Of a DNA stretch of 64,000 nucleotides, positions 1-64,000 are shown piece by piece (positions within the stretch are counted from its first letter, which is position 1; the number at the start of each line of letters is the position of its first letter). The notes beneath the pieces were generated by a model. That model ran no database searches. It was not told the DNA's origin and saw only the letters and a program-made list of their open reading frames with translations. Source of the DNA: Polyangiaceae bacterium (lineage in GTDB: Bacteria; Myxococcota_A; Polyangia; Polyangiales; Polyangiaceae). Position numbers and translations under genes: made by a program. Where the stretch lies: assembly GCA_947475525.1 (NCBI GenBank), contig CANJMI010000005.1, positions 124,001-188,000 of the forward strand. The letters run 5' to 3'.

Positions 1-72
1 GACCTTCGCGACGCGATTGATGTGGATGACGCGCTCCTTGAGCCGCTCGTCGTCGATTTGATCGAATGCCAT
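1..72 (-). CDS. rpsE: 30S ribosomal protein S5, N-terminal fragment
   Basis: Only the first 24 codons are inside the window; the gene runs off the left edge. The translation starts MAFDQIDDERLKERVIHINR and continues into RVAKV, which matches the N-terminal region of S5 just before its RNA-binding fold. It follows rplR with an 11-base gap, the standard spc-operon order, which supports the call despite the short fragment. S5 sits in the small subunit and contributes to decoding accuracy. Confidence 0.85.
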   Translation of the reverse strand, partial: MAFDQIDDERLKERVIHINRVAKV

Positions 73-83
73 CTTGGTATCCT

Positions 84-449
84 TCAGAAATTCAGTCCGG
101 CTTCGCGCGCCGCGTCAGCGAGCGCTTTGATGCGGCCGTGGTAGCGGTACCCGTTGCGATCGAACACAACTTTGTCGATCTGCTTCGACTTGCACATCTC
201 GGCGATTAGCGCGCCGACCTTTTTGGCCTCGTCGCTCTTGGAGCCGTCGAGGTTCGTGCGCAGGTCCTTTGACATCGTCGAGGCGGACGCAAGCGTCTGG
301 CCCGTCGTGTCGTCGATGACCTGGACGTAGATATGGCGCGCCGAGCGGAACACGCTAAGCCGCGGTCGCTCCGTCGTGCCACTGATGACATTGCGGATGC
401 GGAGCTTGCGTCGCTCCCGACCTTCCAATTTTCGCGGTGCAGCAGTCAT
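84..449 (-). CDS. rplR: 50S ribosomal protein L18
   Basis: The product binds 5S rRNA in the large subunit. Family signatures are visible: RKLRIRN and RPRLSVFRS near the N-terminus, a central HIYVQVIDD strand and the C-terminal [20 protein letters not shown]. About 121 residues, usual for the family. A GTG two codons upstream (position 455) overlaps the rplF stop as GTGA and is an alternative start; the ATG at 449 is chosen here. Lies between rplF and rpsE in spc-operon order. Confidence 0.97.
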
Positions 450-451
450 CT

Positions 452-1036
452 TCACTTGCCTGCCTTTCCGGCCTTTTCGCGGATCTTTTCGCCCTTGTAA
501 CGCACACCCTTGCCGCCGTACGGCTCCGGCGGACGGAACCCGCGAATCGTCGCCGCAGTCTGGCCAACGAGTGCTTTGTCCGTACCTGAGATCGTCAGGA
601 TAGTACCCTTCGAATCCTTCGGAACGTCAGCGGTGATGCCTTTAGGCAACGGGAAGTCGATGTGATGCGAGAACCCGAGGACGCAGTTGAGCGACGCCCC
701 CTTCATCTCGATGCGGTAACCCGTTCCGACAAGCTCGAGTGTCTTGGCGTAGCCGGTGGTCACGCCCTCGACCATGTTTGCAATGGTCGCGCGGGTCATG
801 CCTTGGAGCCGAGCGCCGTCCCGGCCAGGGGCCGAAGACGTCACATTGAGCTCGCCGTCGGCCTGCGCGATCGTGATGCTGGGGTCGAGGTTGAAGTTGA
901 GTTCACCCTTGGGCCCCTTCACGTTGATCTTGGCGGTTGCCACCGTGACCGTCACGCCGTTGGGCGTGGGGACCGGCTTCTTACCAACACGCGAGGTCTT
1001 CGGCGTGAGGTCCTTCCCGATTTGTGCGGTTGCCAT
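452..1036 (-). CDS. rplF: 50S ribosomal protein L6
   Basis: Large-subunit protein near the factor-binding centre. The N-terminus carries [14 protein letters not shown], a slightly extended version of the usual SRIGKKPI opening, and the C-terminus has the conserved [16 protein letters not shown] segment. About 194 residues, slightly longer than typical because of roughly a dozen extra N-terminal residues. The ATG at 1036 shares one base with the rpsH stop, so translation is probably coupled; a GTG at 1042 is possible but less likely. Confidence 0.97.
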
Positions 1037-1434
1037 CACCACACCTCGCAGAGGAGCTCACCACCGACCTTGCGGCGGCGGGCTTCGGCGTCGCTCATCA
1101 CGCCACTCGAAGTCGAGAGGATCGCAATGCCTAAGCCGGAGAAGACTTTGGGAATATTGTCGTGCGTGACGTACACGCGGCGACCGGGCTTCGAAACACG
1201 GCGTATGCCGTCTATCGCAGCCCTCTTCTCGCGGTCGTACTTGAGGACGAGCTCAATGGTCTTGTGACCATTGGGGTCTGCGCCCTCGCGGACGTCCGCG
1301 ATGAAACCTTCAGATTTGAGGATCTCCGCCACACGCAGCTTCAGTCGGCTTGCAGGCATGACCATTCGGTCATGACGCGCGCTCGAAGCGTTGCGGATGC
1401 GGGTCAGCATGTCAGCGATGGGGTCGTTCACCAT
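1036..1434 (-). CDS. rpsH: 30S ribosomal protein S8
   Basis: Primary 16S rRNA-binding protein. The sequence opens with the classic DPIADMLTRIRNA and ends with ILSTSSGVMSDAEARRRKVG, both diagnostic of S8. 132 residues, full length. In E. coli S8 represses its own operon by binding near the rplE start; whether this holds here cannot be judged, although a hairpin lies nearby at 1730-1751. Confidence 0.98.
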   Translation of the reverse strand: MVNDPIADMLTRIRNASSARHDRMVMPASRLKLRVAEILKSEGFIADVREGADPNGHKTIELVLKYDREKRAAIDGIRRVSKPGRRVYVTHDNIPKVFSGLGIAILSTSSGVMSDAEARRRKVGGELLCEVW

Positions 1435-1476
1435 GGTGCTATCCAGCTTTGATTCATCACGTCGTGAGCAACTGGG

Positions 1477-1662
1477 CTACCAGCTGGCCTTGATCACTCC
1501 CGGAAGCTCCCCGCGTAGCGCGAAGGTCCGCAAGCATATGCGGCAGAGCTGGAAGTCGCGATAATAGGCGCGGCTTCGGCCGCATACCTTGCAGCGACTT
1601 TTCTGCCGCGATGAGAACTTCGGGGGGCGATTCAGCTTCGCGATGGCTTGCGCACGCGCCAT
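1477..1662 (-). CDS. rpsN: 30S ribosomal protein S14, zinc-binding type Z
   Basis: At 61 residues this is the short form of S14. Four cysteines form two CxxC pairs (CKVC and CRIC, about 15 residues apart), the zinc-ribbon signature of type Z S14; the protein ends in the conserved GVIKASW. It sits between rplE and rpsH as in other spc operons. The zinc-bearing form implies a zinc-dependent ribosome unless a zinc-free paralogue exists elsewhere. Confidence 0.97.
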   Translation of the reverse strand: MARAQAIAKLNRPPKFSSRQKSRCKVCGRSRAYYRDFQLCRICLRTFALRGELPGVIKASW

Positions 1663-1729
1663 GTTTCGTTCGTCCTTTGAGTTTCCGTGAGACGCGGAGT
1701 AAGCCGCGCAAGAGTCTTGCTAGGGGGAT

Positions 1730-1751
1730 GTGCGAGGTTAGAGCCTCGCAC
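1730..1751 (-). other. Intercistronic hairpin between rplE and rpsN
   Basis: A perfect 8-base inverted repeat, GTGCGAGG and CCTCGCAC, flanks a 6-base loop in the roughly 98-base gap between rplE and rpsN. No T-run follows on the minus strand, so it is not a classical terminator. It could be an RNA processing or stability element or a ribosomal-protein binding site; that role is inference. Confidence 0.5.
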
Positions 1752-1760
1752 CGTACGTTC

Positions 1761-2366
1761 TCAGCTGCGGAAGGGCATTCCGAGCTGACGGAGCAACTCG
1801 CGGCCTTCATCGTTCGTGGTCGCTGTCGTCACGAAAGAGATGTTCATGCCGCGGATTGCATCGACTTTGTCGTAGTCGATTTCCGGAAAAATGATTTGCT
1901 CGCGCAGGCCCATCGTGAAGTTGCCGGCGCCGTCGAAACCCTTGGGGCTCACGCCCTTAAAGTCACGCACCCGCGGAAGCGCGAGATTGAAAAGACGGTC
2001 CGCGAACTCCCACATCCGGTTGCGGCGCAGCGTCACCGAGAGGCCGATGGCCAACCCAGCCCGGAGCTTGAAGCTCGCGATGGACTTGCGCGACTTGCGG
2101 ACGATTGGCTGCTGTCCCGTGATGGACCGAAGGTCCTCACGCGCCGTATCGATGACCTTGGGATTCTGCACGGCCACGCCGAGACCCATATTGATCACGA
2201 TCTTCTCGAGACGCGGAACGCGCATCGGGTTGTCGTAGCCAAACTTCTCGCGCATGCCAGCACGGACCGCAGTCCTGTAGTGCTGGGAGAGCCGCGGTAC
2301 GTACCCGGCCTCGTATCCGCTGGTCGCCCCTGCGGCCGCCGCGTTCTCTTTCTTGTCTTTCGCCAT
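1761..2366 (-). CDS. rplE: 50S ribosomal protein L5
   Basis: 5S rRNA-binding protein of the central protuberance. Family landmarks: [19 protein letters not shown], a central [37 protein letters not shown], and the C-terminal [20 protein letters not shown]. 201 residues with a short Ala-rich N-terminal extension (about 20 residues) compared with the usual 180. Located downstream of rplX with a 58-base gap. Confidence 0.97.
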
Positions 2367-2424
2367 ACTCGCACCTGGGGGTCGCGCTCATTCTGCCGCG
2401 CGACGTGGAATCATCAAAAAGGAG

Positions 2425-2748
2425 TCAGGCCTGCTTGAGGGCCGCGCCCAGCTTCGCCGAGACGCGGACGGGCTTGCCCGCGTCATCCTTCTGCGCCTTG
2501 ATTCGTGTGGGCTTGTCGCTGGAGGCGTCGATGGGCATCACATTGGATATGTGTAGCGCGGCCTCCTTGGAAATCCGGCCGCCTTCGGCACCCTTCTGGG
2601 TCGGGCGCGTGTGGCGAACCACCATGTTCAGACCTTCGACGATGACCCGGTCGGCATCCTTCAGGATGCGCTTGACTGTGCCCCGCTTGCCCTTTTCTTT
2701 TCCGGCTACCACCTGAACGAGGTCGCCTACCTTGATTCGCTGCATCAC
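2425..2748 (-). CDS. rplX: 50S ribosomal protein L24
   Basis: Assembly-initiating large-subunit protein. The KOW motif is clear near the N-terminus ([20 protein letters not shown]), followed by [17 protein letters not shown] and [14 protein letters not shown]. 107 residues, normal length. The start codon overlaps the rplN stop by four bases (ATGA), indicating translational coupling. Confidence 0.97.
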
Positions 2749-3113
2749 AGCACCTCCGGAGCAAGCGACACGATCTTCATGAATTTGCGGGCGCGGAGCT
2801 CACGAGCCACTGGCCCGAAGATGCGGGTGCCGACTGGCTCCTTCGCATCGTTGATCAAGACGGCGCTGTTCACGTCGAACTTGATGTAGCTGCCATCGGA
2901 ACGGCGGTATTCCTTCACGGTGCGGACGATAACGGCCTTAGCCACATCGCCCTTCTTCACCTTGGAATTGGGCAAGCACTCTTTAATCGACACCACGACG
3001 ATGTCGCCGAGGCCGGCGTAACGACGGCGTGAGCCGCCGAGCACCTTGAGGCAGCGCAGCGTCTTTGCGCCGGAGTTATCGGCGGCTTCGAGCTCAGATT
3101 CTACCTGGATCAT
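2745..3113 (-). CDS. rplN: 50S ribosomal protein L14
   Basis: Highly conserved large-subunit protein at the subunit interface. The sequence starts [19 protein letters not shown], contains the [10 protein letters not shown] strand, and ends with [20 protein letters not shown], all diagnostic. 122 residues, the invariant family length. Confidence 0.98.
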
Positions 3114-3137
3114 GATTTTAGCTCCTCAGCGGCCGGG

Positions 3138-3512
3138 TCAGGCCTTTACGGTGGCGACGTCGTCTTTGAGCTCAAGACCTTCGATGTCGGCCGAGCGCGA
3201 GATGAGGCGAGTCACAATCCAGCTCTTGTTTTTCGAGAGGGGACGGTGCTCCTGGATCTCAACGCGATCACCCGGGAGGTACTCGTTCTTCTCGTCGTGC
3301 GCCTTGTAGCGGGCGCGCTTGGTGATGTACTTTTTGTACTTCGTAGCGAGGGTCTGGCGGACGACTTCGACCGTGACGGTCTTGTCCATCTTGTTGCTCG
3401 TAACCAGACCCAAAAGCTTGCGGCGGAAGCCGTGCTTTGCCGTCGCTTCTGGCACGGCAGCCTTGACGCCGATGCTCTTGACGCTCGGGGTGGGGGCGGG
3501 GACCTTTGACAT
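3138..3512 (-). CDS. rpsQ: 30S ribosomal protein S17, extended form
   Basis: 16S rRNA-binding OB-fold protein. The core (RRKLLGLVTSNKMDKTVTVE to GDRVEIQEHRPLSKNKSW) is normal, but the protein has 124 residues against about 85 for most bacteria. There are about 29 extra N-terminal residues (Ala, Pro and Val rich) and about 20 extra at the C-terminus. The first in-frame ATG is used; a later start would leave a long untranslated gap after rpmC, so the extension looks genuine but is not proven. Confidence 0.95.
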   Translation of the reverse strand: MSKVPAPTPSVKSIGVKAAVPEATAKHGFRRKLLGLVTSNKMDKTVTVEVVRQTLATKYKKYITKRARYKAHDEKNEYLPGDRVEIQEHRPLSKNKSWIVTRLISRSADIEGLELKDDVATVKA

Positions 3513-3547
3513 GGCTTGTTCCTTCAGGGGTCGTGCGGAGGTGCCGC

Positions 3548-3745
3548 TCAGCGGGCCGTCAGCTGCTTCTGTTGAAGCAAGGTCTTTACGCGCGCCAGGT
3601 TACGGCGGGCGAGGCGGATCGACGCGGTGTCGTCGAGCTGATTGGTGTAGTTCTTAAGGCGAGCATCGAAGAGCTCGCGGCGGATCTGCTTTTCGATTTC
3701 GCGCAGCCGCTCGGCGTTGCATTCGCGTAGTTCTTTGAGTTCCAC
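3548..3745 (-). CDS. rpmC: 50S ribosomal protein L29
   Basis: Small helical protein at the peptide exit tunnel. Of 65 residues, it shows [20 protein letters not shown] and a C-terminal [13 protein letters not shown], the family's helical hairpin. It lies between rplP and rpsQ with a 10-base gap to rplP, the canonical order. Confidence 0.96.
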
Positions 3746-3755
3746 GGCTGTCTCC

Positions 3756-4175
3756 TTACTGGCTCAGGAAGTCCCGTGCGAGGAAGCGGCACTCGAGGGG
3801 CAACTTGTGCCCCGCGATCCGGAAGGCCTCGCGGGCCACGTCTTCAGGCACACCGGCGAGCTCGAAGAGAACGCGACCCGGCTTGACGGGAGCGCACCAC
3901 TCTTCGGGATTGCCCTTGCCCCCACCCATGCGGACTTCGAGAGGCTTCCTCGTGACCGGACGGTCGGGGAAGACTCGAATCCAGAGCTTACCAGCGCGCT
4001 TGCAGTGGCGCTGGATTGCCATACGACCGGCTTCGATTTGACGCGCGGTGAGGCGACCGGGCTCGAGGGTCTGCAGGGCGAAGTCGCCGAACGAGACGTC
4101 CGAGCCTTTCCACGCAGTGCCGCTATTACGGCCTTTTTGCGCTTTGCGGTATTTGGTTTTCTTCGGTTGGAGCAT
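3756..4175 (-). CDS. rplP: 50S ribosomal protein L16
   Basis: Large-subunit protein near the A-site tRNA elbow. Motifs: [20 protein letters not shown] at the start, the [18 protein letters not shown] segment and [12 protein letters not shown]. 139 residues, normal. Followed by rpmC, preceded by rpsC after a 75-base non-coding spacer. Confidence 0.98.
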
Positions 4176-4250
4176 GGTTTTCTCTCGCGAGAATCGAGCG
4201 GTGGCGGAGCCACGCCCGGCAGGCTGTCAGGGGGCCGGCGGCTGAGTGGT

Positions 4251-4946
4251 TCAGCTACCGATTGAACGGGACTTGCGCGGCAAGACCTCGCCCTTGAAAA
4301 TCCAGACCTTGATGCCGATCATCCCGACCTTGGTGCGGGCTTCGGCGAGGCCGAATTCGATGTCGGCGCGAAGGGTGTGAAGCGGAACGCGCCCTTCACG
4401 GTAGGTCTCGACGCGGGACATTTCTGAGCCGCCTAAGCGGCCGGCGCAGCGGATTCGAATGCCTTTTGCGCCGAATTTCATCGCGATTGCGACGGCTTTC
4501 TTCATGGCGCGGCGGAATGCGATGCGTCGCTCGAGTTGCTGCGCGACGTTCTCTGCCACGAGCTGGGCGTTCGTCTCGGCCTTGCGGACCTCTTGAACGT
4601 CGATGAAGACCTCGTTATCCGTGAACGAGGCGACACCTGGGAATTTTGGCTCGTCCTTGGCGGCGGTGGTGAGATTGCCGATCTTCAGGGTCTCGATGCC
4701 CTTGCCGCCTTTGCCGATGACCATGCCGGGCCGCGCGGTGAATACGATCACCTTCGCGCGGTTTGCGGCACGCTCAATCTCGACAGCGGCGATGCTGGCG
4801 TTGAAGAGGTACTGCTTGATGGCGCGCTTGATTCGCACGTCTTCATGCAGCCACTGCTGGTACTTGGCGCCGGACTGGTACCATTTGCTGGTCCACGTCT
4901 TGATGACGCCGAGGCGAAAGCCATACGGGTGGGTTTTTTGTCCCAT
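4251..4946 (-). CDS. rpsC: 30S ribosomal protein S3
   Basis: Small-subunit protein at the mRNA entry channel. Opens with [18 protein letters not shown], holds the KH-domain GXXG region ([13 protein letters not shown]) and ends with [14 protein letters not shown]. 231 residues, normal length. Precedes rplP and follows rplV with a 21-base gap. Confidence 0.98.
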
Positions 4947-4967
4947 GGTTCTTCGGTTCCTCGCTGC

Positions 4968-5303
4968 TTAACGCTGATCGAGTTCGATGGAGATGTGTGC
5001 CATCCCCTTGGTAACTTGGGTGGCGCGACCCATTGCGCGAGGTCGCCAACGACGCCACACCTTGTTCGGCGCCTTGTCGACCGTAGCCTTGCTGATGAAC
5101 AGCTTGTCGGGATCCGCGTTGTTTTGGCGGGCGTTCGCGACGGCACTCTCGAGCAGCTTCTTCACCACGCTTGCGGCGCTCTTTTGGGTGAACTGAAGGA
5201 GTTGGAGCGCCTCGCCCACGTCGCGACCGTTCACCAGGTTGGCGATTACACGCGCCTTCCGGGGAGCGATGCGGCTGAACCTTGCGCTTGCCTTGCTGAT
5301 CAT
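4968..5303 (-). CDS. rplV: 50S ribosomal protein L22
   Basis: Large-subunit protein whose hairpin lines the exit tunnel. Features: RIAPRKARVIANLVNGRDV, a central ESAVANARQNN and the C-terminal beta-hairpin ending in KGMAHISIELDQR. 111 residues. It is the first gene of the cluster here: the 430 bases upstream hold no rpsS, which normally sits directly before it, so transcription must start close by or the operon has been split. Confidence 0.97.
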   Translation of the reverse strand: MISKASARFSRIAPRKARVIANLVNGRDVGEALQLLQFTQKSAASVVKKLLESAVANARQNNADPDKLFISKATVDKAPNKVWRRWRPRAMGRATQVTKGMAHISIELDQR

Positions 5304-5736
5304 CGGTCGTTTCCTCGTGCTCGTCGTACTGCGGAATGTACGCCCGCTTAGCGGTCCCCAGTTTTGGTTGGGGTGCCCACTCGATGGGCTGTTTTCAGAC
5401 GCCGTTTTCCGTCGTACGTTTCGGGGTGCAGCCTGGAGGGGTTAGCCTCGATCGCTCATCGCGTCTCCGGCAGGATTGTGATTCCGCTCGGTGGCCGATG
5501 AGTCAGGCGGCGCTCTGAGACGCCGTAACGGGAAAGGGAGCGCTTCGTAGCAAGGGGGGGTGATCAACGCAAGCGCGTATTCTTCGGGTTTCTTAGGGTG
5601 GCTCGCAAATGCCCGGAATGACTAGGTAATTCGTTTCAATAAATCGACACGATTGAGCGACGAGTTTTTCCGCGCCACGGGCGCCGCGAGTGTTTGGATG
5701 TTTTGCGGTGGGCTTGGCGCGTGGCAGACTCGGGGG
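5304..5736. other. 433-base non-coding region between rplV and a divergent lipoprotein gene
   Basis: No credible coding sequence was found on either strand; in particular no rpsS remnant could be read. It must hold the promoter for the ribosomal cluster (leftward) and for the plus-strand lipoprotein. An AT-rich patch near 5615-5660 is the most promoter-like stretch, but no clean pair of -35/-10 boxes stands out. A CCCCA/TGGGG hairpin (about 5360-5377) could form in the rplV leader RNA. Confidence 0.4.
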
Positions 5737-6720
5737 GTGCTGATACGAATAGGGCGGGTTCTGGTGTGTTTCGTGGGATTGAGCGGCTGCGTCTCGGGGT
5801 CCAGGGCGGGGGTACCGGTCGTAGACGGTGCGAGCGCGGGGCCGCGTAGTGAGGGAGGCCAGCCGGCGCGGGGGGAAGGTGTCGTGCCGCAGGCAGGGTC
5901 CCAGAAAGAGGCTTTGTCCTCGGGTGCTGTCTTAGTCGTGCCGGTGGGGCCCGGAGGCGGTGGCGGTGAGCCGGAGGTTCACGCGGACTCGCCTCGGAGT
6001 GGCGACGCATTGTCGCGCGCAGGGGCGGCTTTTGCGGCGTGCCCCGTTGAGATGAGCCTGTTGCCGGCGGGGGTGTGCATCGACCGTTGGGAGGCCTCGT
6101 TGGCGCTGGTCACAACCCAAGGTGAGGAGAAGCCGTGGTCTCCGTTCGGGAGCCTGGTTCGGGCGCCCTCCGAGCTGCAGGCGGTGTCTCGAGCAGGCGT
6201 TGTGCCGCAGGGGTACATAAGCGGAGTTCGCGCCGAGGAGGCGTGCCAGAACGCAGGCAAGCGGCTTTGCAGTTCGGAGGAGTGGCAGGAGGCGTGCCGC
6301 GGGCCTGAAAGAACGACGTATCCCTACGGCAATCGCAGACAGGCGCACGTCTGCAACGACGATGGGCGTGGAAAGCACCCGGTTGTGGATCTGACCGAAC
6401 GCCTTGGGCTCGCACCGGAGCAGATGTGGCGGGACTCGATGGAGCACCCGATGATCAATCAACTTCCCAACACGGTGAGGAAGACGGGAGAGCGTACGTC
6501 CTGCACCAATGCGTATGGGGTCTACGATATGGTAGGCAACCTCCACGAATGGGTGGAGGATGCGGCGGGGACATTTCGTGGTGGATTTTACATGGATACG
6601 CGGATCAATGGTGAGGGCTGCCTCTACGCCACCACCGCGCATAACAAGCGCTATCACGACTATTCTACGGGATTTCGCTGTTGCAAAGATGCGTTGGTCG
6701 CCGAGGAAGGGCGTCCCTGA
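5737..6720 (+). CDS. SUMF1/formylglycine-generating-enzyme-like lipoprotein
   Basis: The GTG at 5737 is chosen because it gives a lipoprotein signal (short basic start, hydrophobic run, lipobox LSGC at Cys18). An open frame extends further upstream but lacks such a signal. After a Gly/Ala-rich stalk comes a SUMF1-like domain: CIDRWEASLA, NAGKRLCSSEEWQEACRGPE, YGVYDMVGNLHEWVED and a closing RGGFYMDTR and STGFRCC. True formylglycine-generating enzymes use two nearby cysteines in this last part. Only one (EGCLY) is seen at the matching place, so sulfatase activation is doubtful and a structural or binding role is more likely. The next gene overlaps it by 32 bases. Confidence 0.8.
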   Translation: MLIRIGRVLVCFVGLSGCVSGSRAGVPVVDGASAGPRSEGGQPARGEGVVPQAGSQKEALSSGAVLVVPVGPGGGGGEPEVHADSPRSGDALSRAGAAFAACPVEMSLLPAGVCIDRWEASLALVTTQGEEKPWSPFGSLVRAPSELQAVSRAGVVPQGYISGVRAEEACQNAGKRLCSSEEWQEACRGPERTTYPYGNRRQAHVCNDDGRGKHPVVDLTERLGLAPEQMWRDSMEHPMINQLPNTVRKTGERTSCTNAYGVYDMVGNLHEWVEDAAGTFRGGFYMDTRINGEGCLYATTAHNKRYHDYSTGFRCCKDALVAEEGRP

Positions 6721-8140
6721 ACGAGCGCGGAGCGACGCGAGCGCGGCAGGCGTCGCGCTCATGGCGATCCTGAGCCTTGGCGGCTGCAAGAAGGACGAAC
6801 GACCCGACGAGACGCCCGTGCCGCAGCGGAACATGGCGACGCTCGACATCGTAACGACGGAGATCGGCACGGGGCTCGCGCTGCGGGCGGACGCGGCACC
6901 CACCAGCGTGCGCTGGGAGCGTGTGATCGTGCTGGACGCGGATCGGGCAGTACTTTTAGGCCGAGAAAACGATCAGGCGTGGGCGTTGCGGACCAACGAT
7001 CGGGGTCGAACGTGGACCAGCGTGAGCGCGCTCGTGAAGCCATGGGCGAGCTGGGGAGTGGCCGGAAACGGAGCGCTATCCCTGGTCTCGGGAGTGAGCA
7101 CCGCGGCGGTTGCGAACGTACCCAAAGGTCGGGGCGCCACGCCGTCGAAGCTCGCAAATCCAATCGGCGAGGCGACGGTTTGGTACTCAGGGCCGATGGA
7201 TCGTCAGCTTGACGGACCGCGCGCTTTGTTACCGGGTGAAGGTGCACTGGTGGGGGTCACGATCCCAACCGGCGCGTCGACGCCCGCGCTGTACGACGAG
7301 GCGATCGCACTACTCGCCGAAAAGAACCGCGTGCCGACGATGGTCTTCGCTCCGCTAAGCGGTGGTGCGCCGATCGAGCCGATTTCGCTCGAAAAGGCGG
7401 CCTTCGTCCCGGTGCCGTACGGTCGTCCGCCGAAGCTCTTGTCGGTTGCGAAGGGCACCATCGAGCTGCGAAATTGGCCGAGACCGGGCGAGACGCTCGG
7501 GGTAGCCACGCCGATTCCGGGATACCGCAGCGACGCCACGACGTTCGCCCAGCTTTCGGACGGCCCCGGCTGCGAAGCTGGGGGCTTTTCATTCCGAAGG
7601 TTTTCGGGCGTTCAGCCCTGGGTCGTCGGGATCTCGGGTGATCGCGCGCTCGCGTTCAAGGTACCGGGGCCGGAGGCGGGGCGCCTTGGATGCTCCGACG
7701 CGGCCCTTGTGGTGGAGACGACGGTGCTCGATCCGAGCGACGCCGAGAAACGCCGCAAGGTTCCGCAGCTCGTGAGGTGCGGACTCGACGGTACGTGCGC
7801 CCAGCCCAAAGCGCCTCCATTCGCGGTGTGGACCGAGAAGCACGACCGCGACATTTGGAGCGTTCCGACCAAAGGCGGTTTGGTCGCGGTTCTGCGAGCT
7901 CGCTCAGGAAGCCGCTGGGGCCTGTACCTTGGACAATCGACCGAAGGGGGCAACACGTTCGAGCTTCCGCGGACGATCGGCGAAGGCGCGGACACGCGTC
8001 GGGTCCTCGATTTTGGTGCGCTCCTCCGGTTCCCCGATCGCCTCGTGCTCCTGATCTCGGCCGACGTCGGCACGACGGGACGACGAGGTTGGTACGCGCT
8101 CGCGTCGGACGACGAAGGCAACAATTGGGGCCCGCCGTGA
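6689..8140 (+). CDS. Asp-box (BNR-like) repeat lipoprotein, function unknown
   Basis: The ATG at 6689 gives an Arg-rich start, a hydrophobic VALMAILSLGG and a lipobox Cys followed by KKDERPDE, so an exported lipoprotein is predicted. The body contains two Asp-box-like motifs, TNDRGRTW near the N-terminus and SDDEGNNW at the very C-terminus, as found in sialidase-type beta-propellers. No sialidase catalytic residues could be identified, so only the fold is suggested. Overlaps the end of the SUMF1-like lipoprotein gene and is probably co-expressed with it. Confidence 0.75.
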   Translation: MRWSPRKGVPERARSDASAAGVALMAILSLGGCKKDERPDETPVPQRNMATLDIVTTEIGTGLALRADAAPTSVRWERVIVLDADRAVLLGRENDQAWALRTNDRGRTWTSVSALVKPWASWGVAGNGALSLVSGVSTAAVANVPKGRGATPSKLANPIGEATVWYSGPMDRQLDGPRALLPGEGALVGVTIPTGASTPALYDEAIALLAEKNRVPTMVFAPLSGGAPIEPISLEKAAFVPVPYGRPPKLLSVAKGTIELRNWPRPGETLGVATPIPGYRSDATTFAQLSDGPGCEAGGFSFRRFSGVQPWVVGISGDRALAFKVPGPEAGRLGCSDAALVVETTVLDPSDAEKRRKVPQLVRCGLDGTCAQPKAPPFAVWTEKHDRDIWSVPTKGGLVAVLRARSGSRWGLYLGQSTEGGNTFELPRTIGEGADTRRVLDFGALLRFPDRLVLLISADVGTTGRRGWYALASDDEGNNWGPP

Positions 8141-8161
8141 CGCTTGGCTTTGGCTGCTCGA

Positions 8162-8179
8162 GCCCGCGGGATTGCGGGC
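8162..8179. terminator. Possible bidirectional hairpin between convergent genes
   Basis: A GCCCGC stem, GGGATT loop and GCGGGC stem lie just after the Asp-box lipoprotein gene and before the end of the convergent kinase-like gene. There is no T-tract on either side, so a terminator role is only suggested by its position. Confidence 0.3.
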
Positions 8180-8232
8180 CGGTGTTGGCAGGAAGCGCGG
8201 CGCGATAGCCGTCGGGAGCCGTGCCACGGAGC

Positions 8233-9810
8233 TTACGGACAGCGCTTCAGGATTGAGCGGACGCACGGCTTTCCCGTCGGTCGGGTCAGCACTGTCGGCG
8301 TGAAGAGCCGCACTTCCTTTGCCAGCGATTTGTCGACGCTGATGGTCTCTTTGACCGTGATGTATCCGACCTTGCGCGCCTCGAGCGTGTGCTTGCCGGG
8401 CAGGACGGAAATTTTCAATGCGTCGTCGACTTTCTGGATGAGCTCGTTGTCGACGAGAACCTCATCGCAGACTGGGATGCAGGTGACGGTCAGCTCGATC
8501 TTATCCGCGGCGGACGCGGTCGCTTCAGTGGGCGCGGCGGCCGTTGCACTTGGCCCCTCGTCTTGCGCGGCGACGCTCGATGCAGGCTCGGCGGGAAGCT
8601 CACTGGGAGTCGGCACAGGCACCGACACAGGCTCGTGCGTCGGCACCTCGACGGGACCCGTCGGCTTCGGCCGCAGCAGCGCGTACGTCGCTACGGCACC
8701 GATGAGCAGCGCAAGCCCAGCGCCGATGGCAATGGGCTTAAAGACGCTCGCCTTCTCGGGCTTCGCGGGGGGAATCGGCGGCAAACCGGGGGTAACGCCA
8801 ACACCGGCGAAGCCTCCTCCAGGTGCACCCGGGTAGCCGCTGCCTTGCGGTTGTCGAGCCGCGTCGCGCGGAGGCGAATAACCTTCGTTCTCCGGCAGTG
8901 CCATCGTCGGTGCAGTTGGTAAGCCCGCCCGGTAGTCGCTGGGGTCGGAACCGCCAGCCGCGACGGCGATCGCACGCGCCAATTCCATCGCCGAGCGGGG
9001 CCGCTCGTTGGGGTTCACAGACAACGCGCGCGCAAAGGCGGCATCAAGCGCGTCAGGCAGATTGACACCGAGTTGTGCTGCAACCTGCGAGACGGTGGGG
9101 CGCGGCGCCATCACTTCCGCCTGCCAGCGCGCGAGGTCAGGAGGAGACGACTGACACGAGGCCCAGAACGATCGGCCCGTCAGCAAGTAGAACGCAATCA
9201 GCGCAGCGGCGAACACGTCGGCGGCAGCCCCGATGGTCGAGGCCGATTGCAGCTGCTCGGGTGACCAAAAAGGGGCCGATTTTGGGTAAACTTTATGAGT
9301 GGGGAGTGTGCTGCGGACGACGCTAACGCCGAAATCGGCGAGCCGGACCGCGTAGTCGGGGGCCGGGCCAACGAACACGTTGGCTGGTTTCAGCGCAAGA
9401 TGATGGAGCTGCCGCGCGTGGCAGGCTTCGAGCACGCGCGCCAGGTTCTCAACGATCGCCGCAGCCACGAGCGGGGCCAACGGACCGTTTCGCACGAGCG
9501 ACTCGAGAGACGGTTGCTGAACAAATTCGCTGACGATGTAAGGTGCGCTGGTCGCCGCGTCGTAGCCTGAGTCTGCCGCAGGAACGACCATCTCGAGCGG
9601 TAATTGGCCAACGGCGTCGTTGACTTGAGTGAGCTTCGACATCACATCGGCGCGTTGACCAATCAACGGGTCAAAGAGCTTGAGGACGACCTCGTGCCCG
9701 CTCGAGGCGACCGCATGGTAGGTCGCGGCCTCAGCTGAAAAACCGAGCAAGGCACGAACGCTGTAACGGCCGGCGACGACGTGTCCAATAACGAGCTGGG
9801 GGGCGCTCAC
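8233..9810 (-). CDS. Membrane Ser/Thr kinase-like protein (predicted pseudokinase) with PEGA-like C-terminus
   Basis: Residues 15-290 form a Hanks-type kinase fold: Lys44 in VVLKLF, DFG at 159-161, SPEQ in the activation segment, and ADVFAAALIAFYLLTG. The catalytic loop reads HLALKPAN (137-144), so the catalytic Asp of HRD is Ala139, and the glycine loop (LLGFSAEAAT) is degenerate. Nucleotide binding may persist but phosphotransfer should not. A Pro/Gly linker, one membrane helix (about 358-379) and a periplasmic PEGA-like domain with two Cys (CIPVC) follow. GTG start overlaps the upstream lipoprotein stop by four bases (GTGA), so the two are coupled. Confidence 0.88.
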   Translation of the reverse strand: MSAPQLVIGHVVAGRYSVRALLGFSAEAATYHAVASSGHEVVLKLFDPLIGQRADVMSKLTQVNDAVGQLPLEMVVPAADSGYDAATSAPYIVSEFVQQPSLESLVRNGPLAPLVAAAIVENLARVLEACHARQLHHLALKPANVFVGPAPDYAVRLADFGVSVVRSTLPTHKVYPKSAPFWSPEQLQSASTIGAAADVFAAALIAFYLLTGRSFWASCQSSPPDLARWQAEVMAPRPTVSQVAAQLGVNLPDALDAAFARALSVNPNERPRSAMELARAIAVAAGGSDPSDYRAGLPTAPTMALPENEGYSPPRDAARQPQGSGYPGAPGGGFAGVGVTPGLPPIPPAKPEKASVFKPIAIGAGLALLIGAVATYALLRPKPTGPVEVPTHEPVSVPVPTPSELPAEPASSVAAQDEGPSATAAAPTEATASAADKIELTVTCIPVCDEVLVDNELIQKVDDALKISVLPGKHTLEARKVGYITVKETISVDKSLAKEVRLFTPTVLTRPTGKPCVRSILKRCP

Positions 9811-10475
9811 GGGCTCTTTCCACCAGGCCCCGCGCTGCCTGAATCGGTCTCGGGAGGCTGCTTTTTTAGCGACTGAATCGCGTCGACGAGCGCGCGGCTA
9901 TCCGCCTCGTCAGCTTTCGGCGCGAAGCCAAGAACCAAGAGTTCGCGTCCATCAATGCTCCCCACGAGGACCACCACATTGCCCGCCGCGAGCTCGCGTT
10001 TCGCACCCTCTTGCTCCCAAATCGAGAGTTTGTATCCTTCGAGTTCGAGCTTCTCAGGGACGTCGCGGAGGTGAACGTCGATCACGTTTTTCTGGGCGAG
10101 TTGTACCCCAACGCGCTTGCTCAGCCGCTCGATGGCGTCGATGCGAACCTTCTTGAGCTCCCAAGGCGATTTCGGGGAGTCAAAGGTCGTAGCCACCACC
10201 ACGGCGCCCGCACCGCCGTTTTTTTCGGCGACCGTCGCATCACTTTCTTGGGCGTAGTGCCAGCCTGTCGGCGGCGAGATCGTCCAGCCAAGCTTGGGGA
10301 TCCGCGCACGGGTGTCGCCTTTGCCGAGACAATTTTCCGCGAGCGATTCGCACTTCGCAGGAGGCGCAAGCGTGTGCGCGATCGTGGGGGTCTCAGGTGG
10401 CTTCGGCGGCGGATCACATCCGGCGCCGAACGCGAGCAACATCGCGCCGAGGGGCTGCAGCATCGTCGACTTCAT
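9807..10475 (-). CDS. Lipoprotein of unknown function, coupled to the pseudokinase
   Basis: The start at 10475 gives MKSTMLQPLGAMLLAFGAGC, a signal peptide with a lipobox Cys followed by Asp and a Pro-rich linker (Asp at +2 is often an inner-membrane retention signal in E. coli; uncertain here). The roughly 170-residue domain starting GWTISPPTGWHYAQE resembles small periplasmic folds but no family is recognised. It overlaps the kinase-like gene by four bases, so the lipoprotein may be a sensor or ligand partner for the kinase's periplasmic tail (inference). Confidence 0.75.
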   Translation of the reverse strand: MKSTMLQPLGAMLLAFGAGCDPPPKPPETPTIAHTLAPPAKCESLAENCLGKGDTRARIPKLGWTISPPTGWHYAQESDATVAEKNGGAGAVVVATTFDSPKSPWELKKVRIDAIERLSKRVGVQLAQKNVIDVHLRDVPEKLELEGYKLSIWEQEGAKRELAAGNVVVLVGSIDGRELLVLGFAPKADEADSRALVDAIQSLKKQPPETDSGSAGPGGKSP

Positions 10476-10528
10476 GCGGGGCTGGCAGGTTAGCCTAGTC
10501 GCATCGTTCCGACTACCCGTCAGCAACA

Positions 10529-10541
10529 CAGATGAAATCTG
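10529..10541. promoter_or_regulatory. Small palindrome in the divergent intergenic region
   Basis: CAGAT-GAA-ATCTG, a perfect 5-base inverted repeat, lies in the 162-base region between two divergent lipoprotein genes. It is a possible operator by position only; such short palindromes also arise by chance. Confidence 0.25.
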
Positions 10542-10637
10542 CGTGCACACGAACTGCCCGGTGGCGCCGACGTCTAGACCCCGGCCGGGTGAGCCCGTTT
10601 CGGATGCGAGCGGATCCCTGTAGAGTCCGCGGCCGCC

Positions 10638-11219
10638 ATGCCGTCGCGTCTCGCCGCTGTCTTCTCGATACTGCTACCCCTCGGAGTAGGAGTTGGCTGC
10701 GACCGCACGAGCGGCTCGCGCGCGGAGCCGACATCCCGAGCGAGCGCCGACGCTTCGACCTCGGGCGAACAGGGCGAGCTACCGGCACCGGGAGCAAACG
10801 CGTCCACCGCCCCAGCAGCGTCATCCGCAGCCGCGCCGTCGCCGCTCGCCGGAACCTGGACGGGTACGTACGAAGCGAAACGCGCGCCGATTAAGTTGTC
10901 GCGCGCGACCCCTTGGCCGGCATGGAAGCGGGATGCCGGCAAGCAGGTTGGCAAGGGCACGGCGGAGCTCGACATCGACGCCAGCGGAGCCGTCCACGGC
11001 AAAGCCGCGGGCCCACTTGGCCCGATGATGCTGAGCGGCCGCGTCGAAGACGGCCTCCTCCGCGCGAGTGCCACGCCTGAAGATCCGACCGCCGACGGCA
11101 CGATGTCGGGAGTTTTGACGGGCGAACTGCGTGGCGAGTCAATCCACGCGACGTTGCGCGCCTCCAATCGGCGGGGAGAGGCCGTTCGCGCCGCCGTGCT
11201 GGTGTTGAAGCGAAAATGA
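10638..11219 (+). CDS. Small lipoprotein of unknown function
   Basis: 193 residues. The N-terminus has a signal peptide ending in VGVGC with Asp-Arg next, then a Ser/Ala/Pro-rich stalk to about residue 70. The remaining domain starts LAGTWTGTYEA and has alternating beta strands with GTAELDIDASGAVHG and TMSGVLTGELRG, suggestive of a small beta-barrel of the kind seen in lipocalin-like domains. No family is recognised with confidence. Confidence 0.75.
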   Translation: MPSRLAAVFSILLPLGVGVGCDRTSGSRAEPTSRASADASTSGEQGELPAPGANASTAPAASSAAAPSPLAGTWTGTYEAKRAPIKLSRATPWPAWKRDAGKQVGKGTAELDIDASGAVHGKAAGPLGPMMLSGRVEDGLLRASATPEDPTADGTMSGVLTGELRGESIHATLRASNRRGEAVRAAVLVLKRK

Positions 11220-11276
11220 CGCTGGCGATGACGCACACACTGGGTTAAGTGGTGGGTGGATAGGGGCTGAAGCATC

Positions 11277-11486
11277 ATGTCCGACGCAACGAACGCACAG
11301 CGGAGCGACAAGCGAAAGCAAAGTCTCTACTTTCCAGAGACCATGCTCACCGAAATCAAAGACGAAGCGGCGCGACTCGACCGTTCGTTGTCCTGGGTCG
11401 TCCAGCGCGCATGGAAGCTCGCTCGGGCCGACATTCGTAAGATCCCGAGCGTCAACGACGTCGGCGACGACGACAGCGGCGAGTGA
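11277..11486 (+). CDS. Small ribbon-helix-helix-like protein, TIGR04563-like
   Basis: 69 residues. The core KRKQSLYFPETMLTEIKDEA then RLDRSLSWVVQRAWKLA looks like a ribbon-helix-helix DNA-binding fold: a short beta strand (QSLYFP) and two helices. It matches what I recall as the Myxococcales-restricted TIGR04563 family, though I could not check. It has an acidic C-terminal tail (DDDSGE). No toxin partner is seen next to it; a stand-alone regulator is likely. Confidence 0.8.
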   Translation: MSDATNAQRSDKRKQSLYFPETMLTEIKDEAARLDRSLSWVVQRAWKLARADIRKIPSVNDVGDDDSGE

Positions 11487-11583
11487 CCATTCGCCTTAGC
11501 GCCGGCGGTCAAGTGAGCGTCGCGCAGGATGAATTCAGCCAACCGCACAGCGATCGCAGGCGCTTGCGACGAGAGGTTCGGCG

Positions 11584-12480
11584 ATGACCGATTGGCGCGA
11601 GCGCTTCGTTCCGGTGAGCGACGGCACGCGATTGTACGTGCGCGAGCGGGCACACCCGAGGAGCACGCTGACGTCGGTGCTGTGCGATGGAATCGCTTGT
11701 GATGGCTTCATCTGGAGATACCTCGTCGACGACCTGAGCGAGCTCACCCACGTCGCTCACTGGAACTACCGCGGTCACGGCCGAAGCTCGGCGCCCGGCG
11801 ATGCCACCCGCCTCGGAATGGACGCGCTCGTCGACGATTTGGAGGCGGTCCGCGGCGCCGTCGTTCGCGGCAAAGCCGTCCTTTTCGGGCATTCTCTTGG
11901 ATGCCAAGTGGTGCTGGAGAGCTACCGAAAAGACCCGACAGGCATCGCAGGAGTCGTGCTGATTTGCGGAGCTCCGGGCCGCGTGACACACACCTTCAAA
12001 GGCAGTGACGCCCTCGCCCGCGCGCTCCCCGCGTTGATCGAGCGGGTCGAGCGCCATCCAGCATTGGCGCGCGCCGTTTGGGCGAGCCTGCCCCCTTCCG
12101 TCGCGACGCGTATCGCGCTCGCTTCGGGAGAAGTCGATGCCGGGGTTCGTCCCGAAGATCTGTTGCCGTACATGGAGCACGTAGCCAGCCTCGATCTCGG
12201 CTTGTTTCTGCGCATGCTTTCCGCGGTGGGTGACGTGACGGCGGAAGACATGTTGGCGACGCTCGACGTCCCGACCTTGGTCGTCGCGGGCACGCTCGAT
12301 ACGTTCACGCCGCCTGCGCGCGCCGAAGCCATGGCCGCTGCCATGCCGCGCGCCGAGCTGATGATGATCGAGGGCGGGACACACAGTGTGCCGATCGAAC
12401 GGCGCGAAGCGGTTCAGGCGCGGATCACCGAGTTTCTCCGCACGAAGGTTGGGCTCGACGGAGCCTTCAGCGCTGGGTGA
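11584..12480 (+). CDS. Alpha/beta-fold hydrolase
   Basis: 298 residues, cytoplasmic (no signal peptide). Nucleophile elbow GHSLG follows the strand KAVLF; the acid is in AGTLDTFTPP and the catalytic His in EGGTHSVPIE, completing the Ser-Asp-His triad. WNYRGHGRSS is the usual oxyanion-side loop. Substrate cannot be told; esterase, lactonase or dehalogenase-like activity are all possible. Its 3' end overlaps the convergent SUMF1-like gene by 14 bases. Confidence 0.9.
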   Translation: MTDWRERFVPVSDGTRLYVRERAHPRSTLTSVLCDGIACDGFIWRYLVDDLSELTHVAHWNYRGHGRSSAPGDATRLGMDALVDDLEAVRGAVVRGKAVLFGHSLGCQVVLESYRKDPTGIAGVVLICGAPGRVTHTFKGSDALARALPALIERVERHPALARAVWASLPPSVATRIALASGEVDAGVRPEDLLPYMEHVASLDLGLFLRMLSAVGDVTAEDMLATLDVPTLVVAGTLDTFTPPARAEAMAAAMPRAELMMIEGGTHSVPIERREAVQARITEFLRTKVGLDGAFSAG

Positions 12481-13681
12481 TCGCGACTCGGTTTTCCTCT
12501 CGGTACGTGATGTTGCCGCTTTCGCCCGGGCACTGCCACGCGATTGCCCATTCCAGCTTTTTCCGGACGTTTTGGTTCCAGACGAGGGCTACGGGTCCGG
12601 GCTCGTCATCCATGATCATGGCCGAGGCGACGCGGTACCGATCGCCTCGAAGGCGATGAAACGCCACGATGAAGGAGCGATTCTGCGACGACTGACCCGT
12701 GACGAGCAGCAGCTCTTCGCCGGGAACAGGACTCCACACGACGGGCGAGCTTGTGAGCGTGTCGGCGGGTGCCGGCGCAGTTGAGTCGGGGCAGGATTTG
12801 CCACGCTGCAGGACCGTCGTCGCGCTCGCCTCATCGCGGAAATACTTTACGCCGTCGGCGAGGCTCTTCAGCTTGGGGTTCGACGCGAAGAGCGCGGCAA
12901 GCCGCTCGGTCGAGAACTCGACCTTCTGAACCGTAGGCTGCCACTGCGGCGCGGGGATGCTCGCGGTCGCGGTACTACCGTAACAGCAGCGAAAACCGAG
13001 GTCCGGCGAACCCGCCGTCGCATCGACCGCCACCCGGTGCGCGCAGCGGTGGTCGACCGCGGCCACATCCGCGCTCGCACCGCGCACGGCGGCCGCCGCA
13101 TTGGCCCGAAAGCCCTTCAACGGCTCGACATCGCTTGCGGTCCACTCACGCAGAGCGCCACCCATCGCGAGGACACCGAAACCCGACGCGCAGTGCTCGG
13201 GATGCTTCGCGCACTCGGGGTCCCAGCCGACGCCACCCGAGAACTCGTGGCCCTCGGGGCCCTTGCACGCTCGCTCCCACTCAAGCTCGTTGCAGAGCCG
13301 CCCGCCTCCCTTCTCGCAAAGCTCCAACGCGCGTGCGCGCGGCAGCCCCGTCGTCGGTGGCTTCGAAGGGTCGTTCGGATACGGGAGCGCATCGATTTTG
13401 AACTCCTCCAGCGAGACTTCCTGTTGCGAAGCTTCGATGGTCGGGTCACGACCGCGGTCGCCCGGCGTACTTCCGCCGACGAACGCGCCGCCCGGCACGG
13501 ACAGGCGTTCACCCGCGACCCGAGCGGCCCCGCGTTTGTGCTCGACGTGGGGGCTCGCGCCGTTTTCATCGGCCGCTTCTACGAGCGCCGCGCTGCCCGT
13601 TGCGGCCACGACGACGCCCGGGTTTTTTTCGCGATTGCACGCGGCAACGCCGAGGAGGAGAGCGAACCATGCGCCGCGCAT
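12467..13681 (-). CDS. SUMF1-like lipoprotein with extra C-terminal domain
   Basis: Second SUMF1-type lipoprotein in the window. Signal peptide MRGAWFALLLGVAAC ends in a lipobox. The SUMF1-like region has SVPGGAFVGGSTPGDRGRDP, GGGRLCNELEWERACKGPEG and DLGFRCCYG at the end. The C-terminal roughly 150 residues, with GEELLLVTGQSSQNRSF, form a separate beta-rich part. The catalytic cysteine pair of genuine formylglycine-generating enzymes is not recognisable. An ATG preceded directly by GTG (13684) gives an almost identical alternative start. Confidence 0.8.
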   Translation of the reverse strand: MRGAWFALLLGVAACNREKNPGVVVAATGSAALVEAADENGASPHVEHKRGAARVAGERLSVPGGAFVGGSTPGDRGRDPTIEASQQEVSLEEFKIDALPYPNDPSKPPTTGLPRARALELCEKGGGRLCNELEWERACKGPEGHEFSGGVGWDPECAKHPEHCASGFGVLAMGGALREWTASDVEPLKGFRANAAAAVRGASADVAAVDHRCAHRVAVDATAGSPDLGFRCCYGSTATASIPAPQWQPTVQKVEFSTERLAALFASNPKLKSLADGVKYFRDEASATTVLQRGKSCPDSTAPAPADTLTSSPVVWSPVPGEELLLVTGQSSQNRSFIVAFHRLRGDRYRVASAMIMDDEPGPVALVWNQNVRKKLEWAIAWQCPGESGNITYREENRVAITQR

Positions 13682-13745
13682 CACACGCCGTTGTTAACGC
13701 GGATCGAGTCGCTTTGCATCCTTCTCGCGGCTAAGCTCTCCGCCC

Positions 13746-14018
13746 GTGGTCAATTCAAGTTCACCCGACCCCATGGCAGCGCAGATGGCGCGGCTGATCG
13801 TCGACAGCGACCTCGACGAGCTACGCGAAGTCGTCAAACGTTGGCTCGCGGAAGCACCCACCGGAAACGTGCGGCGGCAATATGAGGTCTTCGGCGCCAA
13901 GCTGGTCGAGATGAAACAAGCCCTAGCCGAGCAACCCATCCAACCGACCCGCGAAGAGCTCGAGCTTGCGCTGACGATGATGATGAAGCTCGCCCTCCAG
14001 TCCGATCGCCCTCGCTAG
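13746..14018 (+). CDS. Small helical protein of unknown function
   Basis: Up to 90 residues from a GTG; an ATG at 13773 is an alternative. Mostly alpha-helical with no membrane segment or signal peptide; a central RQYEVFGAKLVEMKQALAEQ and a hydrophobic LELALTMMMKLAL near the end. It lies 12 bases before the prepilin peptidase gene and is probably co-transcribed with it. No family recognised. Confidence 0.65.
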   Translation: MVNSSSPDPMAAQMARLIVDSDLDELREVVKRWLAEAPTGNVRRQYEVFGAKLVEMKQALAEQPIQPTREELELALTMMMKLALQSDRPR

Positions 14019-14030
14019 CCCCCACTCGCG

Positions 14031-14984
14031 ATGTTCTTGGCAGACTTTCCTCCGGTCGCGCTCCGCATCTTCGCGGCGCTCCTCGGGCTCGTATGGGGCA
14101 GCTTCCTCAATGTCGTCATCTACCGCGTGCCGCGCGAGATGAGCATCGTGCGACCGCCCTCCCACTGCCCGTCGTGCAGCGCGCCGATCGTCGCCTATCG
14201 CAACGTGCCGGTATTCGGCTGGCTCGCGTTGCGAGGGCGCGCAGCCTGCTGCGGAGCCCGCATATCGGCGCGCTATCCGCTGGTCGAGGCGATAGGCGGC
14301 ATCTTGTCGCTCGCTGTGCTCGAGACACTGGTCCTGTCGCTCCCTCCGGGAACGCCCGCGCTGCATGCCTTGATGGTCTACGTAGCGCACTTCGCACTCG
14401 TCCTCGGGCTCGTCGCGGCGGCGTTCATCGATCTCGAACACATGATCGTCCCCGATGCCGTGAGCCTTGGAGGGACCTTGCTCGGCCTCGCTACGAGCCC
14501 CATTCGGGACATGCCGTGGGTCGACTCGCTCCTCGGCGCGGCAGTTGGATTCGCGCTCGTGTGGCTCCCGTTTGATTTTTTATACAGTAAATTGCGCGGA
14601 AAACCGGGCATGGGACGCGGGGACGCGAAGCTCATGATGCTAGCGGGCGCGTGGCTCGGCGTACCAGGCGCGCTCTTCGTACTCGGAGCCGGAGCGATTC
14701 AAGGCACTGTCGCAGCCTTCGCGATGATCCTCTTTGGCAAGACCATCGAAGAACCCGAGGCCGTCAAACGCGAGCGCGAAGACGTGCGCCGTGAGCTTGA
14801 ACAGATGAGCGAAGAGGAACGCGCTGAAGTGCTGCGTGAGCTCGCCCTCGACCCGCTCGCGGACGAGCCCGAAGAAGGCATCGGTAAAGCGCGGATAGCC
14901 TTCGGGCCTTTCTTGATTCTGGCTATCCTCGAGTGCCTTCTCCTCGGCCGAGAGCGGCTCTTCGAATGGCTACGGATCGCGTGA
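14031..14984 (+). CDS. pilD: Prepilin peptidase (A24 aspartic protease, PilD-like)
   Basis: Membrane enzyme that cleaves and N-methylates type IV prepilins or type II secretion pseudopilins. Catalytic aspartates are Asp134 in FIDLEHMIVPD and Asp198 in GMGRGDAKL. The N-terminal methylase region has WGSFLNVVIYRVP and one CPSC pair (46-49), but the second pair reads AACCGA (Cys73, Cys74), so the usual CxxC spacing is broken. A charged segment of about 50 residues (238-287) is inserted before the last membrane helix. No pilin genes are adjacent. Confidence 0.93.
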   Translation: MFLADFPPVALRIFAALLGLVWGSFLNVVIYRVPREMSIVRPPSHCPSCSAPIVAYRNVPVFGWLALRGRAACCGARISARYPLVEAIGGILSLAVLETLVLSLPPGTPALHALMVYVAHFALVLGLVAAAFIDLEHMIVPDAVSLGGTLLGLATSPIRDMPWVDSLLGAAVGFALVWLPFDFLYSKLRGKPGMGRGDAKLMMLAGAWLGVPGALFVLGAGAIQGTVAAFAMILFGKTIEEPEAVKREREDVRRELEQMSEEERAEVLRELALDPLADEPEEGIGKARIAFGPFLILAILECLLLGRERLFEWLRIA

Positions 14985-15352
14985 AAGCGATCGCGATCGC
15001 GGGCTTGGGGTTGGCGTGCCTCACAGGCTGCGGCTCGACCTTGCCAACGCCGAGCACGACACTCCACAGCGGAGACGGCTTCACACTCGTGCCCTTCCCG
15101 CCCCCGGTCGCCCGCGTGGAGTTCGTTTCACCGCAAGCCGACCCATCGGACGTTTGGCTCGACGGCTCCTGGGAGTGGGCTTCCCAACAATGGGGATGGC
15201 GCAGCGGCAGGTGGGAGGCTCCCCCATCCGCTGACGCGCGGTACGCGCCCGGCACTTGCGTGCGCAGCCCAAACGGGCCGCTCTACTTCTACCCGGGTCG
15301 CTGGTATCGAGCGGATGGGACCGCTGTTCTCGCGAAGAAGGATGTCGAATGA
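14966..15352 (+). CDS. Small lipoprotein with YXWGXW-like aromatic motif
   Basis: The ATG at 14966 (19 bases inside the end of pilD) gives MATDRVKAIAIAGLGLACLTGC, a lipoprotein signal. The mature part has WLDGSWEWASQQWGWRSGRW, Trp-rich repeats like the YXWGXW repeat proteins. Nearly all of the protein is a short beta-rich domain ending YFYPGRWYRADG. Role unknown; expected on the periplasmic face of a membrane. Confidence 0.8.
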   Translation: MATDRVKAIAIAGLGLACLTGCGSTLPTPSTTLHSGDGFTLVPFPPPVARVEFVSPQADPSDVWLDGSWEWASQQWGWRSGRWEAPPSADARYAPGTCVRSPNGPLYFYPGRWYRADGTAVLAKKDVE

Positions 15353-15624
15353 GGCGCTTCATTGGGTTGGCCCTGATTTTCGCTGCGGGCTGCAGCAAAC
15401 CCCTCGAGTGCACGAGCGAGGTCACCGAGGGCGCCGGTACCCACCGCGCGAGCGCGCGCGCAGAAGCCGGAGAGGCCGAACCGAAGGTCCGTCAACGGGC
15501 CCTCGGAGCTGCTTGCGACCGACTGTGCGAAGCGCGCGGCGATGCGAAACCAGGCTGCAGTGCGCGATGCCAGGTCGATGCCGGTGCAGGCAAAATCGGA
15601 GCGCACGTCCGCTGCGCGAAGTGA
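15349..15624 (+). CDS. Small Cys-containing lipoprotein
   Basis: The ATG at 15349 overlaps the preceding stop by four bases (ATGA). Product of 91 residues with signal MRRFIGLALIFAAGC. The mature part holds six further Cys in short-spaced pairs (CDRLCEARGD and CSARCQVDAG), suggesting disulfides in the periplasm. An upstream in-frame start exists but lacks a signal peptide. Function unknown. Confidence 0.75.
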   Translation: MRRFIGLALIFAAGCSKPLECTSEVTEGAGTHRASARAEAGEAEPKVRQRALGAACDRLCEARGDAKPGCSARCQVDAGAGKIGAHVRCAK

Positions 15625-15665
15625 GAGCTAAAGAGCCCGACATCGAGCGGTGCTATGCCGACGCC

Positions 15666-17063
15666 ATGACGATGCCGACGCACGTGTTTCGCGAATACGA
15701 CATCCGCGGCGTAGCCGACGTGGACCTCACCGATGAGCTCGTCTTCGCGATCGGTCGTGCCCTCGCGACGGACATTCGACTCGGCGCCGGCACCCCTGCC
15801 GGTGAGACGATTCCGATCGCCGTCGCCCGCGACTGCCGCCTGTCGAGCCCACGGCTCTTCGCGGCTTTGACGCAAGGGCTGATGGCCTCGGGCGCCGATG
15901 TCATCGACGTCGGCATAGGACCGACGCCGCTCCTGTACTTCGCGGCGCATCACCTCCTCACCAACGGCGCCGTGATGATCACCGGAAGCCACAACCCCGC
16001 CGAGGACAACGGCTTCAAGCTGATGCGCGGACTTGGCACCCTCTTCGGCGATGCCGTTCGCGCGCTGCGGGAACGTATCGAACGCGCGGAGTATGCGGAC
16101 GGCCCTCGCGGCACGATGTCCACGCAAGACGTTCAGCCGGCGTACATCGCGGCGGTCGTAGCGAGCAGCCGCTTCGCACAATCTCCCGCCGAGTTGCGCG
16201 TGGTCCTCGACGCCGGCAACGGCTCGGCCGGACCGCTGTCGCTCCGCGTATTCGATGCGCTCGGCATCCGCGTGGATCCCATGTTCTGCGACATGGATGG
16301 CCGCTTCCCGAATCATCATCCCGACCCCACCGTCGAGGAAAACCTCGTCGCACTTCGTGATCGCGTCCTCAGCACGGGCGCACAACTCGGCATCGCCTTC
16401 GACGGCGACGGTGATCGGGTCGGCGTGATCGACGAAGCCGGCGGAGTTGTCTGGGGCGACAAGTTGATGGTGCTCTTCGGACGCGAAGTGCTCGCCGAGC
16501 ACCCCGGTGCCGCGATCCTCGGGGAGGTCAAGTGCTCGCAAACCTTGTTCGACGACATCGCGAAGCGCGGCGGACGCCCAATCGTGTCGCGTACCGGACA
16601 CTCGCTCATCAAGAAGCGAATGAAGGAAGAAGGCGCGTTGCTCGCGGGTGAAATGAGCGGCCACATCTTCTTCGCGGACCGCTATTTCGGATACGACGAC
16701 GCGATCTACGCGGCGGTTCGCATACTCGAGATCATCGCGGCCACCGGCAAGCGCCCGGGCGAATTGCTCAGTGATGTCCCTTTAACCGCAGCCACACCGG
16801 AGCTGCGATTCCCCTGCCCCGACGCCATCAAGTTCAACGTCGTGGAGCGGGTGCTCGAACACTATCGGGGGACGCATGAAGTGATCGACATCGACGGCGC
16901 GCGGGTACTTTTCTGTGAAGGCGCATGGGGGTTGTGCCGCGCATCGAACACCGGTCCGGTCCTCGTGTTGAGATTCGAAGCCAAGACAACCGAACGTCTC
17001 GCAACGATCCGAAGCGAGGTCGAGGCCATCGTCGCCGAGGCGATCCGGGAGCTCGGGAATTGA
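15666..17063 (+). CDS. Phosphomannomutase/phosphoglucomutase
   Basis: Alpha-D-phosphohexomutase interconverting hexose 6- and 1-phosphates for polysaccharide and lipopolysaccharide precursors. Phosphoserine loop TGSHNPAEDN (Ser108), metal loop DGDGD at 246-250, and sugar-binding loop GEMSGH at 328-333; the latter is typical of dual PMM/PGM enzymes of the AlgC type. About 465 residues, full length. The open frame continues upstream of this ATG without a recognisable domain, so the ATG at 15666 is chosen. Its stop overlaps the prmC start. Confidence 0.95.
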   Translation: MTMPTHVFREYDIRGVADVDLTDELVFAIGRALATDIRLGAGTPAGETIPIAVARDCRLSSPRLFAALTQGLMASGADVIDVGIGPTPLLYFAAHHLLTNGAVMITGSHNPAEDNGFKLMRGLGTLFGDAVRALRERIERAEYADGPRGTMSTQDVQPAYIAAVVASSRFAQSPAELRVVLDAGNGSAGPLSLRVFDALGIRVDPMFCDMDGRFPNHHPDPTVEENLVALRDRVLSTGAQLGIAFDGDGDRVGVIDEAGGVVWGDKLMVLFGREVLAEHPGAAILGEVKCSQTLFDDIAKRGGRPIVSRTGHSLIKKRMKEEGALLAGEMSGHIFFADRYFGYDDAIYAAVRILEIIAATGKRPGELLSDVPLTAATPELRFPCPDAIKFNVVERVLEHYRGTHEVIDIDGARVLFCEGAWGLCRASNTGPVLVLRFEAKTTERLATIRSEVEAIVAEAIRELGN

Positions 17064-17953
17064 CGGAACCGCGCGACGGCTCCGACACCGGGACCGAAGA
17101 GCCCTGGACGATTGCGCGCCTGCTGCGCTGGTCGACCGACGACCTGCGGCAACGCGGCTCCACGAGTCCTCGGCTCGATGCCGAGTTGCTGCTTGCGCGC
17201 ACGCTCAAGTGCGACCGGATCCGTCTCCTGATCGATGGCGCCCGTCCCCTCAGTCCGGGCGAGCTGCAGCACTATCGGGAGCTGCACAAACGGCGACGAC
17301 GCGGCGAACCGGTTGCGTATCTGCTCGGCGAACGCGAGTTCTACGGGCGCACCTTCCTCGTCGACCGGCGAGTGCTGGTCCCTCGGCCCGAGACGGAACA
17401 CCTCGTGGAAGTCGCGCTCGAGCGAACGCGCGAGGTCTCCCTTGGTGCTCGTGTGCTCGATCTCTGCACCGGATCTGGCGCCGTAGCCATCACTCTCAAA
17501 AAGGAGCGACCGACGACGCAGGTCGTGGCCTCCGACGTCTCGATCGACGCCCTCGCCGTTGCGAAAGACAACGCGCTGCGACTCGGGGCGCTGATCGCTT
17601 TCGTCCAGTCGGACGGCTTCGACGCCCTCGGCACGGACGCCGTGAAGCTCGACCTCATCACGGCGAATCCTCCGTACATTCCGGAAGCGAACCACGCGAC
17701 GCTCCCTGTCGACGTGCGCGCCTTCGAGCCGAAAGTGGCCCTCACCTCCGGCGCAGATGGCCTCGATCTAACGAGACGCATCGTCGCCGCGGCTCCTCAT
17801 GCTCTCGTGACCGGCGGCGTACTTGCAGTCGAAATCGACGCCCCAAGCAGCCATGCCGTTCGCGAGCTTTTCGAAGCGGCAGGATTCGAAGCGATCACGG
17901 TCACGCGCGACTACGCGGGCCTCGATCGAATCGTGTCAGGGCGCCGAAAGTAA
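17060..17953 (+). CDS. prmC: Peptide chain release factor glutamine N5-methyltransferase
   Basis: Methylates the GGQ glutamine of release factors using SAM. Motifs: GEREFYGRTFLVDRRVLVPR with PETEHLVE, SAM-binding LDLCTGSGAVAI, and the catalytic NPPYIPE. About 297 residues. The TTG at 17060 overlaps the preceding stop (TTGA) and is the best-placed start; the frame is also open further upstream inside the mutase gene, but no family residues lie there. Confidence 0.93.
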   Translation: MTEPRDGSDTGTEEPWTIARLLRWSTDDLRQRGSTSPRLDAELLLARTLKCDRIRLLIDGARPLSPGELQHYRELHKRRRRGEPVAYLLGEREFYGRTFLVDRRVLVPRPETEHLVEVALERTREVSLGARVLDLCTGSGAVAITLKKERPTTQVVASDVSIDALAVAKDNALRLGALIAFVQSDGFDALGTDAVKLDLITANPPYIPEANHATLPVDVRAFEPKVALTSGADGLDLTRRIVAAAPHALVTGGVLAVEIDAPSSHAVRELFEAAGFEAITVTRDYAGLDRIVSGRRK

Positions 17954-18004
17954 CGCCCAGGAAGGCTTTACCAGCCACCGCGTGCGAGAGTACCGTCGAG
18001 CGAC

Positions 18005-18136
18005 ATGGCAGGAGAACGCGAAGTCATTCCCACGGGAGCACCCGTCATCGCCCTTGCGGAGTCTTTGTCGGCCCTGTCGAAGTGGCTGTGGACCCCGCGC
18101 GACGAGGACCGAACGTCGGTAAACCCTGGGCCATGA
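18005..18136 (+). CDS. Putative small protein of 43 residues
   Basis: Reads MAGEREVIPTGAPVIALAES then LSALSKWLWTPRDEDRTSVN and PGP before a TGA that overlaps the next ATG (ATGA). Codons look like those of neighbouring genes with G or C in most third positions. It would have one amphipathic helix and no signal peptide. Support is limited to position, overlap and codon use. Confidence 0.5.
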   Translation: MAGEREVIPTGAPVIALAESLSALSKWLWTPRDEDRTSVNPGP

Positions 18137-18495
18137 CCGCTTCGATTTTCATCCCTCACGAACTTTGCGAGGCGCTCGCATCGGCAGGCAGACTCGAACT
18201 CGACGGCGACGAGCTCACCCTCACGACGGGACGAGGGCGTTACCGCGTCCGCGAAGCCCTGCGGGTCATCAAGGAGGTCGCGAGCGGGACCGACGCTCCC
18301 GGTCTTTGTGGGACGGTACAACTCCGCACACACGTTACCGACGAGCTCGGTGCCGAGCTGCTCGGAGATTCGATGCTGCTCGACGATTCAGCTTACGACG
18401 TCGTGCCGGGAGTCCTAGCCGAGCCTATCGGCCTATGGGAGCCGCTGCTCGACCGCACGCCATGCGGCGAACGGGCGCATCTGACGGCCATCTGA
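18133..18495 (+). CDS. Conserved-looking protein of unknown function
   Basis: 120 residues, soluble. Contains a run of short strands and one helix: TRGRYRVREALRVIKEVAS, ELGAELLGDSMLLDDSAYDV. It lies in the heme-biosynthesis gene run, 4-base overlap with the 43-residue ORF and 53 bases before the HemX-like gene. I do not recognise a family. Confidence 0.65.
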   Translation: MTASIFIPHELCEALASAGRLELDGDELTLTTGRGRYRVREALRVIKEVASGTDAPGLCGTVQLRTHVTDELGAELLGDSMLLDDSAYDVVPGVLAEPIGLWEPLLDRTPCGERAHLTAI

Positions 18496-18548
18496 TGCCG
18501 CGCTTGCGAATTTGAGACCGTGCCCTCTTGCGAGTACGCTTCACTACG

Positions 18549-19364
18549 ATGCCGACGTTGAGCTTTGTCTTTTTTGGCACTGCGGTGCTGACCTACCTCG
18601 CGGCGTCGTCGCTGTTCTATCTCGACGTGGCCAAAGGCCGTGAGGCCGCCATTCGCTGGCTCGCCCCCGCGCTGCTCGGTGCCGCCGCCCTGGCTCACGC
18701 ATCGTACGTCACGCTGGCGAGCTTTGTGGCGCACGTCTGCCCAGTCCATTCGCTTCAATTCATGCTCTCGATGGCTTCCCTCCTCGCCTCGGCGAGTTAC
18801 CTCGTCGCGCGCCATCGGGCCCGCATCGACGCGCTGGGGCTCCTGGTCGCGCCGCTCGGCCTCATCATTTTACTCGGGACCTTCTTCATCGGAACGTCTC
18901 AGCAGAGCCAGAAACTTCCCGCGAGTTTCATCGGCCTTCACGTGCTCGCGAGCCTCGCCGGCTTCGCGATGTTCCTGCTCGCGGGTGGAGCGGCGGTGCT
19001 CTACTTGGTTCAGGAAAAACGTCTGAAATCGAAGCGCATGCTCGAAGGAGGCCTGCCGGCGCTCGACTCGCTCGACCGCGCCGTTCATCGTTTCCTCATC
19101 CTCGGGTTCCCCCTCTTAACCCTCGCGGTGGTCAGCGGTACGGTTTGGACAAAGAGCGTCGCGCAAGGAACGCCACAAGAAGTGTTGCGACACATGCTGA
19201 GCTACGCGACCTGGATTGTCTTCGCAACGGTGCTCGGCTTGCGGGTCGTCGGCGGTTGGCGCGGACGGCGAGCCGCCTACGGGACGGTCGCGGGATTCGC
19301 ATGCGTCCTAGCGGTGCTGACGCTCTACATCGTGCGGCCGCTCCTCGCCCTCGGGAGAGTCTAG
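18549..19364 (+). CDS. HemX/CcsA-like cytochrome c assembly membrane protein
   Basis: About 271 residues with roughly eight hydrophobic segments. The pattern ASYVTLASFVAHVCPVHSLQ, SFIGLHVLASLAGFAMF with QEKRLK resembles the CcsA/HemX family (cytochrome c assembly domain). It directly precedes hemA, as HemX-like genes do in other bacteria, where they affect HemA level or cytochrome c maturation. The ATG at 18549 is chosen over an upstream TTG. The tryptophan-rich WWD loop of CcmC/CcmF was not seen, which favours a HemX-like role. Confidence 0.85.
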   Translation: MPTLSFVFFGTAVLTYLAASSLFYLDVAKGREAAIRWLAPALLGAAALAHASYVTLASFVAHVCPVHSLQFMLSMASLLASASYLVARHRARIDALGLLVAPLGLIILLGTFFIGTSQQSQKLPASFIGLHVLASLAGFAMFLLAGGAAVLYLVQEKRLKSKRMLEGGLPALDSLDRAVHRFLILGFPLLTLAVVSGTVWTKSVAQGTPQEVLRHMLSYATWIVFATVLGLRVVGGWRGRRAAYGTVAGFACVLAVLTLYIVRPLLALGRV

Positions 19365-19365
19365 C

Positions 19366-20733
19366 GTGCTTATCGTCGGGCTTTCGCACCACACCGCGCC
19401 AATCGCAGTACGCGAGAGGCTCGCCGTTCACGGTGAAGCGCACGAACAAGCGCTCGCTCGGTTCCGCGCCCTCGACTCCGTATGTGAAGTCGTCATGCTG
19501 TCGACCTGCAATCGGGTGGAGATCTACGCCGCGCCGGTTCCCGACGTGCCCTTTGAACGCGCAATCGCTGCAATCACGGGCGTGCTCGCAGATCTCGGCG
19601 GTCGCGAAGTGATCGCGCACCTCAGGTCGACCTCGGACCAGGCCGCGATAAAGCATCTGTTTCGTGTCGCGAGTTCGCTCGACTCGCTGGTCGTCGGCGA
19701 GCCGCAAATCCTCGGTCAATTAAAGGACGCGATCCGACTCGCCGAGGAAAATCACTCGCTTGGGCCACGTCTCACACCGGTACTCCGGCATGCGATGCAG
19801 GTAGCGAAACGCGTGCGGACGGAGACCGAAATTGGCAGCGGACAAGTGTCGATTCCCTCGGTGGCCGTCGATCTCGCACACCGCATTTTCGAGAGCTTCG
19901 AGGGCCACGTAGCGCTCCTGGTGGGAGCAGGTGAGATGGCTGAAGCGGCCGCGAAGCTCTTGGCGCGGCATGGCGCGAAACTGATCGTCGTGAATCGGAG
20001 TCATGACCGCGGTACCGAGCTTGCAAACACCGTGGGCGGTGAAGCGCGCCGTTGGGACAGGCTCCAAGAGAGTCTCGTCGAAGCGGACATCGTCGTGACA
20101 TCCACGGCAAGTCCGACGCCGGTTATCACGAAGGAACTCGTTAAAGGCGCGTGCAAAAAGCGCCGCGGTAGGAGCCTTTTTTTGATCGACATCGCGGTAC
20201 CGCGCGACGTCGCGCCGGACGTGAACGAACTCGAAAATGTTTACCTTTACGACATCGACGACCTGTCTCGCGCAGTGTCGAAAACACTCGCGGTGCGCGC
20301 GGCAGAGGCCGAGCGTGCGGAGAGAATCGTGATCGACGAAACGAAGCGATTCGCCATTCGGCGATCCCAAGAGGCCGTAACGCCGGTGGTCGTTGCGCTC
20401 CGTGAGCGCGTACACGAGGTGCTCGCGAGCGAGCTCGAGCGGAGTCTGAAGGGGCGGTTGAAACACCTCTCCGAGGAAGACCGCGAGAGTCTGGAAGCCA
20501 TGACGCAGGCGGCCGTAAACAAACTTCTCCATGGTCCGACCGCACAACTGAGGGCACTCGCGATGCAGCAGCGAAGCGAAGAAGCTGCCGCACTCGTGAC
20601 CGATCTCTTTGGGTTGGAAGAAGCGGTACGACTCGCGGCCGCGGCACCTCTCGTCGAGAACGCCGGAGACCCGCAAAGCCCCACCCCAACGGAGACCGAG
20701 GCGCACGACGCGCGTCGCGTGGCTGCCCGATGA
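19366..20733 (+). CDS. hemA: Glutamyl-tRNA reductase
   Basis: First committed step of C5-route tetrapyrrole synthesis: Glu-tRNA to glutamate-1-semialdehyde. Motifs: MLIVGLSHHTAPIAVRERL, catalytic Cys48 in STCNRVEIY, NADPH-binding LLVGAGEMAEAAAKLL, and EPQILGQLKDAIRLAEE. 455 residues, usual length. GTG start one base after the HemX-like stop. Overlaps hemC by four bases (ATGA). Confidence 0.98.
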   Translation: MLIVGLSHHTAPIAVRERLAVHGEAHEQALARFRALDSVCEVVMLSTCNRVEIYAAPVPDVPFERAIAAITGVLADLGGREVIAHLRSTSDQAAIKHLFRVASSLDSLVVGEPQILGQLKDAIRLAEENHSLGPRLTPVLRHAMQVAKRVRTETEIGSGQVSIPSVAVDLAHRIFESFEGHVALLVGAGEMAEAAAKLLARHGAKLIVVNRSHDRGTELANTVGGEARRWDRLQESLVEADIVVTSTASPTPVITKELVKGACKKRRGRSLFLIDIAVPRDVAPDVNELENVYLYDIDDLSRAVSKTLAVRAAEAERAERIVIDETKRFAIRRSQEAVTPVVVALRERVHEVLASELERSLKGRLKHLSEEDRESLEAMTQAAVNKLLHGPTAQLRALAMQQRSEEAAALVTDLFGLEEAVRLAAAAPLVENAGDPQSPTPTETEAHDARRVAAR

Positions 20734-21629
20734 AGGTTGTCCTCGCAACTCGGCGCTCGAAGCTCGCTCTCGCGCAGGCCCGCGCCTACGTCCGCGGACT
20801 CGTCAGCGCTCATCCCGGCCTCGAGGTCGAAGAGCTCCAGATCGTAACGACGGGTGATCGGATTCAAGATCGATCGCTTCAAGCGATTGGCGGAAAAGGA
20901 CTCTTCATCAAGGAAATCGAAGAAGCCCTGCTCGATCGACGCGCGGACTTCGCGGTCCACTCGATCAAGGACGTTCCGGCAGAGCTCGCAGGCGGACTCT
21001 TTCTCGCCGGCATTCCGAAGCGCGAAGATCCTCGGGACGCGGTGATTACGCGAGGAGGCGGACTCGATGCACTTTCTCAAGGTGCCCGGATCGGAACCTC
21101 CAGCATGCGACGCGCGCTCCAGCTCCGCGAGCTGCGGCCAGATCTTCGCTGCGAGCCGCTCCGCGGGAACGTGGATACGCGTTTGCGCAAGCTCGAAGAG
21201 CGGGAATTCGACGGCATCGTTCTCGCCTATGCGGGCCTCCGGCGGCTCGACCTCGCAAGCCGCGCAAGTCAGGTGCTCGAGCCCGAGGAGATGCTCCCAG
21301 CAGTCGGGCAAGGCGCCCTCGGCATCGAGTGCCGAGCAGACGATTCGCGGATGATCGCCCTGCTTTCTGGCAGCGATGACCTCGACACTCGAATCGCCGT
21401 GGAGGGCGAGCGAGCCTTCATGCGGGCCGTAGGCGGAAGCTGCGAGCTGCCCGTCGCAGCGTACTGCGTGATCGGAGATTCCGAATTGTGGCTGCGTGGG
21501 ATGCTCGCCGACGCGGACGGCGCCAACACACGGCGGGGTGAGCTGCGAGCGGCACGACCGACGAACATGATCGAAGCGCGCGCCCTCGCGGTGGCACTCG
21601 GTAACGAGCTTGGCGCCGCGCTACGCTGA
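20730..21629 (+). CDS. hemC: Hydroxymethylbilane synthase (porphobilinogen deaminase)
   Basis: Condenses four porphobilinogens into hydroxymethylbilane. Family marks: LATRRSKLALAQA, TTGDRIQD, GKGLFIKEIEEALL, AVHSIKDVPAE, GTSSMRRALQLRELRPDL, and the dipyrromethane cofactor Cys238 in VGGSCELPVAAY. 299 residues, usual length. ATGA overlap with hemA stop. Confidence 0.98.
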   Translation: MKVVLATRRSKLALAQARAYVRGLVSAHPGLEVEELQIVTTGDRIQDRSLQAIGGKGLFIKEIEEALLDRRADFAVHSIKDVPAELAGGLFLAGIPKREDPRDAVITRGGGLDALSQGARIGTSSMRRALQLRELRPDLRCEPLRGNVDTRLRKLEEREFDGIVLAYAGLRRLDLASRASQVLEPEEMLPAVGQGALGIECRADDSRMIALLSGSDDLDTRIAVEGERAFMRAVGGSCELPVAAYCVIGDSELWLRGMLADADGANTRRGELRAARPTNMIEARALAVALGNELGAALR

Positions 21630-21652
21630 CGGCGAAACGAGCAAACTTACGG

Positions 21653-22990
21653 TCAATTGCAGAGGGATTTGCAGTCGACGTTTCCCGTACGCGGGCACGT
21701 TAGACCAGGTAGAGACTCGACAATCGCCGTCCAAATCCCCTGCCGCGTATCGAACCACCACGCGTCGCTAAGCCGCCCGCAATCGCTGTCGCCACCGAAG
21801 ACGACGAAGGCCTCGCCGGTTGGAAGAGCCGCGAAGGCGAACGCGCTGCGTCGTTCGATGCTCGTCACGTCGGGAACGACGAAGTCTGCGGGAAAATCAC
21901 ACTGGGCCTTGGGCGGTTTGTTGAACGCATCGCCGACGATCGGGTGCTGCCACGCGAGCGTCCCAAGGTTTTCTGACGCGACGCCCGGCTCGAGGTCGAG
22001 CGTGAGCACGTCGTTGCGGTTGCCGAGAGCGGCGCCACCGTTGACGTCATCGTGACCACCAAACGCCACGAGGTGCCGGGGCTCGGCGGACTCGCCACTC
22101 CTGACAGACAAGCCAAGCTTGATGCGCCCGAAATCGAACCCTTGGGGGTGCGTCACGGCGAGCGTCGTCCAGGTCGCCGTCGCGAGGTCGAGCTCATGCA
22201 GGTCTTTCAAGAACGGACCGACGAAGGCATTCGCGTCGCCACCGTAAGCAAGGAACGCTCGGTGATTCACGGGATCGACCGCCATCGCGTGGAAGAGTCG
22301 CGGGGCTGGTACGGGGCCAACGGCGTCGACCTTGCGCCATTCATTTTTCAAGAGATCGAGCGCGTAGAGGTCGTTGGTCGGCGCGAACACAACCGAGGAT
22401 GGCGAGGTCGTCCCTCCGAACACCCACATCGTGTCACCGTCGAGTATCGCCGCAGAGTTTGCGCGAGGCGTGGGGCCCGTTCCCGTCGGCTTGAGCTGAG
22501 TCCATTCTCGGGTCGCAAATTCAAACGCCCATAAGTCGCCATGCAGCGTGTAATTGCCGGTTTTTCCCGCATCTCGATACCGACCACCGAAAAGGAGGGC
22601 GCGGTTTCGCGGCACGTCGGAGACCATCACGTGCCGGGCTCGCGGCGATGGGCCGGCGACGTCGAGCTTCGTCCAGCCACCGCACGCCGTGTCGAGAATC
22701 CACGTGTCACCGAGGTGCTGGCGCTTCGGAGCGTCACCGCAGACGACGACAGCCTCATCGCCTCCAAAGATCACGAACTCGGCGCCATCCTCGCGCAGCG
22801 CGGCCGAGCTGTCGGCGCGCGCCGAAGGGATCCCTCCAGTGGGCAACACCCCCGAGGTGCACGCGGGCTTGGTCGAGCTCGGCAAGGCCGGAGTGCCTCC
22901 TCCTTGCGACGAAGGCGAAGACGTTTCGACCGGAGTCTCGCTGCAGCCGGCAACGAAGCCGATGATCCCAAAGAAGGCGCGGAGGCGCAT
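21653..22990 (-). CDS. Kelch-repeat lipoprotein
   Basis: Signal MRLRAFFGIIGFVAGC gives a lipoprotein. The body has several kelch-type blades with repeated FGG and following W motifs (VIFGGDEAVVV, LLFGGRYRDAG, WVFGGTTSPSS, VAFGGHDDVNG, VVFGGDSDCGR), spaced as in a kelch beta-propeller of the galactose-oxidase type. No copper-oxidase residues are evident, so a binding role is likelier. Convergent with hemC; only 23 bases separate them. Confidence 0.85.
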   Translation of the reverse strand: MRLRAFFGIIGFVAGCSETPVETSSPSSQGGGTPALPSSTKPACTSGVLPTGGIPSARADSSAALREDGAEFVIFGGDEAVVVCGDAPKRQHLGDTWILDTACGGWTKLDVAGPSPRARHVMVSDVPRNRALLFGGRYRDAGKTGNYTLHGDLWAFEFATREWTQLKPTGTGPTPRANSAAILDGDTMWVFGGTTSPSSVVFAPTNDLYALDLLKNEWRKVDAVGPVPAPRLFHAMAVDPVNHRAFLAYGGDANAFVGPFLKDLHELDLATATWTTLAVTHPQGFDFGRIKLGLSVRSGESAEPRHLVAFGGHDDVNGGAALGNRNDVLTLDLEPGVASENLGTLAWQHPIVGDAFNKPPKAQCDFPADFVVPDVTSIERRSAFAFAALPTGEAFVVFGGDSDCGRLSDAWWFDTRQGIWTAIVESLPGLTCPRTGNVDCKSLCN

Positions 22991-23035
22991 TGGGGGAAGA
23001 TATCGGAGGTCGGGCGCGGCGTCACCGTTGGGAAG

Positions 23036-25282
23036 TCACGGAACCATGTGGGCGCGGAGGATCCGGTCCCCTTCGACGAGCGTCGCCCAAGGGCCCGAAC
23101 TCCGGCCGAGCCACGCGTACTGACCGTCGAGGTGCGGGTGATCGGCGTGCGTGACGAAAAACTGGCTCGAGCCCGTGTCGCGTCCCGCGAGCGCCATTCC
23201 CACAGAGCCGGCCCGAAAGACAACGGGTGCGGTTTCGCACGCCAAAGACGCTCGGCCTGGTGCTCCGCCGAAGCCATCGCTTGTTGGAGAGCCGAGCTGC
23301 GTGACGAACCCCGGCACGACCCGGTGGACGAGCATGCCATCGTAGAACCCGCCTTTCGCCAGCTCGACTATCCGAGTCACCGCGACGGGCGCCAGCGCGG
23401 GATCCAGCTCGAGGATGAGCTCGCCTACGTCACTTTCGAACACGAGCTTGACGGGTGCCCCAACGAGCCGAGACAGTTCGTCCGGCAACGGCAGCCCGGT
23501 ATCGGAGGCGGTGCACACCGATTTTTGATCGCCCCCAAGAATTGCTGCCAGCGCGCGCTCGGCGTGTTGCCGCACGAGCGGGTGCGCCGAGCGGCAGAGA
23601 CGACCTAACGGCTCCCGCGCACCGTCGAGCGCGAGCGCCCCAGCCGCGTCGCTCACGTGCATGATGGCCTCGATATCGCCGCTCGGCTCGAAGGCCTCGA
23701 GCAGGCCTATCAGGGCCTTGCCTACCTGAGGGGCGCCGCTGCGCCGGGTTGCCCGCTTCGGCGTCTTTCCGCGGTGCCTCTCGGGTTCCACGCGCCCGCC
23801 AATGCGGTCAGGGTGCTTCGCGATGACTTCAGCCGCGGCCGCCACAACCCCAGCGCTCTTCGACTCCAAGGCGAGCGCGAGAGGCACTTCGGGGTCGTCC
23901 AATTCGGGATGCTCGCCTATCAACCGAATGGCCGCCGCTCGCGCGAGGACATCGGAACCTTCGGCGTAGCGTTGCCACGCCCGGAGTCGCTTGCTGACAA
24001 GCTGGGTGCCGGGAAGACCGATCGCCATCACCATCGCCCGAGCACCGTAAAAGCCGCTGCCCGCCGCCTGTTTCGAGACCGTGCGGTCGCAATGTGCGAG
24101 CAGGGGATAATCGAAATCTCGCTCGGCGATCACGCGGGACGCAGCGCATCGAAGCATGCTGGTTCGGCGTACGACCGAAGGCGGCGCCTCAACCGCGACC
24201 TCGAGCTTCGCGTAGCGGTCCAGAATCGCGCGCGCGCCGTCGAGGTCGGTTATCGCGTCGAGCGCGGCAACGAGGCCGCCAAATTCCGGACCGACGAGAG
24301 CCGTGGCCTTGATCGGATCGTGCGTGTCCGGCAAGAGCGACGTCAACGCATCACGGAGCGCACGCTGCCCGGACGCGCCGAGCCTGCCAAGCGCACGAGC
24401 CGCCTCGGCCCTCTCGCTCGGGGTCGCCCTACCAACGGCTACAAGCTCGCCCAAGAGCGCGGGCGCCGCCGTTTCATCCGTTCGCCCGAGCGTACGTACC
24501 GCATGAATTCGGTCGACCCCTCCATCCGCCAAACGCGCGACGGCCACCTGGCGCGCACGCTCGGCGACGCTCGGGGGAAGGTGCTTCACTCGCCCGAGCG
24601 GCTGAAGCGCGAGAGCCCAAGGCTTGCTGCTCGCGCTTCCCGCGGCGAGCTCGAGCAACGCCACGCACGTTTCCTCGCGGAGACTTCCTCGCTGCTGCGC
24701 GATGTCTCCGAGCGCAAATACGGCGTCTTCTGCGTTGCGACCGCCTGCCGCCGCCCAATCGAGCAAGGTCTTCTCCGACGTGTCGGAGGCACAGCGCCCG
24801 ATCGCCCGCGCAATCGCGGAGAGCGGCCGGAGCGCTCTGTCAGCGTCATTCCGTTCGTGAAGTCCGACGCCCCGGGCGACGAGAGACGAGACCGTTGCAT
24901 CACGGGCCGATGCGCAGATGTCGCCCAGGCCGTAGGCCGCCCAGGCCACGACCTCGGGGTCGTCATCCGAGAGAGCGGCGAGCAACCGTGGGCGTTCTGC
25001 CGGGGACCGGAGGCGGGCGAGACCCCGTGCCCCCGCGCGGCGCACAGCGAGCTCATGGTCGGTGCCGTCCGCGTCCCGAAATTCTGCGGCGCGACGACTC
25101 AACTCAGCCCCCCTGAGCTCCATTGCGCGCGAGCCGAGCTTGCCAGCATCGGGCGACACCGAGGCGCTTGAAGACGCCAGTTCGTCCGACGACGCACTGC
25201 CACTCGGCCGAGGCTCCACCTCCCGTGGTTGACAACCCGCCGCGAGAACGACGATGGCCACAATCCGCGACGAAGCGCTCAC
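23036..25282 (-). CDS. HEAT-repeat lipoprotein fused to a cyclophilin-type peptidyl-prolyl isomerase
   Basis: 748 residues. Signal MSASSRIVAIVVLAAGC (GTG start) followed by a Ser-rich stalk. Residues about 60-580 are alpha-helical HEAT-like repeats (for example ALSDDDPEVVAWAAYGLGDI, ALESKSAGVVAAAAEVIAKH). The last 170 residues are a cyclophilin domain: GGFYDGMLVHRVVPGFVTQL, SPTSDGFGG and GSSQFFVTHADHPHLDGQYA. The catalytic Arg of HRVVPGF is kept, so peptidyl-prolyl isomerase activity is plausible in the envelope, with HEAT repeats presumably recruiting clients. Confidence 0.9.
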   Translation of the reverse strand: MSASSRIVAIVVLAAGCQPREVEPRPSGSASSDELASSSASVSPDAGKLGSRAMELRGAELSRRAAEFRDADGTDHELAVRRAGARGLARLRSPAERPRLLAALSDDDPEVVAWAAYGLGDICASARDATVSSLVARGVGLHERNDADRALRPLSAIARAIGRCASDTSEKTLLDWAAAGGRNAEDAVFALGDIAQQRGSLREETCVALLELAAGSASSKPWALALQPLGRVKHLPPSVAERARQVAVARLADGGVDRIHAVRTLGRTDETAAPALLGELVAVGRATPSERAEAARALGRLGASGQRALRDALTSLLPDTHDPIKATALVGPEFGGLVAALDAITDLDGARAILDRYAKLEVAVEAPPSVVRRTSMLRCAASRVIAERDFDYPLLAHCDRTVSKQAAGSGFYGARAMVMAIGLPGTQLVSKRLRAWQRYAEGSDVLARAAAIRLIGEHPELDDPEVPLALALESKSAGVVAAAAEVIAKHPDRIGGRVEPERHRGKTPKRATRRSGAPQVGKALIGLLEAFEPSGDIEAIMHVSDAAGALALDGAREPLGRLCRSAHPLVRQHAERALAAILGGDQKSVCTASDTGLPLPDELSRLVGAPVKLVFESDVGELILELDPALAPVAVTRIVELAKGGFYDGMLVHRVVPGFVTQLGSPTSDGFGGAPGRASLACETAPVVFRAGSVGMALAGRDTGSSQFFVTHADHPHLDGQYAWLGRSSGPWATLVEGDRILRAHMVP

Positions 25283-25291
25283 GGTCCCCTG

Positions 25292-25798
25292 CTACTCCAA
25301 CTCGCGCATCCGCGCCAACTGACGCGCATCGAGCCACGCGCTCACCTGCTCTCGCACGCGGCGGCCAAGGCTCGGTCGCGGGCTCTCAATCCAGGCTGGT
25401 GGCGGGCCCACAGCGTCGAGCCCGCAGCGCCGGAAGTTCGTGATCGCGCGCGGGAGATGCCAACCGCACGTCGCGATCATGACGCGACGAACGCCGAGCT
25501 TGGCGAGCAGAGCGGCGGTGAAATGAGCGTTTTCGACCGTGGACTGAGACTGCGCCTCGAGCAACACCTCAGCAGCAGGCGCACGCGTGAGGAGGATGTC
25601 GCGGATCACCTCGCACTCGACATGGCGAGACCACCGTTTGCCTCCCGACGCCACGATTCGCGCGCACCGGATTTCCTGATGCGCTCGAACTCCGAGTTCA
25701 ATGCGGCGAGCCAGAGCGCTCGATGGCCGTCCATCTCGAATCGCGCAGCCAAGCACAACGATTGCGCCGAACTCCTCGGCGCGTGGCGGCACGCTCAC
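25292..25798 (-). CDS. DUF218 (YdcF/ElyC-like) protein
   Basis: The GTG at 25798 overlaps the preceding stop (GTGA) and begins just before the domain; the longer open frame upstream has no domain sequence. The 168-residue protein shows IVVLGCAIRDGRPSSALARR, IVASGGKRWS, SQSTVENAHFTAAL and CGWHLPRAITNFRRCGL, matching the DUF218 family. E. coli members include ElyC/SanA (envelope biogenesis) and YdcF; the substrate is unknown. No signal or membrane segment in this form. Confidence 0.85.
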   Translation of the reverse strand: MSVPPRAEEFGAIVVLGCAIRDGRPSSALARRIELGVRAHQEIRCARIVASGGKRWSRHVECEVIRDILLTRAPAAEVLLEAQSQSTVENAHFTAALLAKLGVRRVMIATCGWHLPRAITNFRRCGLDAVGPPPAWIESPRPSLGRRVREQVSAWLDARQLARMRELE

Positions 25799-26340
25799 GT
25801 CGCTCGACCGACTCCAAGGCACTCGCGGATCCGCGCATCGATAGCGCCGAGCGTCGCAGCCGGAAGGTTTTCGGCCAGCACGATGTCTTCGCCGAGCGCA
25901 GTGCGGAGGATCAGTCGGCGGGAGTGAGGATCGCATCGCAGCGAGCGGACCTGGTCGACGGGTACTTCGACCGAGCCACGCCAGGGGAGCGGGCCATGAG
26001 CGATCCTAAGCGTCTCAGCGAGCAGTTGGATGCGCGTGCGGTTGACGACTTGAACGACGAATCCGTAGACCAAGCCCAGCACGGCGAGCACCATCGTCGC
26101 GCGGTGGACGGGCTGGAACTGACCCTCCCGCGAAGCGATAAGCGAAAGCACGACGACGAACCCTAAAACCGAAATCGCGTACAGCGGGTGGATTCGATCC
26201 CTCCAGGCCAACTCGACTTCGGGGCTCCGATCCATGCTGCCACGAAGCCTACTCCAAGCCTCGAACGCGGCCATGCTTTCACGCGGGGGACACGGGTCAA
26301 TCGTTGTCCATCCGTGGATCGCACGTGGATCGGGTTCCAT
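25795..26340 (-). CDS. PH-like membrane protein of unknown function
   Basis: Up to 181 residues. Two hydrophobic helices (YAISVLGFVVVLSLIA and ATMVLAVLGLVYGFVVQVV) are followed by a short domain containing TRIQLLAETLRIAHGPLPWR and VPVDQVRSLRCD, the pattern of bacterial PH-like domains. ATG codons at 26274 and 26235 are alternative starts. Coupled to the DUF218 gene by a four-base overlap. Confidence 0.6.
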   Translation of the reverse strand: MEPDPRAIHGWTTIDPCPPRESMAAFEAWSRLRGSMDRSPEVELAWRDRIHPLYAISVLGFVVVLSLIASREGQFQPVHRATMVLAVLGLVYGFVVQVVNRTRIQLLAETLRIAHGPLPWRGSVEVPVDQVRSLRCDPHSRRLILRTALGEDIVLAENLPAATLGAIDARIRECLGVGRAT

Positions 26341-26457
26341 GGGCCCAGCGAAGGGCGAGTGGCCTAAAGCATTCTAACTATTGAAATTCATGCGCCGACC
26401 GGCTCCACCACCCCACGGCTCGAACGGGCACCGAACTTGCACCGGCCAGCCGGTCGA

Positions 26458-27558
26458 ATGCCACACGCCAAGCGCCACCGCCAGTCGCTTTCCCAAGTTG
26501 CTCTCGCCGCCGTCCTCTTCACGGCGTGCGCCAAAGCGGGAGCCGGAGACTCTTCCGCACCGTTGGAGACCGGAACTCCAGCAGCCTCCTCCGGCTCGGG
26601 CGATCCGACCTCTGCGGGCGCCGACTCGAACTCATCGGGCAGCACCTCCGGCGGCGTTGGAGGCAATCCGCACACCTCTGTCGGGAGCTCGAGCGTCGGA
26701 GCGGGGAGCGGGGTCGGGGGCGCATCGAGCACCGAGGTCTCAGCGGGAACGAACGCGTCGGTCGGCGTCGGAACCTCGTCCTCGTCGGGCCAAGGCGGGG
26801 CGTCGCCTGGCGATTGCGACCACGACGTGTGTACGGTGGGAGCGGCGCTGAAGTCGAGCTGCGACGCGTGCAGCGCAAGCCTCTGCGCGAACGATCCTTA
26901 TTGCTGCGACACCGCGTGGGACAGCCTGTGCGTCTCGCAGACGAAAACCTACTGCGCGGGCGATCCGTGCGGCCTGGCGGGCTCATCGAGCAGCACAGCA
27001 AGCAGCACGGGCGGCGGCGGCGGCGACGGCGGCGTCCTGGCGGGCGACTTGCTGATTACCGAGATCATGAACGACCCCGCCAAAGTCGACGACGCCAAAG
27101 GCGAGTGGTTCGAGGTCCACAATACAACCGCCTCGCCAATCGACTTGAAGGGTCTCGTCCTTCGCCACCAGCTCAAGTTCGTCGATGCGAATGCCGTCGA
27201 ACCTATCGGTAAATCACTGATCGTTCAGGGAGGTGGGTACGTGGTCCTCGGCAACAACAGCGACCCAACCACCAATGGCGGAGTCAAGGTCGACTACGTT
27301 TTCTCGGTGAAGGTCACGCTCAACAACACCAAGGATTATATCGCGCTCGAGACCTCCGACATGCAAGCGACCACCATCGACGAGGCCTCCTACGACACGG
27401 CGAAACTGAAGCTGACGGGCAAGAGTCGAAACCTCGATCCCGCGTGGATGTCGACACTCGGAAACGACGACGACACGCATTTCTGCGGAGCGAGCTCGCT
27501 CATCGCGAACAGCACGGACTTCGGCACGCCAGGCAAGTCAAACGACGCGTGCAAGTGA
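26458..27558 (+). CDS. Lamin-tail-domain lipoprotein with a Cys-rich module
   Basis: The ATG at 26458 gives a signal ending LFTAC and then a long Ser/Gly/Thr stalk. A Cys-rich segment follows (CDHDVCTVGAALKSSCDACS and CANDPYCCDTAWDSLC), a pattern I recall from other Polyangiales secreted proteins. Another Gly-rich linker leads to a lamin-tail domain starting GDLLITEIMNDPAKVDDAKG, EWFEVHNTTASPIDLKG. Such domains are usually on secreted nucleases or surface proteins; no nuclease is attached here, so a surface adhesive role is inferred. A TTG at 26437 is an alternative start. Confidence 0.82.
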   Translation: MPHAKRHRQSLSQVALAAVLFTACAKAGAGDSSAPLETGTPAASSGSGDPTSAGADSNSSGSTSGGVGGNPHTSVGSSSVGAGSGVGGASSTEVSAGTNASVGVGTSSSSGQGGASPGDCDHDVCTVGAALKSSCDACSASLCANDPYCCDTAWDSLCVSQTKTYCAGDPCGLAGSSSSTASSTGGGGGDGGVLAGDLLITEIMNDPAKVDDAKGEWFEVHNTTASPIDLKGLVLRHQLKFVDANAVEPIGKSLIVQGGGYVVLGNNSDPTTNGGVKVDYVFSVKVTLNNTKDYIALETSDMQATTIDEASYDTAKLKLTGKSRNLDPAWMSTLGNDDDTHFCGASSLIANSTDFGTPGKSNDACK

Positions 27559-27597
27559 GCCACGCTCGATAGGTGCCGGCGCGGCAAGTGCGTAAAC

Positions 27598-28461
27598 CTA
27601 GGGCCAATCCGCGTCAGAACCACCGAGCTCGCGCCAGGCCAGCCGCAGCTCTTCCGGAACGGGTGAGACCGCTTCGAGCGCGGGCAGCTCAATTCGGGCG
27701 CAGTGCAGCGCCACGCGTTCGATCGAGACCACGCGACCGTCGGAGGCCACGATGCTTGTGGCTCCGCCGTACAGTCGATCGCCAACAAGCGGCACGCCCG
27801 CACCCGCCGCATGGGCGCGAAGCTGATGCATGCGCCCGGTCTCGGGGGTTAGCTCGAGGAGCAGCGCGCGCGCCCGTCGAATCACGCGAAAATGTGTGCG
27901 CGCCGGCAGTGCATCGGCCCCACCCACTCGCGCGAGGTCACGGCCCGCGCGATCGCGACCTCGCGACAATGCCAGGTTCCAGACCCCGTCGAGGGCAAGG
28001 TCGGCATCTCGCGCGATGCCGAGATAGGTGCGCCGCACGTGTCCCTGTTCGCGCCAGGCTTCAAAGGTTCGACTCGCGGTTCGACCGAGACAACAAGCAA
28101 CCACGCCACTGACCGGCACGTCGAGCCGAGTGGCCGCATGAACGTGACCACCGCTGAGAGAGCGCAAGAGCTCACTCACGACGGAATCCTCGCCTTGCTT
28201 CGTCGTCTCAGTCGGCAGCCCGGCAGGCTTGTCCACGAGGATGACGCCATCGCGCTGCGCGAGAACTCGCAAGTCGCCAGGCCGCGCCTCGCGACGAGGG
28301 TGCAGATCGATGCGGTCGCCGCGTTCAACCGGATCGGTCGGTCCCGCGGGACGTCCGTTCAGGAAGATGCGCGACGCGTCCACATGCGGCAATGCTGCGA
28401 CGACACCTCCGACGGTAGCCGGGTCTCCATCTTGAACGACCCACGTCATCGACGGCTTCAC
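27598..28461 (-). CDS. RluA-family RNA pseudouridine synthase
   Basis: 287 residues. N-terminal S4-like part (GGVVAALPHVDASRIFLNGR), then VILVDKPAGLPTE, the catalytic loop ATRLDVPVSG (the usual H before RLD is T, the catalytic Asp is kept), and GRMHQLRAHAAGAGVPLVGD, all RluA signatures. Expected to isomerise uridine in rRNA or tRNA; which site cannot be predicted. Start overlaps the stop of the PEP-synthase-like gene (ATGA). Confidence 0.9.
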   Translation of the reverse strand: MKPSMTWVVQDGDPATVGGVVAALPHVDASRIFLNGRPAGPTDPVERGDRIDLHPRREARPGDLRVLAQRDGVILVDKPAGLPTETTKQGEDSVVSELLRSLSGGHVHAATRLDVPVSGVVACCLGRTASRTFEAWREQGHVRRTYLGIARDADLALDGVWNLALSRGRDRAGRDLARVGGADALPARTHFRVIRRARALLLELTPETGRMHQLRAHAAGAGVPLVGDRLYGGATSIVASDGRVVSIERVALHCARIELPALEAVSPVPEELRLAWRELGGSDADWP

Positions 28462-31070
28462 GCGCGGGCCGGCCTGTCGAGCCGGTGCACAAGGCCCCGC
28501 TCACCGTCGACGCGCACGCGATCACCGCGCGAAAGCGAAGCCGTCGCGCCCTCGACGCCGAGGACGGCAGGCACTCCAAGCTCGCGAAGCGCCTCGGCGG
28601 CGGGCGAAAGCATGCCGCCGGATTCACAGATGACCGCCCCTACAGCAAAATAACGCGGCAGCATCGCGACATCGAGAGCCGAGGTGACCAACACGGTTTC
28701 CGCGCCGGCACGCTCGGACGCCCGCAGCTCTCCGTCGATGCAAACATTGCCGTCGACGACACCGCTGCTCACGCCAATGCCACGCACCTGCACGTCACTC
28801 GAGAACGGCGCGGCGATGCGAGGCGGGAAGCCAACAAAGCTCAGCGGCGGACCGGGCTCGCTCGCCTCCAGGTGCCGCTCGATTTCATGCATTGCAACCA
28901 CGTGCCGAAGCTCCGGTCGGCCCGTACGAAACGACGCGACGATGCGCGCAAACGAACAGGCGAAGGCTCCACCTGGTGGAAAAGCCGAATCGATGCGCCG
29001 CAGGCGACGATCGGCGTCTCCCACAACCGCACGAAACAAAGCCAACACCCGATAAGCAAGCCTGTCCAAAGTTGCCCGTGCTCGCGCTGTCCTTCGCGAC
29101 CGCTCAACGAGGGACCGCAACGCATTGCGCTCCGCCCATCCAAGGTCGGGTTCATGACGTGCGATCTCCGCGTCAGCCCTCGCTCGGACGCGCTCTTGCG
29201 CCGTCTCGACGCGCGTTCGTGCAGCGCCATCGAACTCGAGCCATGCGCGAATCATCACAAAAATTTCGCGAGGATCCTCGCTCCATCGCGGTCGCTCGAG
29301 ATCGAAGGGTGAGCGTGCCACATCCCCGTAGCTCGATAAGAATTGCCCCAATGCGCCACGAGCAGCGCCATCTGCAAAGTCATCGAGGGAGCGAGGGCTT
29401 CCGGCGAGGCTCGCGAGGGCAGGCTCGTCCGCGCGAAACACGTCGACGACCCGGGCAAACGCGACCGTAAGCGAGGCTCCGAGAGTCGCTCCCGCACCGC
29501 TAAGCGCAATCGCCGCCGTCGCTTCGCTCGCTTCGTGGCCTGCTCGCCGGAGGAGCGCTCGCAACGCGACTTGATGACAGAGCTGCGAAGCTGCCACACC
29601 GGACCAAAGCTCGACTGTGCGTCCAAGCAACTCGTCGATGCTCGACAAAGTCGTCGCGATCCCATCGGTCGGCAGCAACGTCAGATCCATCTCACCGAGA
29701 GCTCGCGCCGAACGCTGCAGCTCACGCTCCATATCGCCAAGCTCGCGGTGGAGGCGAGCCTGCCTCGACAGCAGCGCTGCCCCTTGAACGACTTGGCGCA
29801 ATCGACGAGGCGCGCTGCCGGACCGATGAACGAGTTGGTCGAGAAGCTCCGCGCTCGCGGTTCCCGTGGCGGCAAGCACGTCACTCGCCGTCAACGCGGG
29901 AAGATCGCGTACGGCCGCGGCAAGCGAGTGCAAGCCGAGGTAAGTTCGGCCCCCTGAACTCCAAACGAATTGCCGCGGCTCCTCCGTGGACGCCCCAAGA
30001 GCGTGCAACCCGGCGAGAGTCGCTCGCTCCACCGCGCGGGACAGAACGCCTTGCGACAACGGAGCCCGCGGCCAACGTTCGACGCGACCGCAAAGCACCT
30101 CGAGCCACGCAGAATCACCGTCGCCGTCGCGCGTCCGCCAACGAGGAGAATCGTCGGCCTGAAGGACGGTGAGCATGGGCTCCGGATGCGCCGTAAACGC
30201 AACCGCCACAAGAGCGTCCGCTCCGAGCACGCGTTCGGCAGCCGCGGACAGGTTCTGCAAGAGCTCGAAGCCGCGAGGCGTCAAGGCGGCATGCAGCGGT
30301 CGAAGCGCCTCAGGAACATCGCCACCTCGCCCAAGCGCAACGGGGGCGAGCACGAGGGCCGAACGCCCCGTGTCACCAGCGACCGAAAGCTCGACGCCGA
30401 GCTGCCACGGCGCGCCGGAGTCCGCACGGTGCCGCCCCGTCATGCGGGTCAGCCAGAGCAGGTGATCGTACGAAACAACCGGCTGCAAAAGGATCGCGAC
30501 GGAGAGGTCACGCACGCCGCACTCGGCATAACGACCGACGGCAAGCGAGGCTGCGGCGCTCGCCCAAACACGGCGAATCGCTGCGAGCACGTCAGCCGAA
30601 CGGTCGCAAACAAGCTCGGTATGCAAGTACCGCGCGGCATCGGTCGCGCGCTCGCCCGTCGCGACGAGACTCGGACGCACGGCAATACCGGCGGAGGGGC
30701 GAACGGCAAACGCATCCCACCACGCTTCGACCGCAGCCACGAGATCCTCGGGCAGCGTCGCGGCGAGGAGTTCTTCGACGGCCCGAGCACAATGCTCCTC
30801 GCCCTCGGGAGTACCGGCGAGTTTAGCGAGCGAGCGAAGGTCGTGTTTTTGCGGCAGGACCGCCGCAGCGATTGCGTCGAAGTGGGTCGAATCGACAACC
30901 CAGGAGTCCGGAATCGCCACGCCGGCGGCGCGAAGGGAAGCGTGGGCCATGGCTTTGCGGCCAATGCGCTTTGAAGCATCGCTCCGCGTCGCAGCCTCGG
31001 AGAGCGGACGAACGATGCGCGCGTAGTCGCTTGTTCGCACCGAGACACGCCCATCACTCGGACCCGCCAT
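28458..31070 (-). CDS. PEP synthase-like protein with degenerate phosphohistidine domain
   Basis: 870 residues. The N-terminal part resembles the ATP-grasp domain of PEP synthase, PPDK and rifampin phosphotransferase: RIGRKAMAHASLRAAGVAIP, IAVRPSLVATGERATDAARY and VAILLQPVVSYDHLLWL. The C-terminal part resembles the PEP-utilising swivel domain: ISSGVVDGNV-like GVSSGVVDGNV and ICESGGMLSPAAEALRELGV then PAVLGV. In active enzymes the third element reads GGxxSHAA with the catalytic phosphohistidine; here it is LSPAA, with Pro823 in place of His. Catalysis by phosphohistidine transfer is therefore unlikely. Real role unknown. Sits inside the gap-pgk-tpiA-secG run. Confidence 0.78.
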   Translation of the reverse strand: MAGPSDGRVSVRTSDYARIVRPLSEAATRSDASKRIGRKAMAHASLRAAGVAIPDSWVVDSTHFDAIAAAVLPQKHDLRSLAKLAGTPEGEEHCARAVEELLAATLPEDLVAAVEAWWDAFAVRPSAGIAVRPSLVATGERATDAARYLHTELVCDRSADVLAAIRRVWASAAASLAVGRYAECGVRDLSVAILLQPVVSYDHLLWLTRMTGRHRADSGAPWQLGVELSVAGDTGRSALVLAPVALGRGGDVPEALRPLHAALTPRGFELLQNLSAAAERVLGADALVAVAFTAHPEPMLTVLQADDSPRWRTRDGDGDSAWLEVLCGRVERWPRAPLSQGVLSRAVERATLAGLHALGASTEEPRQFVWSSGGRTYLGLHSLAAAVRDLPALTASDVLAATGTASAELLDQLVHRSGSAPRRLRQVVQGAALLSRQARLHRELGDMERELQRSARALGEMDLTLLPTDGIATTLSSIDELLGRTVELWSGVAASQLCHQVALRALLRRAGHEASEATAAIALSGAGATLGASLTVAFARVVDVFRADEPALASLAGSPRSLDDFADGAARGALGQFLSSYGDVARSPFDLERPRWSEDPREIFVMIRAWLEFDGAARTRVETAQERVRARADAEIARHEPDLGWAERNALRSLVERSRRTARARATLDRLAYRVLALFRAVVGDADRRLRRIDSAFPPGGAFACSFARIVASFRTGRPELRHVVAMHEIERHLEASEPGPPLSFVGFPPRIAAPFSSDVQVRGIGVSSGVVDGNVCIDGELRASERAGAETVLVTSALDVAMLPRYFAVGAVICESGGMLSPAAEALRELGVPAVLGVEGATASLSRGDRVRVDGERGLVHRLDRPARA

Positions 31071-31078
31071 CGTTTACC

Positions 31079-31591
31079 TCACCAGCTCAAAACAACCTGC
31101 GTCTCGACTCGCCTCACAGCGTCGGCGCGGCTCCACGACTGCTGGATGGCCTCGTCGACATCGATCGTGCCCAAGGCCGAGAGCGCACAGCGGCTCATCG
31201 CCGGATCGAGACCACCGGGATCGATGACCCGCAAATGCGTGCTGCCTGGCTCGGCAATCAGGCGCAGGACCAGTTTTCCCGTGCTGCTCGTCTGACAGCG
31301 CTCGAGCGCGGCGTGGGCGGGAGCGAACAGCGCCTCTGCCTCCAACGGGGCGATGCCCGCAAGCTCGCTTATTTGAAGCGAAGGGCCGACCTTCACGGGC
31401 GGTGCCGCGGGGAATAGCGCCGCGGTTGGCCTCTCGTCAACCTCCGACGTGGCCACGGGTGCCGCGCGCAACACCGTGGACGGCTGGGCTGGCACAACCT
31501 CGGCAACCACGGGCCGCGACGGGCGCGTGACTTCCCAACACGCGGAGAGCAGTGCCGGCAAAATCAGTCCCGACACTGCAGCGGCGTTCAT
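31079..31591 (-). CDS. AgmX/PglI C-terminal-like lipoprotein
   Basis: 170 residues. Signal MNAAAVSGLILPALLSAC, then a Pro/Val/Ala stalk. The C-terminal 70 residues (LERCQTSSTGKLVLRLIAEP, VIDPGGLDPAMSRCALSAL) match the pattern of the AgmX/PglI C-terminal domain of myxobacterial envelope proteins, with its Cys pair. Its start overlaps the secG stop (ATGA). Confidence 0.65.
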   Translation of the reverse strand: MNAAAVSGLILPALLSACWEVTRPSRPVVAEVVPAQPSTVLRAAPVATSEVDERPTAALFPAAPPVKVGPSLQISELAGIAPLEAEALFAPAHAALERCQTSSTGKLVLRLIAEPGSTHLRVIDPGGLDPAMSRCALSALGTIDVDEAIQQSWSRADAVRRVETQVVLSW

Positions 31592-31863
31592 CGCCCTTGC
31601 TGAGTTGCGTCGAAAGCCTTCATGTCGCGGTCACCCGCCGACGACAGGTAGGCGAGGAGCATGCTCGTCACCATGAACGCAGCCGCCATGACGCTCGTGA
31701 GCCGCGTCATGAGGTTCGCTGAGCCTCGGCCGCCGAACACCTGTGTCGAGCCCGCGCCGAGCGAGCCGGAGAGACCACCACCCCGCGACTGTTGCACCAG
31801 GATCACGGTGACCAGGAACAAACAGTTGATGATGTGGAAAACGTTAATAATCGAGTGAAGCAT
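31588..31863 (-). CDS. secG: Protein translocase subunit SecG
   Basis: 91 residues with two membrane helices (NVFHIINCLFLVTVILVQQS and RLTSVMAAAFMVTSMLLAYL) joined by the conserved GGGLSGSLGAGSTQVFGGRG loop, diagnostic of SecG. It belongs to the SecYEG channel. Located after tpiA, an arrangement seen in many bacteria. Confidence 0.96.
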   Translation of the reverse strand: MLHSIINVFHIINCLFLVTVILVQQSRGGGLSGSLGAGSTQVFGGRGSANLMTRLTSVMAAAFMVTSMLLAYLSSAGDRDMKAFDATQQGR

Positions 31864-31888
31864 GGAGCGCTCTAAATGACCTCGGAGG

Positions 31889-32740
31889 CTACTCCGATTT
31901 GCCCTGTCGTGCCAGTTTGGCTGCGATTTCTATGATCTTTCCGAAACCGTCGGCTTCGAGCGAAGCGCCGCCAACGAGCGCCCCATCGATGTCCTTCTGC
32001 GCGAGCAAGCCCTCGGCGTTGTTCGCTTTGACGCTGCCTCCGTAGAGGATTCGCGTCTGGTTAGCGAAGTCCCGATCGACGCGCGAGAGCAACTCCCGAA
32101 TCGCCGCGTGGATCTCTTGCGCATCCTCCGGGCTCGCAACCTTGCCCGTCCCAATCGCCCACACAGGTTCGTATGCGACGACGCCGTCGCCCCCCGACTT
32201 CGCGAGCTCCGCCGCGAACGCGCCTATCTGCCGCTCGATCACCTCGAGGGTCTGGCCCGCCTCGCGCTGGTCGAGCGTCTCGCCGACGCACACGATGCAT
32301 TTAAGGCCCCCGGCGTTCGCCGCCACGACCTTCTTCAGCACCGCTTCATCGGACTCGCCGAAGAGCTGACGTCGTTCGCTGTGGCCAATGATCGCCCAAG
32401 TTGCCCCCGCGATCCGGAGCATCGGTGCGCTGACCTCACCGGTAAATGCGCCCGATTCTTCGAAAAACAAATTCTGCGCGGCAACCGCGACGTCGCTCTT
32501 CTTGTTGTAGAGTTCGTTTGCCACTGCCGCGATTGCGGTGAAGGGCGGAGCGACGACGACCTCTGTTTCCTCGTTGTTTGCCGCGACGCGCGCGATGCTG
32601 AGCGCGAGGTCGCAACCATCGGTCCCGCCGGCGTTCATCTTCCAGTTACCCGCGATCATCAGGCGGCGCCCCGGGTTCGTGGCGGCGGGGATCACGTCTG
32701 CGGGGAGGGCCTCGGCCTCGTGCGTTTCCGACTCGCTCAT
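31889..32740 (-). CDS. tpiA: Triosephosphate isomerase
   Basis: Interconverts dihydroxyacetone phosphate and glyceraldehyde 3-phosphate. Motifs: GNWKMN, catalytic His in [14 protein letters not shown], catalytic Glu in [13 protein letters not shown], and [11 protein letters not shown]. Has an unusual N-terminal extension of about 27 residues before [10 protein letters not shown]. The extension's ATG overlaps the pgk stop (ATGA), supporting this start; an internal ATG (32659) would give a standard-length enzyme. Confidence 0.97.
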
Positions 32741-33996
32741 GGTCTCGCTCCTCTGCGCAGCGCCTCGATACCGGGCATCCGCTTTCCTTCAATGAACTCC
32801 AGCGACGCGCCGCCACCGGTCGATAAATGATCAAACCCGGCCGCGATGTCACCGCCTGCCTGATTCACAGCCGCCGCGCTATCACCACCGCCTACCACCG
32901 TGAAGCCGGCGATGCCGCTCATCGCCCGCGCGAGCTCAAAGGTGCCCGTGGCAAATGCCGGCGACTCGAACAACCCCATCGGCCCGTTCCAAAAAACGGT
33001 CTTCGCGCCACGAAGCACAGCCGAGTAGGCGGCGATGGTCTTCGGACCGATGTCGAGCGCCATCGTCTCGGCAGGCACGGCGGTGACCGCGACGACTTGG
33101 CCTTCCACCACATCGATCCCCGTTCCGACGACAACATCGACCGGCAACAGAAGCTTCACACCCGCCGTGTCGGCTTTTTGAAGCAACGTTCGCGCGAGGG
33201 CGAGCTTGTCGCCTTCGACGAGGCTCCGTTGCATGTTAAGGCCTTGCGCCGCGAGGAACGTGTTCGCCATCGCTCCACCGATGCAAATCGACGTGCACCG
33301 CGCGAGCAGCGCTTCGATCACAGCGATTTTGTCGCTGACCTTCGCGCCGCCGAGAACGGCCACGTAGGGGCGCGCCGGCGCTCCGACCAGACGCGCCAAC
33401 GCGGCGAGCTCACTGGCGACGAGCAATCCCATCCCGCGATCTTTAACGAGGCGAGGAAGCGCGTCGACCGAGGCATGCGCCCGATGCATCGCGCCGAACG
33501 CATCATCGACGTAGACATCGCAGAGCTCGGCGAGAGCGCGCGCAAACGTCTCGTCATTTTTCTCCTCCCCCTGGTGAAAGCGGAGGTTTTCAAGCAAACA
33601 GATCTGCGGCCCGCCGCGCAACCCCGCGCTCGCGACGCGCAGATCGTGGATGACCTTTTTCGGGGCATCGCCGATACAGTCTTCGGGGAGATGCACCTCC
33701 CACCCCGTGAGCTCGGCTAGTCGCAAGCCCACGGGCTCGAGCGAGAGGTTCTCGTCGTGGCCTTTCGGTCGCCCGAGGTGGGATGCGAGAATGACCTTCG
33801 CGCCCGCCTCTACAGCATAGCGAATCGTCGGCAGCGCGGCGCGAATGCGCGAGTCATCGGTAATGGCTCCCGTCTTCTTGTCGAGCGGGACGTTGAAGTC
33901 GACGCGGATGAACACGCGCTTGTTCGCGAGCCACTCGCCCTCCTCGAGCGGCCCTTTCTGAAGTTGTTCGATACGGACAATGTCGTCGAAGGCCAC
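32737..33996 (-). CDS. pgk: Phosphoglycerate kinase
   Basis: Glycolytic ATP-forming kinase. Motifs: [53 protein letters not shown] and the closing [14 protein letters not shown]. The GTG at 33996 is preceded by AAAGAGGGAG, a good ribosome binding site, and begins 20 bases after gap. The frame is open further upstream over the gap gene but without family sequence. About 419 residues. Confidence 0.97.
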
Positions 33997-34016
33997 GCGC
34001 GCTCCCTCTTTTCCGC

Positions 34017-35036
34017 TCAGAGCTTGGCGGCAACGATTTGGGCCAAATCGATCATACGATTCGAAAAGCCCCACTCGTTGTCGTACCAAGAGAACACCTT
34101 CACGAGGGTCTTCTGAAGCACCTGGGTCATTGTGGCATCGAAGCTGCTCGAGGCCGGGTTGCCGATGAAGTCTCCGCTGACCAGCTCGATGTCGACGTAG
34201 TCGAGAACGTTCGACATCGGGCCTTCGGAAGCCGCCTTCTTCATCGCCGCGTTGAGCTCGGCGACCGTAACGGGCTTCTCGGTCTCCACGGTGAGGTCGA
34301 CGAGCGAGACGTCGGTCGTCGGAACGCGCACGGCGATGCCTTCAAACTTCCCCTCGAGCTCGGGAATGATCGCGTAGATCGCCTTCGCTGCGCCAGTCGA
34401 GGAAGGCACCATGTTGGCCGCGGCAGCACGCGAGCGGCGCAGGTCGCCTTTGCGGTGCGGCACGTCGAGGAGCGATTGGTCGTTCGTGTACGCGTGGACG
34501 GTCGTCATCATGCCGCGCTTGATGCCGAAGTTGTCGAGAATCACCTTGGCGATCGGTGCAAGGCAGTTCGTCGTGCACGAGCCGTTCGAGAGAACGTGAT
34601 GCTTCGTCGCATCGTAGAGGTGGTCGTTGCAGCCGATGACGACGGTGAGGTCATCACCCTTGGCCGGCGCACTTACGATGACTTTTTTGGCACCGGCTTC
34701 CACGTGCTTCGCCGCCGACTCGCGCGTCGTGAAGAGGCCCGTGCACTCAAGCACGATGTCCACGCCGAGCTCCTTCCACGGGAGCTTCGCGGGGTCCTTC
34801 TCGGCAATCACCTTGATGGGCTTGCCGCCGACGTTGATGAGACCGTCGCCCGCCTCAACGGTCGATGCAAACGTGCGATGCACCGAATCGTACTTGAGCA
34901 GATGGGCGAGCGTCTTCGGATCCGTGAGATCGTTTATGGCCACGAGCTCGACGTCTGTGACGCCGCGGTCATAGAGGGCACGGGTGACACAGCGTCCAAT
35001 ACGTCCGAAGCCGTTGATCGCAATTTTCACAGCCAT
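34017..35036 (-). CDS. gap: Glyceraldehyde-3-phosphate dehydrogenase, type I
   Basis: NAD-dependent glycolytic enzyme. NAD-binding [17 protein letters not shown], catalytic Cys in [16 protein letters not shown], and the C-terminal [15 protein letters not shown] are all clear. 339 residues. First gene of the gap-pgk-tpiA-secG series; a promoter candidate lies upstream. Confidence 0.98.
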
Positions 35037-35081
35037 GACAAAACGCTCCTGCGGAAGGTGGGGTGCGGGTAGAGGCAGGGA

Positions 35082-35110
35082 TAGGTACTCACGCAGCCGA
35101 TTCGGGTCAA
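35082..35110 (-). promoter_or_regulatory. Sigma-70-like promoter for gap-pgk-tpiA-secG
   Basis: On the minus strand, TTGACC (35110-35105) is followed after exactly 17 bases by TACCTA (35087-35082). It lies 46 bases upstream of the gap start codon, in a 118-base gene-free region. Sequence match and spacing fit a vegetative promoter. Confidence 0.6.
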
Positions 35111-35154
35111 GGACCGTCGGGCTCTGGATGTGCCAGGCAAAGGTGCTCCGACGT

Positions 35155-35943
35155 TCAGGTTTTTTTCGCCGCGAGGAGCAACTTTACGCGCTCGACGTAA
35201 GCGACGCCCGCAGCCCCAAACAACTCAGCGAACAGAAACGCGGGAATCAGGTACTGCGGAAACAGCGTCGACCCCTCGCCGTGACGAAGGCAACAGAGGT
35301 GTCCGACGCGGTCATGGACGACGCGAACGGCCATCCCGGCTTCGTCGGCGGCCTTCAAAAAGTCGTGGTCCTCCCCCCAGTGCTTGTCGCCGAAGCCGAC
35401 CTTCTCGGTGACCGCCTTTCGGTACATGAAGGAGAACCCGAGCCCATAGAGAAAGTTCGTCCGAAAGCTCTCCCGCGCCGTCGCGGAATAATCCTTCACG
35501 GGGATGAGTGAGAGCGGCTCTTTGGGCCCCATCTTGTAGTGGTGCGGAGCCTGCTCGACGACGTCCCAGTACGCGAAAGAGTCGTGCAAAAGGCTTAGAA
35601 TGAAGAAGCCGCCGGCCTTCACCGCGTCATGCTGCGCGAGCTCGCCATGCATCCAAGTCAGGTAGTCGGGCGCGTAATAATCGTCGTCATCAAAGTGGGC
35701 GATGACCTCGCCTCGCGCGAGTTTCGTCAGCAGGTTTCGCTTAGGACCTATCGGAAGTCGCGTCCGCGCGTGCCGGTAGATCACCCGGTCATCGGCGAGC
35801 GCCGAGAAAAATGGCGAAGGCTCCGCGCTGTCGTCGACGACGACGAGTTCCTTGTCGGGCCAGTCCTGCGAGCAAAAAACGCCGTAGAGGTTCTCGTGCC
35901 ACTCGGGGCGCTCATAGGTCGGGGTGATGACACTGATTTTCAC
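35155..35943 (-). CDS. Family 2-like glycosyltransferase
   Basis: 262 residues. Opens with ISVITPTYERPEWHENLYG and has the GT-A metal-binding DDDD in VIAHFDDDDYYAPDYL. The acceptor side has FMYRKAVTEKVGFGDKHWGE. No membrane segment. It would transfer a sugar to an unknown acceptor. Starts three bases after the accA stop and may be co-transcribed with it. Confidence 0.88.
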   Translation of the reverse strand: MKISVITPTYERPEWHENLYGVFCSQDWPDKELVVVDDSAEPSPFFSALADDRVIYRHARTRLPIGPKRNLLTKLARGEVIAHFDDDDYYAPDYLTWMHGELAQHDAVKAGGFFILSLLHDSFAYWDVVEQAPHHYKMGPKEPLSLIPVKDYSATARESFRTNFLYGLGFSFMYRKAVTEKVGFGDKHWGEDHDFLKAADEAGMAVRVVHDRVGHLCCLRHGEGSTLFPQYLIPAFLFAELFGAAGVAYVERVKLLLAAKKT

Positions 35944-35946
35944 GGG

Positions 35947-36903
35947 TCAACCCTCCACAAATGAGCCAATCCTGCGGAAGCGCCGGTAGCGATCGTCGAC
36001 CAGTGCGGCACCGTCCAGCGGAGCGAGCTCGGCGAGCGCGAGTCGAATCGCCGCGCAAAGTTTGGCGGCCGCAGCGTCGTGATCTTGGTGCGCTCCGCCC
36101 GGTGGTTCATCGACGATCGCATCGACGACGCCGAGCCGCAGCAGGTCGGCGGACGTAAGCTTGAGTTGCTCGGCCGCTTCTTCGGCGCGAGTGCCGTCTT
36201 TCCACAAAATCGCAGCGCAGCCTTCCGGGCTTATCACCGAGTAGCAGCCCAGCTCGAGCACGAGCACGCGATTCGCCACGCCCAACGCCAGCGCCCCGCC
36301 CGAGCCACCTTCGCCGATCACACTCGCGATGATTGGCACCCGTGCCCGCGCCATGGCGGCGATCGACGCACCGATCGCTTCGCTTTGACCGCGCTCTTCG
36401 GCGCCGATGCCAGGGTAGGCGCCGGGCGTATCGATGAACGTGAGAATGGGCAGTCCGAAGCGGTCCGCCATCTCGAAGAGCCGGATGGCTTTTCGGTAGC
36501 CCTCGGGGTTCGGCATCCCAAAGTTGCGCTTCACGTTGTCTTTGGTCCCCCGCCCTTTTTGATGCCCGACAATGACGACGCTGCGGCCATCGAATCGCCC
36601 CAATCCAGCCACGATCGACTCATCCTCGGCGAAGCGCCGATCGCCCTTCAGCTCAATCCACTGGTCGACGAACCGCCCGATGTAATCGAGCGTGTAAGGC
36701 CGGTTCGCGTGACGCGACAGCTGGACTTTTTGAATCGGCGACAACGTGGCGAAAAGTTCACGTGCGACCTTCTCCGTCTCGACCCGCAGCGCGGCGAGTT
36801 CGGGCGCAAGCGTCGGTTCGCCCAGAGCCGCGGCCTCGAGCTCTTGCACGCGCTCGAGCAGCTCGACTACCGGTTTTTCGAAAGGCAGAACCAAGGTCGC
36901 CAT
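35947..36903 (-). CDS. accA: Acetyl-CoA carboxylase carboxyltransferase subunit alpha
   Basis: Half of the carboxyltransferase that makes malonyl-CoA for fatty acid synthesis. Motifs: LSRHANRPYTLDYI, VIVGHQKGRGTKDNVKRNFG, FIDTPGAYPGIGAEERGQSE, VIGEGGSGGALALGVANRVL, YSVISPEGCAAILWKD. About 318 residues. The ATG at 36903 (MATLVLPFEKP) matches family starts; a GTG seven residues upstream is an alternative. The accD partner is not in the window. Confidence 0.97.
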   Translation of the reverse strand: MATLVLPFEKPVVELLERVQELEAAALGEPTLAPELAALRVETEKVARELFATLSPIQKVQLSRHANRPYTLDYIGRFVDQWIELKGDRRFAEDESIVAGLGRFDGRSVVIVGHQKGRGTKDNVKRNFGMPNPEGYRKAIRLFEMADRFGLPILTFIDTPGAYPGIGAEERGQSEAIGASIAAMARARVPIIASVIGEGGSGGALALGVANRVLVLELGCYSVISPEGCAAILWKDGTRAEEAAEQLKLTSADLLRLGVVDAIVDEPPGGAHQDHDAAAAKLCAAIRLALAELAPLDGAALVDDRYRRFRRIGSFVEG

Positions 36904-36955
36904 GCGGAATTCTCTTACCACGATGGCGCGGCGGCATCAGCGCGCCAGGAAGAAT

Positions 36956-38944
36956 TCAGCGGCTCGCGTCGGGTGCTCTCGGCGTCATCGGCATGCCGAT
37001 GGGAACGGCGACGCTCGGCCGCGTGCGCACGACGTTGAAGACCCTCATCGGCCTCTCTTTGCCGCGGATGCGCATGTGCGCAAGCTCTTCGACTTCGAAT
37101 CGCGAACCGAGCTTGATGCGGGTGTCCTCGCTAACGACGATCTGTCCCGCGAGCGCCTGCGCACAAAGCCGAGCCGACGTATTCGCAACGTCGCCGATCA
37201 CGGTGTAGCTGAGCGCGCGCTTCGAGCCGATGTACCCGGCGACCACCGGCCCGGAATGCACCGCCATACCCACGCCGAGAGGCGGCACTCCGCGCTCGAT
37301 GCGCGATCGATTGAACCGCCCGAGCACCTCCGTTTGCTCGAGCGCACAGTCGACGGCGCGCTCTGGATCGTCATCATGGAGCACCGGCGAGCCCCAGATC
37401 GCCATGATCCCGTCGCCCATGAACTTGTCGAGCGTGCCGTCGTATTTGAAGATCACCTCAACCATCGCCTCGAAGTAGGCGTTGAGCATCTCGACAATCG
37501 CCTCGGGCGGCGTGCTCTCGCTCATGCTCGTGAAGCCGCGAATGTCCGAGTTGTAAATCGTGCATTCGGTGCGCGCACCGCCTAGCTTCAGCTCGACCTG
37601 GCGATTGATGACCTGCTCGGCGACAGCAGGTGAAACGAAGCACGACAAGCGCTCCTTCTGCTTGTCGAGAATGTTTATCTCCATAAACATCGCGGCCTGA
37701 TTCACGACCGCAATCACGAGCTCGAGATCCTTCTGCTGGAACTGGGCGAGCGACGTGCTGTCGAGCCAGATCACGCCGAAGAGTTCATCGTGATGGATCA
37801 TCGGCGCGACGATCGCGGAGTGGATTTGATGCAAGATCATGCTCTTGCCCTTCGATGCCGCGAAATCGAGCCCAGCGTCATGCGTGATCACCGCTTTGCG
37901 ATTCTCGAGCACCTTGTGCATGATCGTATTGGACACCGTGATCGCGCCTCGGCCGCCGTCTTCGCGATGACTGGCAACCGGCTGCATCGCGCCGTCGGCG
38001 TCTTGCATGAAGATCACTCCGCGCTGCGCGTGGGTGAACTTGAAGACCGAGCGCAAAATCTTATCGAGTAGTTTGGTGAGATCGGTCTCACTCGCGATGT
38101 TCCGCGTCAGGTCGTAGATCAAACGCAGCCGTTCGTAGTCAGCACGAACCTGGAGCGGGTTCTGCGCGATGTCGTCATACGAGCGAAACTCGGCTTCGTC
38201 CGCCGCAATTTCGGTGCCGATCTCTTGCGCTTCGTCGTCTTGATCGACTTGCGTGGCCGTCGCCGGCATCGCGGGGAGAAAGGCCGTCGCGAACGCGCGG
38301 CTGCCGGTGCGTGGCGCTTGCGGCAGCCGTTGCGGTTGCGGTTGCGGCGGAAGCCTGCGTGGCGGCGGAGCCTGCCCAACGCCCTCGGTACGCGGAAAGG
38401 TATCAACCGATGCGCCCAGCACCTGGCCGCGCACGGAAGGCGCCCCCGGATAGTTGCTCGGTGGCAACATTGGGGCGCGCAGGGGAGATGCCGGAGTGTA
38501 CCCCTGCAACGCCGGGTTGCTGGCCGCCGAACCGCTGTGAGGAGCCAGACTCTGCGGTTGTTGCCACCCGCGCGGCGCGCCAGGGGGCCACGAGCCCGTC
38601 GACGGTACGGACGCGGCTGCACCTGGAACGGCCGGCAACGGCAGCCCTGGCAACGGGCCTGCCTGCCCATCGAAACGAGCCTTGGTCTGACCCATCGAGA
38701 TCTCGTCGCCATGGCTCAACGCCCGTTCGCCTTGAACGCGCGAGCCGTTGACGTACGTGCCGTTGAGGCTACCGAGATCGCGTAAGACGAACCCCGTCGC
38801 ACGAAGCTCGACGATGCAATGCTCCTTCGACACGATCTTGTCGAGCACCTGGATCGTATTGCTCGGGTGGCGACCGAGCGAATTTCGGGCCTGCAGCTCG
38901 ACTGTCTGCTGCCCTTCTTTCGAGTCGAGGGTTAGCCGAGCCAT
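36956..38944 (-). CDS. FHA-GAF-adenylate/guanylate cyclase
   Basis: 662 residues, no membrane segment. An FHA domain (1-95: NSLGRHPSNTIQVLDKIVSK, LRDLGSLNGTYVNGSRV) is joined by a Pro/Gln-rich linker to a GAF domain (about 265-430: TDLTKLLDKILRSVFKFTHA, QRGVIFMQD) and a class III cyclase (about 450-640). Metal-binding Asp in YNSDIRGFTSMSE and KFMGDGIMAIWGSP, and the transition-state VIGDVANTSARL are present, so it should be active. The FHA reads phosphothreonine, linking Ser/Thr kinase signals to cyclic-nucleotide output. Confidence 0.95.
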   Translation of the reverse strand: MARLTLDSKEGQQTVELQARNSLGRHPSNTIQVLDKIVSKEHCIVELRATGFVLRDLGSLNGTYVNGSRVQGERALSHGDEISMGQTKARFDGQAGPLPGLPLPAVPGAAASVPSTGSWPPGAPRGWQQPQSLAPHSGSAASNPALQGYTPASPLRAPMLPPSNYPGAPSVRGQVLGASVDTFPRTEGVGQAPPPRRLPPQPQPQRLPQAPRTGSRAFATAFLPAMPATATQVDQDDEAQEIGTEIAADEAEFRSYDDIAQNPLQVRADYERLRLIYDLTRNIASETDLTKLLDKILRSVFKFTHAQRGVIFMQDADGAMQPVASHREDGGRGAITVSNTIMHKVLENRKAVITHDAGLDFAASKGKSMILHQIHSAIVAPMIHHDELFGVIWLDSTSLAQFQQKDLELVIAVVNQAAMFMEINILDKQKERLSCFVSPAVAEQVINRQVELKLGGARTECTIYNSDIRGFTSMSESTPPEAIVEMLNAYFEAMVEVIFKYDGTLDKFMGDGIMAIWGSPVLHDDDPERAVDCALEQTEVLGRFNRSRIERGVPPLGVGMAVHSGPVVAGYIGSKRALSYTVIGDVANTSARLCAQALAGQIVVSEDTRIKLGSRFEVEELAHMRIRGKERPMRVFNVVRTRPSVAVPIGMPMTPRAPDASR

Positions 38945-39085
38945 TGACGGGAGCCGAGCTTATCCGCCGAGGGCCCGCACCACAATTTGAAACGCTAACG
39001 GCCAGTAGGAAAGCCGCGCAGGTCGCAATCAGGGCCGCGGATGTTCAGGTTGGCGCGCCTTCGGGGCACGAGTACCGGATCCGGT

Positions 39086-40567
39086 ATGGCGTCGGCTTTA
39101 CTTCTCGCAATCGATCAAGGGACGACCGGAACGACCGCACTCGTGATGGATCTCGAAGGGCGGACTCTCGGCCGAGCGACAGTCGAGTTTCCCCAGCATT
39201 TTCCCGAGCCAGGGTGGGTCGAGCACGACCCCGAAGACATCGCTTCGAGCGTGCAACAAGCTCTCGCGGGGGTGTTTGCTTCGGCCGGCGTCGAGGGTTC
39301 GGCGATCGCGGCGATCGGCATCACCAACCAGCGCGAGACCACGCTCTTGTGGGACCGCGCGACCGGCACGCCCATCCACCGCGCAATCGTGTGGCAAGAC
39401 CGACGGACCGCCCCACTCTGCGCCACACTGAAGCCTCACGAGGCGGAGACCCGCGGACGAACAGGACTCGTGTTCGATCCCTATTTCAGCGGCACGAAAC
39501 TGCGCTGGCTGCTCGACGAAGTGCCCGGTGCCCGCGCCCGCGCCGAGCGGGGCGAACTTGCATTCGGAACCGTAGACTCGTTCCTCGTGCATCGGTTGAG
39601 CGGCGGCGCCGTTCACGCGACCGACGTCACGAATGCCTCGCGCACGCTGCTGATGAACCTGAGAACACTCGCGTGGGACGCGTCGATGCTCGAGCTCTTG
39701 CGCATTCCGCCGAGCGTGCTTCCGGCCATCGTTCCCTCTGCCGGCCTGATTGCGAGAACGCGTGGGTTTTCAGGCCTTCCCGACGGTTTGCCGATCACCG
39801 GAATGGCGGGCGATCAACAAGCGGCGCTCTTCGGTCAAACGTGTTTCGAGACGGGTGACGCGAAGTGCACGTACGGGACCGGCGCCTTCGTCCTCGTCAA
39901 CATCGGGAACGCACCGATTGCCAGCAAACACGGGCTCCTAACGACCGTCGCTTGGCAAGTGGGCTCAAAAGTGAGCTACGCGTTCGAAGGCAGCGCATTC
40001 GTGGCCGGAGCTGCCGTGCAGTGGCTTCGGGATGGCCTTGGCCTCGTAAAATCCGCGGCCGACATTGAGGCGCTCGCCGCCAGCGTCACGTCGAGCGACG
40101 GAGTCTATTTCGTCCCCGCGCTGGCCGGACTTGGCGCGCCCTACTGGGACCCCGAGGCCCGCGGTATCGTCTGCGGCCTGACACGCGGCACGAGCGCCGG
40201 TCACCTCGCGCGCGCGACCCTTGAAGGCATCGCCCACGAGGTTACGGACCTGCTCGAAGCGATGGCCGAGGATTTGGGCGCGCCCCTCGCACGGATGCGC
40301 GTCGACGGCGGCGCCGCGGCCAATGGCCTCTTGATGACCGAGCAAGCGCGGCTCGCCGGCCTCGTGATTGAGCGCCCAGTCGACCTCGAGGCGACCGCAC
40401 GCGGCGCAGCCATGCTCGCAGCGGTCGGACACGGGCTCTTCGCCGACCTCGAAGACGTGCGCCGCATGGCACCGGTCGAACGGCGTTTCGAAGCCACGCG
40501 CGATGCTCGCCGCGAGCATGACCGGAGCGGCTGGAAAAAGGCCGTCGAGCGTGCGCGCCTGCACTGA
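39086..40567 (+). CDS. glpK: Glycerol kinase
   Basis: Phosphorylates glycerol to glycerol 3-phosphate. FGGY-family motifs: LLAIDQGTTGTTALVMD, ITNQRETTLLWDR, IVWQDRRTAPLC, CTYGTGAFVLVNIG, ALAGLGAPYWDPEARG. About 493 residues. The ATG at 39086 is chosen; an upstream ATG at 39041 adds 15 residues outside the family. No glpD or glpF beside it. Confidence 0.97.
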   Translation: MASALLLAIDQGTTGTTALVMDLEGRTLGRATVEFPQHFPEPGWVEHDPEDIASSVQQALAGVFASAGVEGSAIAAIGITNQRETTLLWDRATGTPIHRAIVWQDRRTAPLCATLKPHEAETRGRTGLVFDPYFSGTKLRWLLDEVPGARARAERGELAFGTVDSFLVHRLSGGAVHATDVTNASRTLLMNLRTLAWDASMLELLRIPPSVLPAIVPSAGLIARTRGFSGLPDGLPITGMAGDQQAALFGQTCFETGDAKCTYGTGAFVLVNIGNAPIASKHGLLTTVAWQVGSKVSYAFEGSAFVAGAAVQWLRDGLGLVKSAADIEALAASVTSSDGVYFVPALAGLGAPYWDPEARGIVCGLTRGTSAGHLARATLEGIAHEVTDLLEAMAEDLGAPLARMRVDGGAAANGLLMTEQARLAGLVIERPVDLEATARGAAMLAAVGHGLFADLEDVRRMAPVERRFEATRDARREHDRSGWKKAVERARLH

Positions 40568-40796
40568 CCGTCACGTAACTGGACGGGCCGAGGGCGCATG
40601 CTCGGCTGAGGCGAGGCGCCGCAGCATTCGCCAAGCGCGTGGCCGTGCGCTAGATTGTGAGGCCTCTTTTGATTTTCGGTCTTCGTACAAACACTTGTTT
40701 CAATTCGCCGCCGGTCATCGCGCCGTCGGTGCCGCTTGAATGCGTCGGGAAGCCCACCCAGCGTCGCTGGTCCCTACGCGAGGAGAATAGACAACC

Positions 40797-41699
40797 ATGG
40801 TCACCGAGACTTCGACGACGTCCTCCGCTGATGCCGCCGCGCAACCCTGGAGGGACGTCCCCATCGACTGGGAAGCACTCGAAGACGCGTTCGAAAACAA
40901 CGCTGCCGAGGTGCATTCGTACCTTCACATCCCGACCGGAGACGTGCTTCGAATCGTAGACGGAGTAGCCGACCCGCAGATGCACGCCCGCATTGCCGCC
41001 GACCCGACTTACCTGCGCGTCGAACCGGTGAGTTCGCGAGAGCAATACCGTTGGATGGAGCGGTACATCCCGATGGTCGAGGAGCCCGAACTCCAAGAGA
41101 AGCTTGCGCGCGCCATCGATGGCAAGGGGGCGTTCCGGCGCTTCAAGGACGTCCTGATGACGTACGCAGCCGACCGCGAGCGTTGGTTCGCGTTTCGCAG
41201 CGAGCGGCTTCGTATTTTCATGGAGGCGTGGCTCAACAATCACACGTTGAACCCAATCAAGCGCTCCATGTGGACGCCCGACGCGACCGCTGCGACAGGC
41301 GAAGCCGCGCCGCCAACGGTGCCGGGGATGGCGCCGCAAAGCCAACCTGGCGAGCCCCTCGCGAGACGCTCGCGCAACGGCGACGCACTACGCCGACGCA
41401 TCCGCGACGTCATCGATGTTCTCGGACCTCGGGAGCTCGATCAGCTGACGGCATTCGCCGAATTTTTGCAGGCGCGTCGAGCGTTCGCCCGAGCGGCCGC
41501 GATGGGTGAACCGCCGGCGACGCACGCCGATAGCGTGTTCGGTCTCGAGGAGGGCAACTTCGGTTTCGACAAGGGCCACGACAACGACGTCAGCAACACC
41601 GACGACGATGCGGACCCCACCGCGCCGGACACGGCCCCCGACACCGCGACGCCCTCATCCGCCAAGATAAGCCGCCGCAACGCCGCGGCCACGAGCTAA
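40797..41699 (+). CDS. UPF0158 family protein with extended C-terminus
   Basis: 300 residues. The core has PIDWEALEDAFENNAAEVHS, YLHIPTGDVLRIVD, EQYRWMERYIPMVEEPELQE and AIDGKGAFRRFKDVLMTYAA, the conserved pattern of UPF0158. The C-terminal third is unrelated, including a helical RRRIRDVIDVLGPRELDQLT and an acidic Asp/Thr/Pro-rich tail. Function unknown. Its stop overlaps the convergent gene's stop by four bases. Confidence 0.85.
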   Translation: MVTETSTTSSADAAAQPWRDVPIDWEALEDAFENNAAEVHSYLHIPTGDVLRIVDGVADPQMHARIAADPTYLRVEPVSSREQYRWMERYIPMVEEPELQEKLARAIDGKGAFRRFKDVLMTYAADRERWFAFRSERLRIFMEAWLNNHTLNPIKRSMWTPDATAATGEAAPPTVPGMAPQSQPGEPLARRSRNGDALRRRIRDVIDVLGPRELDQLTAFAEFLQARRAFARAAAMGEPPATHADSVFGLEEGNFGFDKGHDNDVSNTDDDADPTAPDTAPDTATPSSAKISRRNAAATS

Positions 41700-42409
41700 C
41701 GCCGCCAGGCGATAAGCGCGACGCTCACTTTGCTGCGCACGCCGCGGTAATAGCTGTCGAGCGCGGTGCGCAGCCTGACGGAAACGTACCAGTTTCGTAC
41801 CTTGTCCTCGACCTGCGCGAAGGGCGACGTGGTGAAAGGAGTGTCACCGCGGCGGTGGACCTCGCGAAGATCCGCGTCACTCGGCTGCAGCATCGGTGCG
41901 ACCATTTTGTCGAGGTAGTAGCTCGCGCGGGCACGCCGCCGCAGCAGCGCATTGAGTTCTTCAGCGTTCACGCCTTCCGCATTCGCCGCCAGGTTAAGCG
42001 CGGCTCGGCCTCCGACCTGCTGCTCGATGACCACGCGAGCATCCTCGGCGTAACGGCCAATATCCTTGGGAGCCGGAGGCGGATCCACCGGCAGTTCAGC
42101 GAGGATTTCTTCGGTAATGTGACGCTGAATTGCGGCGCGCACGTGCTGGTCCGAAAAAGGCTGCGTGAGCTTTCGCCCCTCCGACAACGCCTCGACCCGC
42201 GCTTCGAAAGCAAGCTCACGCGCAGCGATGAATCGAGGCCGATCGTTGCTCTTCGAAGAACGCGCGGCCCAGCGCACAACGGTACGGTCGATGGCTGGAG
42301 GTGTTCGCTCCTCGGCGACCCCGCGCCCCGCGAAAGCGAGGACGCCCGCGAAAACGACGAATGCAATCTTCGCTCTGAGCACAGGAGCGGGGTATGGTCG
42401 CACACCCAT
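41696..42409 (-). CDS. SurA N-terminal-domain-like exported protein
   Basis: From 42409 the protein begins MGVRPYPAPVLRAKIAFVVF and has a signal peptide ending near AFAGRGVAEE. The mature part resembles the chaperone core of SurA/parvulin-type foldases (IDRTVVRWAA, helical blocks, VRNWYVSVRLRTALDSYYRG near the end) but no PpiC-type isomerase domain follows. The ATG shares its CAT/ATG with the divergent gene's start; internal GTG starts at 42403 and 42382 are alternatives. Confidence 0.6.
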   Translation of the reverse strand: MGVRPYPAPVLRAKIAFVVFAGVLAFAGRGVAEERTPPAIDRTVVRWAARSSKSNDRPRFIAARELAFEARVEALSEGRKLTQPFSDQHVRAAIQRHITEEILAELPVDPPPAPKDIGRYAEDARVVIEQQVGGRAALNLAANAEGVNAEELNALLRRRARASYYLDKMVAPMLQPSDADLREVHRRGDTPFTTSPFAQVEDKVRNWYVSVRLRTALDSYYRGVRSKVSVALIAWRR

Positions 42410-43424
42410 GCGGTTGCGAGCCATTTTCATTGCGCTATTCGTCACGTTGCTCGGCGCAACGGCGAGTCGGCCCGCGCGCGCCGACCAGTTGAGCGCCTCA
42501 AAAAAAGCAGCAGCGGAGACCCTCTTCGAAGAGGGCAAGCGCCTCAGAAAAGACGGCAACTTTCTCGAAGCTGCCCGAAAGTTCGAGCAAGTTCAGAAGC
42601 TCGATCCAGGGATCGGCACGCTCCTCCACCTCGCCGATTCGTACGAGCACGCGGGGCGTCTCGCGAGCGCGTGGGGCAACTACAGCGAAGCCGCCCAGTA
42701 CGCGCGAAAACAGAAAGACTCCCGCGAGAAACTCGCCATCGACCTCGCCGAGAAGCTCTCGGGGAAGCTTGCGCGCCTGAGCATCGACGTGGGCCAAAAC
42801 GAGACGATTCTCCGACTTATCGTGTCCCGAAACGGTGTCGAGCTCGACGCGAGCACAGCTGAAGTCGCAATCCCGTTCGACGCCGGACCCGTGACGATCG
42901 AAATCCGGGCGCCGGGCTATCGCACGCACCAGCAAGAAATCGTGCTGAAGGACGGTGAACAACGGAACGTCACCCTGCCTCCGCTCGTCGCATTACCGAA
43001 GACCCTCGAGCTCGACCCTGCGCGCACCGCGTCCCTCAAGCCAGAGGCACCGGCGCGCGTCCGCTCGAACGCGCAAGATCGGGTTCGCAACGGCGCGCTG
43101 GCGTTAGGTCTTGGGGCACTCGCGAGTGCCGGCGTGGCAGGCGGTTTCGCGCTGCGCGCACTCAAGCTCGATGACGATGCCGCCCAATACTGCGTCGGCT
43201 TGAGCTGCAGCGACATCCAGGGCGAAGCGCTCAGCCACGATGCGCGGCAAGCAGGCTCGATCGCGACGACCGCAGTCGCGCTCGCCGCAATCACCGGCTC
43301 CGGGGCGATAGGACTCTTCGTCGGCTCGTTCTTCGTCCACTCAACAACGCCCGCGGTTGCACTCCGTGTGACTCCCTGGGCCGATAGACAGTCTTCGGGC
43401 GTGCTCCTCGGAGGAACGTGGTGA
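42408..43424 (+). CDS. Exported TPR protein with PEGA-like domain and membrane helices
   Basis: 338 residues. Signal peptide MRLRAIFIALFVTLLGATAS then RPARA. One TPR-like unit (AAAETLFEEGKRLRKDGNFL then KFEQVQKLDPGIGTLLHLAD) followed by a beta-rich PEGA-like segment (VTIEIRAPGYRTHQQEIVLK) and two hydrophobic segments near the C-terminus. This layout is common in myxobacterial envelope proteins. Its stop overlaps the next gene's GTG start (GTGA). Confidence 0.8.
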   Translation: MRLRAIFIALFVTLLGATASRPARADQLSASKKAAAETLFEEGKRLRKDGNFLEAARKFEQVQKLDPGIGTLLHLADSYEHAGRLASAWGNYSEAAQYARKQKDSREKLAIDLAEKLSGKLARLSIDVGQNETILRLIVSRNGVELDASTAEVAIPFDAGPVTIEIRAPGYRTHQQEIVLKDGEQRNVTLPPLVALPKTLELDPARTASLKPEAPARVRSNAQDRVRNGALALGLGALASAGVAGGFALRALKLDDDAAQYCVGLSCSDIQGEALSHDARQAGSIATTAVALAAITGSGAIGLFVGSFFVHSTTPAVALRVTPWADRQSSGVLLGGTW

Positions 43425-44977
43425 AGCGTCTATTCTTGCGACGGGCGGCGACGCTCACTTTAGGCTTTCTCAGCGGCTGCAATGCGATCCTCGGCATCGA
43501 GCATCGCGAGTTCATCGCCCCAGCGAACGAAGGCTGCACCAACTCCCTCGAGTGCGACCTCGGTACGTTTTGTACCCAAGGGGCCTGCTCCTCCGATGTC
43601 CCCGTGTTCGCTGGGTGTCAGGTTCTCGAGCCCGCCGACACGACCGACCTGCTCGCGTACAACTGGAACGAAAAGCCCCACGTGCTCGGCGCGCTCGTCC
43701 GAATCAACAACCTTGGCGAAAAACCGCGTCTCGACGCGATGCGCCTCGCGATTCGGGAAATCAACGCCAACGGCGCCGTCGGGCCCGCTCACACGCCTAT
43801 CGCAATGGTCGCGTGTGACTACGGCGGAAAAGACGGCACGGCCTCCGGAACCGAGGCGAAAGTCGCAATCGACGGCGCCATCTCCTACCTGAGTGAAAAC
43901 CTAGGAGCGCGCGTCGTAGTGGCTGGAAGTTCGTCTTCGGCGACCAAAACCGCACTCGATCGAATTCTCAGTCGGAAGCTCCCCGTGGCTCTTCTTTCCT
44001 CGTTCTCGACGAGCACCTCGCTGACGGACTATGCGGACAAACTGCCAGGCAGCGACGTCGGCCTCTTGTGGAGGACCGCACCGGACGACACGCAGCAGGC
44101 CAAGGTGCTCGCCCAGCTCGCGATGCAGGCCAAAGACCTTCAGGGCGATGGCCCGACGAAGCTCGGCATCCTCTACATCGACGACACGTACGGTGGACCG
44201 CTGAACCTCGGCGTCGCAACAGCGCTCGGGGGTAAGCTTCCCGTCAAGAGCATCTCATTCCCGGAAGACGCCGACCAGAAAGTGTTCGAGGAGAAGCTCG
44301 ACCTCCTGTTCAAGGAGCAACCCCCTCCCGACGCACTGCTCTTCGTGGGAATCGATGGCGCAATGGTTGTCGATGCGTACCAAGCCCTCCTCGATAAAAA
44401 GTACGACACGAACTTGAAGTTCCTCTTCCTCGCCGATGCCGCGAAAGAGGCACAGACGCTCCTCGCCAGCACGATTTCTCAGCCTGTAAAAGAGATGATC
44501 AATCGTTCGTTCGGGACGGCGCCGTACCGCAGCTTGACGCCGAATTACGGAGCGATGGCGGACGCCTTACTGAACGATTTTGGCACGATTGCGGATGACT
44601 TCAGCTTCCTCGCGCAGTCGTACGACGCCGCTTACATCGCGAGCTACGGGCTCGTCTGGGCAAGCGCGCGCTACCCGATGTTCGACGGCGAAGCGGTGGC
44701 AACCGGTTTCAAAAAACTTTCCTCGGGGGACGCCACGCTGCTGGTCGGCCCGAGTACATGGACCGCCGCGACCAAAGGACTCACAGCCACGTCGCCGGGC
44801 GAGATCAACATTTCAGGAACGTCGGGAGAATTGGATTTCGACCCGACGAACGGCCAGACCTCTGGGCCGATGGAGATTTGGCGGCCCAACGCGCTGGGGA
44901 CCGGCTTCGACACGTGCGCGGTGTGCGAACCGGACAAGACCGATTGCGACCTGACAGCGTGCATCACGACGCCGTAA
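43421..44977 (+). CDS. Periplasmic-binding-protein-like lipoprotein with Cys-rich N-terminal module
   Basis: 518 residues from the GTG at 43421 (GTGA overlap). Signal VKRLFLRRAATLTLGFLSGC gives a lipoprotein. Next is a short Cys-rich module (GCTNSLECDLGTFCTQGAC) like the EGF-ish repeats of myxobacterial surface proteins, then a two-lobed receptor-ligand-binding fold (LIVBP type): ALVRINNLGEKPRLDAMRLA, IREINANG, VVVAGSSSSATKTALDRIL and LGILYIDDTYGG. There is no permease or ATPase next to it, so a sensory or tethering role is as likely as uptake. Strongly coupled to the TPR gene. Confidence 0.82.
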   Translation: MKRLFLRRAATLTLGFLSGCNAILGIEHREFIAPANEGCTNSLECDLGTFCTQGACSSDVPVFAGCQVLEPADTTDLLAYNWNEKPHVLGALVRINNLGEKPRLDAMRLAIREINANGAVGPAHTPIAMVACDYGGKDGTASGTEAKVAIDGAISYLSENLGARVVVAGSSSSATKTALDRILSRKLPVALLSSFSTSTSLTDYADKLPGSDVGLLWRTAPDDTQQAKVLAQLAMQAKDLQGDGPTKLGILYIDDTYGGPLNLGVATALGGKLPVKSISFPEDADQKVFEEKLDLLFKEQPPPDALLFVGIDGAMVVDAYQALLDKKYDTNLKFLFLADAAKEAQTLLASTISQPVKEMINRSFGTAPYRSLTPNYGAMADALLNDFGTIADDFSFLAQSYDAAYIASYGLVWASARYPMFDGEAVATGFKKLSSGDATLLVGPSTWTAATKGLTATSPGEINISGTSGELDFDPTNGQTSGPMEIWRPNALGTGFDTCAVCEPDKTDCDLTACITTP

Positions 44978-44983
44978 CCGCAA

Positions 44984-45001
44984 CACGCTCCTAGAAGCGT
45001 G
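44984..45001. terminator. Possible hairpin terminator at a convergent junction
   Basis: CACGCT-CCTAGA-AGCGTG, a perfect 6-base stem with a 6-base loop, sits in the short junction between two convergent genes and covers the barrel gene's stop codon. It lacks a T-tract, so it may act in both directions only weakly. Confidence 0.35.
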
Positions 45002-47069
45002 ACACGACCTCGATGCGTCCGCCCTCGAACGCCGGGAACACGCGGCACACCCCACCAACGCAGCGAAGCGCGGCGCGGCGCTGCCCGACGAACAGGCGCA
45101 CCGACTCGAAGACCTTGTCGTACCAACGCTCCCGCGATTTCGCGCGGTAGGCTATTGCGCCGTTGAAGTACGTATTGGGAAAGCCTTCGCGCGTCGTGTG
45201 CTCGAACCCGAAGATGAAGGAGAAGCTCGGGTTGTAGTTCAACGCGAGCAAGTTCTCGCCTTCGGTCCACGTCTTCAGCGCCTGTGTGCGGTGACGATGG
45301 AAGCCAGCCATGCTGACGGAGAACGGGCCCTTCAAGTGCTGCCCCAAATCGTAGCGCACGTAACCTTCCCGGTAGAACACTTCGGACGGCTCGGTTTGCT
45401 CCGCATTCAGCAACGTCGGGACCGAAAGATCGCTCATCCGGGTGCCGATCCAGCCCCAATAGTGTGAGTTCCCGTCCGCGGACGAGACCTCCATCCCGGC
45501 TGCGGTATCCCACGTGTCGCTGCGCAGCGCCTTCGCCGTGTTGCAGGTCGAATTCGTCGGATCGAGCTCGGACCAGCTCGCCGAGCGACCGACCCAGCCG
45601 TAGATTTTTTTCTCCGACGCCGCCGCGTAATCGACGCGCGCACGCCCCCCGGTGATGCAGAGATCAGGAGCGCCAATCGGCTCGGTGTAGATCGACTCCG
45701 CGCGTGGCGAAACGCTGTACGAAAGCAGGTTCAATTCGGGCGCGCCAAACGGTGGGCCGCCCGCGTCGATGTTCGCCGAGAGCGGAACGTACGAGCGGTA
45801 GTGCTTCCCTTCGAGCGTGGCTGAGAGCGGGCCCTTGTGCACGTTCACGTTGAGGTACGCCGCATAGCCCCTGAGGTCGGGTTCGCGGAGTACGCCGTCG
45901 GGCCCAATCGACGACACCCGCCCCTGCGTCAGTTGCTGCAGCGCAAGCTCCACGTACGCATCGGCCACGCCAGCTATCGACGGAACGCGAATCGTGCCGC
46001 TGATGTTGCGAATCTGATCATGCAGGCGTGCGGCGCCAATCTGACCGAACGACGGGAACTGCGCCTGACACGCATCGACGTCCGCTCCCGGTGCGTTCTT
46101 GCAAAGCTCGAGCGAAACGCTGTTGCTCTGCCGAAAAAGAGCGACTCCATTCAGTCCGAACTCAACCTCTCGCGGCCCGAAGGTCAGGCTCGCTCCGGCA
46201 ATTCCATCTTCGAGGTAGCTCGGCTTCGCGCGCTTGGTTGTAAGTAAAAACTCGGGCTCGCTCCCCGCCGTTTCCGAGTTGTATTTGGGATTCGGCGTCC
46301 ACGCCTGAAAGTCCTTTGCGACGGGAAATCCAAGAAAAAGCGGAGAACCTGAACCGTTGAGAATTCGACCGGTGGCGTAGTCGATTCGAATTGGGTTGAA
46401 CTGCCCCGCGAACGCGGACGCTTCGAGTCGCCAAGCACCGATAGCCTTCGCTACGCGAACTTTGCCCCCGCGAATCGTCGTGTCGACGCCGACTTCGTCG
46501 ATCTTGCGAACGCTGAGCACGAGGCCGCGCCCAAGCTGCTGGTAGAAGTCGCCAAGCGTGGCTTCGAGCCAATCGTTCCGATAACCAAGCCAGAACTTCG
46601 AGGGATAGGTCACGCCGCGAGCGCCGCCGGGAAGCTCGGCCCCGAAGTGCGACTGGAGCTCTTCGCCGAAGCGATTCTCGAGGGCGAGGTCGTCCCGTCC
46701 GGTACGCGCGCGAATCAGCGATTGAACGTCACGCCGGTCGAGCGTGTGAAAGAAAATCGCCGTGTCGAGACGGAGGCCGAGCGAAAATTTGCCGTAAAAC
46801 GCTCGAACTTGGAGCCGATCGAACCAATCGCCGTAGTCATCATCGACCCGCTGAAGCGGGCCTATCGTCGGATTTTTCGGGTCGAACGGCGGCGTGTTTC
46901 GATTGTCGAAGTGATAGCCGACATCGCTTGTGTTGCTGACGTCGAGGGTCAGCGATTTTCCGCCGACCGGCACGTCGATCGCAAACGCGGAGGAGCCCAT
47001 CGCAAGCCCCGCTGCGCCACACGCGAGCGCAGCCTGCCAGCGCAGCGCCGTGAAGCGAGGACCCCTCAC
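44991..47069 (-). CDS. Predicted outer-membrane beta-barrel protein
   Basis: 692 residues. Signal peptide at the start (ALACGAAGLAMGSSAFA). The body consists of many alternating strands with aromatic ends (for example RLQVRAFYGKFSLGLRLDTA, GWVGRSASWSELD, EGYVRYDLGQHLKGPFSVSM) and the last residue is Phe, the usual insertion signal of outer-membrane proteins. Contains a few Cys pairs (RCVGGVC) but no heme-binding CxxCH. Encoded directly after a TlpA-like gene; the stop-to-start gap is 5 bases. Confidence 0.78.
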   Translation of the reverse strand: MRGPRFTALRWQAALACGAAGLAMGSSAFAIDVPVGGKSLTLDVSNTSDVGYHFDNRNTPPFDPKNPTIGPLQRVDDDYGDWFDRLQVRAFYGKFSLGLRLDTAIFFHTLDRRDVQSLIRARTGRDDLALENRFGEELQSHFGAELPGGARGVTYPSKFWLGYRNDWLEATLGDFYQQLGRGLVLSVRKIDEVGVDTTIRGGKVRVAKAIGAWRLEASAFAGQFNPIRIDYATGRILNGSGSPLFLGFPVAKDFQAWTPNPKYNSETAGSEPEFLLTTKRAKPSYLEDGIAGASLTFGPREVEFGLNGVALFRQSNSVSLELCKNAPGADVDACQAQFPSFGQIGAARLHDQIRNISGTIRVPSIAGVADAYVELALQQLTQGRVSSIGPDGVLREPDLRGYAAYLNVNVHKGPLSATLEGKHYRSYVPLSANIDAGGPPFGAPELNLLSYSVSPRAESIYTEPIGAPDLCITGGRARVDYAAASEKKIYGWVGRSASWSELDPTNSTCNTAKALRSDTWDTAAGMEVSSADGNSHYWGWIGTRMSDLSVPTLLNAEQTEPSEVFYREGYVRYDLGQHLKGPFSVSMAGFHRHRTQALKTWTEGENLLALNYNPSFSFIFGFEHTTREGFPNTYFNGAIAYRAKSRERWYDKVFESVRLFVGQRRAALRCVGGVCRVFPAFEGGRIEVVSRF

Positions 47070-47074
47070 CGATA

Positions 47075-47656
47075 CTACTGGGCCAGCGCCTTATCGACCG
47101 CGTCCACCAGGCGTTTCTGCGACTCAACGTCGCCTGGCTGGTAGCCGCTGCGCTTCAAGACGACGTTCCCGTTTCGGTCGATCACCTCGGTGAACGGCAA
47201 GCGCCCCTCGGGGTTGTAGCGATCGAGCACGGCCGTCTCGGTGTCGAGCAGAACGGGGAAGACCATGTTGCGCTCTCGGGCGACCGAGCTGACGTTTGCA
47301 ACGGTCTCAGGACCGTCCGTCGCGATGGCGAGCACCGTAAAGCCTTTGTCTTTTCGCTCTTGGTAGAGCTTCACGAGCTCAGGCATCTCTTTCAAGCACG
47401 GGTCGCAGATCGTCGACCAAAAGTCGATCAGCACGACCTTTCCGCGAAGCGATCCAAGGCTTACGTGGGCCCCGTCGAGCGTAGGCAAGTCGAAGTCGGG
47501 CGCTTTCGGACCCGCCTCGCCAACTGCCGCCGGGCCGACACTCATCGTCGCCTCGCCGGCTGGAGAGCTCGCAAGCGTCCCCGAAGCGGCGCAACCTCCC
47601 GCGCCGAAGAGAACCGAGACCGCGAGCAGAGCCTCCTTCGAAAAGTTGATACGCAC
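47075..47656 (-). CDS. TlpA-like thioredoxin-fold lipoprotein
   Basis: 193 residues. Signal with lipobox Cys22 (FGAGGC). The thioredoxin/AhpC-type domain contains GKVVLIDFWSTICDPCLKEM, with active Cys84 and Cys87 (CDPC), then TVLAIATDGPETVANV and RLPFTEVIDRNGNVVLKRSG. Typical periplasmic disulfide reductase or thiol-redox enzyme. Lies between the barrel gene and another thioredoxin-like lipoprotein; all are on the minus strand. Confidence 0.9.
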   Translation of the reverse strand: MRINFSKEALLAVSVLFGAGGCAASGTLASSPAGEATMSVGPAAVGEAGPKAPDFDLPTLDGAHVSLGSLRGKVVLIDFWSTICDPCLKEMPELVKLYQERKDKGFTVLAIATDGPETVANVSSVARERNMVFPVLLDTETAVLDRYNPEGRLPFTEVIDRNGNVVLKRSGYQPGDVESQKRLVDAVDKALAQ

Positions 47657-47665
47657 GCGTTCTCC

Positions 47666-48460
47666 TCAGTTCGCTGATTCGAGAACCTTCTCGAATTCGG
47701 GCCAATATTGGCAGTTGGGCTCGTCGGGGTATTGCTTGCACGTGGCACCGGCGGCATCTTCAGGAGCGCCGGCGATCACGAATTCAATGTGCATGTCCGC
47801 GGTGCGAATGATCGCGTTGCTCGGCAACGAGGGCGGGAACATCTGCGGCAGGAATCCATTCGGATCCGTGACGAGCGGGTACGCGACCTCGTACTTCTGC
47901 GTCCACTTGCCGATGTCGCCGTAGGTCGCCGAGATGCCGGGCTTCGGGCCATCGACCAGCGCCACGATGATTTGGCCGCCCTTCGGCTGGTACTCCGCCG
48001 CTTTGCCAGGAAGGATCGATTTCGCTTCGAGGTTGCACGGGCCGCACCACACAGCCGATTGCCCGACGCTGAGCGCCCGCGGCTTTGGCTGGCCGACACC
48101 GTACGGTGAGTTCAAGGGGAACACCGCGTCAGGAAACTTTTTCGCGCAATCACTCGCGCCACCTTTCACACACGCCGCGTACTCATAACCGTGCGGGTTG
48201 TAAAAGTCCGAAAGGGCAACTTGCTGAAAGCCGGCCAAGCTCGGATTTTCAGAGTTCGCGTAACCGATGAACGTCCAGTTCGGGATGGCGGAGCCGACCG
48301 CCGTGCCCCAATCCGCGGAGTTCGGGTAGTCCGCAACCGGGTTCGACAGTTGCCCCTGCCCGTCAGCGAACTCGCCGGTGGGCCCCGCAGTCTCTGCGGC
48401 AACTGTGCAGCCGGCGGCTGCGAGGGAGAGGACCGTACCGAACATAGCGAGATGGCGCAT
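47666..48460 (-). CDS. Thioredoxin-like lipoprotein with WCGPC motif
   Basis: The ATG at 48460, preceded by AGGAAG, gives MRHLAMFGTVLSLAAAGC with a lipobox. The longer upstream frame has no signal peptide. The active-site-like sequence VWCGPCNLEAKSILPGKAAE (Cys139 and Cys142) is at the usual place after a long N-terminal region holding two further Cys. The second half has KYEVAYPLVTDPNGFLPQMF and ends with VIAGAPEDAAGATCKQYPDE. Likely redox partner of the TlpA-like protein. A strong promoter candidate lies upstream at 48518-48547. Confidence 0.86.
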   Translation of the reverse strand: MRHLAMFGTVLSLAAAGCTVAAETAGPTGEFADGQGQLSNPVADYPNSADWGTAVGSAIPNWTFIGYANSENPSLAGFQQVALSDFYNPHGYEYAACVKGGASDCAKKFPDAVFPLNSPYGVGQPKPRALSVGQSAVWCGPCNLEAKSILPGKAAEYQPKGGQIIVALVDGPKPGISATYGDIGKWTQKYEVAYPLVTDPNGFLPQMFPPSLPSNAIIRTADMHIEFVIAGAPEDAAGATCKQYPDEPNCQYWPEFEKVLESAN

Positions 48461-48517
48461 GGCTTCCTGGATGGGCGTGCGGTTCGGTCGTGACTGCCGA
48501 ACGCGCCGCGCGCTAGG

Positions 48518-48547
48518 ATTGTCGTCGCAGGGCGTCGGTGCTGTCAA
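48518..48547 (-). promoter_or_regulatory. Sigma-70-like promoter of the thioredoxin-barrel operon
   Basis: On the minus strand a perfect TTGACA (48547-48542), an 18-base spacer and GACAAT (48523-48518), some 57 bases before the start at 48460. The region between the divergent genes is about 130 bases. It would drive the two thioredoxin-like lipoproteins and the barrel. Confidence 0.6.
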
Positions 48548-48590
48548 TAGCGCGCCGCCAGAACTCGCGACGATACGAATGCAATCGCCT

Positions 48591-50051
48591 ATGACGTCCA
48601 TTATCTCTCAGGCACGCCAAACCCTCCGCTCCGCCGCCGTGACCTTCGGCTTCTTCGGCCTCGTCGCCTCGGCCCTCGCGCCGGCAACGGGCTGTGAGTC
48701 CACCGCCGAAGGCCCGACTTGCGAAGGCGGCTACGTGACGACAGCCGGCTCGTGCGAGCCCAAATGCGACCCCGCGAAGTGCGTCGAAGGAAACGTCTGC
48801 GTCGAGAATGAATGCCGCCTGCAGTGCGCATCTCACGCCGAATGCTTCGCGGGCAGCCAAAGCTGCGGTTCATCGAAAGACGATGCCGGCGCTGCCGTTC
48901 AGGTGTGCATCGACAACGGCCACCACGTCCCGTCGACCGGGCTCGGCGTAGGAAAAGCGTGCCCCTTCGGGCAGTCGGATTGCACCACCACCGTCTGTCC
49001 AAACGGCCTCGAGTGCGACGCGGCTGCGTGCGGCGGACTCCCCGACACCTGCGTCAAGGACGACGACGCCTGCGCGGGCAAGGAAACCTGCAACATCGGG
49101 CGCTGTCCAGCGGACGAAAACGGAAAGAAGGCACCCTGCACCGTAACGACCTGCGCCCAAGCGGCGTGCGCAACCCTCACGTGCAACAGCACGGGAGATG
49201 GCGACGCGACCGCGTTCTGCACGCAGACCGATTGCGCATCGGACGAGCAGTGCGGCGCTGGATTCCACTGCGGATTCGTGCGTGATCCGCATGACGTCTG
49301 CGGCAAGACGTGCACCGGAGGCAAGTGCGAAAGCGGCGCGGCCTGCAGCAAAGACGGCGACTGCCAGAAGGGCAACAGCCAGTTCTGCGGCAAGACCCTC
49401 GAGCCGTGCGTGGATCCGAAGGCCAAGCCCGCCGGGACGACCTACGAAGAAGGCACCGTTTGCATGATGCGCAAGCAGTGCCTACGTCGCGACCCCTGCG
49501 CGCCATGCGAGGAAAACATCGACTGCGCGGGCGGAGGCGGGGACCTCTGCGTCATGGTCGGAAAATCGAAAGCATGCACCCACTTCTGCACGACCGACGT
49601 GAACTGCCGACCCGACGAAGCGTGCACCCCCGCGGCCGGCACATGCGGCGCGACGCCCACCGCGTGGTGCACTGTGCCCGCCGACTGCCCGGAAAAAGAC
49701 GACACGTGCGTCCCACGAAGCGTCTGCATTCCCCGAACGGGGAGCTGCCACGCGGAGACGGCGACGGACTCAAAGTTCTGTTACGCGTGCACGACTGACT
49801 TCGACTGCGGAGCCGTCGATTCGTCCTGGGCCTGCAGCGAACTCAGCAACGGCGAGCGCGCTTGCATCGACCAGTCATTCCCGACCACCTGCACGACCGA
49901 CGCGAACTGCCCCAAATCACCTGGCGGCAAGGCGGGCGCATGCCTGGACGAAAACGACGGCCTTAGCCCAAGCGACTCCGTGTACCACCGCTGCTACTTC
50001 CCCGCGAAGCTCGAGAAGGGGCAGTTGGTCGGTTACAGCTGCTACCCATGA
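48591..50051 (+). CDS. Very Cys-rich exported protein
   Basis: 486 residues with 61 cysteines by my count. A signal peptide precedes GLVASALAPATGCE, probably a lipoprotein. Cysteines are spaced 3 to 9 residues apart throughout (for example CDPAKCVEGNVCVENECRLQ), with no CxxCH heme motif. The repeating pattern suggests many small disulfide-bonded modules, resembling the EGF/TNFR-like Dickkopf-type repeats of myxobacterial surface proteins. ATG at 48579 is an alternative start. Divergent from the thioredoxin-like operon. Confidence 0.85.
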   Translation: MTSIISQARQTLRSAAVTFGFFGLVASALAPATGCESTAEGPTCEGGYVTTAGSCEPKCDPAKCVEGNVCVENECRLQCASHAECFAGSQSCGSSKDDAGAAVQVCIDNGHHVPSTGLGVGKACPFGQSDCTTTVCPNGLECDAAACGGLPDTCVKDDDACAGKETCNIGRCPADENGKKAPCTVTTCAQAACATLTCNSTGDGDATAFCTQTDCASDEQCGAGFHCGFVRDPHDVCGKTCTGGKCESGAACSKDGDCQKGNSQFCGKTLEPCVDPKAKPAGTTYEEGTVCMMRKQCLRRDPCAPCEENIDCAGGGGDLCVMVGKSKACTHFCTTDVNCRPDEACTPAAGTCGATPTAWCTVPADCPEKDDTCVPRSVCIPRTGSCHAETATDSKFCYACTTDFDCGAVDSSWACSELSNGERACIDQSFPTTCTTDANCPKSPGGKAGACLDENDGLSPSDSVYHRCYFPAKLEKGQLVGYSCYP

Positions 50052-50140
50052 ACGCTTGAAGCCACGCCGGTAACTTGGCATCACGAGCCCCTACGCGGTC
50101 TGCCACTTCGTGAGCTGCCGATTGGCCTTTCTCGGAAACG

Positions 50141-50219
50141 CACGACCATGACGCATTCAAAAACGCACCGACTTATGAAATACACGACCATGACTCATTC
50201 AAAAACGCACCGACTTATG
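50141..50219 (+). repeat. Two 37-base direct repeats spanning a translation start
   Basis: Copy 1 (50141-50177) and copy 2 (50183-50219) differ at a single base (the g in copy 1 at 50153 is t in copy 2). Each copy contains CACGACCATGAC and ends ACTTATG. Period 42 bases, so the copies are in the same frame and the protein starts MTHSKTHRLMKYT followed by TMTHSKTHRLM. Either copy's ATG could serve as the start. Confidence 0.9.
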
Positions 50220-51329
50220 TTGCCGCTCGGCTTGGCCGCGCTGGCATTTCCTGGACTGACCGCGGGCGGTTGCGGCTCGCTCGACCCGAGCTGCGATCAA
50301 AGCATCGGGGCGCGAATCGAAGCGTTCTCGAGCGCGGTCGATGCGCTCATCGCGACCAGCACGAAACTGAAGAGCACGGTTGGCGGAAGCTGCGTCGCGA
50401 TCGCGACCGACCTTGGCCAGAAGAACGTTCCCGATCTCAGCAACACCGACGACGCAGACTTCGACACGAAGCTCCAGGCGGCCTGTACCCTCGCCAACCA
50501 GGGCATCGATGCCGAGCTCCAGGCCGGTGCGAAGCTCTCGCTCGAAGTAATCGGCGGCCAGTGCACGATCGCGGCGAGCGCGCAGTTCGACTGCGAAGCG
50601 AACTGCACGGTGACCGGCACGTGCGACGCGGGCGGCCTCGAAGTGCGCTGCGAGCCCGGCGAACTTTCGGGCTCATGCGAAGCGAAGTGCACGGGCGAAT
50701 GCACCGTCACGAGCGGCAGCGTGGAGTGCAGCGGCGGTTGCAGCGGCACGTGCGCCGGCACCTGCAACGGCGCATGCGCGGTCAAAGACAACAACGGCAA
50801 ATGCGCCGGAAAATGCGAAGGAACCTGCACCGGCCAGTGCACGGGAACCTGCGAGGTCGTCCCGCCAACCGCGACCTGCTCGGGCTCTTGCAAGGGCGGC
50901 TGCAGCGTCGACTACAAGGCGCCGACGTGCGAAGGCAAGCTTACGCCGCCGATGTGCGACCTCGACGCCGATTGTCAAGCAGGCTGCAGCGCGGAGGCAC
51001 AGCTCTCGGCCGAGTGCACGCCCCCGGTCATCAAGGTGACCGTCACCGGCGGGGTGAGCGGCAACCTCGGCACCACGCTGGAGAAAAACCTGCCGGCGCT
51101 TTACTCCGCGGCGGTCGATCAAGGTCCAGCCGTGATTGAGGCAGCCGCAGACGTCGCAACAAAGGGTGTCGATGCCGCTGGCGCTGCTGTCGCGACGCTC
51201 GCGTGCGTCGCCACGTACGGTGCGGATCTCGTTTCCCGCTTCGACACTTCGATCAGTGCCTCGGTGAGCGTCAGCGTCTCGATCCAAGCGAGCGCGAGCG
51301 TCAGCACGAAGGCGGGCGCCGGCGGCTGA
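50148..51329 (+). CDS. Cys-repeat lipoprotein with period-four CxGx track
   Basis: 393 residues from the first repeated ATG; the ATG at 50190 (copy 2) and 50217 are alternatives, the last giving LPLGLAALAFPGLTAGGC, a lipobox. 31 Cys by my count. Residues about 140-270 are dominated by a CxGx-type track (for example CSGGCSGTCAGTCNGAC, CAGKCEGTCTGQCTGTC). N-terminal and C-terminal parts are Ser/Val rich helices and a coiled-coil-like end (SASVSVSVSIQASASVS). A tight disulfide-rich rod is likely. Confidence 0.85.
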   Translation: MTHSKTHRLMKYTTMTHSKTHRLMLPLGLAALAFPGLTAGGCGSLDPSCDQSIGARIEAFSSAVDALIATSTKLKSTVGGSCVAIATDLGQKNVPDLSNTDDADFDTKLQAACTLANQGIDAELQAGAKLSLEVIGGQCTIAASAQFDCEANCTVTGTCDAGGLEVRCEPGELSGSCEAKCTGECTVTSGSVECSGGCSGTCAGTCNGACAVKDNNGKCAGKCEGTCTGQCTGTCEVVPPTATCSGSCKGGCSVDYKAPTCEGKLTPPMCDLDADCQAGCSAEAQLSAECTPPVIKVTVTGGVSGNLGTTLEKNLPALYSAAVDQGPAVIEAAADVATKGVDAAGAAVATLACVATYGADLVSRFDTSISASVSVSVSIQASASVSTKAGAGG

Positions 51330-51374
51330 GAGCAACGCTCAAAAGCGCGTTGAACTCGTTGTTGAATTTAACAG

Positions 51375-51413
51375 CGCAATCGCCCGGCCATCCCAGCCGG
51401 GCGATTGCGTTTT
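51375..51413 (+). terminator. Strong rho-independent terminator
   Basis: A perfect 14-base stem (CGCAATCGCCCGGC and its complement) with a CATCCCA loop ends in TTTT, about 45 bases after the CxGx protein gene and 30 bases before the Mrp start. Because the stem is symmetric it could act in either direction, but the T-run is on the plus strand. Confidence 0.9.
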
Positions 51414-51442
51414 GTGCCTCCGCGGTCCATGGTCCGCGCCGT

Positions 51443-52552
51443 ATGAGCCTCAGCATCGAAGCCGTTCACCAAAGTCTTGCAGGCGTTCTTGATCCTGAAA
51501 TCGGCCAGCCGCTCGCGGCACTCGGCATGATCCGCGACGTGTCAGTCGACGGAGACACGGTGTCGCTCGGCGTCGACTTGACGACCCATGCCTGCCCCCT
51601 CAAGGGAAAAATCGAGGCCGACATCCGCGCCGCGATCCTTGGGGCGGGCGCTCGCGAAGTGACGATCGACTGGGGCGTCAAGGCGCTGAAGCGGCAAATC
51701 GCGGAGGACGATCCATGTCCCGATGTTCAGAACATCATCATGGTGGTGAGCGGCAAAGGTGGCGTCGGCAAGAGCACCGTCGCAACGAACGTCGCGCTCG
51801 CGCTGAAGCGCTCGGGCTGCCGCGTCGGATTGCTTGATGCAGACATGTATGGGCCGAGTATCCCGACGATGTTCGGAGTGATGGGCAAACCCGCCGCCAC
51901 CGAGTCAGGAAAAATCCGTCCGCTCGAGCGATTTGGCGTAAAATTGATGTCGATCGGCTTCTTGCTCGAAGACGAAAAGTCGGCCGTGATCTGGCGTGGC
52001 CCGATGCTCCAGGGTGCGCTCCTGCAATTCTTGAAGGACGTCGAATGGGGGGAACTCGACTACCTCATCCTCGACCTTCCTCCGGGTACAGGCGACGTCG
52101 CGATCACGTTGGCTCAACGCGTACGCACAACCGGAGCGCTCGTCGTCACGACGCCCCAAGACGTTGCGCTCGCCGATGTCTACAAGTCCGTCGCGATGCT
52201 CAAGAAGGTAAGCATCCCAATTCTCGGGGTCGTCGAGAACGAGAGCTACTTTATCTGCGACGGCTGCGACAAGAAGCACGAACTCTTGGGCGCGGGCGGA
52301 GGACAAAAGATCGCCGAGTTTGCTGAAGCTCCATTGCTCGGCCAAATTCCGATGCATCCGGCCGTACGGGAATGGGGCGATGCGGGGACGCCAATCGTGC
52401 AAGCCTCACCAACGAGCGCGATCGCCCAATCGTTTCAGTCCGTCGCCGAACGGATGGCGGATCGTGCGAGCGTCATCAACGCCGAGCGGATGCCGAAGCT
52501 GACGATCGATCGAACAGGCGGAAAAAACCGCCATCTCCCAATCGCGCGCTGA
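51443..52552 (+). CDS. apbC: Mrp/NBP35-type iron-sulfur cluster carrier ATPase
   Basis: 369 residues. N-terminal MIP18-like part (VLDPEIGQPLAALGMIRDV) then P-loop GKGGVGKST (104-112), LLDADMYGPSIPTMFG, LPPGTGDVAITLAQ and the C-terminal CDGC pair (Cys272, Cys275) in YFICDGCDKKHELLG. It carries iron-sulfur clusters to target proteins. Starts after a strong terminator; 104 bases before the S1 gene. Confidence 0.95.
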   Translation: MSLSIEAVHQSLAGVLDPEIGQPLAALGMIRDVSVDGDTVSLGVDLTTHACPLKGKIEADIRAAILGAGAREVTIDWGVKALKRQIAEDDPCPDVQNIIMVVSGKGGVGKSTVATNVALALKRSGCRVGLLDADMYGPSIPTMFGVMGKPAATESGKIRPLERFGVKLMSIGFLLEDEKSAVIWRGPMLQGALLQFLKDVEWGELDYLILDLPPGTGDVAITLAQRVRTTGALVVTTPQDVALADVYKSVAMLKKVSIPILGVVENESYFICDGCDKKHELLGAGGGQKIAEFAEAPLLGQIPMHPAVREWGDAGTPIVQASPTSAIAQSFQSVAERMADRASVINAERMPKLTIDRTGGKNRHLPIAR

Positions 52553-52656
52553 ACGAATTCCTCGTCGCGAGGACGACAAAATCGCGCTATGGATACCCTC
52601 CCTCGCCTGGCACCCCCGATGTCGCACGTCGCAACTCGGTGTGTCGGAGTCCCGTC

Positions 52657-54543
52657 ATGAGCAACGACGACAGCACCCAAGACGCGACCGCCACTTCGGA
52701 AGCGCACATTCACGAAGCGTCGGCACACGCCGATACTCCTTCATCCGCCCCTTCGGCTGAGCCCTCTTCGGAGGCGGCTGAGCCCTCTTCGGAGGCGGCT
52801 GCACCGTCGGACCTGGGCGAGACGAGTACGGAGGCGAACACCAACGTCACCGTCGCTGCGACCCAAGAGGGTACGCCCGGCGAACAGCCCAAAAAGAAGC
52901 GTCGCCGTCGGCGTCGCAAGAAGAAGCCCGCGGGAGTCGATGCGCTGACTGACGGGGCAACCTCCGAAGGCACAGCGAGCGGCGAAAGCGGCGACGACGC
53001 GGACAGCGACGACGACGACGACGACGACGCGAACAGCGAAGGCTCGGCCGGAGATGAGACGTCAGGCGATGGCGGCTCGAAGTCCGCGAGGCCGAAGCGC
53101 GCGCTGTCGGCTGGAGAGAGCGGGGCTTCGGCGCCGCGACCGAAACGGAAACCAAAGCCCCAAGCCGAGCGCCCGGCGTTCAACGTCGGCGACGAAGTCT
53201 TCGGTCGCGTCTCAAAGCTCACGCGTGACGCGGTGTTCATCGACGTCGCAGGCGGAAAAGCGATTGGGCTCTTCGATCGCGCCCAGCTCATTCAAGTGCC
53301 GCCGCTCGTCGGCGAGCAATTCATCGCCAAGGTGAAAGGCTTCAGCACGCGTGGCGGCATCCTGATTCTCGGCCCCGAGCCCTTCGATACGCAGCAAACG
53401 CGGCTCGAATTGCGCGCGGCACTCGAGACACGGAACCCCATCGAATGCTGGGTGACCGGCCTCGTCAAGGGCGGCATCGAAGTCGACTACAACGGCGTCC
53501 GGGCGTTCGCCCCGGCCTCGCACGTCGAGCTCAACCCCGGAAACGACCTGTCGCACCTCCTCGGCGAGAAGTTCCCCTTCATCGTCACCCACTACGGGAA
53601 AAAGGGCCGGGACGTCGTGCTCTCGCGCAGGGAAATGCTCGAGAAGCAGTACGGTGAACTGCGCCAAGAAGAGCTCGCCAAGCTGCAACCCGGCATGGTC
53701 TGCAAAGCCGTCGTGCGCAACGTCCTTGCTTGGGGTGCGTTCGCCTCGCTGCCGGACTTTGGTGACGTCGAAGGCGTGATTCACATGAGCGAGGTCAGCC
53801 ACGATCGTGGCGCACGCCTCGGCAGCGTCCTTTCGGCCGGTCGCGAAATCGAAGTCAAAATCCTCCGCATCGACGAGAAGGGGAAGCTTTGGTTGAGCCG
53901 CAAGGCCGCCGTCGACGATCCGTGGGCCACCGTCGCCGAGAAGTACTCCGTCGGGAGCATTCACCACGCGAAAATTGCGCGGCTGACCGAGTTCGGTGCG
54001 TTCATTCAACTCGAGCCAGGCATCGACGGCCTGTGCCACGTCGCCGATCTCTCATTTGAGCCTGTTGAGCACCCGAACAAAGTCGTCCGTGAAGGCGACG
54101 AGCTCGACGTGATCGTGGCGTCAGTCGATCGCGAACGACACAAGGTGTCGCTGCATCCGGCGCCGCCCGAAAACGAACGTGACCTTCCTCGTCCGAAGAT
54201 CGCCGTGAACCTGATGATCAAGGTTCAGGTGAAGCAAATCAAGGAAGCCGGTCTCGGCGTACGGATCCTCGGCTGCACCGGTCGTTCGGCCCGAGCGTTC
54301 ATCCCAGCGGGCCAAACAGGCACGCCACGCGGCACTGAACTTCGAAAGGTCTTTCCAATCGGAACGATCCTCGAGGCAAAAGTGATCGAGCACGACCCGC
54401 GCCGCGGTGAGACGCGCCTGTCAGTTCGCGCGATGAAGGACGACGAAGAGAGGAACGCTTACCGCGATTACCGGAAGAAGGTCGCGCGTGAGGCGACGTT
54501 CGGAACATTCGGCGACCTTCTGAAGAAAAGCTTGGAGCGGTGA
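52657..54543 (+). CDS. S1-domain RNA-binding protein with charged disordered N-terminus
   Basis: 628 residues. Residues 1-170 are low complexity: Ala/Ser/Glu repeats, a basic run (KKKRRRRRRKKKP), then Asp-rich and Ser-rich stretches. Residues about 175-600 hold four or five S1-like folds, including GDEVFGRVSKLTRDAVFIDV, RNVLAWGAFASLPDFGDVEG and KIARLTEFGAFIQLEPGIDG. Resembles ribosomal protein S1 paralogues; a role in mRNA binding is likely. A possible true rpsA is elsewhere. Coupled by GTGA to the SlyD-like gene. Confidence 0.9.
   Translation: MSNDDSTQDATATSEAHIHEASAHADTPSSAPSAEPSSEAAEPSSEAAAPSDLGETSTEANTNVTVAATQEGTPGEQPKKKRRRRRRKKKPAGVDALTDGATSEGTASGESGDDADSDDDDDDDANSEGSAGDETSGDGGSKSARPKRALSAGESGASAPRPKRKPKPQAERPAFNVGDEVFGRVSKLTRDAVFIDVAGGKAIGLFDRAQLIQVPPLVGEQFIAKVKGFSTRGGILILGPEPFDTQQTRLELRAALETRNPIECWVTGLVKGGIEVDYNGVRAFAPASHVELNPGNDLSHLLGEKFPFIVTHYGKKGRDVVLSRREMLEKQYGELRQEELAKLQPGMVCKAVVRNVLAWGAFASLPDFGDVEGVIHMSEVSHDRGARLGSVLSAGREIEVKILRIDEKGKLWLSRKAAVDDPWATVAEKYSVGSIHHAKIARLTEFGAFIQLEPGIDGLCHVADLSFEPVEHPNKVVREGDELDVIVASVDRERHKVSLHPAPPENERDLPRPKIAVNLMIKVQVKQIKEAGLGVRILGCTGRSARAFIPAGQTGTPRGTELRKVFPIGTILEAKVIEHDPRRGETRLSVRAMKDDEERNAYRDYRKKVAREATFGTFGDLLKKSLER
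52755..52796 (+). repeat. Perfect 21-base tandem duplication inside the S1 gene
   Basis: Two copies (52755-52775 and 52776-52796) of GGCTGAGCCCTCTTCGGAGGC, in frame, giving AEPSSEA twice in the disordered N-terminal region. A recent slippage or duplication event is likely. Confidence 0.9.
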
Positions 54544-55246
54544 ACCGAAAGCCCCGCTCCGTCATTCGTGCGAGCGGCGCTGGAACCCCGCAGTCTGCAT
54601 CGCGCGGAGGACCACAATCGCCGCGAAGGCCCGGGCCGCCGCAAGCTGCGTCCGATTTGACGGTCGGCGCGGACATGGCGGTGAAGCTCACGTACCGCCT
54701 CTTCGACGAGGCGGGCGAGCAGCACGACGAGATCACCAAACGAGAGCCCCTGTCGTACGTTCACGGGTATGCGCAGATCATCCCGGGCCTCGAATTGGGC
54801 ATCGAGGGAGCGCGAGTCGGAGACCGACGGACCCTCCACCTCCAGCCCGATGAAGCCTTTGGCGAGTACGATGCCGAGGCTCGGTGCGAAATCGATCGGA
54901 ACGACTTCCCCGACGCGGAACGCGCGTCGATCGGGGACGAGCTTATCTGCACCGCCCCCGACGGCAGCGAATGCGCGTACCGCATCGTCGAGATCAGCGA
55001 GTCGGACATCCTGGCTGACTGCAATCACCCACTCGCCGGACAGCATGTGCGGTTCGAAGTGGAAGTCCTGTCGATACGCAAAGCCACCGACGAAGAGCTC
55101 GTCGCGGCGATGGCCGACATGGACGAGCGTATTGTCTACGCGGATTCGATCGGGTATGCCACGGAACCCGACGAAGAAGAAAATCACGGTGCGCCAGAGC
55201 CACCGCTGGTTCAGCTTCGCCGGAACCCGAACGCAGGATCGACACC

Positions 55247-55250
<4 letters not shown>
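54540..55250 (+). CDS. SlyD-like FKBP peptidyl-prolyl isomerase
   Basis: The GTG at 54540 overlaps the previous stop (GTGA). The FKBP core (VKLTYRLFDEAGEQHDEITK, LSYVHGYAQIIPGLELGIEG, LHLQPDEAFGEYDAEARCEI, LADCNHPLAGQHVRFEVEVL) is diagnostic of SlyD. With this start the protein has about 40 extra Arg/Pro/Ser-rich N-terminal residues and lacks a His-rich tail. A TTG at 54657 or ATG at 54675 would give a standard start. Confidence 0.88.
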
Positions 55251-55474
<224 letters not shown>

Positions 55475-55511
55475 ACGCGTTTCGAAAACTCTATTTCGAC
55501 GACGAGGGGCC

Positions 55512-55820
55512 ATGAACGGCGACGAACACGACATCGACGAGCTGCCCCCAAGCGGCACGTTCGACCTTCCGAAACTCGACTTTGCGACCTTCGTCATGTC
55601 GATACTCGGCTCGGCCTTCGTGCGCCTTGGCGATGCCCCCGATCCCGAGACCGGCAAGGCCGTCGAGCCGAACCTGATGCTCGCGCGGCAGGACATCGAC
55701 CTCCTCGCTCTCCTGCAGCACAAAACGCGGGGGAACCTCGACGGCGAAGAGGAGCGCGTACTCAACCAGGGGCTCTATGACCTTCGCTTGCGGTACGTGG
55801 AGGTGGCGAAGGCCAAGTGA
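55512..55820 (+). CDS. DUF1844 family protein
   Basis: 102 residues. The sequence LPKLDFATFVMSILGSAFVR, GDAPDPETGKAVEPNLMLAR, QDIDLLALLQHKTRGNLDGE, EERVLNQGLYDLRLRYVEV matches DUF1844 along its whole length. Function unknown. Followed by the HtrA gene with a GTGA overlap. Confidence 0.9.
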   Translation: MNGDEHDIDELPPSGTFDLPKLDFATFVMSILGSAFVRLGDAPDPETGKAVEPNLMLARQDIDLLALLQHKTRGNLDGEEERVLNQGLYDLRLRYVEVAKAK

Positions 55821-56926
55821 AGGTCTCGCTGCTCATCGCGTTGCTTCTCGCAGGCTGCAACGTCATCCAAAAGAGGTCCGGCGCCGGCGGGAGCTCGAGC
55901 GCATTGCCCTCCGGAGCCATCCCGGTGCTCAGCGGCTCGGAGCTGGCTCTCACCCCTCCCGTTCAGCCCGCGCCTAGCTCCACAATCGGCACCCTGCCGT
56001 CGCTCGCGCCGCTCGTCACGAAGGCCGGACCGAGCGTAGTGACCATCAAGGCCTTCGTACGCCGTCAGAATGGCTTCGGGCGTGGCGCGTTTGAAGAGCG
56101 CGGGGTCGGCTCGGGATTCATCTACGATGCGAAAGGCTACCTTCTCACGAACAATCACGTGATCGAGGAGGCCGACCGGCTCATCGTCAAACTCGACGAC
56201 ACGCGAGAAATCGAAGCCACCGTCGTCGGCGCGGACAAACCGACGGACGTGGCCGTGCTGCGAATCGAAGCCGACAAGCTCGCCCCGCTCGCGGTGGGTG
56301 ATTCCCGCGCCGTCGAGGTCGGGGACTGGGTCGTGGCGATCGGTAACCCGTTCGGGCTCGAGCACACCGTTTCCGCGGGTATCGTCTCCGCCAAAGGGCG
56401 CACCCGCGAGGACGTCAAGGGTCTCGACCCCGCGGGGTATTTCAACTTCATCCAGACCGACGCAAGCATCAATCCGGGGAACTCAGGCGGGCCGCTGCTG
56501 AACATGGCGGGACAGGTCGTCGGCATCAACGCCGCGATTCGAGCGAACGCGAACAACATCGGCTTCGCGATTCCGATGGAGATGGTCGTGCAGCTTCTAC
56601 CGATGCTGCTGCGTGATGGGCGTGTAACCCGAAGTGCCATCGGCATACTCGTCGAGGAAGTCTCCGCCGCGGAGGCCGAGAAACTCGGGCAGACCGGGCG
56701 GCATGGCGCGAAGGTGTTGAAGATTCTCGCCGGTGGCGCGGCCGACCAAGCGGGGCTCGCTCCAGGCGACGTCATCCTGGGTTTCGACGGGAAGCCCGTG
56801 AAGGACCCGAACGAGCTCCGCTGGCTTGCCAGCATTGCCGGAGTGAAGCGCACCGTGAATTTGCGCATCGGGCGGGGTGAAAGAATCTTTGACATGCGCG
56901 TCACCCTGGGTGAACTGAGCGAATAG
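55817..56926 (+). CDS. HtrA/DegP-type serine protease (lipoprotein form)
   Basis: 369 residues, GTG start overlapping the DUF1844 stop. Signal MKVSLLIALLLAGC with lipobox. Trypsin-like triad: His114 in TNNHVIEEAD, Asp144 in KPTDVAVLRIEAD, Ser223 in NPGNSGGPLL. One PDZ domain follows (GAADQAGLAPGDVILGFDGK). Envelope protein quality control. Upstream of the ECF sigma/anti-sigma pair, which suggests a shared envelope-stress response. Confidence 0.94.
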   Translation: MKVSLLIALLLAGCNVIQKRSGAGGSSSALPSGAIPVLSGSELALTPPVQPAPSSTIGTLPSLAPLVTKAGPSVVTIKAFVRRQNGFGRGAFEERGVGSGFIYDAKGYLLTNNHVIEEADRLIVKLDDTREIEATVVGADKPTDVAVLRIEADKLAPLAVGDSRAVEVGDWVVAIGNPFGLEHTVSAGIVSAKGRTREDVKGLDPAGYFNFIQTDASINPGNSGGPLLNMAGQVVGINAAIRANANNIGFAIPMEMVVQLLPMLLRDGRVTRSAIGILVEEVSAAEAEKLGQTGRHGAKVLKILAGGAADQAGLAPGDVILGFDGKPVKDPNELRWLASIAGVKRTVNLRIGRGERIFDMRVTLGELSE

Positions 56927-56968
56927 CCTCGCGGCACGCGACTGCGCGGGCGTACAAACCTTCCTCTC

Positions 56969-57769
56969 GTGGCTTCCCCGTCGACACCCCCTATGGCCGC
57001 AGAGGCCGACAAAATCGCGACATCGAGTGGCGCAAGCGTCGATGTTGACGAGCCCGCTTTCCCACCGGGCGCCGAAATCCGGCCCGCGACTCGAGCCCGT
57101 GTGAATACCGGCCACACTGCTCCGTCCAACCAACTGGAAAGACGCCGAGAAGCGGAGGAAGACCGTGCCCTGGTCGAACGAGCCCGAAGTGGAGACAAAC
57201 ACGCGTTCCGCGTCCTGGTGCAGAAGCATCAGCGCCGTGCGTTTTCGGTCGCCCTTGGCCTGCTACGGGATGAAAACGACGCCCGCGAGATCGTCCAGGA
57301 GGCCTTCATTCGGGTCTACCGCAATTTGGCTCGTTTCGAAGGGTCGTCCTCATTTTTCACCTGGCTCTACCGAATCATCACGAACCTCGCGATCGACCAC
57401 AGGCGGAAGCCCTCGAGGCGCGATCACGAAAGCCTGGAAGGCAGCCAAAGTGACGACGAGGCCCCCCTCCAACTGGTTGCGCCGCCCAACGCGGATCCCG
57501 GAGAGCTCGTTCACCGACAACAACTCGGCGAGTCCATCCAGCGGGCCCTCGATGCGCTGCCCCCCTACCACCGCGCGGTTATTCTCATGCGGGAAGTTGA
57601 AGGCCTCAGCTACCAGGAGATGGCCGAAGCGATGAGCGTCTCAAAGGGCACGATCATGAGTCGGTTGTTCCACGCGCGGCAGAAGCTCCAACGCGCGCTC
57701 GTGGATTGCTACCGCGAGCAGTTGGGCACTGAACCGAATCCAGGACAGGATTCGAGCGAAAACGAGTGA
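56969..57769 (+). CDS. ECF-type RNA polymerase sigma factor (RpoE-like)
   Basis: 266 residues from a GTG. The N-terminus holds about 60 residues of Ala/Ser/Pro-rich leader, then sigma region 2 (DKHAFRVLVQKHQRRAFSVA, DENDAREIVQEAFIRVYRNL, SSSFFTWLYRIITNLAIDHR) and region 4 (LDALPPYHRAVILMREVEGL, SYQEMAEAMSVSKGTIMSRL). Directs transcription of an extracytoplasmic-stress regulon. Followed by a membrane anti-sigma gene after 16 bases. Confidence 0.95.
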   Translation: MASPSTPPMAAEADKIATSSGASVDVDEPAFPPGAEIRPATRARVNTGHTAPSNQLERRREAEEDRALVERARSGDKHAFRVLVQKHQRRAFSVALGLLRDENDAREIVQEAFIRVYRNLARFEGSSSFFTWLYRIITNLAIDHRRKPSRRDHESLEGSQSDDEAPLQLVAPPNADPGELVHRQQLGESIQRALDALPPYHRAVILMREVEGLSYQEMAEAMSVSKGTIMSRLFHARQKLQRALVDCYREQLGTEPNPGQDSSENE

Positions 57770-57785
57770 CATTGAGGAGCGCATC

Positions 57786-58511
57786 GTGAATAGCCGACCC
57801 AACGCATTGCCAAACCCCACCGGTGAGCCGCCGCTCGACGATGCGCGTCTAATGATGATGCTCGACGGCGAGCTCAGTGCCGAAGAGCAGGACGAGCTCG
57901 AGCGAGCGCTTGAGTCGATGCCCGAGGCACGCGGCAAACTCACGACCTTGGACGCAGTGGGCGCGGTGCTTCGCCACACTGCCGAGAGCGACACGCGCGG
58001 CGACGGGATCGCTGACGCGGTGATGGCCGCGATCGATGCCGAAGATGCATCACGTGGCGGGCAGACGAGCGCGAATCACGTCAACCCTCCAGGCAAGTCC
58101 GCGCACAGCGCCGAGCTGCGGATGGCCGAGCCAGCGCTCCGCTCGCGCACCACCGCCAATGACAACGCGAGGAGCATCTTCGGAGTCGCCGCGCTCGCGG
58201 CTGCGGCGGCGGCCGCCCTCTTCGTGTGGGGACGCACCCAACCCACCGACATGAACATGGCCTTCGGGCCGCTGCCCGAGGCCCCGCTCGCCGCGGCCCC
58301 GCTCGCCGCCCAAATGCCGAAGCAGCTCGCCATCGCGCCAATACCGAGCGGCCCAAGCGAGCAGGAAGCCGCGAACGATGCGAGCGAAAACACGCCCGTC
58401 GAAGTCGCGTCCATTGAATTTGGCACGCGAGACGGTTCGGTGTTCTACGTGCCCGGAGACGGTGTGAACACGACCGTGGTTTGGATCAACGACGCTGGAG
58501 AAGAGCAATGA
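57786..58511 (+). CDS. Putative membrane anti-sigma factor without zinc-binding motif
   Basis: 241 residues, GTG start. The N-terminal part (MMMLDGELSAEEQDELERAL then ESMPEARGKL) resembles the anti-sigma domain LDGELSPEE...CPECR but the Cys of the zinc motif are replaced (Met and Ala), so a zinc-free variant. One membrane helix (SIFGVAALAAAAAAALFVWG), then an Ala/Pro-rich periplasmic segment. Position and topology support control of the adjacent sigma factor. Four-base overlap with the next gene. Confidence 0.8.
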   Translation: MNSRPNALPNPTGEPPLDDARLMMMLDGELSAEEQDELERALESMPEARGKLTTLDAVGAVLRHTAESDTRGDGIADAVMAAIDAEDASRGGQTSANHVNPPGKSAHSAELRMAEPALRSRTTANDNARSIFGVAALAAAAAAALFVWGRTQPTDMNMAFGPLPEAPLAAAPLAAQMPKQLAIAPIPSGPSEQEAANDASENTPVEVASIEFGTRDGSVFYVPGDGVNTTVVWINDAGEEQ

Positions 58512-59008
58512 GAGCCTTGACGGTGGCAGCAACACTCGCGGGGTGCGTCGGATTCACGGCGTTCGCGCACGCAGAGGACAAGGTCTCGAATCGGACCCAA
58601 AACGCCGAAAAGGCGCCGAATGTCGAAGCGAGCGCGGAGATAGTGATCGCTCACGGAAGCAACTCGGGAAAGGGCATCGACCCCAAACTGTCCCGCTACA
58701 AAGAACTGAAGAACCCGCCGTTTTCCTCGTACGACACCTACGCGCTGCTCGACGAGGCTACTCGCGCACTGACGCGAGGAAAGCCTGCCTCGATGAAGCT
58801 TCCCGACGGCGGCGAGCTCAAGATCGTACTCGACGGCGTTGAAGAGAAAGCCGGCAAACCGCTGCGGTTCGTGATCAAGGCGACGGTGAAAAAGGCCGGC
58901 GGCGAAGAGTCCACGGTGCAGGTCAAAGCGAAGGCCGGTGCGATGTTCTTCGTAGCAGGGCAAAAATTCGAGCAGGGGATTCTCGTGCTCGGCATCAAGA
59001 TGCGATAG
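58508..59008 (+). CDS. Exported protein of unknown function downstream of the anti-sigma gene
   Basis: The ATG at 58508 overlaps the anti-sigma stop (ATGA). 166 residues with signal MRALTVAATLAGCVGFTAFA. The mature part has a central PKLSRYKELKNPPFSSYDTY and several basic strands (LRFVIKATVKKAGGEESTVQ). No family recognised; as it follows the sigma and anti-sigma it could be a stress-signal sensor or target. Confidence 0.75.
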   Translation: MRALTVAATLAGCVGFTAFAHAEDKVSNRTQNAEKAPNVEASAEIVIAHGSNSGKGIDPKLSRYKELKNPPFSSYDTYALLDEATRALTRGKPASMKLPDGGELKIVLDGVEEKAGKPLRFVIKATVKKAGGEESTVQVKAKAGAMFFVAGQKFEQGILVLGIKMR

Positions 59009-59019
59009 TCGTCGACGTG

Positions 59020-59685
59020 ATGTCGAAGGGCCGAATCGCGCTGCTGGTCCCATTCGCCTTCGCGCTGCTCCTCGTGGGCTGCCGTTCGAGTGCGGGCCCG
59101 CTCACCCCGCCACCTTCCTTCACGGCAGGCAAGCTGCCTCGATACGTAGGCGGCTATCGCCTGCCCTTCGACGGAGCCTGGCGGGTTCATCGCACGCACT
59201 ATGAGATGAAGAACGATCAAGCGTTCGCCGTCGATCTGGTGCTCGATGCGGACCACCCGAGGCGCGGCGGTCGGAACACGGACTATCCAACGTACGGGCT
59301 AAGCATCGTGGCTGACGGACCGGGCGTCGTCGCCCTCGCGGTCGATGGCGTCCCCGACAACGAGCCAAACGTCGCCAATGGTTACGAGGCCCACGGCAAT
59401 TTCATCGTGCTCGACCACGGCAACGGAGAGTTTTCCCTGTTTGCACACCTCATCCCAGGCAGCGTGCGCGTGCGCGCCGGGCAGGTGGTGGGGATGGGCC
59501 AAGAGCTCGGCCTGTGCGGCAATTCCGGACACAGCACAATGCCCCACCTCCACTGGCAGGTGATGGACAACTACCAGCCCCATCTTGCTCGAGCTCGGGC
59601 GATTCGCCTGCTTGGCTACGAGCGCAACGGCGCGGCATCGGGCGCACGCCTCGAGAGCGGCGACATCGTTCGACCCCTGAAGTGA
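59020..59685 (+). CDS. M23-family peptidoglycan peptidase lipoprotein
   Basis: 221 residues. Signal ending ALLLVGC (lipobox). The M23 zinc-site pattern is KNDQAFAVDLVLD (Asp ligand present; the first His of the HxGxD type is not in the classical place), NFIVLDHGNGEFSLFAHLIP and HSTMPHLHWQV (HLH ligands). Overall this fits LytM-like endopeptidases, with some doubt about activity. A GTG one codon upstream (59017) is an alternative start. Confidence 0.85.
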   Translation: MSKGRIALLVPFAFALLLVGCRSSAGPLTPPPSFTAGKLPRYVGGYRLPFDGAWRVHRTHYEMKNDQAFAVDLVLDADHPRRGGRNTDYPTYGLSIVADGPGVVALAVDGVPDNEPNVANGYEAHGNFIVLDHGNGEFSLFAHLIPGSVRVRAGQVVGMGQELGLCGNSGHSTMPHLHWQVMDNYQPHLARARAIRLLGYERNGAASGARLESGDIVRPLK

Positions 59686-59761
59686 CACGGGCGCACAGCG
59701 CGGCGACAACGGCCCTTCAGGAAGCTGGTCTAGGGCGCACGGCAGCGGTAGCCTTCGGTCC

Positions 59762-60634
59762 ATGTTACGTTGGTGGCTGAAGGTCGTGTTGCTAACGGCG
59801 CTGGTTGGAGCCTCATGCTTCTGGCCGGGCTCCGCCCACGCGCAAAGGGGCGCTCAGAGCGTGGCTGCGCTGATCAAGAAGGGGCAGACTTTCTTCGACG
59901 ACCAGCGTTACGAGGAGTCGACCCAGACGCTGTCGGCGGCGCTTTTGCGGCCGGACATCTCGAAGGCCCAAAAGATCGAGGTCTTCACACTGCTCGCCTT
60001 CAACTACATCCTGCTCGACAAGAAAGAGGAAGCCGACGGCGCGGTGCGCGGGCTGCTCGTCACCGACGAAACGTTCGACCTGCAGGCCAGCGAATCTCCT
60101 CGCTTCCGTGACTTTTTCGCCGAGACACGGAAGCACTGGACCGACGAAGGCAAGCCGGGAATGCGGGACGCTGGTGCCGAAGCCCGGGCGCCCAGCGTGA
60201 AGATTCGCCACGCCTCACCCGCGCAGGTGACGAAGAATACCGACATCGCATTGAGCGGGGAGATCGACGACGCGAGCGGGAGCGTCAACCAGGTGCGCCT
60301 GTACTTCCGCCAAGGCTCGTCCGACAAGTTCGTCTCGAGCAAAGTGAAGTACGCCATGCGGAAGTTTACTGCGCAAATTCCCTCGGCTTCCGTGCGACCG
60401 CCGCTCGTCGAGTATTACATCGAGTCTCTCGACGAAAATGGTCTTCCCGTCGCGACGCGCGGCGACGCTGAGTCGCCACTGCGAATTGCGGTTCCCGAAA
60501 GCGGAGGCGTATTTTCGAGCCCGTGGTTCTGGGTGCCCGTGAGCGTCACCGTCGTCGCCGCGGTGGTGATCCCCATCGTCATCCTTACGACACGCTCAAC
60601 GACGGCCGACATCACCGTCACGGTCTCAGAGTGA
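59762..60634 (+). CDS. Exported TPR-like protein with C-terminal membrane anchor
   Basis: 290 residues. Signal peptide (LKVVLLTALVGASCFWPGSA then HA), TPR-like helical pairs in the first half (FFDDQRYEESTQTLSAALLR), and a beta-rich domain (LYFRQGSSDKFVSSKVKYAM) before a C-terminal hydrophobic segment (FWVPVSVTVVAAVVIPIVIL). Function unknown. The region from 59686 to 59761 upstream is short and gene-free. Confidence 0.75.
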   Translation: MLRWWLKVVLLTALVGASCFWPGSAHAQRGAQSVAALIKKGQTFFDDQRYEESTQTLSAALLRPDISKAQKIEVFTLLAFNYILLDKKEEADGAVRGLLVTDETFDLQASESPRFRDFFAETRKHWTDEGKPGMRDAGAEARAPSVKIRHASPAQVTKNTDIALSGEIDDASGSVNQVRLYFRQGSSDKFVSSKVKYAMRKFTAQIPSASVRPPLVEYYIESLDENGLPVATRGDAESPLRIAVPESGGVFSSPWFWVPVSVTVVAAVVIPIVILTTRSTTADITVTVSE

Positions 60635-60638
60635 TCTC

Positions 60639-61529
60639 GTGACCATTCCCCGATTCCCCTACGTCCAAGTCGACACGACACCCGAACTGGCAGACGCACT
60701 TGCGAGCTTGCTTTTCGACCTCGGTGCAACAGGCGTCGAGACGCGCGACGACACGACCACCCCGCGCGGCCCTGGTGGCGGCGTTGTGCGGCTCGTCTCC
60801 AGCTTCGACCACGCCGAAGCGGCCGAGAGCGCCGTCGCGGAGCTGCGCGAGGCCTTCCCGACGCTCCGTAGCGAAGTCGGTGAGATCGTCGGCGATGCGT
60901 GGCGCGACGCGTACAAGCAGTTCTTCGCGCCATTCGCGCTGACGAATGGAATCGTCGTCGTGCCGCCGTGGGTCGAAGGACACCGCGTCGAGCCCGACCA
61001 ACGCGTCCTTTGGATGGATCCAGGTCGCGCGTTTGGTACGGGGCTTCACTCGACGACCCGCCTCGTCGCGGAGGCTTTGCAAAAGCGAGCAGCCCTGCTC
61101 GCGGGTGCGCGCGTCTTCGACGTGGGAACCGGCAGCGGCGTCCTCGCATTGGTGGCGTTGCTGCTCGGCGCCGCGAGCGCGGTCGCCGTCGACAACGATC
61201 CCGACGTGCTCGAAGTGGCGATTGAAAATGCCGGCCGCAACGGCCTCGCAGGGAACATCGAAGTCAGTGCGACGCCGCTCGCCGACGTCACGGGCACGTT
61301 CCCTATCGTCGTCGCGAACATCCGCGCAACGACGCTCGTCGACATGACCCGCGATCTTCGCAATCGCCTCACGCCGGACGGCGTGTTGATCTTGAGCGGC
61401 ATTCTTGCGGGCGAACGCGCGGAGGTCGAAGCGGCCTTCGTCGCGGACGGTTTCGTAGTCGAAGAAGTCACGCATCGCGGCGAAGGCGAAGACGCCTGGG
61501 TCGCGATCGCCGTGCGCATTCGGGCGTGA
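60639..61529 (+). CDS. prmA: Ribosomal protein L11 methyltransferase
   Basis: 296 residues, GTG start. SAM-methyltransferase motifs: AFGTGLHSTTRLVAEALQ, VFDVGTGSGVLALVALLLGA, AVDNDPDVLEVAIENAG, PIVVANIRATTLVDM, ILSGILAGERAEVEAAF. Matches PrmA in order and length. Followed one base later by the rsmE gene. Confidence 0.96.
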   Translation: MTIPRFPYVQVDTTPELADALASLLFDLGATGVETRDDTTTPRGPGGGVVRLVSSFDHAEAAESAVAELREAFPTLRSEVGEIVGDAWRDAYKQFFAPFALTNGIVVVPPWVEGHRVEPDQRVLWMDPGRAFGTGLHSTTRLVAEALQKRAALLAGARVFDVGTGSGVLALVALLLGAASAVAVDNDPDVLEVAIENAGRNGLAGNIEVSATPLADVTGTFPIVVANIRATTLVDMTRDLRNRLTPDGVLILSGILAGERAEVEAAFVADGFVVEEVTHRGEGEDAWVAIAVRIRA

Positions 61530-61530
61530 C

Positions 61531-62235
61531 ATGCTGCGTGTACCGCAGGATGCGATCGTCGCGGGCGTCCGTGTGCTCGACGAGGCGACGGCGCGCTACG
61601 TCACACGCGTGCACCGACTGAATACGGGTGACGTGTTTCTCGCCTTCGACCCCGTTCACGCGCTCGAAGCGGAAGCCGAAATCGTCAGTACGAACGGGCC
61701 CGTTCACGTGCGGCTCAGTGGCCCCGTTGCCTGCACGAACCTCCCCCGCAGGCGCGTCACCGTGATCCAAACGGCGAGCAAAGGAAGCAAGATCGAGGAC
61801 GTCCTCCGCGACGCGACTGAGCTCGGCGTGACGCGCTTTGTGGTCGCCGTTGGACAGCGCAGCATCAAGCGCCCCGAGGCATCTCAGACGTCGCGATGGG
61901 TGCGGGTTTCGATCGAGGCGGCACGCCAGTGTGGTCGTGGCGATGTTCCGGAGCTTGCGGGTCCGATGCCACTCGCTCAAGCACTTGCCGAGCCGGGGGA
62001 CGTCCGCTGGCTCATGGAGCCGCGAGGCGTCCACGTGCGCGTCGCAGCGGCCTCGGCGACGAAGGGGGCGACGGTGCTGGTCATCGGACCGGAAGGCGGT
62101 TTTGCGCCGGAAGAACTCGAGCTCGCCGAGCGCCTCGGATACCTGCGCGTCTCACTGGGCTCGTTCGTGCTGCGAACGGAAACCGCGTGCGCGGCGGCGC
62201 TGGGAGCGATAGCCGCCCTCACCGATGCCGGGTGA
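61531..62235 (+). CDS. rsmE: 16S rRNA m3U1498 methyltransferase
   Basis: 234 residues of the SPOUT superfamily. C-terminal knot motif VLVIGPEGGFAPEELELAER, LGSFVLRTETACAAAL, and the central VIQTASKGSKIEDVLRDATE are family marks. The PUA-like N-terminus starts LRVPQDAIVAGVRV. prmA-rsmE is a common pair. Confidence 0.96.
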   Translation: MLRVPQDAIVAGVRVLDEATARYVTRVHRLNTGDVFLAFDPVHALEAEAEIVSTNGPVHVRLSGPVACTNLPRRRVTVIQTASKGSKIEDVLRDATELGVTRFVVAVGQRSIKRPEASQTSRWVRVSIEAARQCGRGDVPELAGPMPLAQALAEPGDVRWLMEPRGVHVRVAAASATKGATVLVIGPEGGFAPEELELAERLGYLRVSLGSFVLRTETACAAALGAIAALTDAG

Positions 62236-62239
62236 CGGT

Positions 62240-63343
62240 TCAGAGCGGGCTACCGTCGAACAACTTGCTGAAGCACGCTGGAAAGTCCTCCGACGTGAGC
62301 GCGTCTTTGCGTCGATGCCACTCGGGGAGGCAGCGCTGGTACGCCTCGTCGAGCCGAAGCTCCGTCTCCGGATAGGGCTCACGCCAGAGATCGATCGTCG
62401 CCGCGGCTAGCTGTTCGATCGTCTGGTATTCGCCGCGTTCCTTCAAAATTTGGGCTGAAATCGCGAACATCGCGAGTCCACCTGGGATGGCGCCGAGCGC
62501 CGTCGTGCACACGGCCGGATAACAGAGGCGCACCGTGCGAACGCCGAATCGCTCGCGGATCTGCTGCATCGTCTCGCGTTGAATGACCTTCGCTCCGGCG
62601 AGCGGACCCATCGCGTAAACCGGATCCTCGGCCTCGTAGTCGTAATCGCAAAACGCAACGACACTCTCCCCGGGCGCGATAAGTCCAGCAGCGGCGAGGG
62701 GGGCGGCCCACAAGAGTGACGACGTGCCCATGAACTTGTTGGTGCGCTCGATCTCGAGGTCCGTCGCAACCTCGACTTCGACGAGCCCAAGCTTCCGGTA
62801 AGCGGCTGCGTTCGCCGCATCGGGAACTTGGAGCACGGGGTCGAATGCGACATCGACGTCCATCACCGTCGTCGGACCGTGCTGCGCGTAGCGCTTGGTC
62901 GCCCCGGCTGCGATTCCGTTGATGAGGTGGACCGCGCGGAATCTCCCTTTTAACTCGCCGATGACCTCTGCGATCGTGTCCTCGCGCGTGGCGTCACGGT
63001 TGAAGTACTCGCACACGAGCCCCTCGCTCGCGGCAGCCTCACGCAGCGCGGCGACATGATGTCCGCCGATCTGCATCTTCTCGCTGTCGTAGTGAACACC
63101 GAACACGGCCGCCCGCTCGCCAAACAAGAGCTGCACCGCGAGCTGCCGCGTGATGCCGTTTGAGCCTCCGAGAATCAGCACAGCGGTGTCCGCTGCGATG
63201 CGTGCACCTCGCGGCTTCACGCGCGGAAGCTGCCGCCCGAGGAGGTCGCGTGCGACAACGGCACCTTTCTCAGCGAGCTGACTGACGAGCGCGCGACGGT
63301 CGACACCGCCGAGCGGAAGCTTCTTGAAAATCTCGAGCCCCAT
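62240..63343 (-). CDS. FabV/TER-like enoyl reductase
   Basis: 367 residues, NAD(P)-binding Rossmann start AVLILGGSNGITRQLAVQL. Active-site pattern Y-x8-K is present (Tyr243, Lys252 in YAMGPLAGAKVIQRE), as in FabV and trans-2-enoyl-CoA reductases, and spacing differs from classical SDRs. The N-terminus is shorter than FabV's. Likely reduces enoyl-ACP or enoyl-CoA. Divergent from a small helix-turn-helix-like gene with an inverted repeat between them. Confidence 0.75.
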   Translation of the reverse strand: MGLEIFKKLPLGGVDRRALVSQLAEKGAVVARDLLGRQLPRVKPRGARIAADTAVLILGGSNGITRQLAVQLLFGERAAVFGVHYDSEKMQIGGHHVAALREAAASEGLVCEYFNRDATREDTIAEVIGELKGRFRAVHLINGIAAGATKRYAQHGPTTVMDVDVAFDPVLQVPDAANAAAYRKLGLVEVEVATDLEIERTNKFMGTSSLLWAAPLAAAGLIAPGESVVAFCDYDYEAEDPVYAMGPLAGAKVIQRETMQQIRERFGVRTVRLCYPAVCTTALGAIPGGLAMFAISAQILKERGEYQTIEQLAAATIDLWREPYPETELRLDEAYQRCLPEWHRRKDALTSEDFPACFSKLFDGSPL

Positions 63344-63396
63344 AATGTTCGGGTGTCACATGGGGCCGAGCGGCTGTAAATGCGGTGCGCCCGACA

Positions 63397-63430
63397 TACT
63401 GAATGTCAGAAACTGGACAGTCGTTCAGTA
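63397..63430. promoter_or_regulatory. Nested inverted repeats, candidate operator
   Basis: TACTGAA (63397-63403) and its complement TTCAGTA (63424-63430) enclose a second near-palindrome, ACTG-GA-CAGT (63412-63421); GACAT-ACTGA-ATGTC overlaps the left edge. They lie in the 106-base divergent region before the reductase and the small gene, a natural operator position. Confidence 0.45.
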
Positions 63431-63449
63431 CATCGTGCATCGTGCGTGG

Positions 63450-63695
63450 ATGATCACTCAAACGCAGCGCATCGTGCTTCGTGCCCTCTTCGAACTGGCG
63501 AATGCCGACCAGCCCGCGGACCTCGCGAGCGTCACCGAGCTTGTCGCCCTCGACGCGGCCGAAACCGTGGCAATTCTCGGCATGCTCGAGCGGAGCGGGC
63601 TCGCCGATGCGAGACGCTTCCGCTTGACGATGGGCGGGCTTGCGCTTGCCGTGAACACGCTTGCCCTCGAACGGCGACGTGCCCAAGCCGCCTAA
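63450..63695 (+). CDS. Small helix-turn-helix-like protein
   Basis: 81 residues from the ATG at 63450. Mostly helical with a winged-helix-like pattern: ITQTQRIVLRALFELANADQ, VTELVALDAAETVAILGMLE, RSGLADARRFRLTMGGLALA. Longer upstream frame lacks this context. A DNA-binding role is suggested by fold and by the operator-like repeats upstream. Its stop overlaps the end of bioF on the other strand. Confidence 0.6.
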   Translation: MITQTQRIVLRALFELANADQPADLASVTELVALDAAETVAILGMLERSGLADARRFRLTMGGLALAVNTLALERRRAQAA

Positions 63696-64000
63696 CGTCC
63701 ACCGAGCGGGAGGACGGCTAAGAGCCGCTCGACCGTGAACGCCACGTCGGCGTCGCTCAAAAGCGCGTGCAACGTGATGCGCAATCGGGACGTTCCGACG
63801 GGCACCGTCGGAGGCCGGATCGCTTGGACGAAGAGGCCCTGGTCGAGCAACCGATCGCGGAGGTCGATCGCTCGCCGTTGGTCACCGACGAACCACGGCA
63901 CGATGGGCCCTTGCGAAGGCACGAGCGGTGCACCGGCAGCGGCAAGCTCCGCTCGAACGCGACCGACGATTGCATCGAGTCGAGCTCGGCCGGCATCGTC
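63692..64000 (-). CDS. bioF: 8-amino-7-oxononanoate synthase, C-terminal fragment
   Basis: The last 102 codons of a PLP-dependent alpha-oxoamine synthase; the N-terminal part lies beyond the right edge. VPSQGPIVPWFVGDQRRAID, LRDRLLDQGLFVQAIRPPTV and PVGTSRLRITLHALLSDAD match the C-terminal domain of BioF and its relatives (GIFVQAIRPPTVP... being typical of BioF). Makes 8-amino-7-oxononanoate in biotin synthesis. KBL or SPT are possible but less likely. Confidence 0.85.
   Translation of the reverse strand, partial: DDAGRARLDAIVGRVRAELAAAGAPLVPSQGPIVPWFVGDQRRAIDLRDRLLDQGLFVQAIRPPTVPVGTSRLRITLHALLSDADVAFTVERLLAVLPLGGR

Follow-up and report, generated by a model that had tools for sequence, protein, structure and literature searches.

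The locus raises the question of what a protein of the PEP-synthase and rifampin phosphotransferase (RPH) superfamily does when it has no catalytic histidine. The protein, referred to as PEPSL, is an RPH/PEP-synthase-like pseudoenzyme of 870 amino acids encoded on the reverse strand at positions 28458–31070 of the window, which is the whole 64,000-nucleotide stretch of a Polyangiaceae genome that was analyzed. It starts with ATG and was assigned from its open reading frame (ORF), Pfam matches, a structural model, and a fold match.

Pfam detected two domains in PEPSL, namely PEP-utilizers (PF00391; residues 791–859, E 5.7e-15) and PPDK_N (PF01326; residues 35–252, E 9.3e-10), the latter covering only model positions 3–210 of 328. 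A PEP/pyruvate-binding barrel was not found in the Pfam search with E-values of up to 10, which returned only PF01326 and PF00391. All matches to NCBIfam (PEP synthase, prodigiosin ligase, and rifamycin phosphotransferase) missed their curated cut-offs, with 87.4 bits for rph (cut-off 999) and 79.8 bits for TIGR01418 (PpsA; cut-off 739.75). PpsA and PigC/RedH, which were the best of these sub-threshold matches, combine an ATP-grasp with a swivel domain as PEPSL does, whereas PEPSL differs from PpsA in that no barrel was found and its scores lay below every curated cut-off. The AlphaFold2 model of PEPSL (45 rows; mean pLDDT 80.9, pTM 0.83) was matched to RPH-Lm by Foldseek (5hv1; E 3.9e-30) and by VIA-align (5fbt; Z 31.1, 627 residues aligned, rmsd 8.2, 16% identity over aligned residues). 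RPH-Lm (5fbs/5fbt/5hv1) was the best match by sequence and fold, and PEPSL shares both its fold and its order of ATP-grasp, substrate domain, and C-terminal swivel; the His domain is reported to be central in PEPS and C-terminal in RPH (PMC4844700). Weaker fold matches, such as those to D-Ala ligases (Z about 10), are explained by the ATP-grasp fold that these proteins have in common.

On the reverse strand, PEPSL comprises the N-terminal part of the ATP-grasp (residues 35–209; 30444–30968; assigned from Pfam and residue columns), its eroded C-terminal part (residues 210–312; 30135–30443; alignment and model), the first part of the middle (substrate) domain (residues 313–420; 29811–30134), the helical middle domain with a linker (residues 421–758; 28797–29810), and the C-terminal swivel domain (residues 760–863, PF00391; 28482–28793; Pfam and fold match).

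Homologues were collected as the best match per relative genome, and matches were obtained in 53 of 59 genomes and in 91 of 108 genomes of a family search, a part of which was fetched as 40 further regions. Of 60 regions fetched, 12 (L081–L092; paralogues, second matches, and no-match regions) were left out of the final set of 89 aligned proteins, which includes the window protein and counts four fragments (G020, G042, G072, and G126) without interpretation. A contig scan using P0001 confirmed no relative, and no segment of alignment A1 was sufficiently conserved to serve for such a scan.

The motif in the swivel domain of PEPSL reads ESGGMLSPAAEALRELG; it contains ESGGMLSPAA, with GGMLSPAA in the position of GGxxSHAA. 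Pro823 (codon CCC, 28602–28604, reverse strand) fell exactly in the catalytic-His column of the alignment, which bore out the replacement of His by Pro claimed in the original prediction. This column contained 72 His, 10 Pro, 2 Leu, 2 Ser, 1 Gln, 1 Ala, and 1 gap, His being lost in 16 proteins. Conservation of Pro in orthologues had been named as a check, and Pro was present in all five members of the window's genus (G000–G004); the wider clade had Pro, Ser, or Leu. An assembly error as the origin of Pro was ruled out, because Pro was also present in the separate assemblies G001 and G003. A His stands one position before the Pro in G002 and G004 (LHP and VHP), where the window protein has Ser. 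A functional His nearby would have spoken against the loss; the only His in the swivel domain of PEPSL, His862, is not conserved in the ten-member clade (G000–G004, G066–G067, and G085–G087), and a replacement His was ruled out for the window protein, as no conserved swivel His stands in. The counterpart of the catalytic His of RPH (His825 in RPH-Lm) is, thus, absent from PEPSL, and because this residue defines RPH, membership is not claimed for PEPSL. In HpeH, the activity of the H581Q variant is reported to be undetectable and the swivel His to be essential (PMC12167813).

The loss in PEPSL is larger than originally predicted, extending to the second half of the ATP-grasp and to conserved residues of the substrate site. 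Six signature residues (Lys39, Arg132, Glu291, Gln304, Arg306, and His823 in window numbering) were all kept in 60 of the 89 homologues. For the ten-member clade, Glu291, Arg306, Glu588, Glu666, and His823 were each kept in 0/10, Arg132 in 10/10, and Lys39 in 7/10; Lys39 was lost in three of the five genus members and is present in the window protein. The ATP-grasp features had been described as kept, and this held for Lys39 and Arg132 (Lys22 and Arg117 in RPH-Lm), with Gln304 also retained. It did not hold for the C-terminal part (DxE and QxRP), in which DVEFA has lost its D and E, LQxRP has lost its Arg, and the PVVDG segment is missing; the PPDK_N match is likewise only partial. Residues 210–261 of the model showed pLDDT below 50. 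Modelled with the same 45 proteins, the intact relative P0002 (G028, L195) had block pLDDT values of 76–90 over residues 201–280 and strands at residues 216–223, 236–240, 246–250, 256–261, and 264–269, and the region was therefore ordered, unlike in PEPSL. This ordered control and the match to RPH-Lm indicate an RPH-like architecture with the structural loss focused in the nucleotide-clamping part.

In the middle domain, residues 313–420 are fast-changing in the His-less clade, and the ANVGEALPG motif is lost. Arg666-Glu667 of RPH-Lm was matched to R665-A666 of PEPSL by motif, not by superposition, and the Glu of this pair (position 666) was kept in 59 of the 60 intact rows compared to 0/10 clade members. 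By this motif match, PEPSL differs from RPH-Lm in a substrate-site Glu, in addition to the missing His and the erosion of half of the ATP-grasp. Changes of Lys22, Arg117, Arg666, or Glu667 are reported to abolish rifampin inactivation by RPH-Lm, while its Glu297Ala variant is still active (PMC4844700). As the Glu297Ala variant stays active, the change of Glu291 alone does not prove a dead enzyme, and with Lys39, Arg132, and Gln304 kept, some nucleotide binding by PEPSL is possible. Nevertheless, part of the C-terminal lobe of the ATP cleft is absent or disordered in the model, and this casts doubt on the nucleotide-binding role suggested in the original prediction.

The history of the losses was examined in a 63-row tree (25 rows that had lost residues, 32 of the 60 intact rows, and 6 paralogues), which was rooted on the paralogues after masking of the six tested columns. 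Eleven His-less rows from four genera (G000–G004, G027, G066, G067, and G085–G087) formed one group (SH-aLRT 99) nested among the intact family. Parsimony on the His state required four changes, and the placement of the long rows G079, G072, and G010 was unsure. A single origin of all His losses was rejected (p-AU 0.0024) when 40 rows were tested under LG+G4 with no mixture model; this reduced set contained 16 intact rows and 3 paralogues and omitted the long or broken rows G079, G072, G010, and G027. His is reconstructed to have been lost at least twice. Six genomes (G031, G074, G088, G036, G064, and G024) showed a different half-set, keeping His, Glu588, and Glu666 in 6/6 and Lys39 and Arg132 in 0/6, and these His-only genomes possibly represent a half-enzyme stage.

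For the pair of the window and G001, dN and dS of PEPSL were 0.264 and 1.545, respectively, and dN/dS is rough because dS is near saturation. Regional dN ranged from 0.144 (residues 561–690) to 0.414 (ATP-grasp region). The neighbors in the same pair had dN values of 0.153 (rlu), 0.080 (tpiA), and 0.077 (pgk), and PEPSL was the fastest among the genes with a usable alignment. A single long ORF of 853–928 codons (stop to stop) was found in 10/10 clade members. When 588 intact pairs with a comparable overall identity were used as the reference, conservation in the clade was lower for residues 126–420 and the swivel and higher for residues 16–125 and 421–758, the latter including the helical middle domain. 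These comparisons indicate that the PEPSL ORF is under purifying selection and that constraint has shifted from the catalytic parts to the scaffold.

PEPSL had been placed inside a gap-pgk-tpiA-secG run. The run exists on the same strand, as gap (34017–35036), pgk (32737–34089; start codon uncertain, as the ORF overlaps gap), tpiA (31889–32740), and secG (31588–31863), but PEPSL follows it rather than lying inside it, and a 170-aa ORF with no Pfam match (31079–31591, reverse strand) intervenes between PEPSL and secG; this ORF has a counterpart in G003 and none in G001, G002, and G004. The same direction, the tight spacing after the run, and the linkage in all five genus members would fit a regulator or sensor of glycolysis, as originally proposed. 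However, gap, pgk, tpiA, secG, or accA was found near the homologue gene at only 5 of the 89 loci, all from the window's genus, and at none of the 84 others (some on short contigs), including those of sister genera with the same His loss. The link to glycolysis as a general property was rejected, and such a role for PEPSL is highly improbable; the widespread neighbor is instead an RluA-family pseudouridine synthase (Rlu).

In the window, Rlu (287 aa, GTG start; 27598–28461, reverse strand) overlaps the PEPSL stop by 4 nt and retains RLD, which we take to be the motif with the catalytic Asp of PF00849 synthases. It scored 67.5 bits against PF00849, above the cut-off of 26.8, and 98 against TIGR00005, below the cut-off of 192.7. 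Rlu was located directly downstream of the homologue gene, on the same strand and within 300 nt, at 70 of the 89 loci. Among the rest, Rlu was 1.1–1.4 kb away at three loci, three loci stopped at a contig end, and the script found no Rlu at 13, although another search put an Rlu match directly behind the gene at two of these 13 (G041 and G058). A start codon allowing a 4-nt overlap was present at 43 of the 89 loci, and the Asp of RLD was present in 73/73 aligned partners. The 16 His-less rows had Rlu within 300 nt in 14 cases, the exceptions being G027, without Rlu, and G070, at a contig end. For 80 named loci, found via patterns containing TELGGP or EALPG and thus biased towards intact members, Rlu was within 300 nt in 63, further off in 2, absent in 11, and cut off by a contig end in 4. 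Twenty-seven scanned loci, classified by kinship, comprised four from the window's order, three of which had Rlu (one 542 nt away), and 23 from outside the order, one of which had Rlu. Rlu adjacency is widespread in the order and rare outside it. The two genes also occur separately: the 21 tested genomes in which the thresholds used detected no PEPSL included 10 with an Rlu match of at least 100 bits and no adjacent PEPSL-like ORF, and seven tested PEPSL genomes had no Rlu match of 100 bits (G017, G114, G116, G033, G035, G100, and G032). No undetected degenerate PEPSL was found beside the lone Rlu by the family HMM with E-values of up to 10 at 11 loci (10 PEPSL-less genomes and G111). Because the gene pair is separable, the partnership of PEPSL and Rlu is not obligate and is only a lead.

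The ancestors and most relatives of PEPSL look like complete ATP-dependent dikinases. In the intact scheme, the ATP-grasp would phosphorylate the swivel His, from which the phosphate would move to a substrate located in the middle domain. The window lineage has replaced the phospho-carrier His by Pro, eroded the nucleotide-clamping part of the ATP-grasp, and lost the conserved acidic substrate-site residues, and with these losses the two-step phosphotransfer should not run. As judged from the alignments and the model, the losses are accompanied by a retained fold, an intact ORF, and purifying selection. We consider it likely, with a probability of about 0.7, that PEPSL is an RPH-fold pseudoenzyme retained for a non-catalytic binding or scaffold role, perhaps together with Rlu. 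The N-terminal lid and the helical middle domain, which are under the strongest constraint, would be responsible for this role, and the RluA-type synthase, the gene of which overlaps the PEPSL stop codon, is the most plausible candidate partner. A repurposed protein not transferring phosphate had been suggested at the outset, and the comparison of sequences supports it well, as His was lost in 5/5 genus members together with other catalytic positions while the ORF was kept under selection.

Slow gene decay, in which catalysis went first, deletion lies ahead, and no important function is present, would account for the graded series from complete proteins through the six His-only genomes without the ATP-grasp residues to proteins lacking both and to absence with Rlu kept, and for G027, where the homologue is split between two overlapping ORFs. 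It is unlikely for PEPSL given the long ORF in all ten clade members, a dN well below dS, the region-specific constraint, and an rlu overlap kept in most clade members. Chemistry free of phospho-His through a half-site of Lys39 and Arg132 would leave PEPSL an enzyme and would explain why the window protein retains these residues and Gln304; the loss of Lys39 within the genus, the disordered C-terminal ATP cleft of the model, and the missing acidic residues there make it very unlikely. A broader proposal, which we regard as quite unlikely, places the RPH-type dikinase together with the RluA-type synthase in a single RNA-modification module throughout the order. The dikinase would phosphorylate or sense a ligand gating pseudouridylation, the dikinase of the window clade would have become a non-catalytic allosteric subunit, and the His-only relatives would be a halfway stage taking phosphate from another protein.

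The preferred reading of PEPSL as a retained pseudoenzyme would describe a case in which catalysis was lost at least twice with the gene retained, apparent intermediates are alive, and the rlu overlap occurs in many members of the order, giving a natural series in which the roles of a swivelling dikinase beyond its chemistry can be studied. The searches made found no literature on a pseudoenzyme of the PEP-synthase/RPH superfamily, and none tying rifampin phosphotransferase to pseudouridine or phosphoenolpyruvate synthase to pseudouridine synthase in Myxococc-. PEPSL was the sole protein in the window genome matching either superfamily domain, and the genome therefore appears to have no PTS enzyme I, PPDK, or PpsA; a PF01326 search of it found no separate ATP-grasp donor. 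HpeHI and other two-component dikinases belong to the same superfamily as PEPSL, and HpeH alone, consisting of swivel and substrate domains, is reported to still transfer phosphate between substrates (PMC12167813). HpeH keeps His581, whereas PEPSL has no such His, and the closer parallel to HpeH is found in the six His-only genomes.

In a whole-genome search of the genome that carries the window (G000), the gene of PEPSL, the RPH/PEP-synthase-like pseudoenzyme, was the sole match to PF00391 (swivel domain) and also the sole match to PF01326 (ATP-grasp domain). Since no other match turned up in a genome of 98.9% completeness, PTS enzyme I, PPDK, and PEP synthase all appear to be absent from it.

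The swivel histidine and the substrate-site glutamate residues were retained in the PEPSL homologues of six related genomes, L048 (G031), L124 (G074), L138 (G088), L050 (G036), L144 (G064), and L051 (G024), and the ATP-grasp lysine and arginine were missing from them. These homologues are possibly half-enzymes that depend on a phosphate donor acting in trans. A second PF01326 match beyond L048 was looked for in the G031 genome, and none was found.

A small conserved protein of about 120 aa carries IDGIGK close to its N-terminal start. It is encoded directly upstream of rlu, the RluA-family pseudouridine synthase gene, at four loci lacking PEPSL (L277, L278, L281, and L284) and upstream of PEPSL at locus L049; thus, PEPSL looks to have been cleanly lost between two retained genes at these four loci.

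The interval between secG and PEPSL contains a 170-aa ORF (31079-31591, minus strand), for which a Pfam search retrieved no match; within the genus, it was matched in G003 and not in G001, G002, or G004. A predicted protein with HEAT repeats fused to a C-terminal cyclophilin-type prolyl isomerase is encoded at 23036-25282 (minus strand), and such a protein is also encoded near the PEPSL homologue in G003 and in G085 of the wider His-less clade. The gene at 26437-27558 (plus strand) runs in the opposite direction to the genes around it; its product contains a lamin-tail domain (PF00932) and a segment rich in Ser and Gly.
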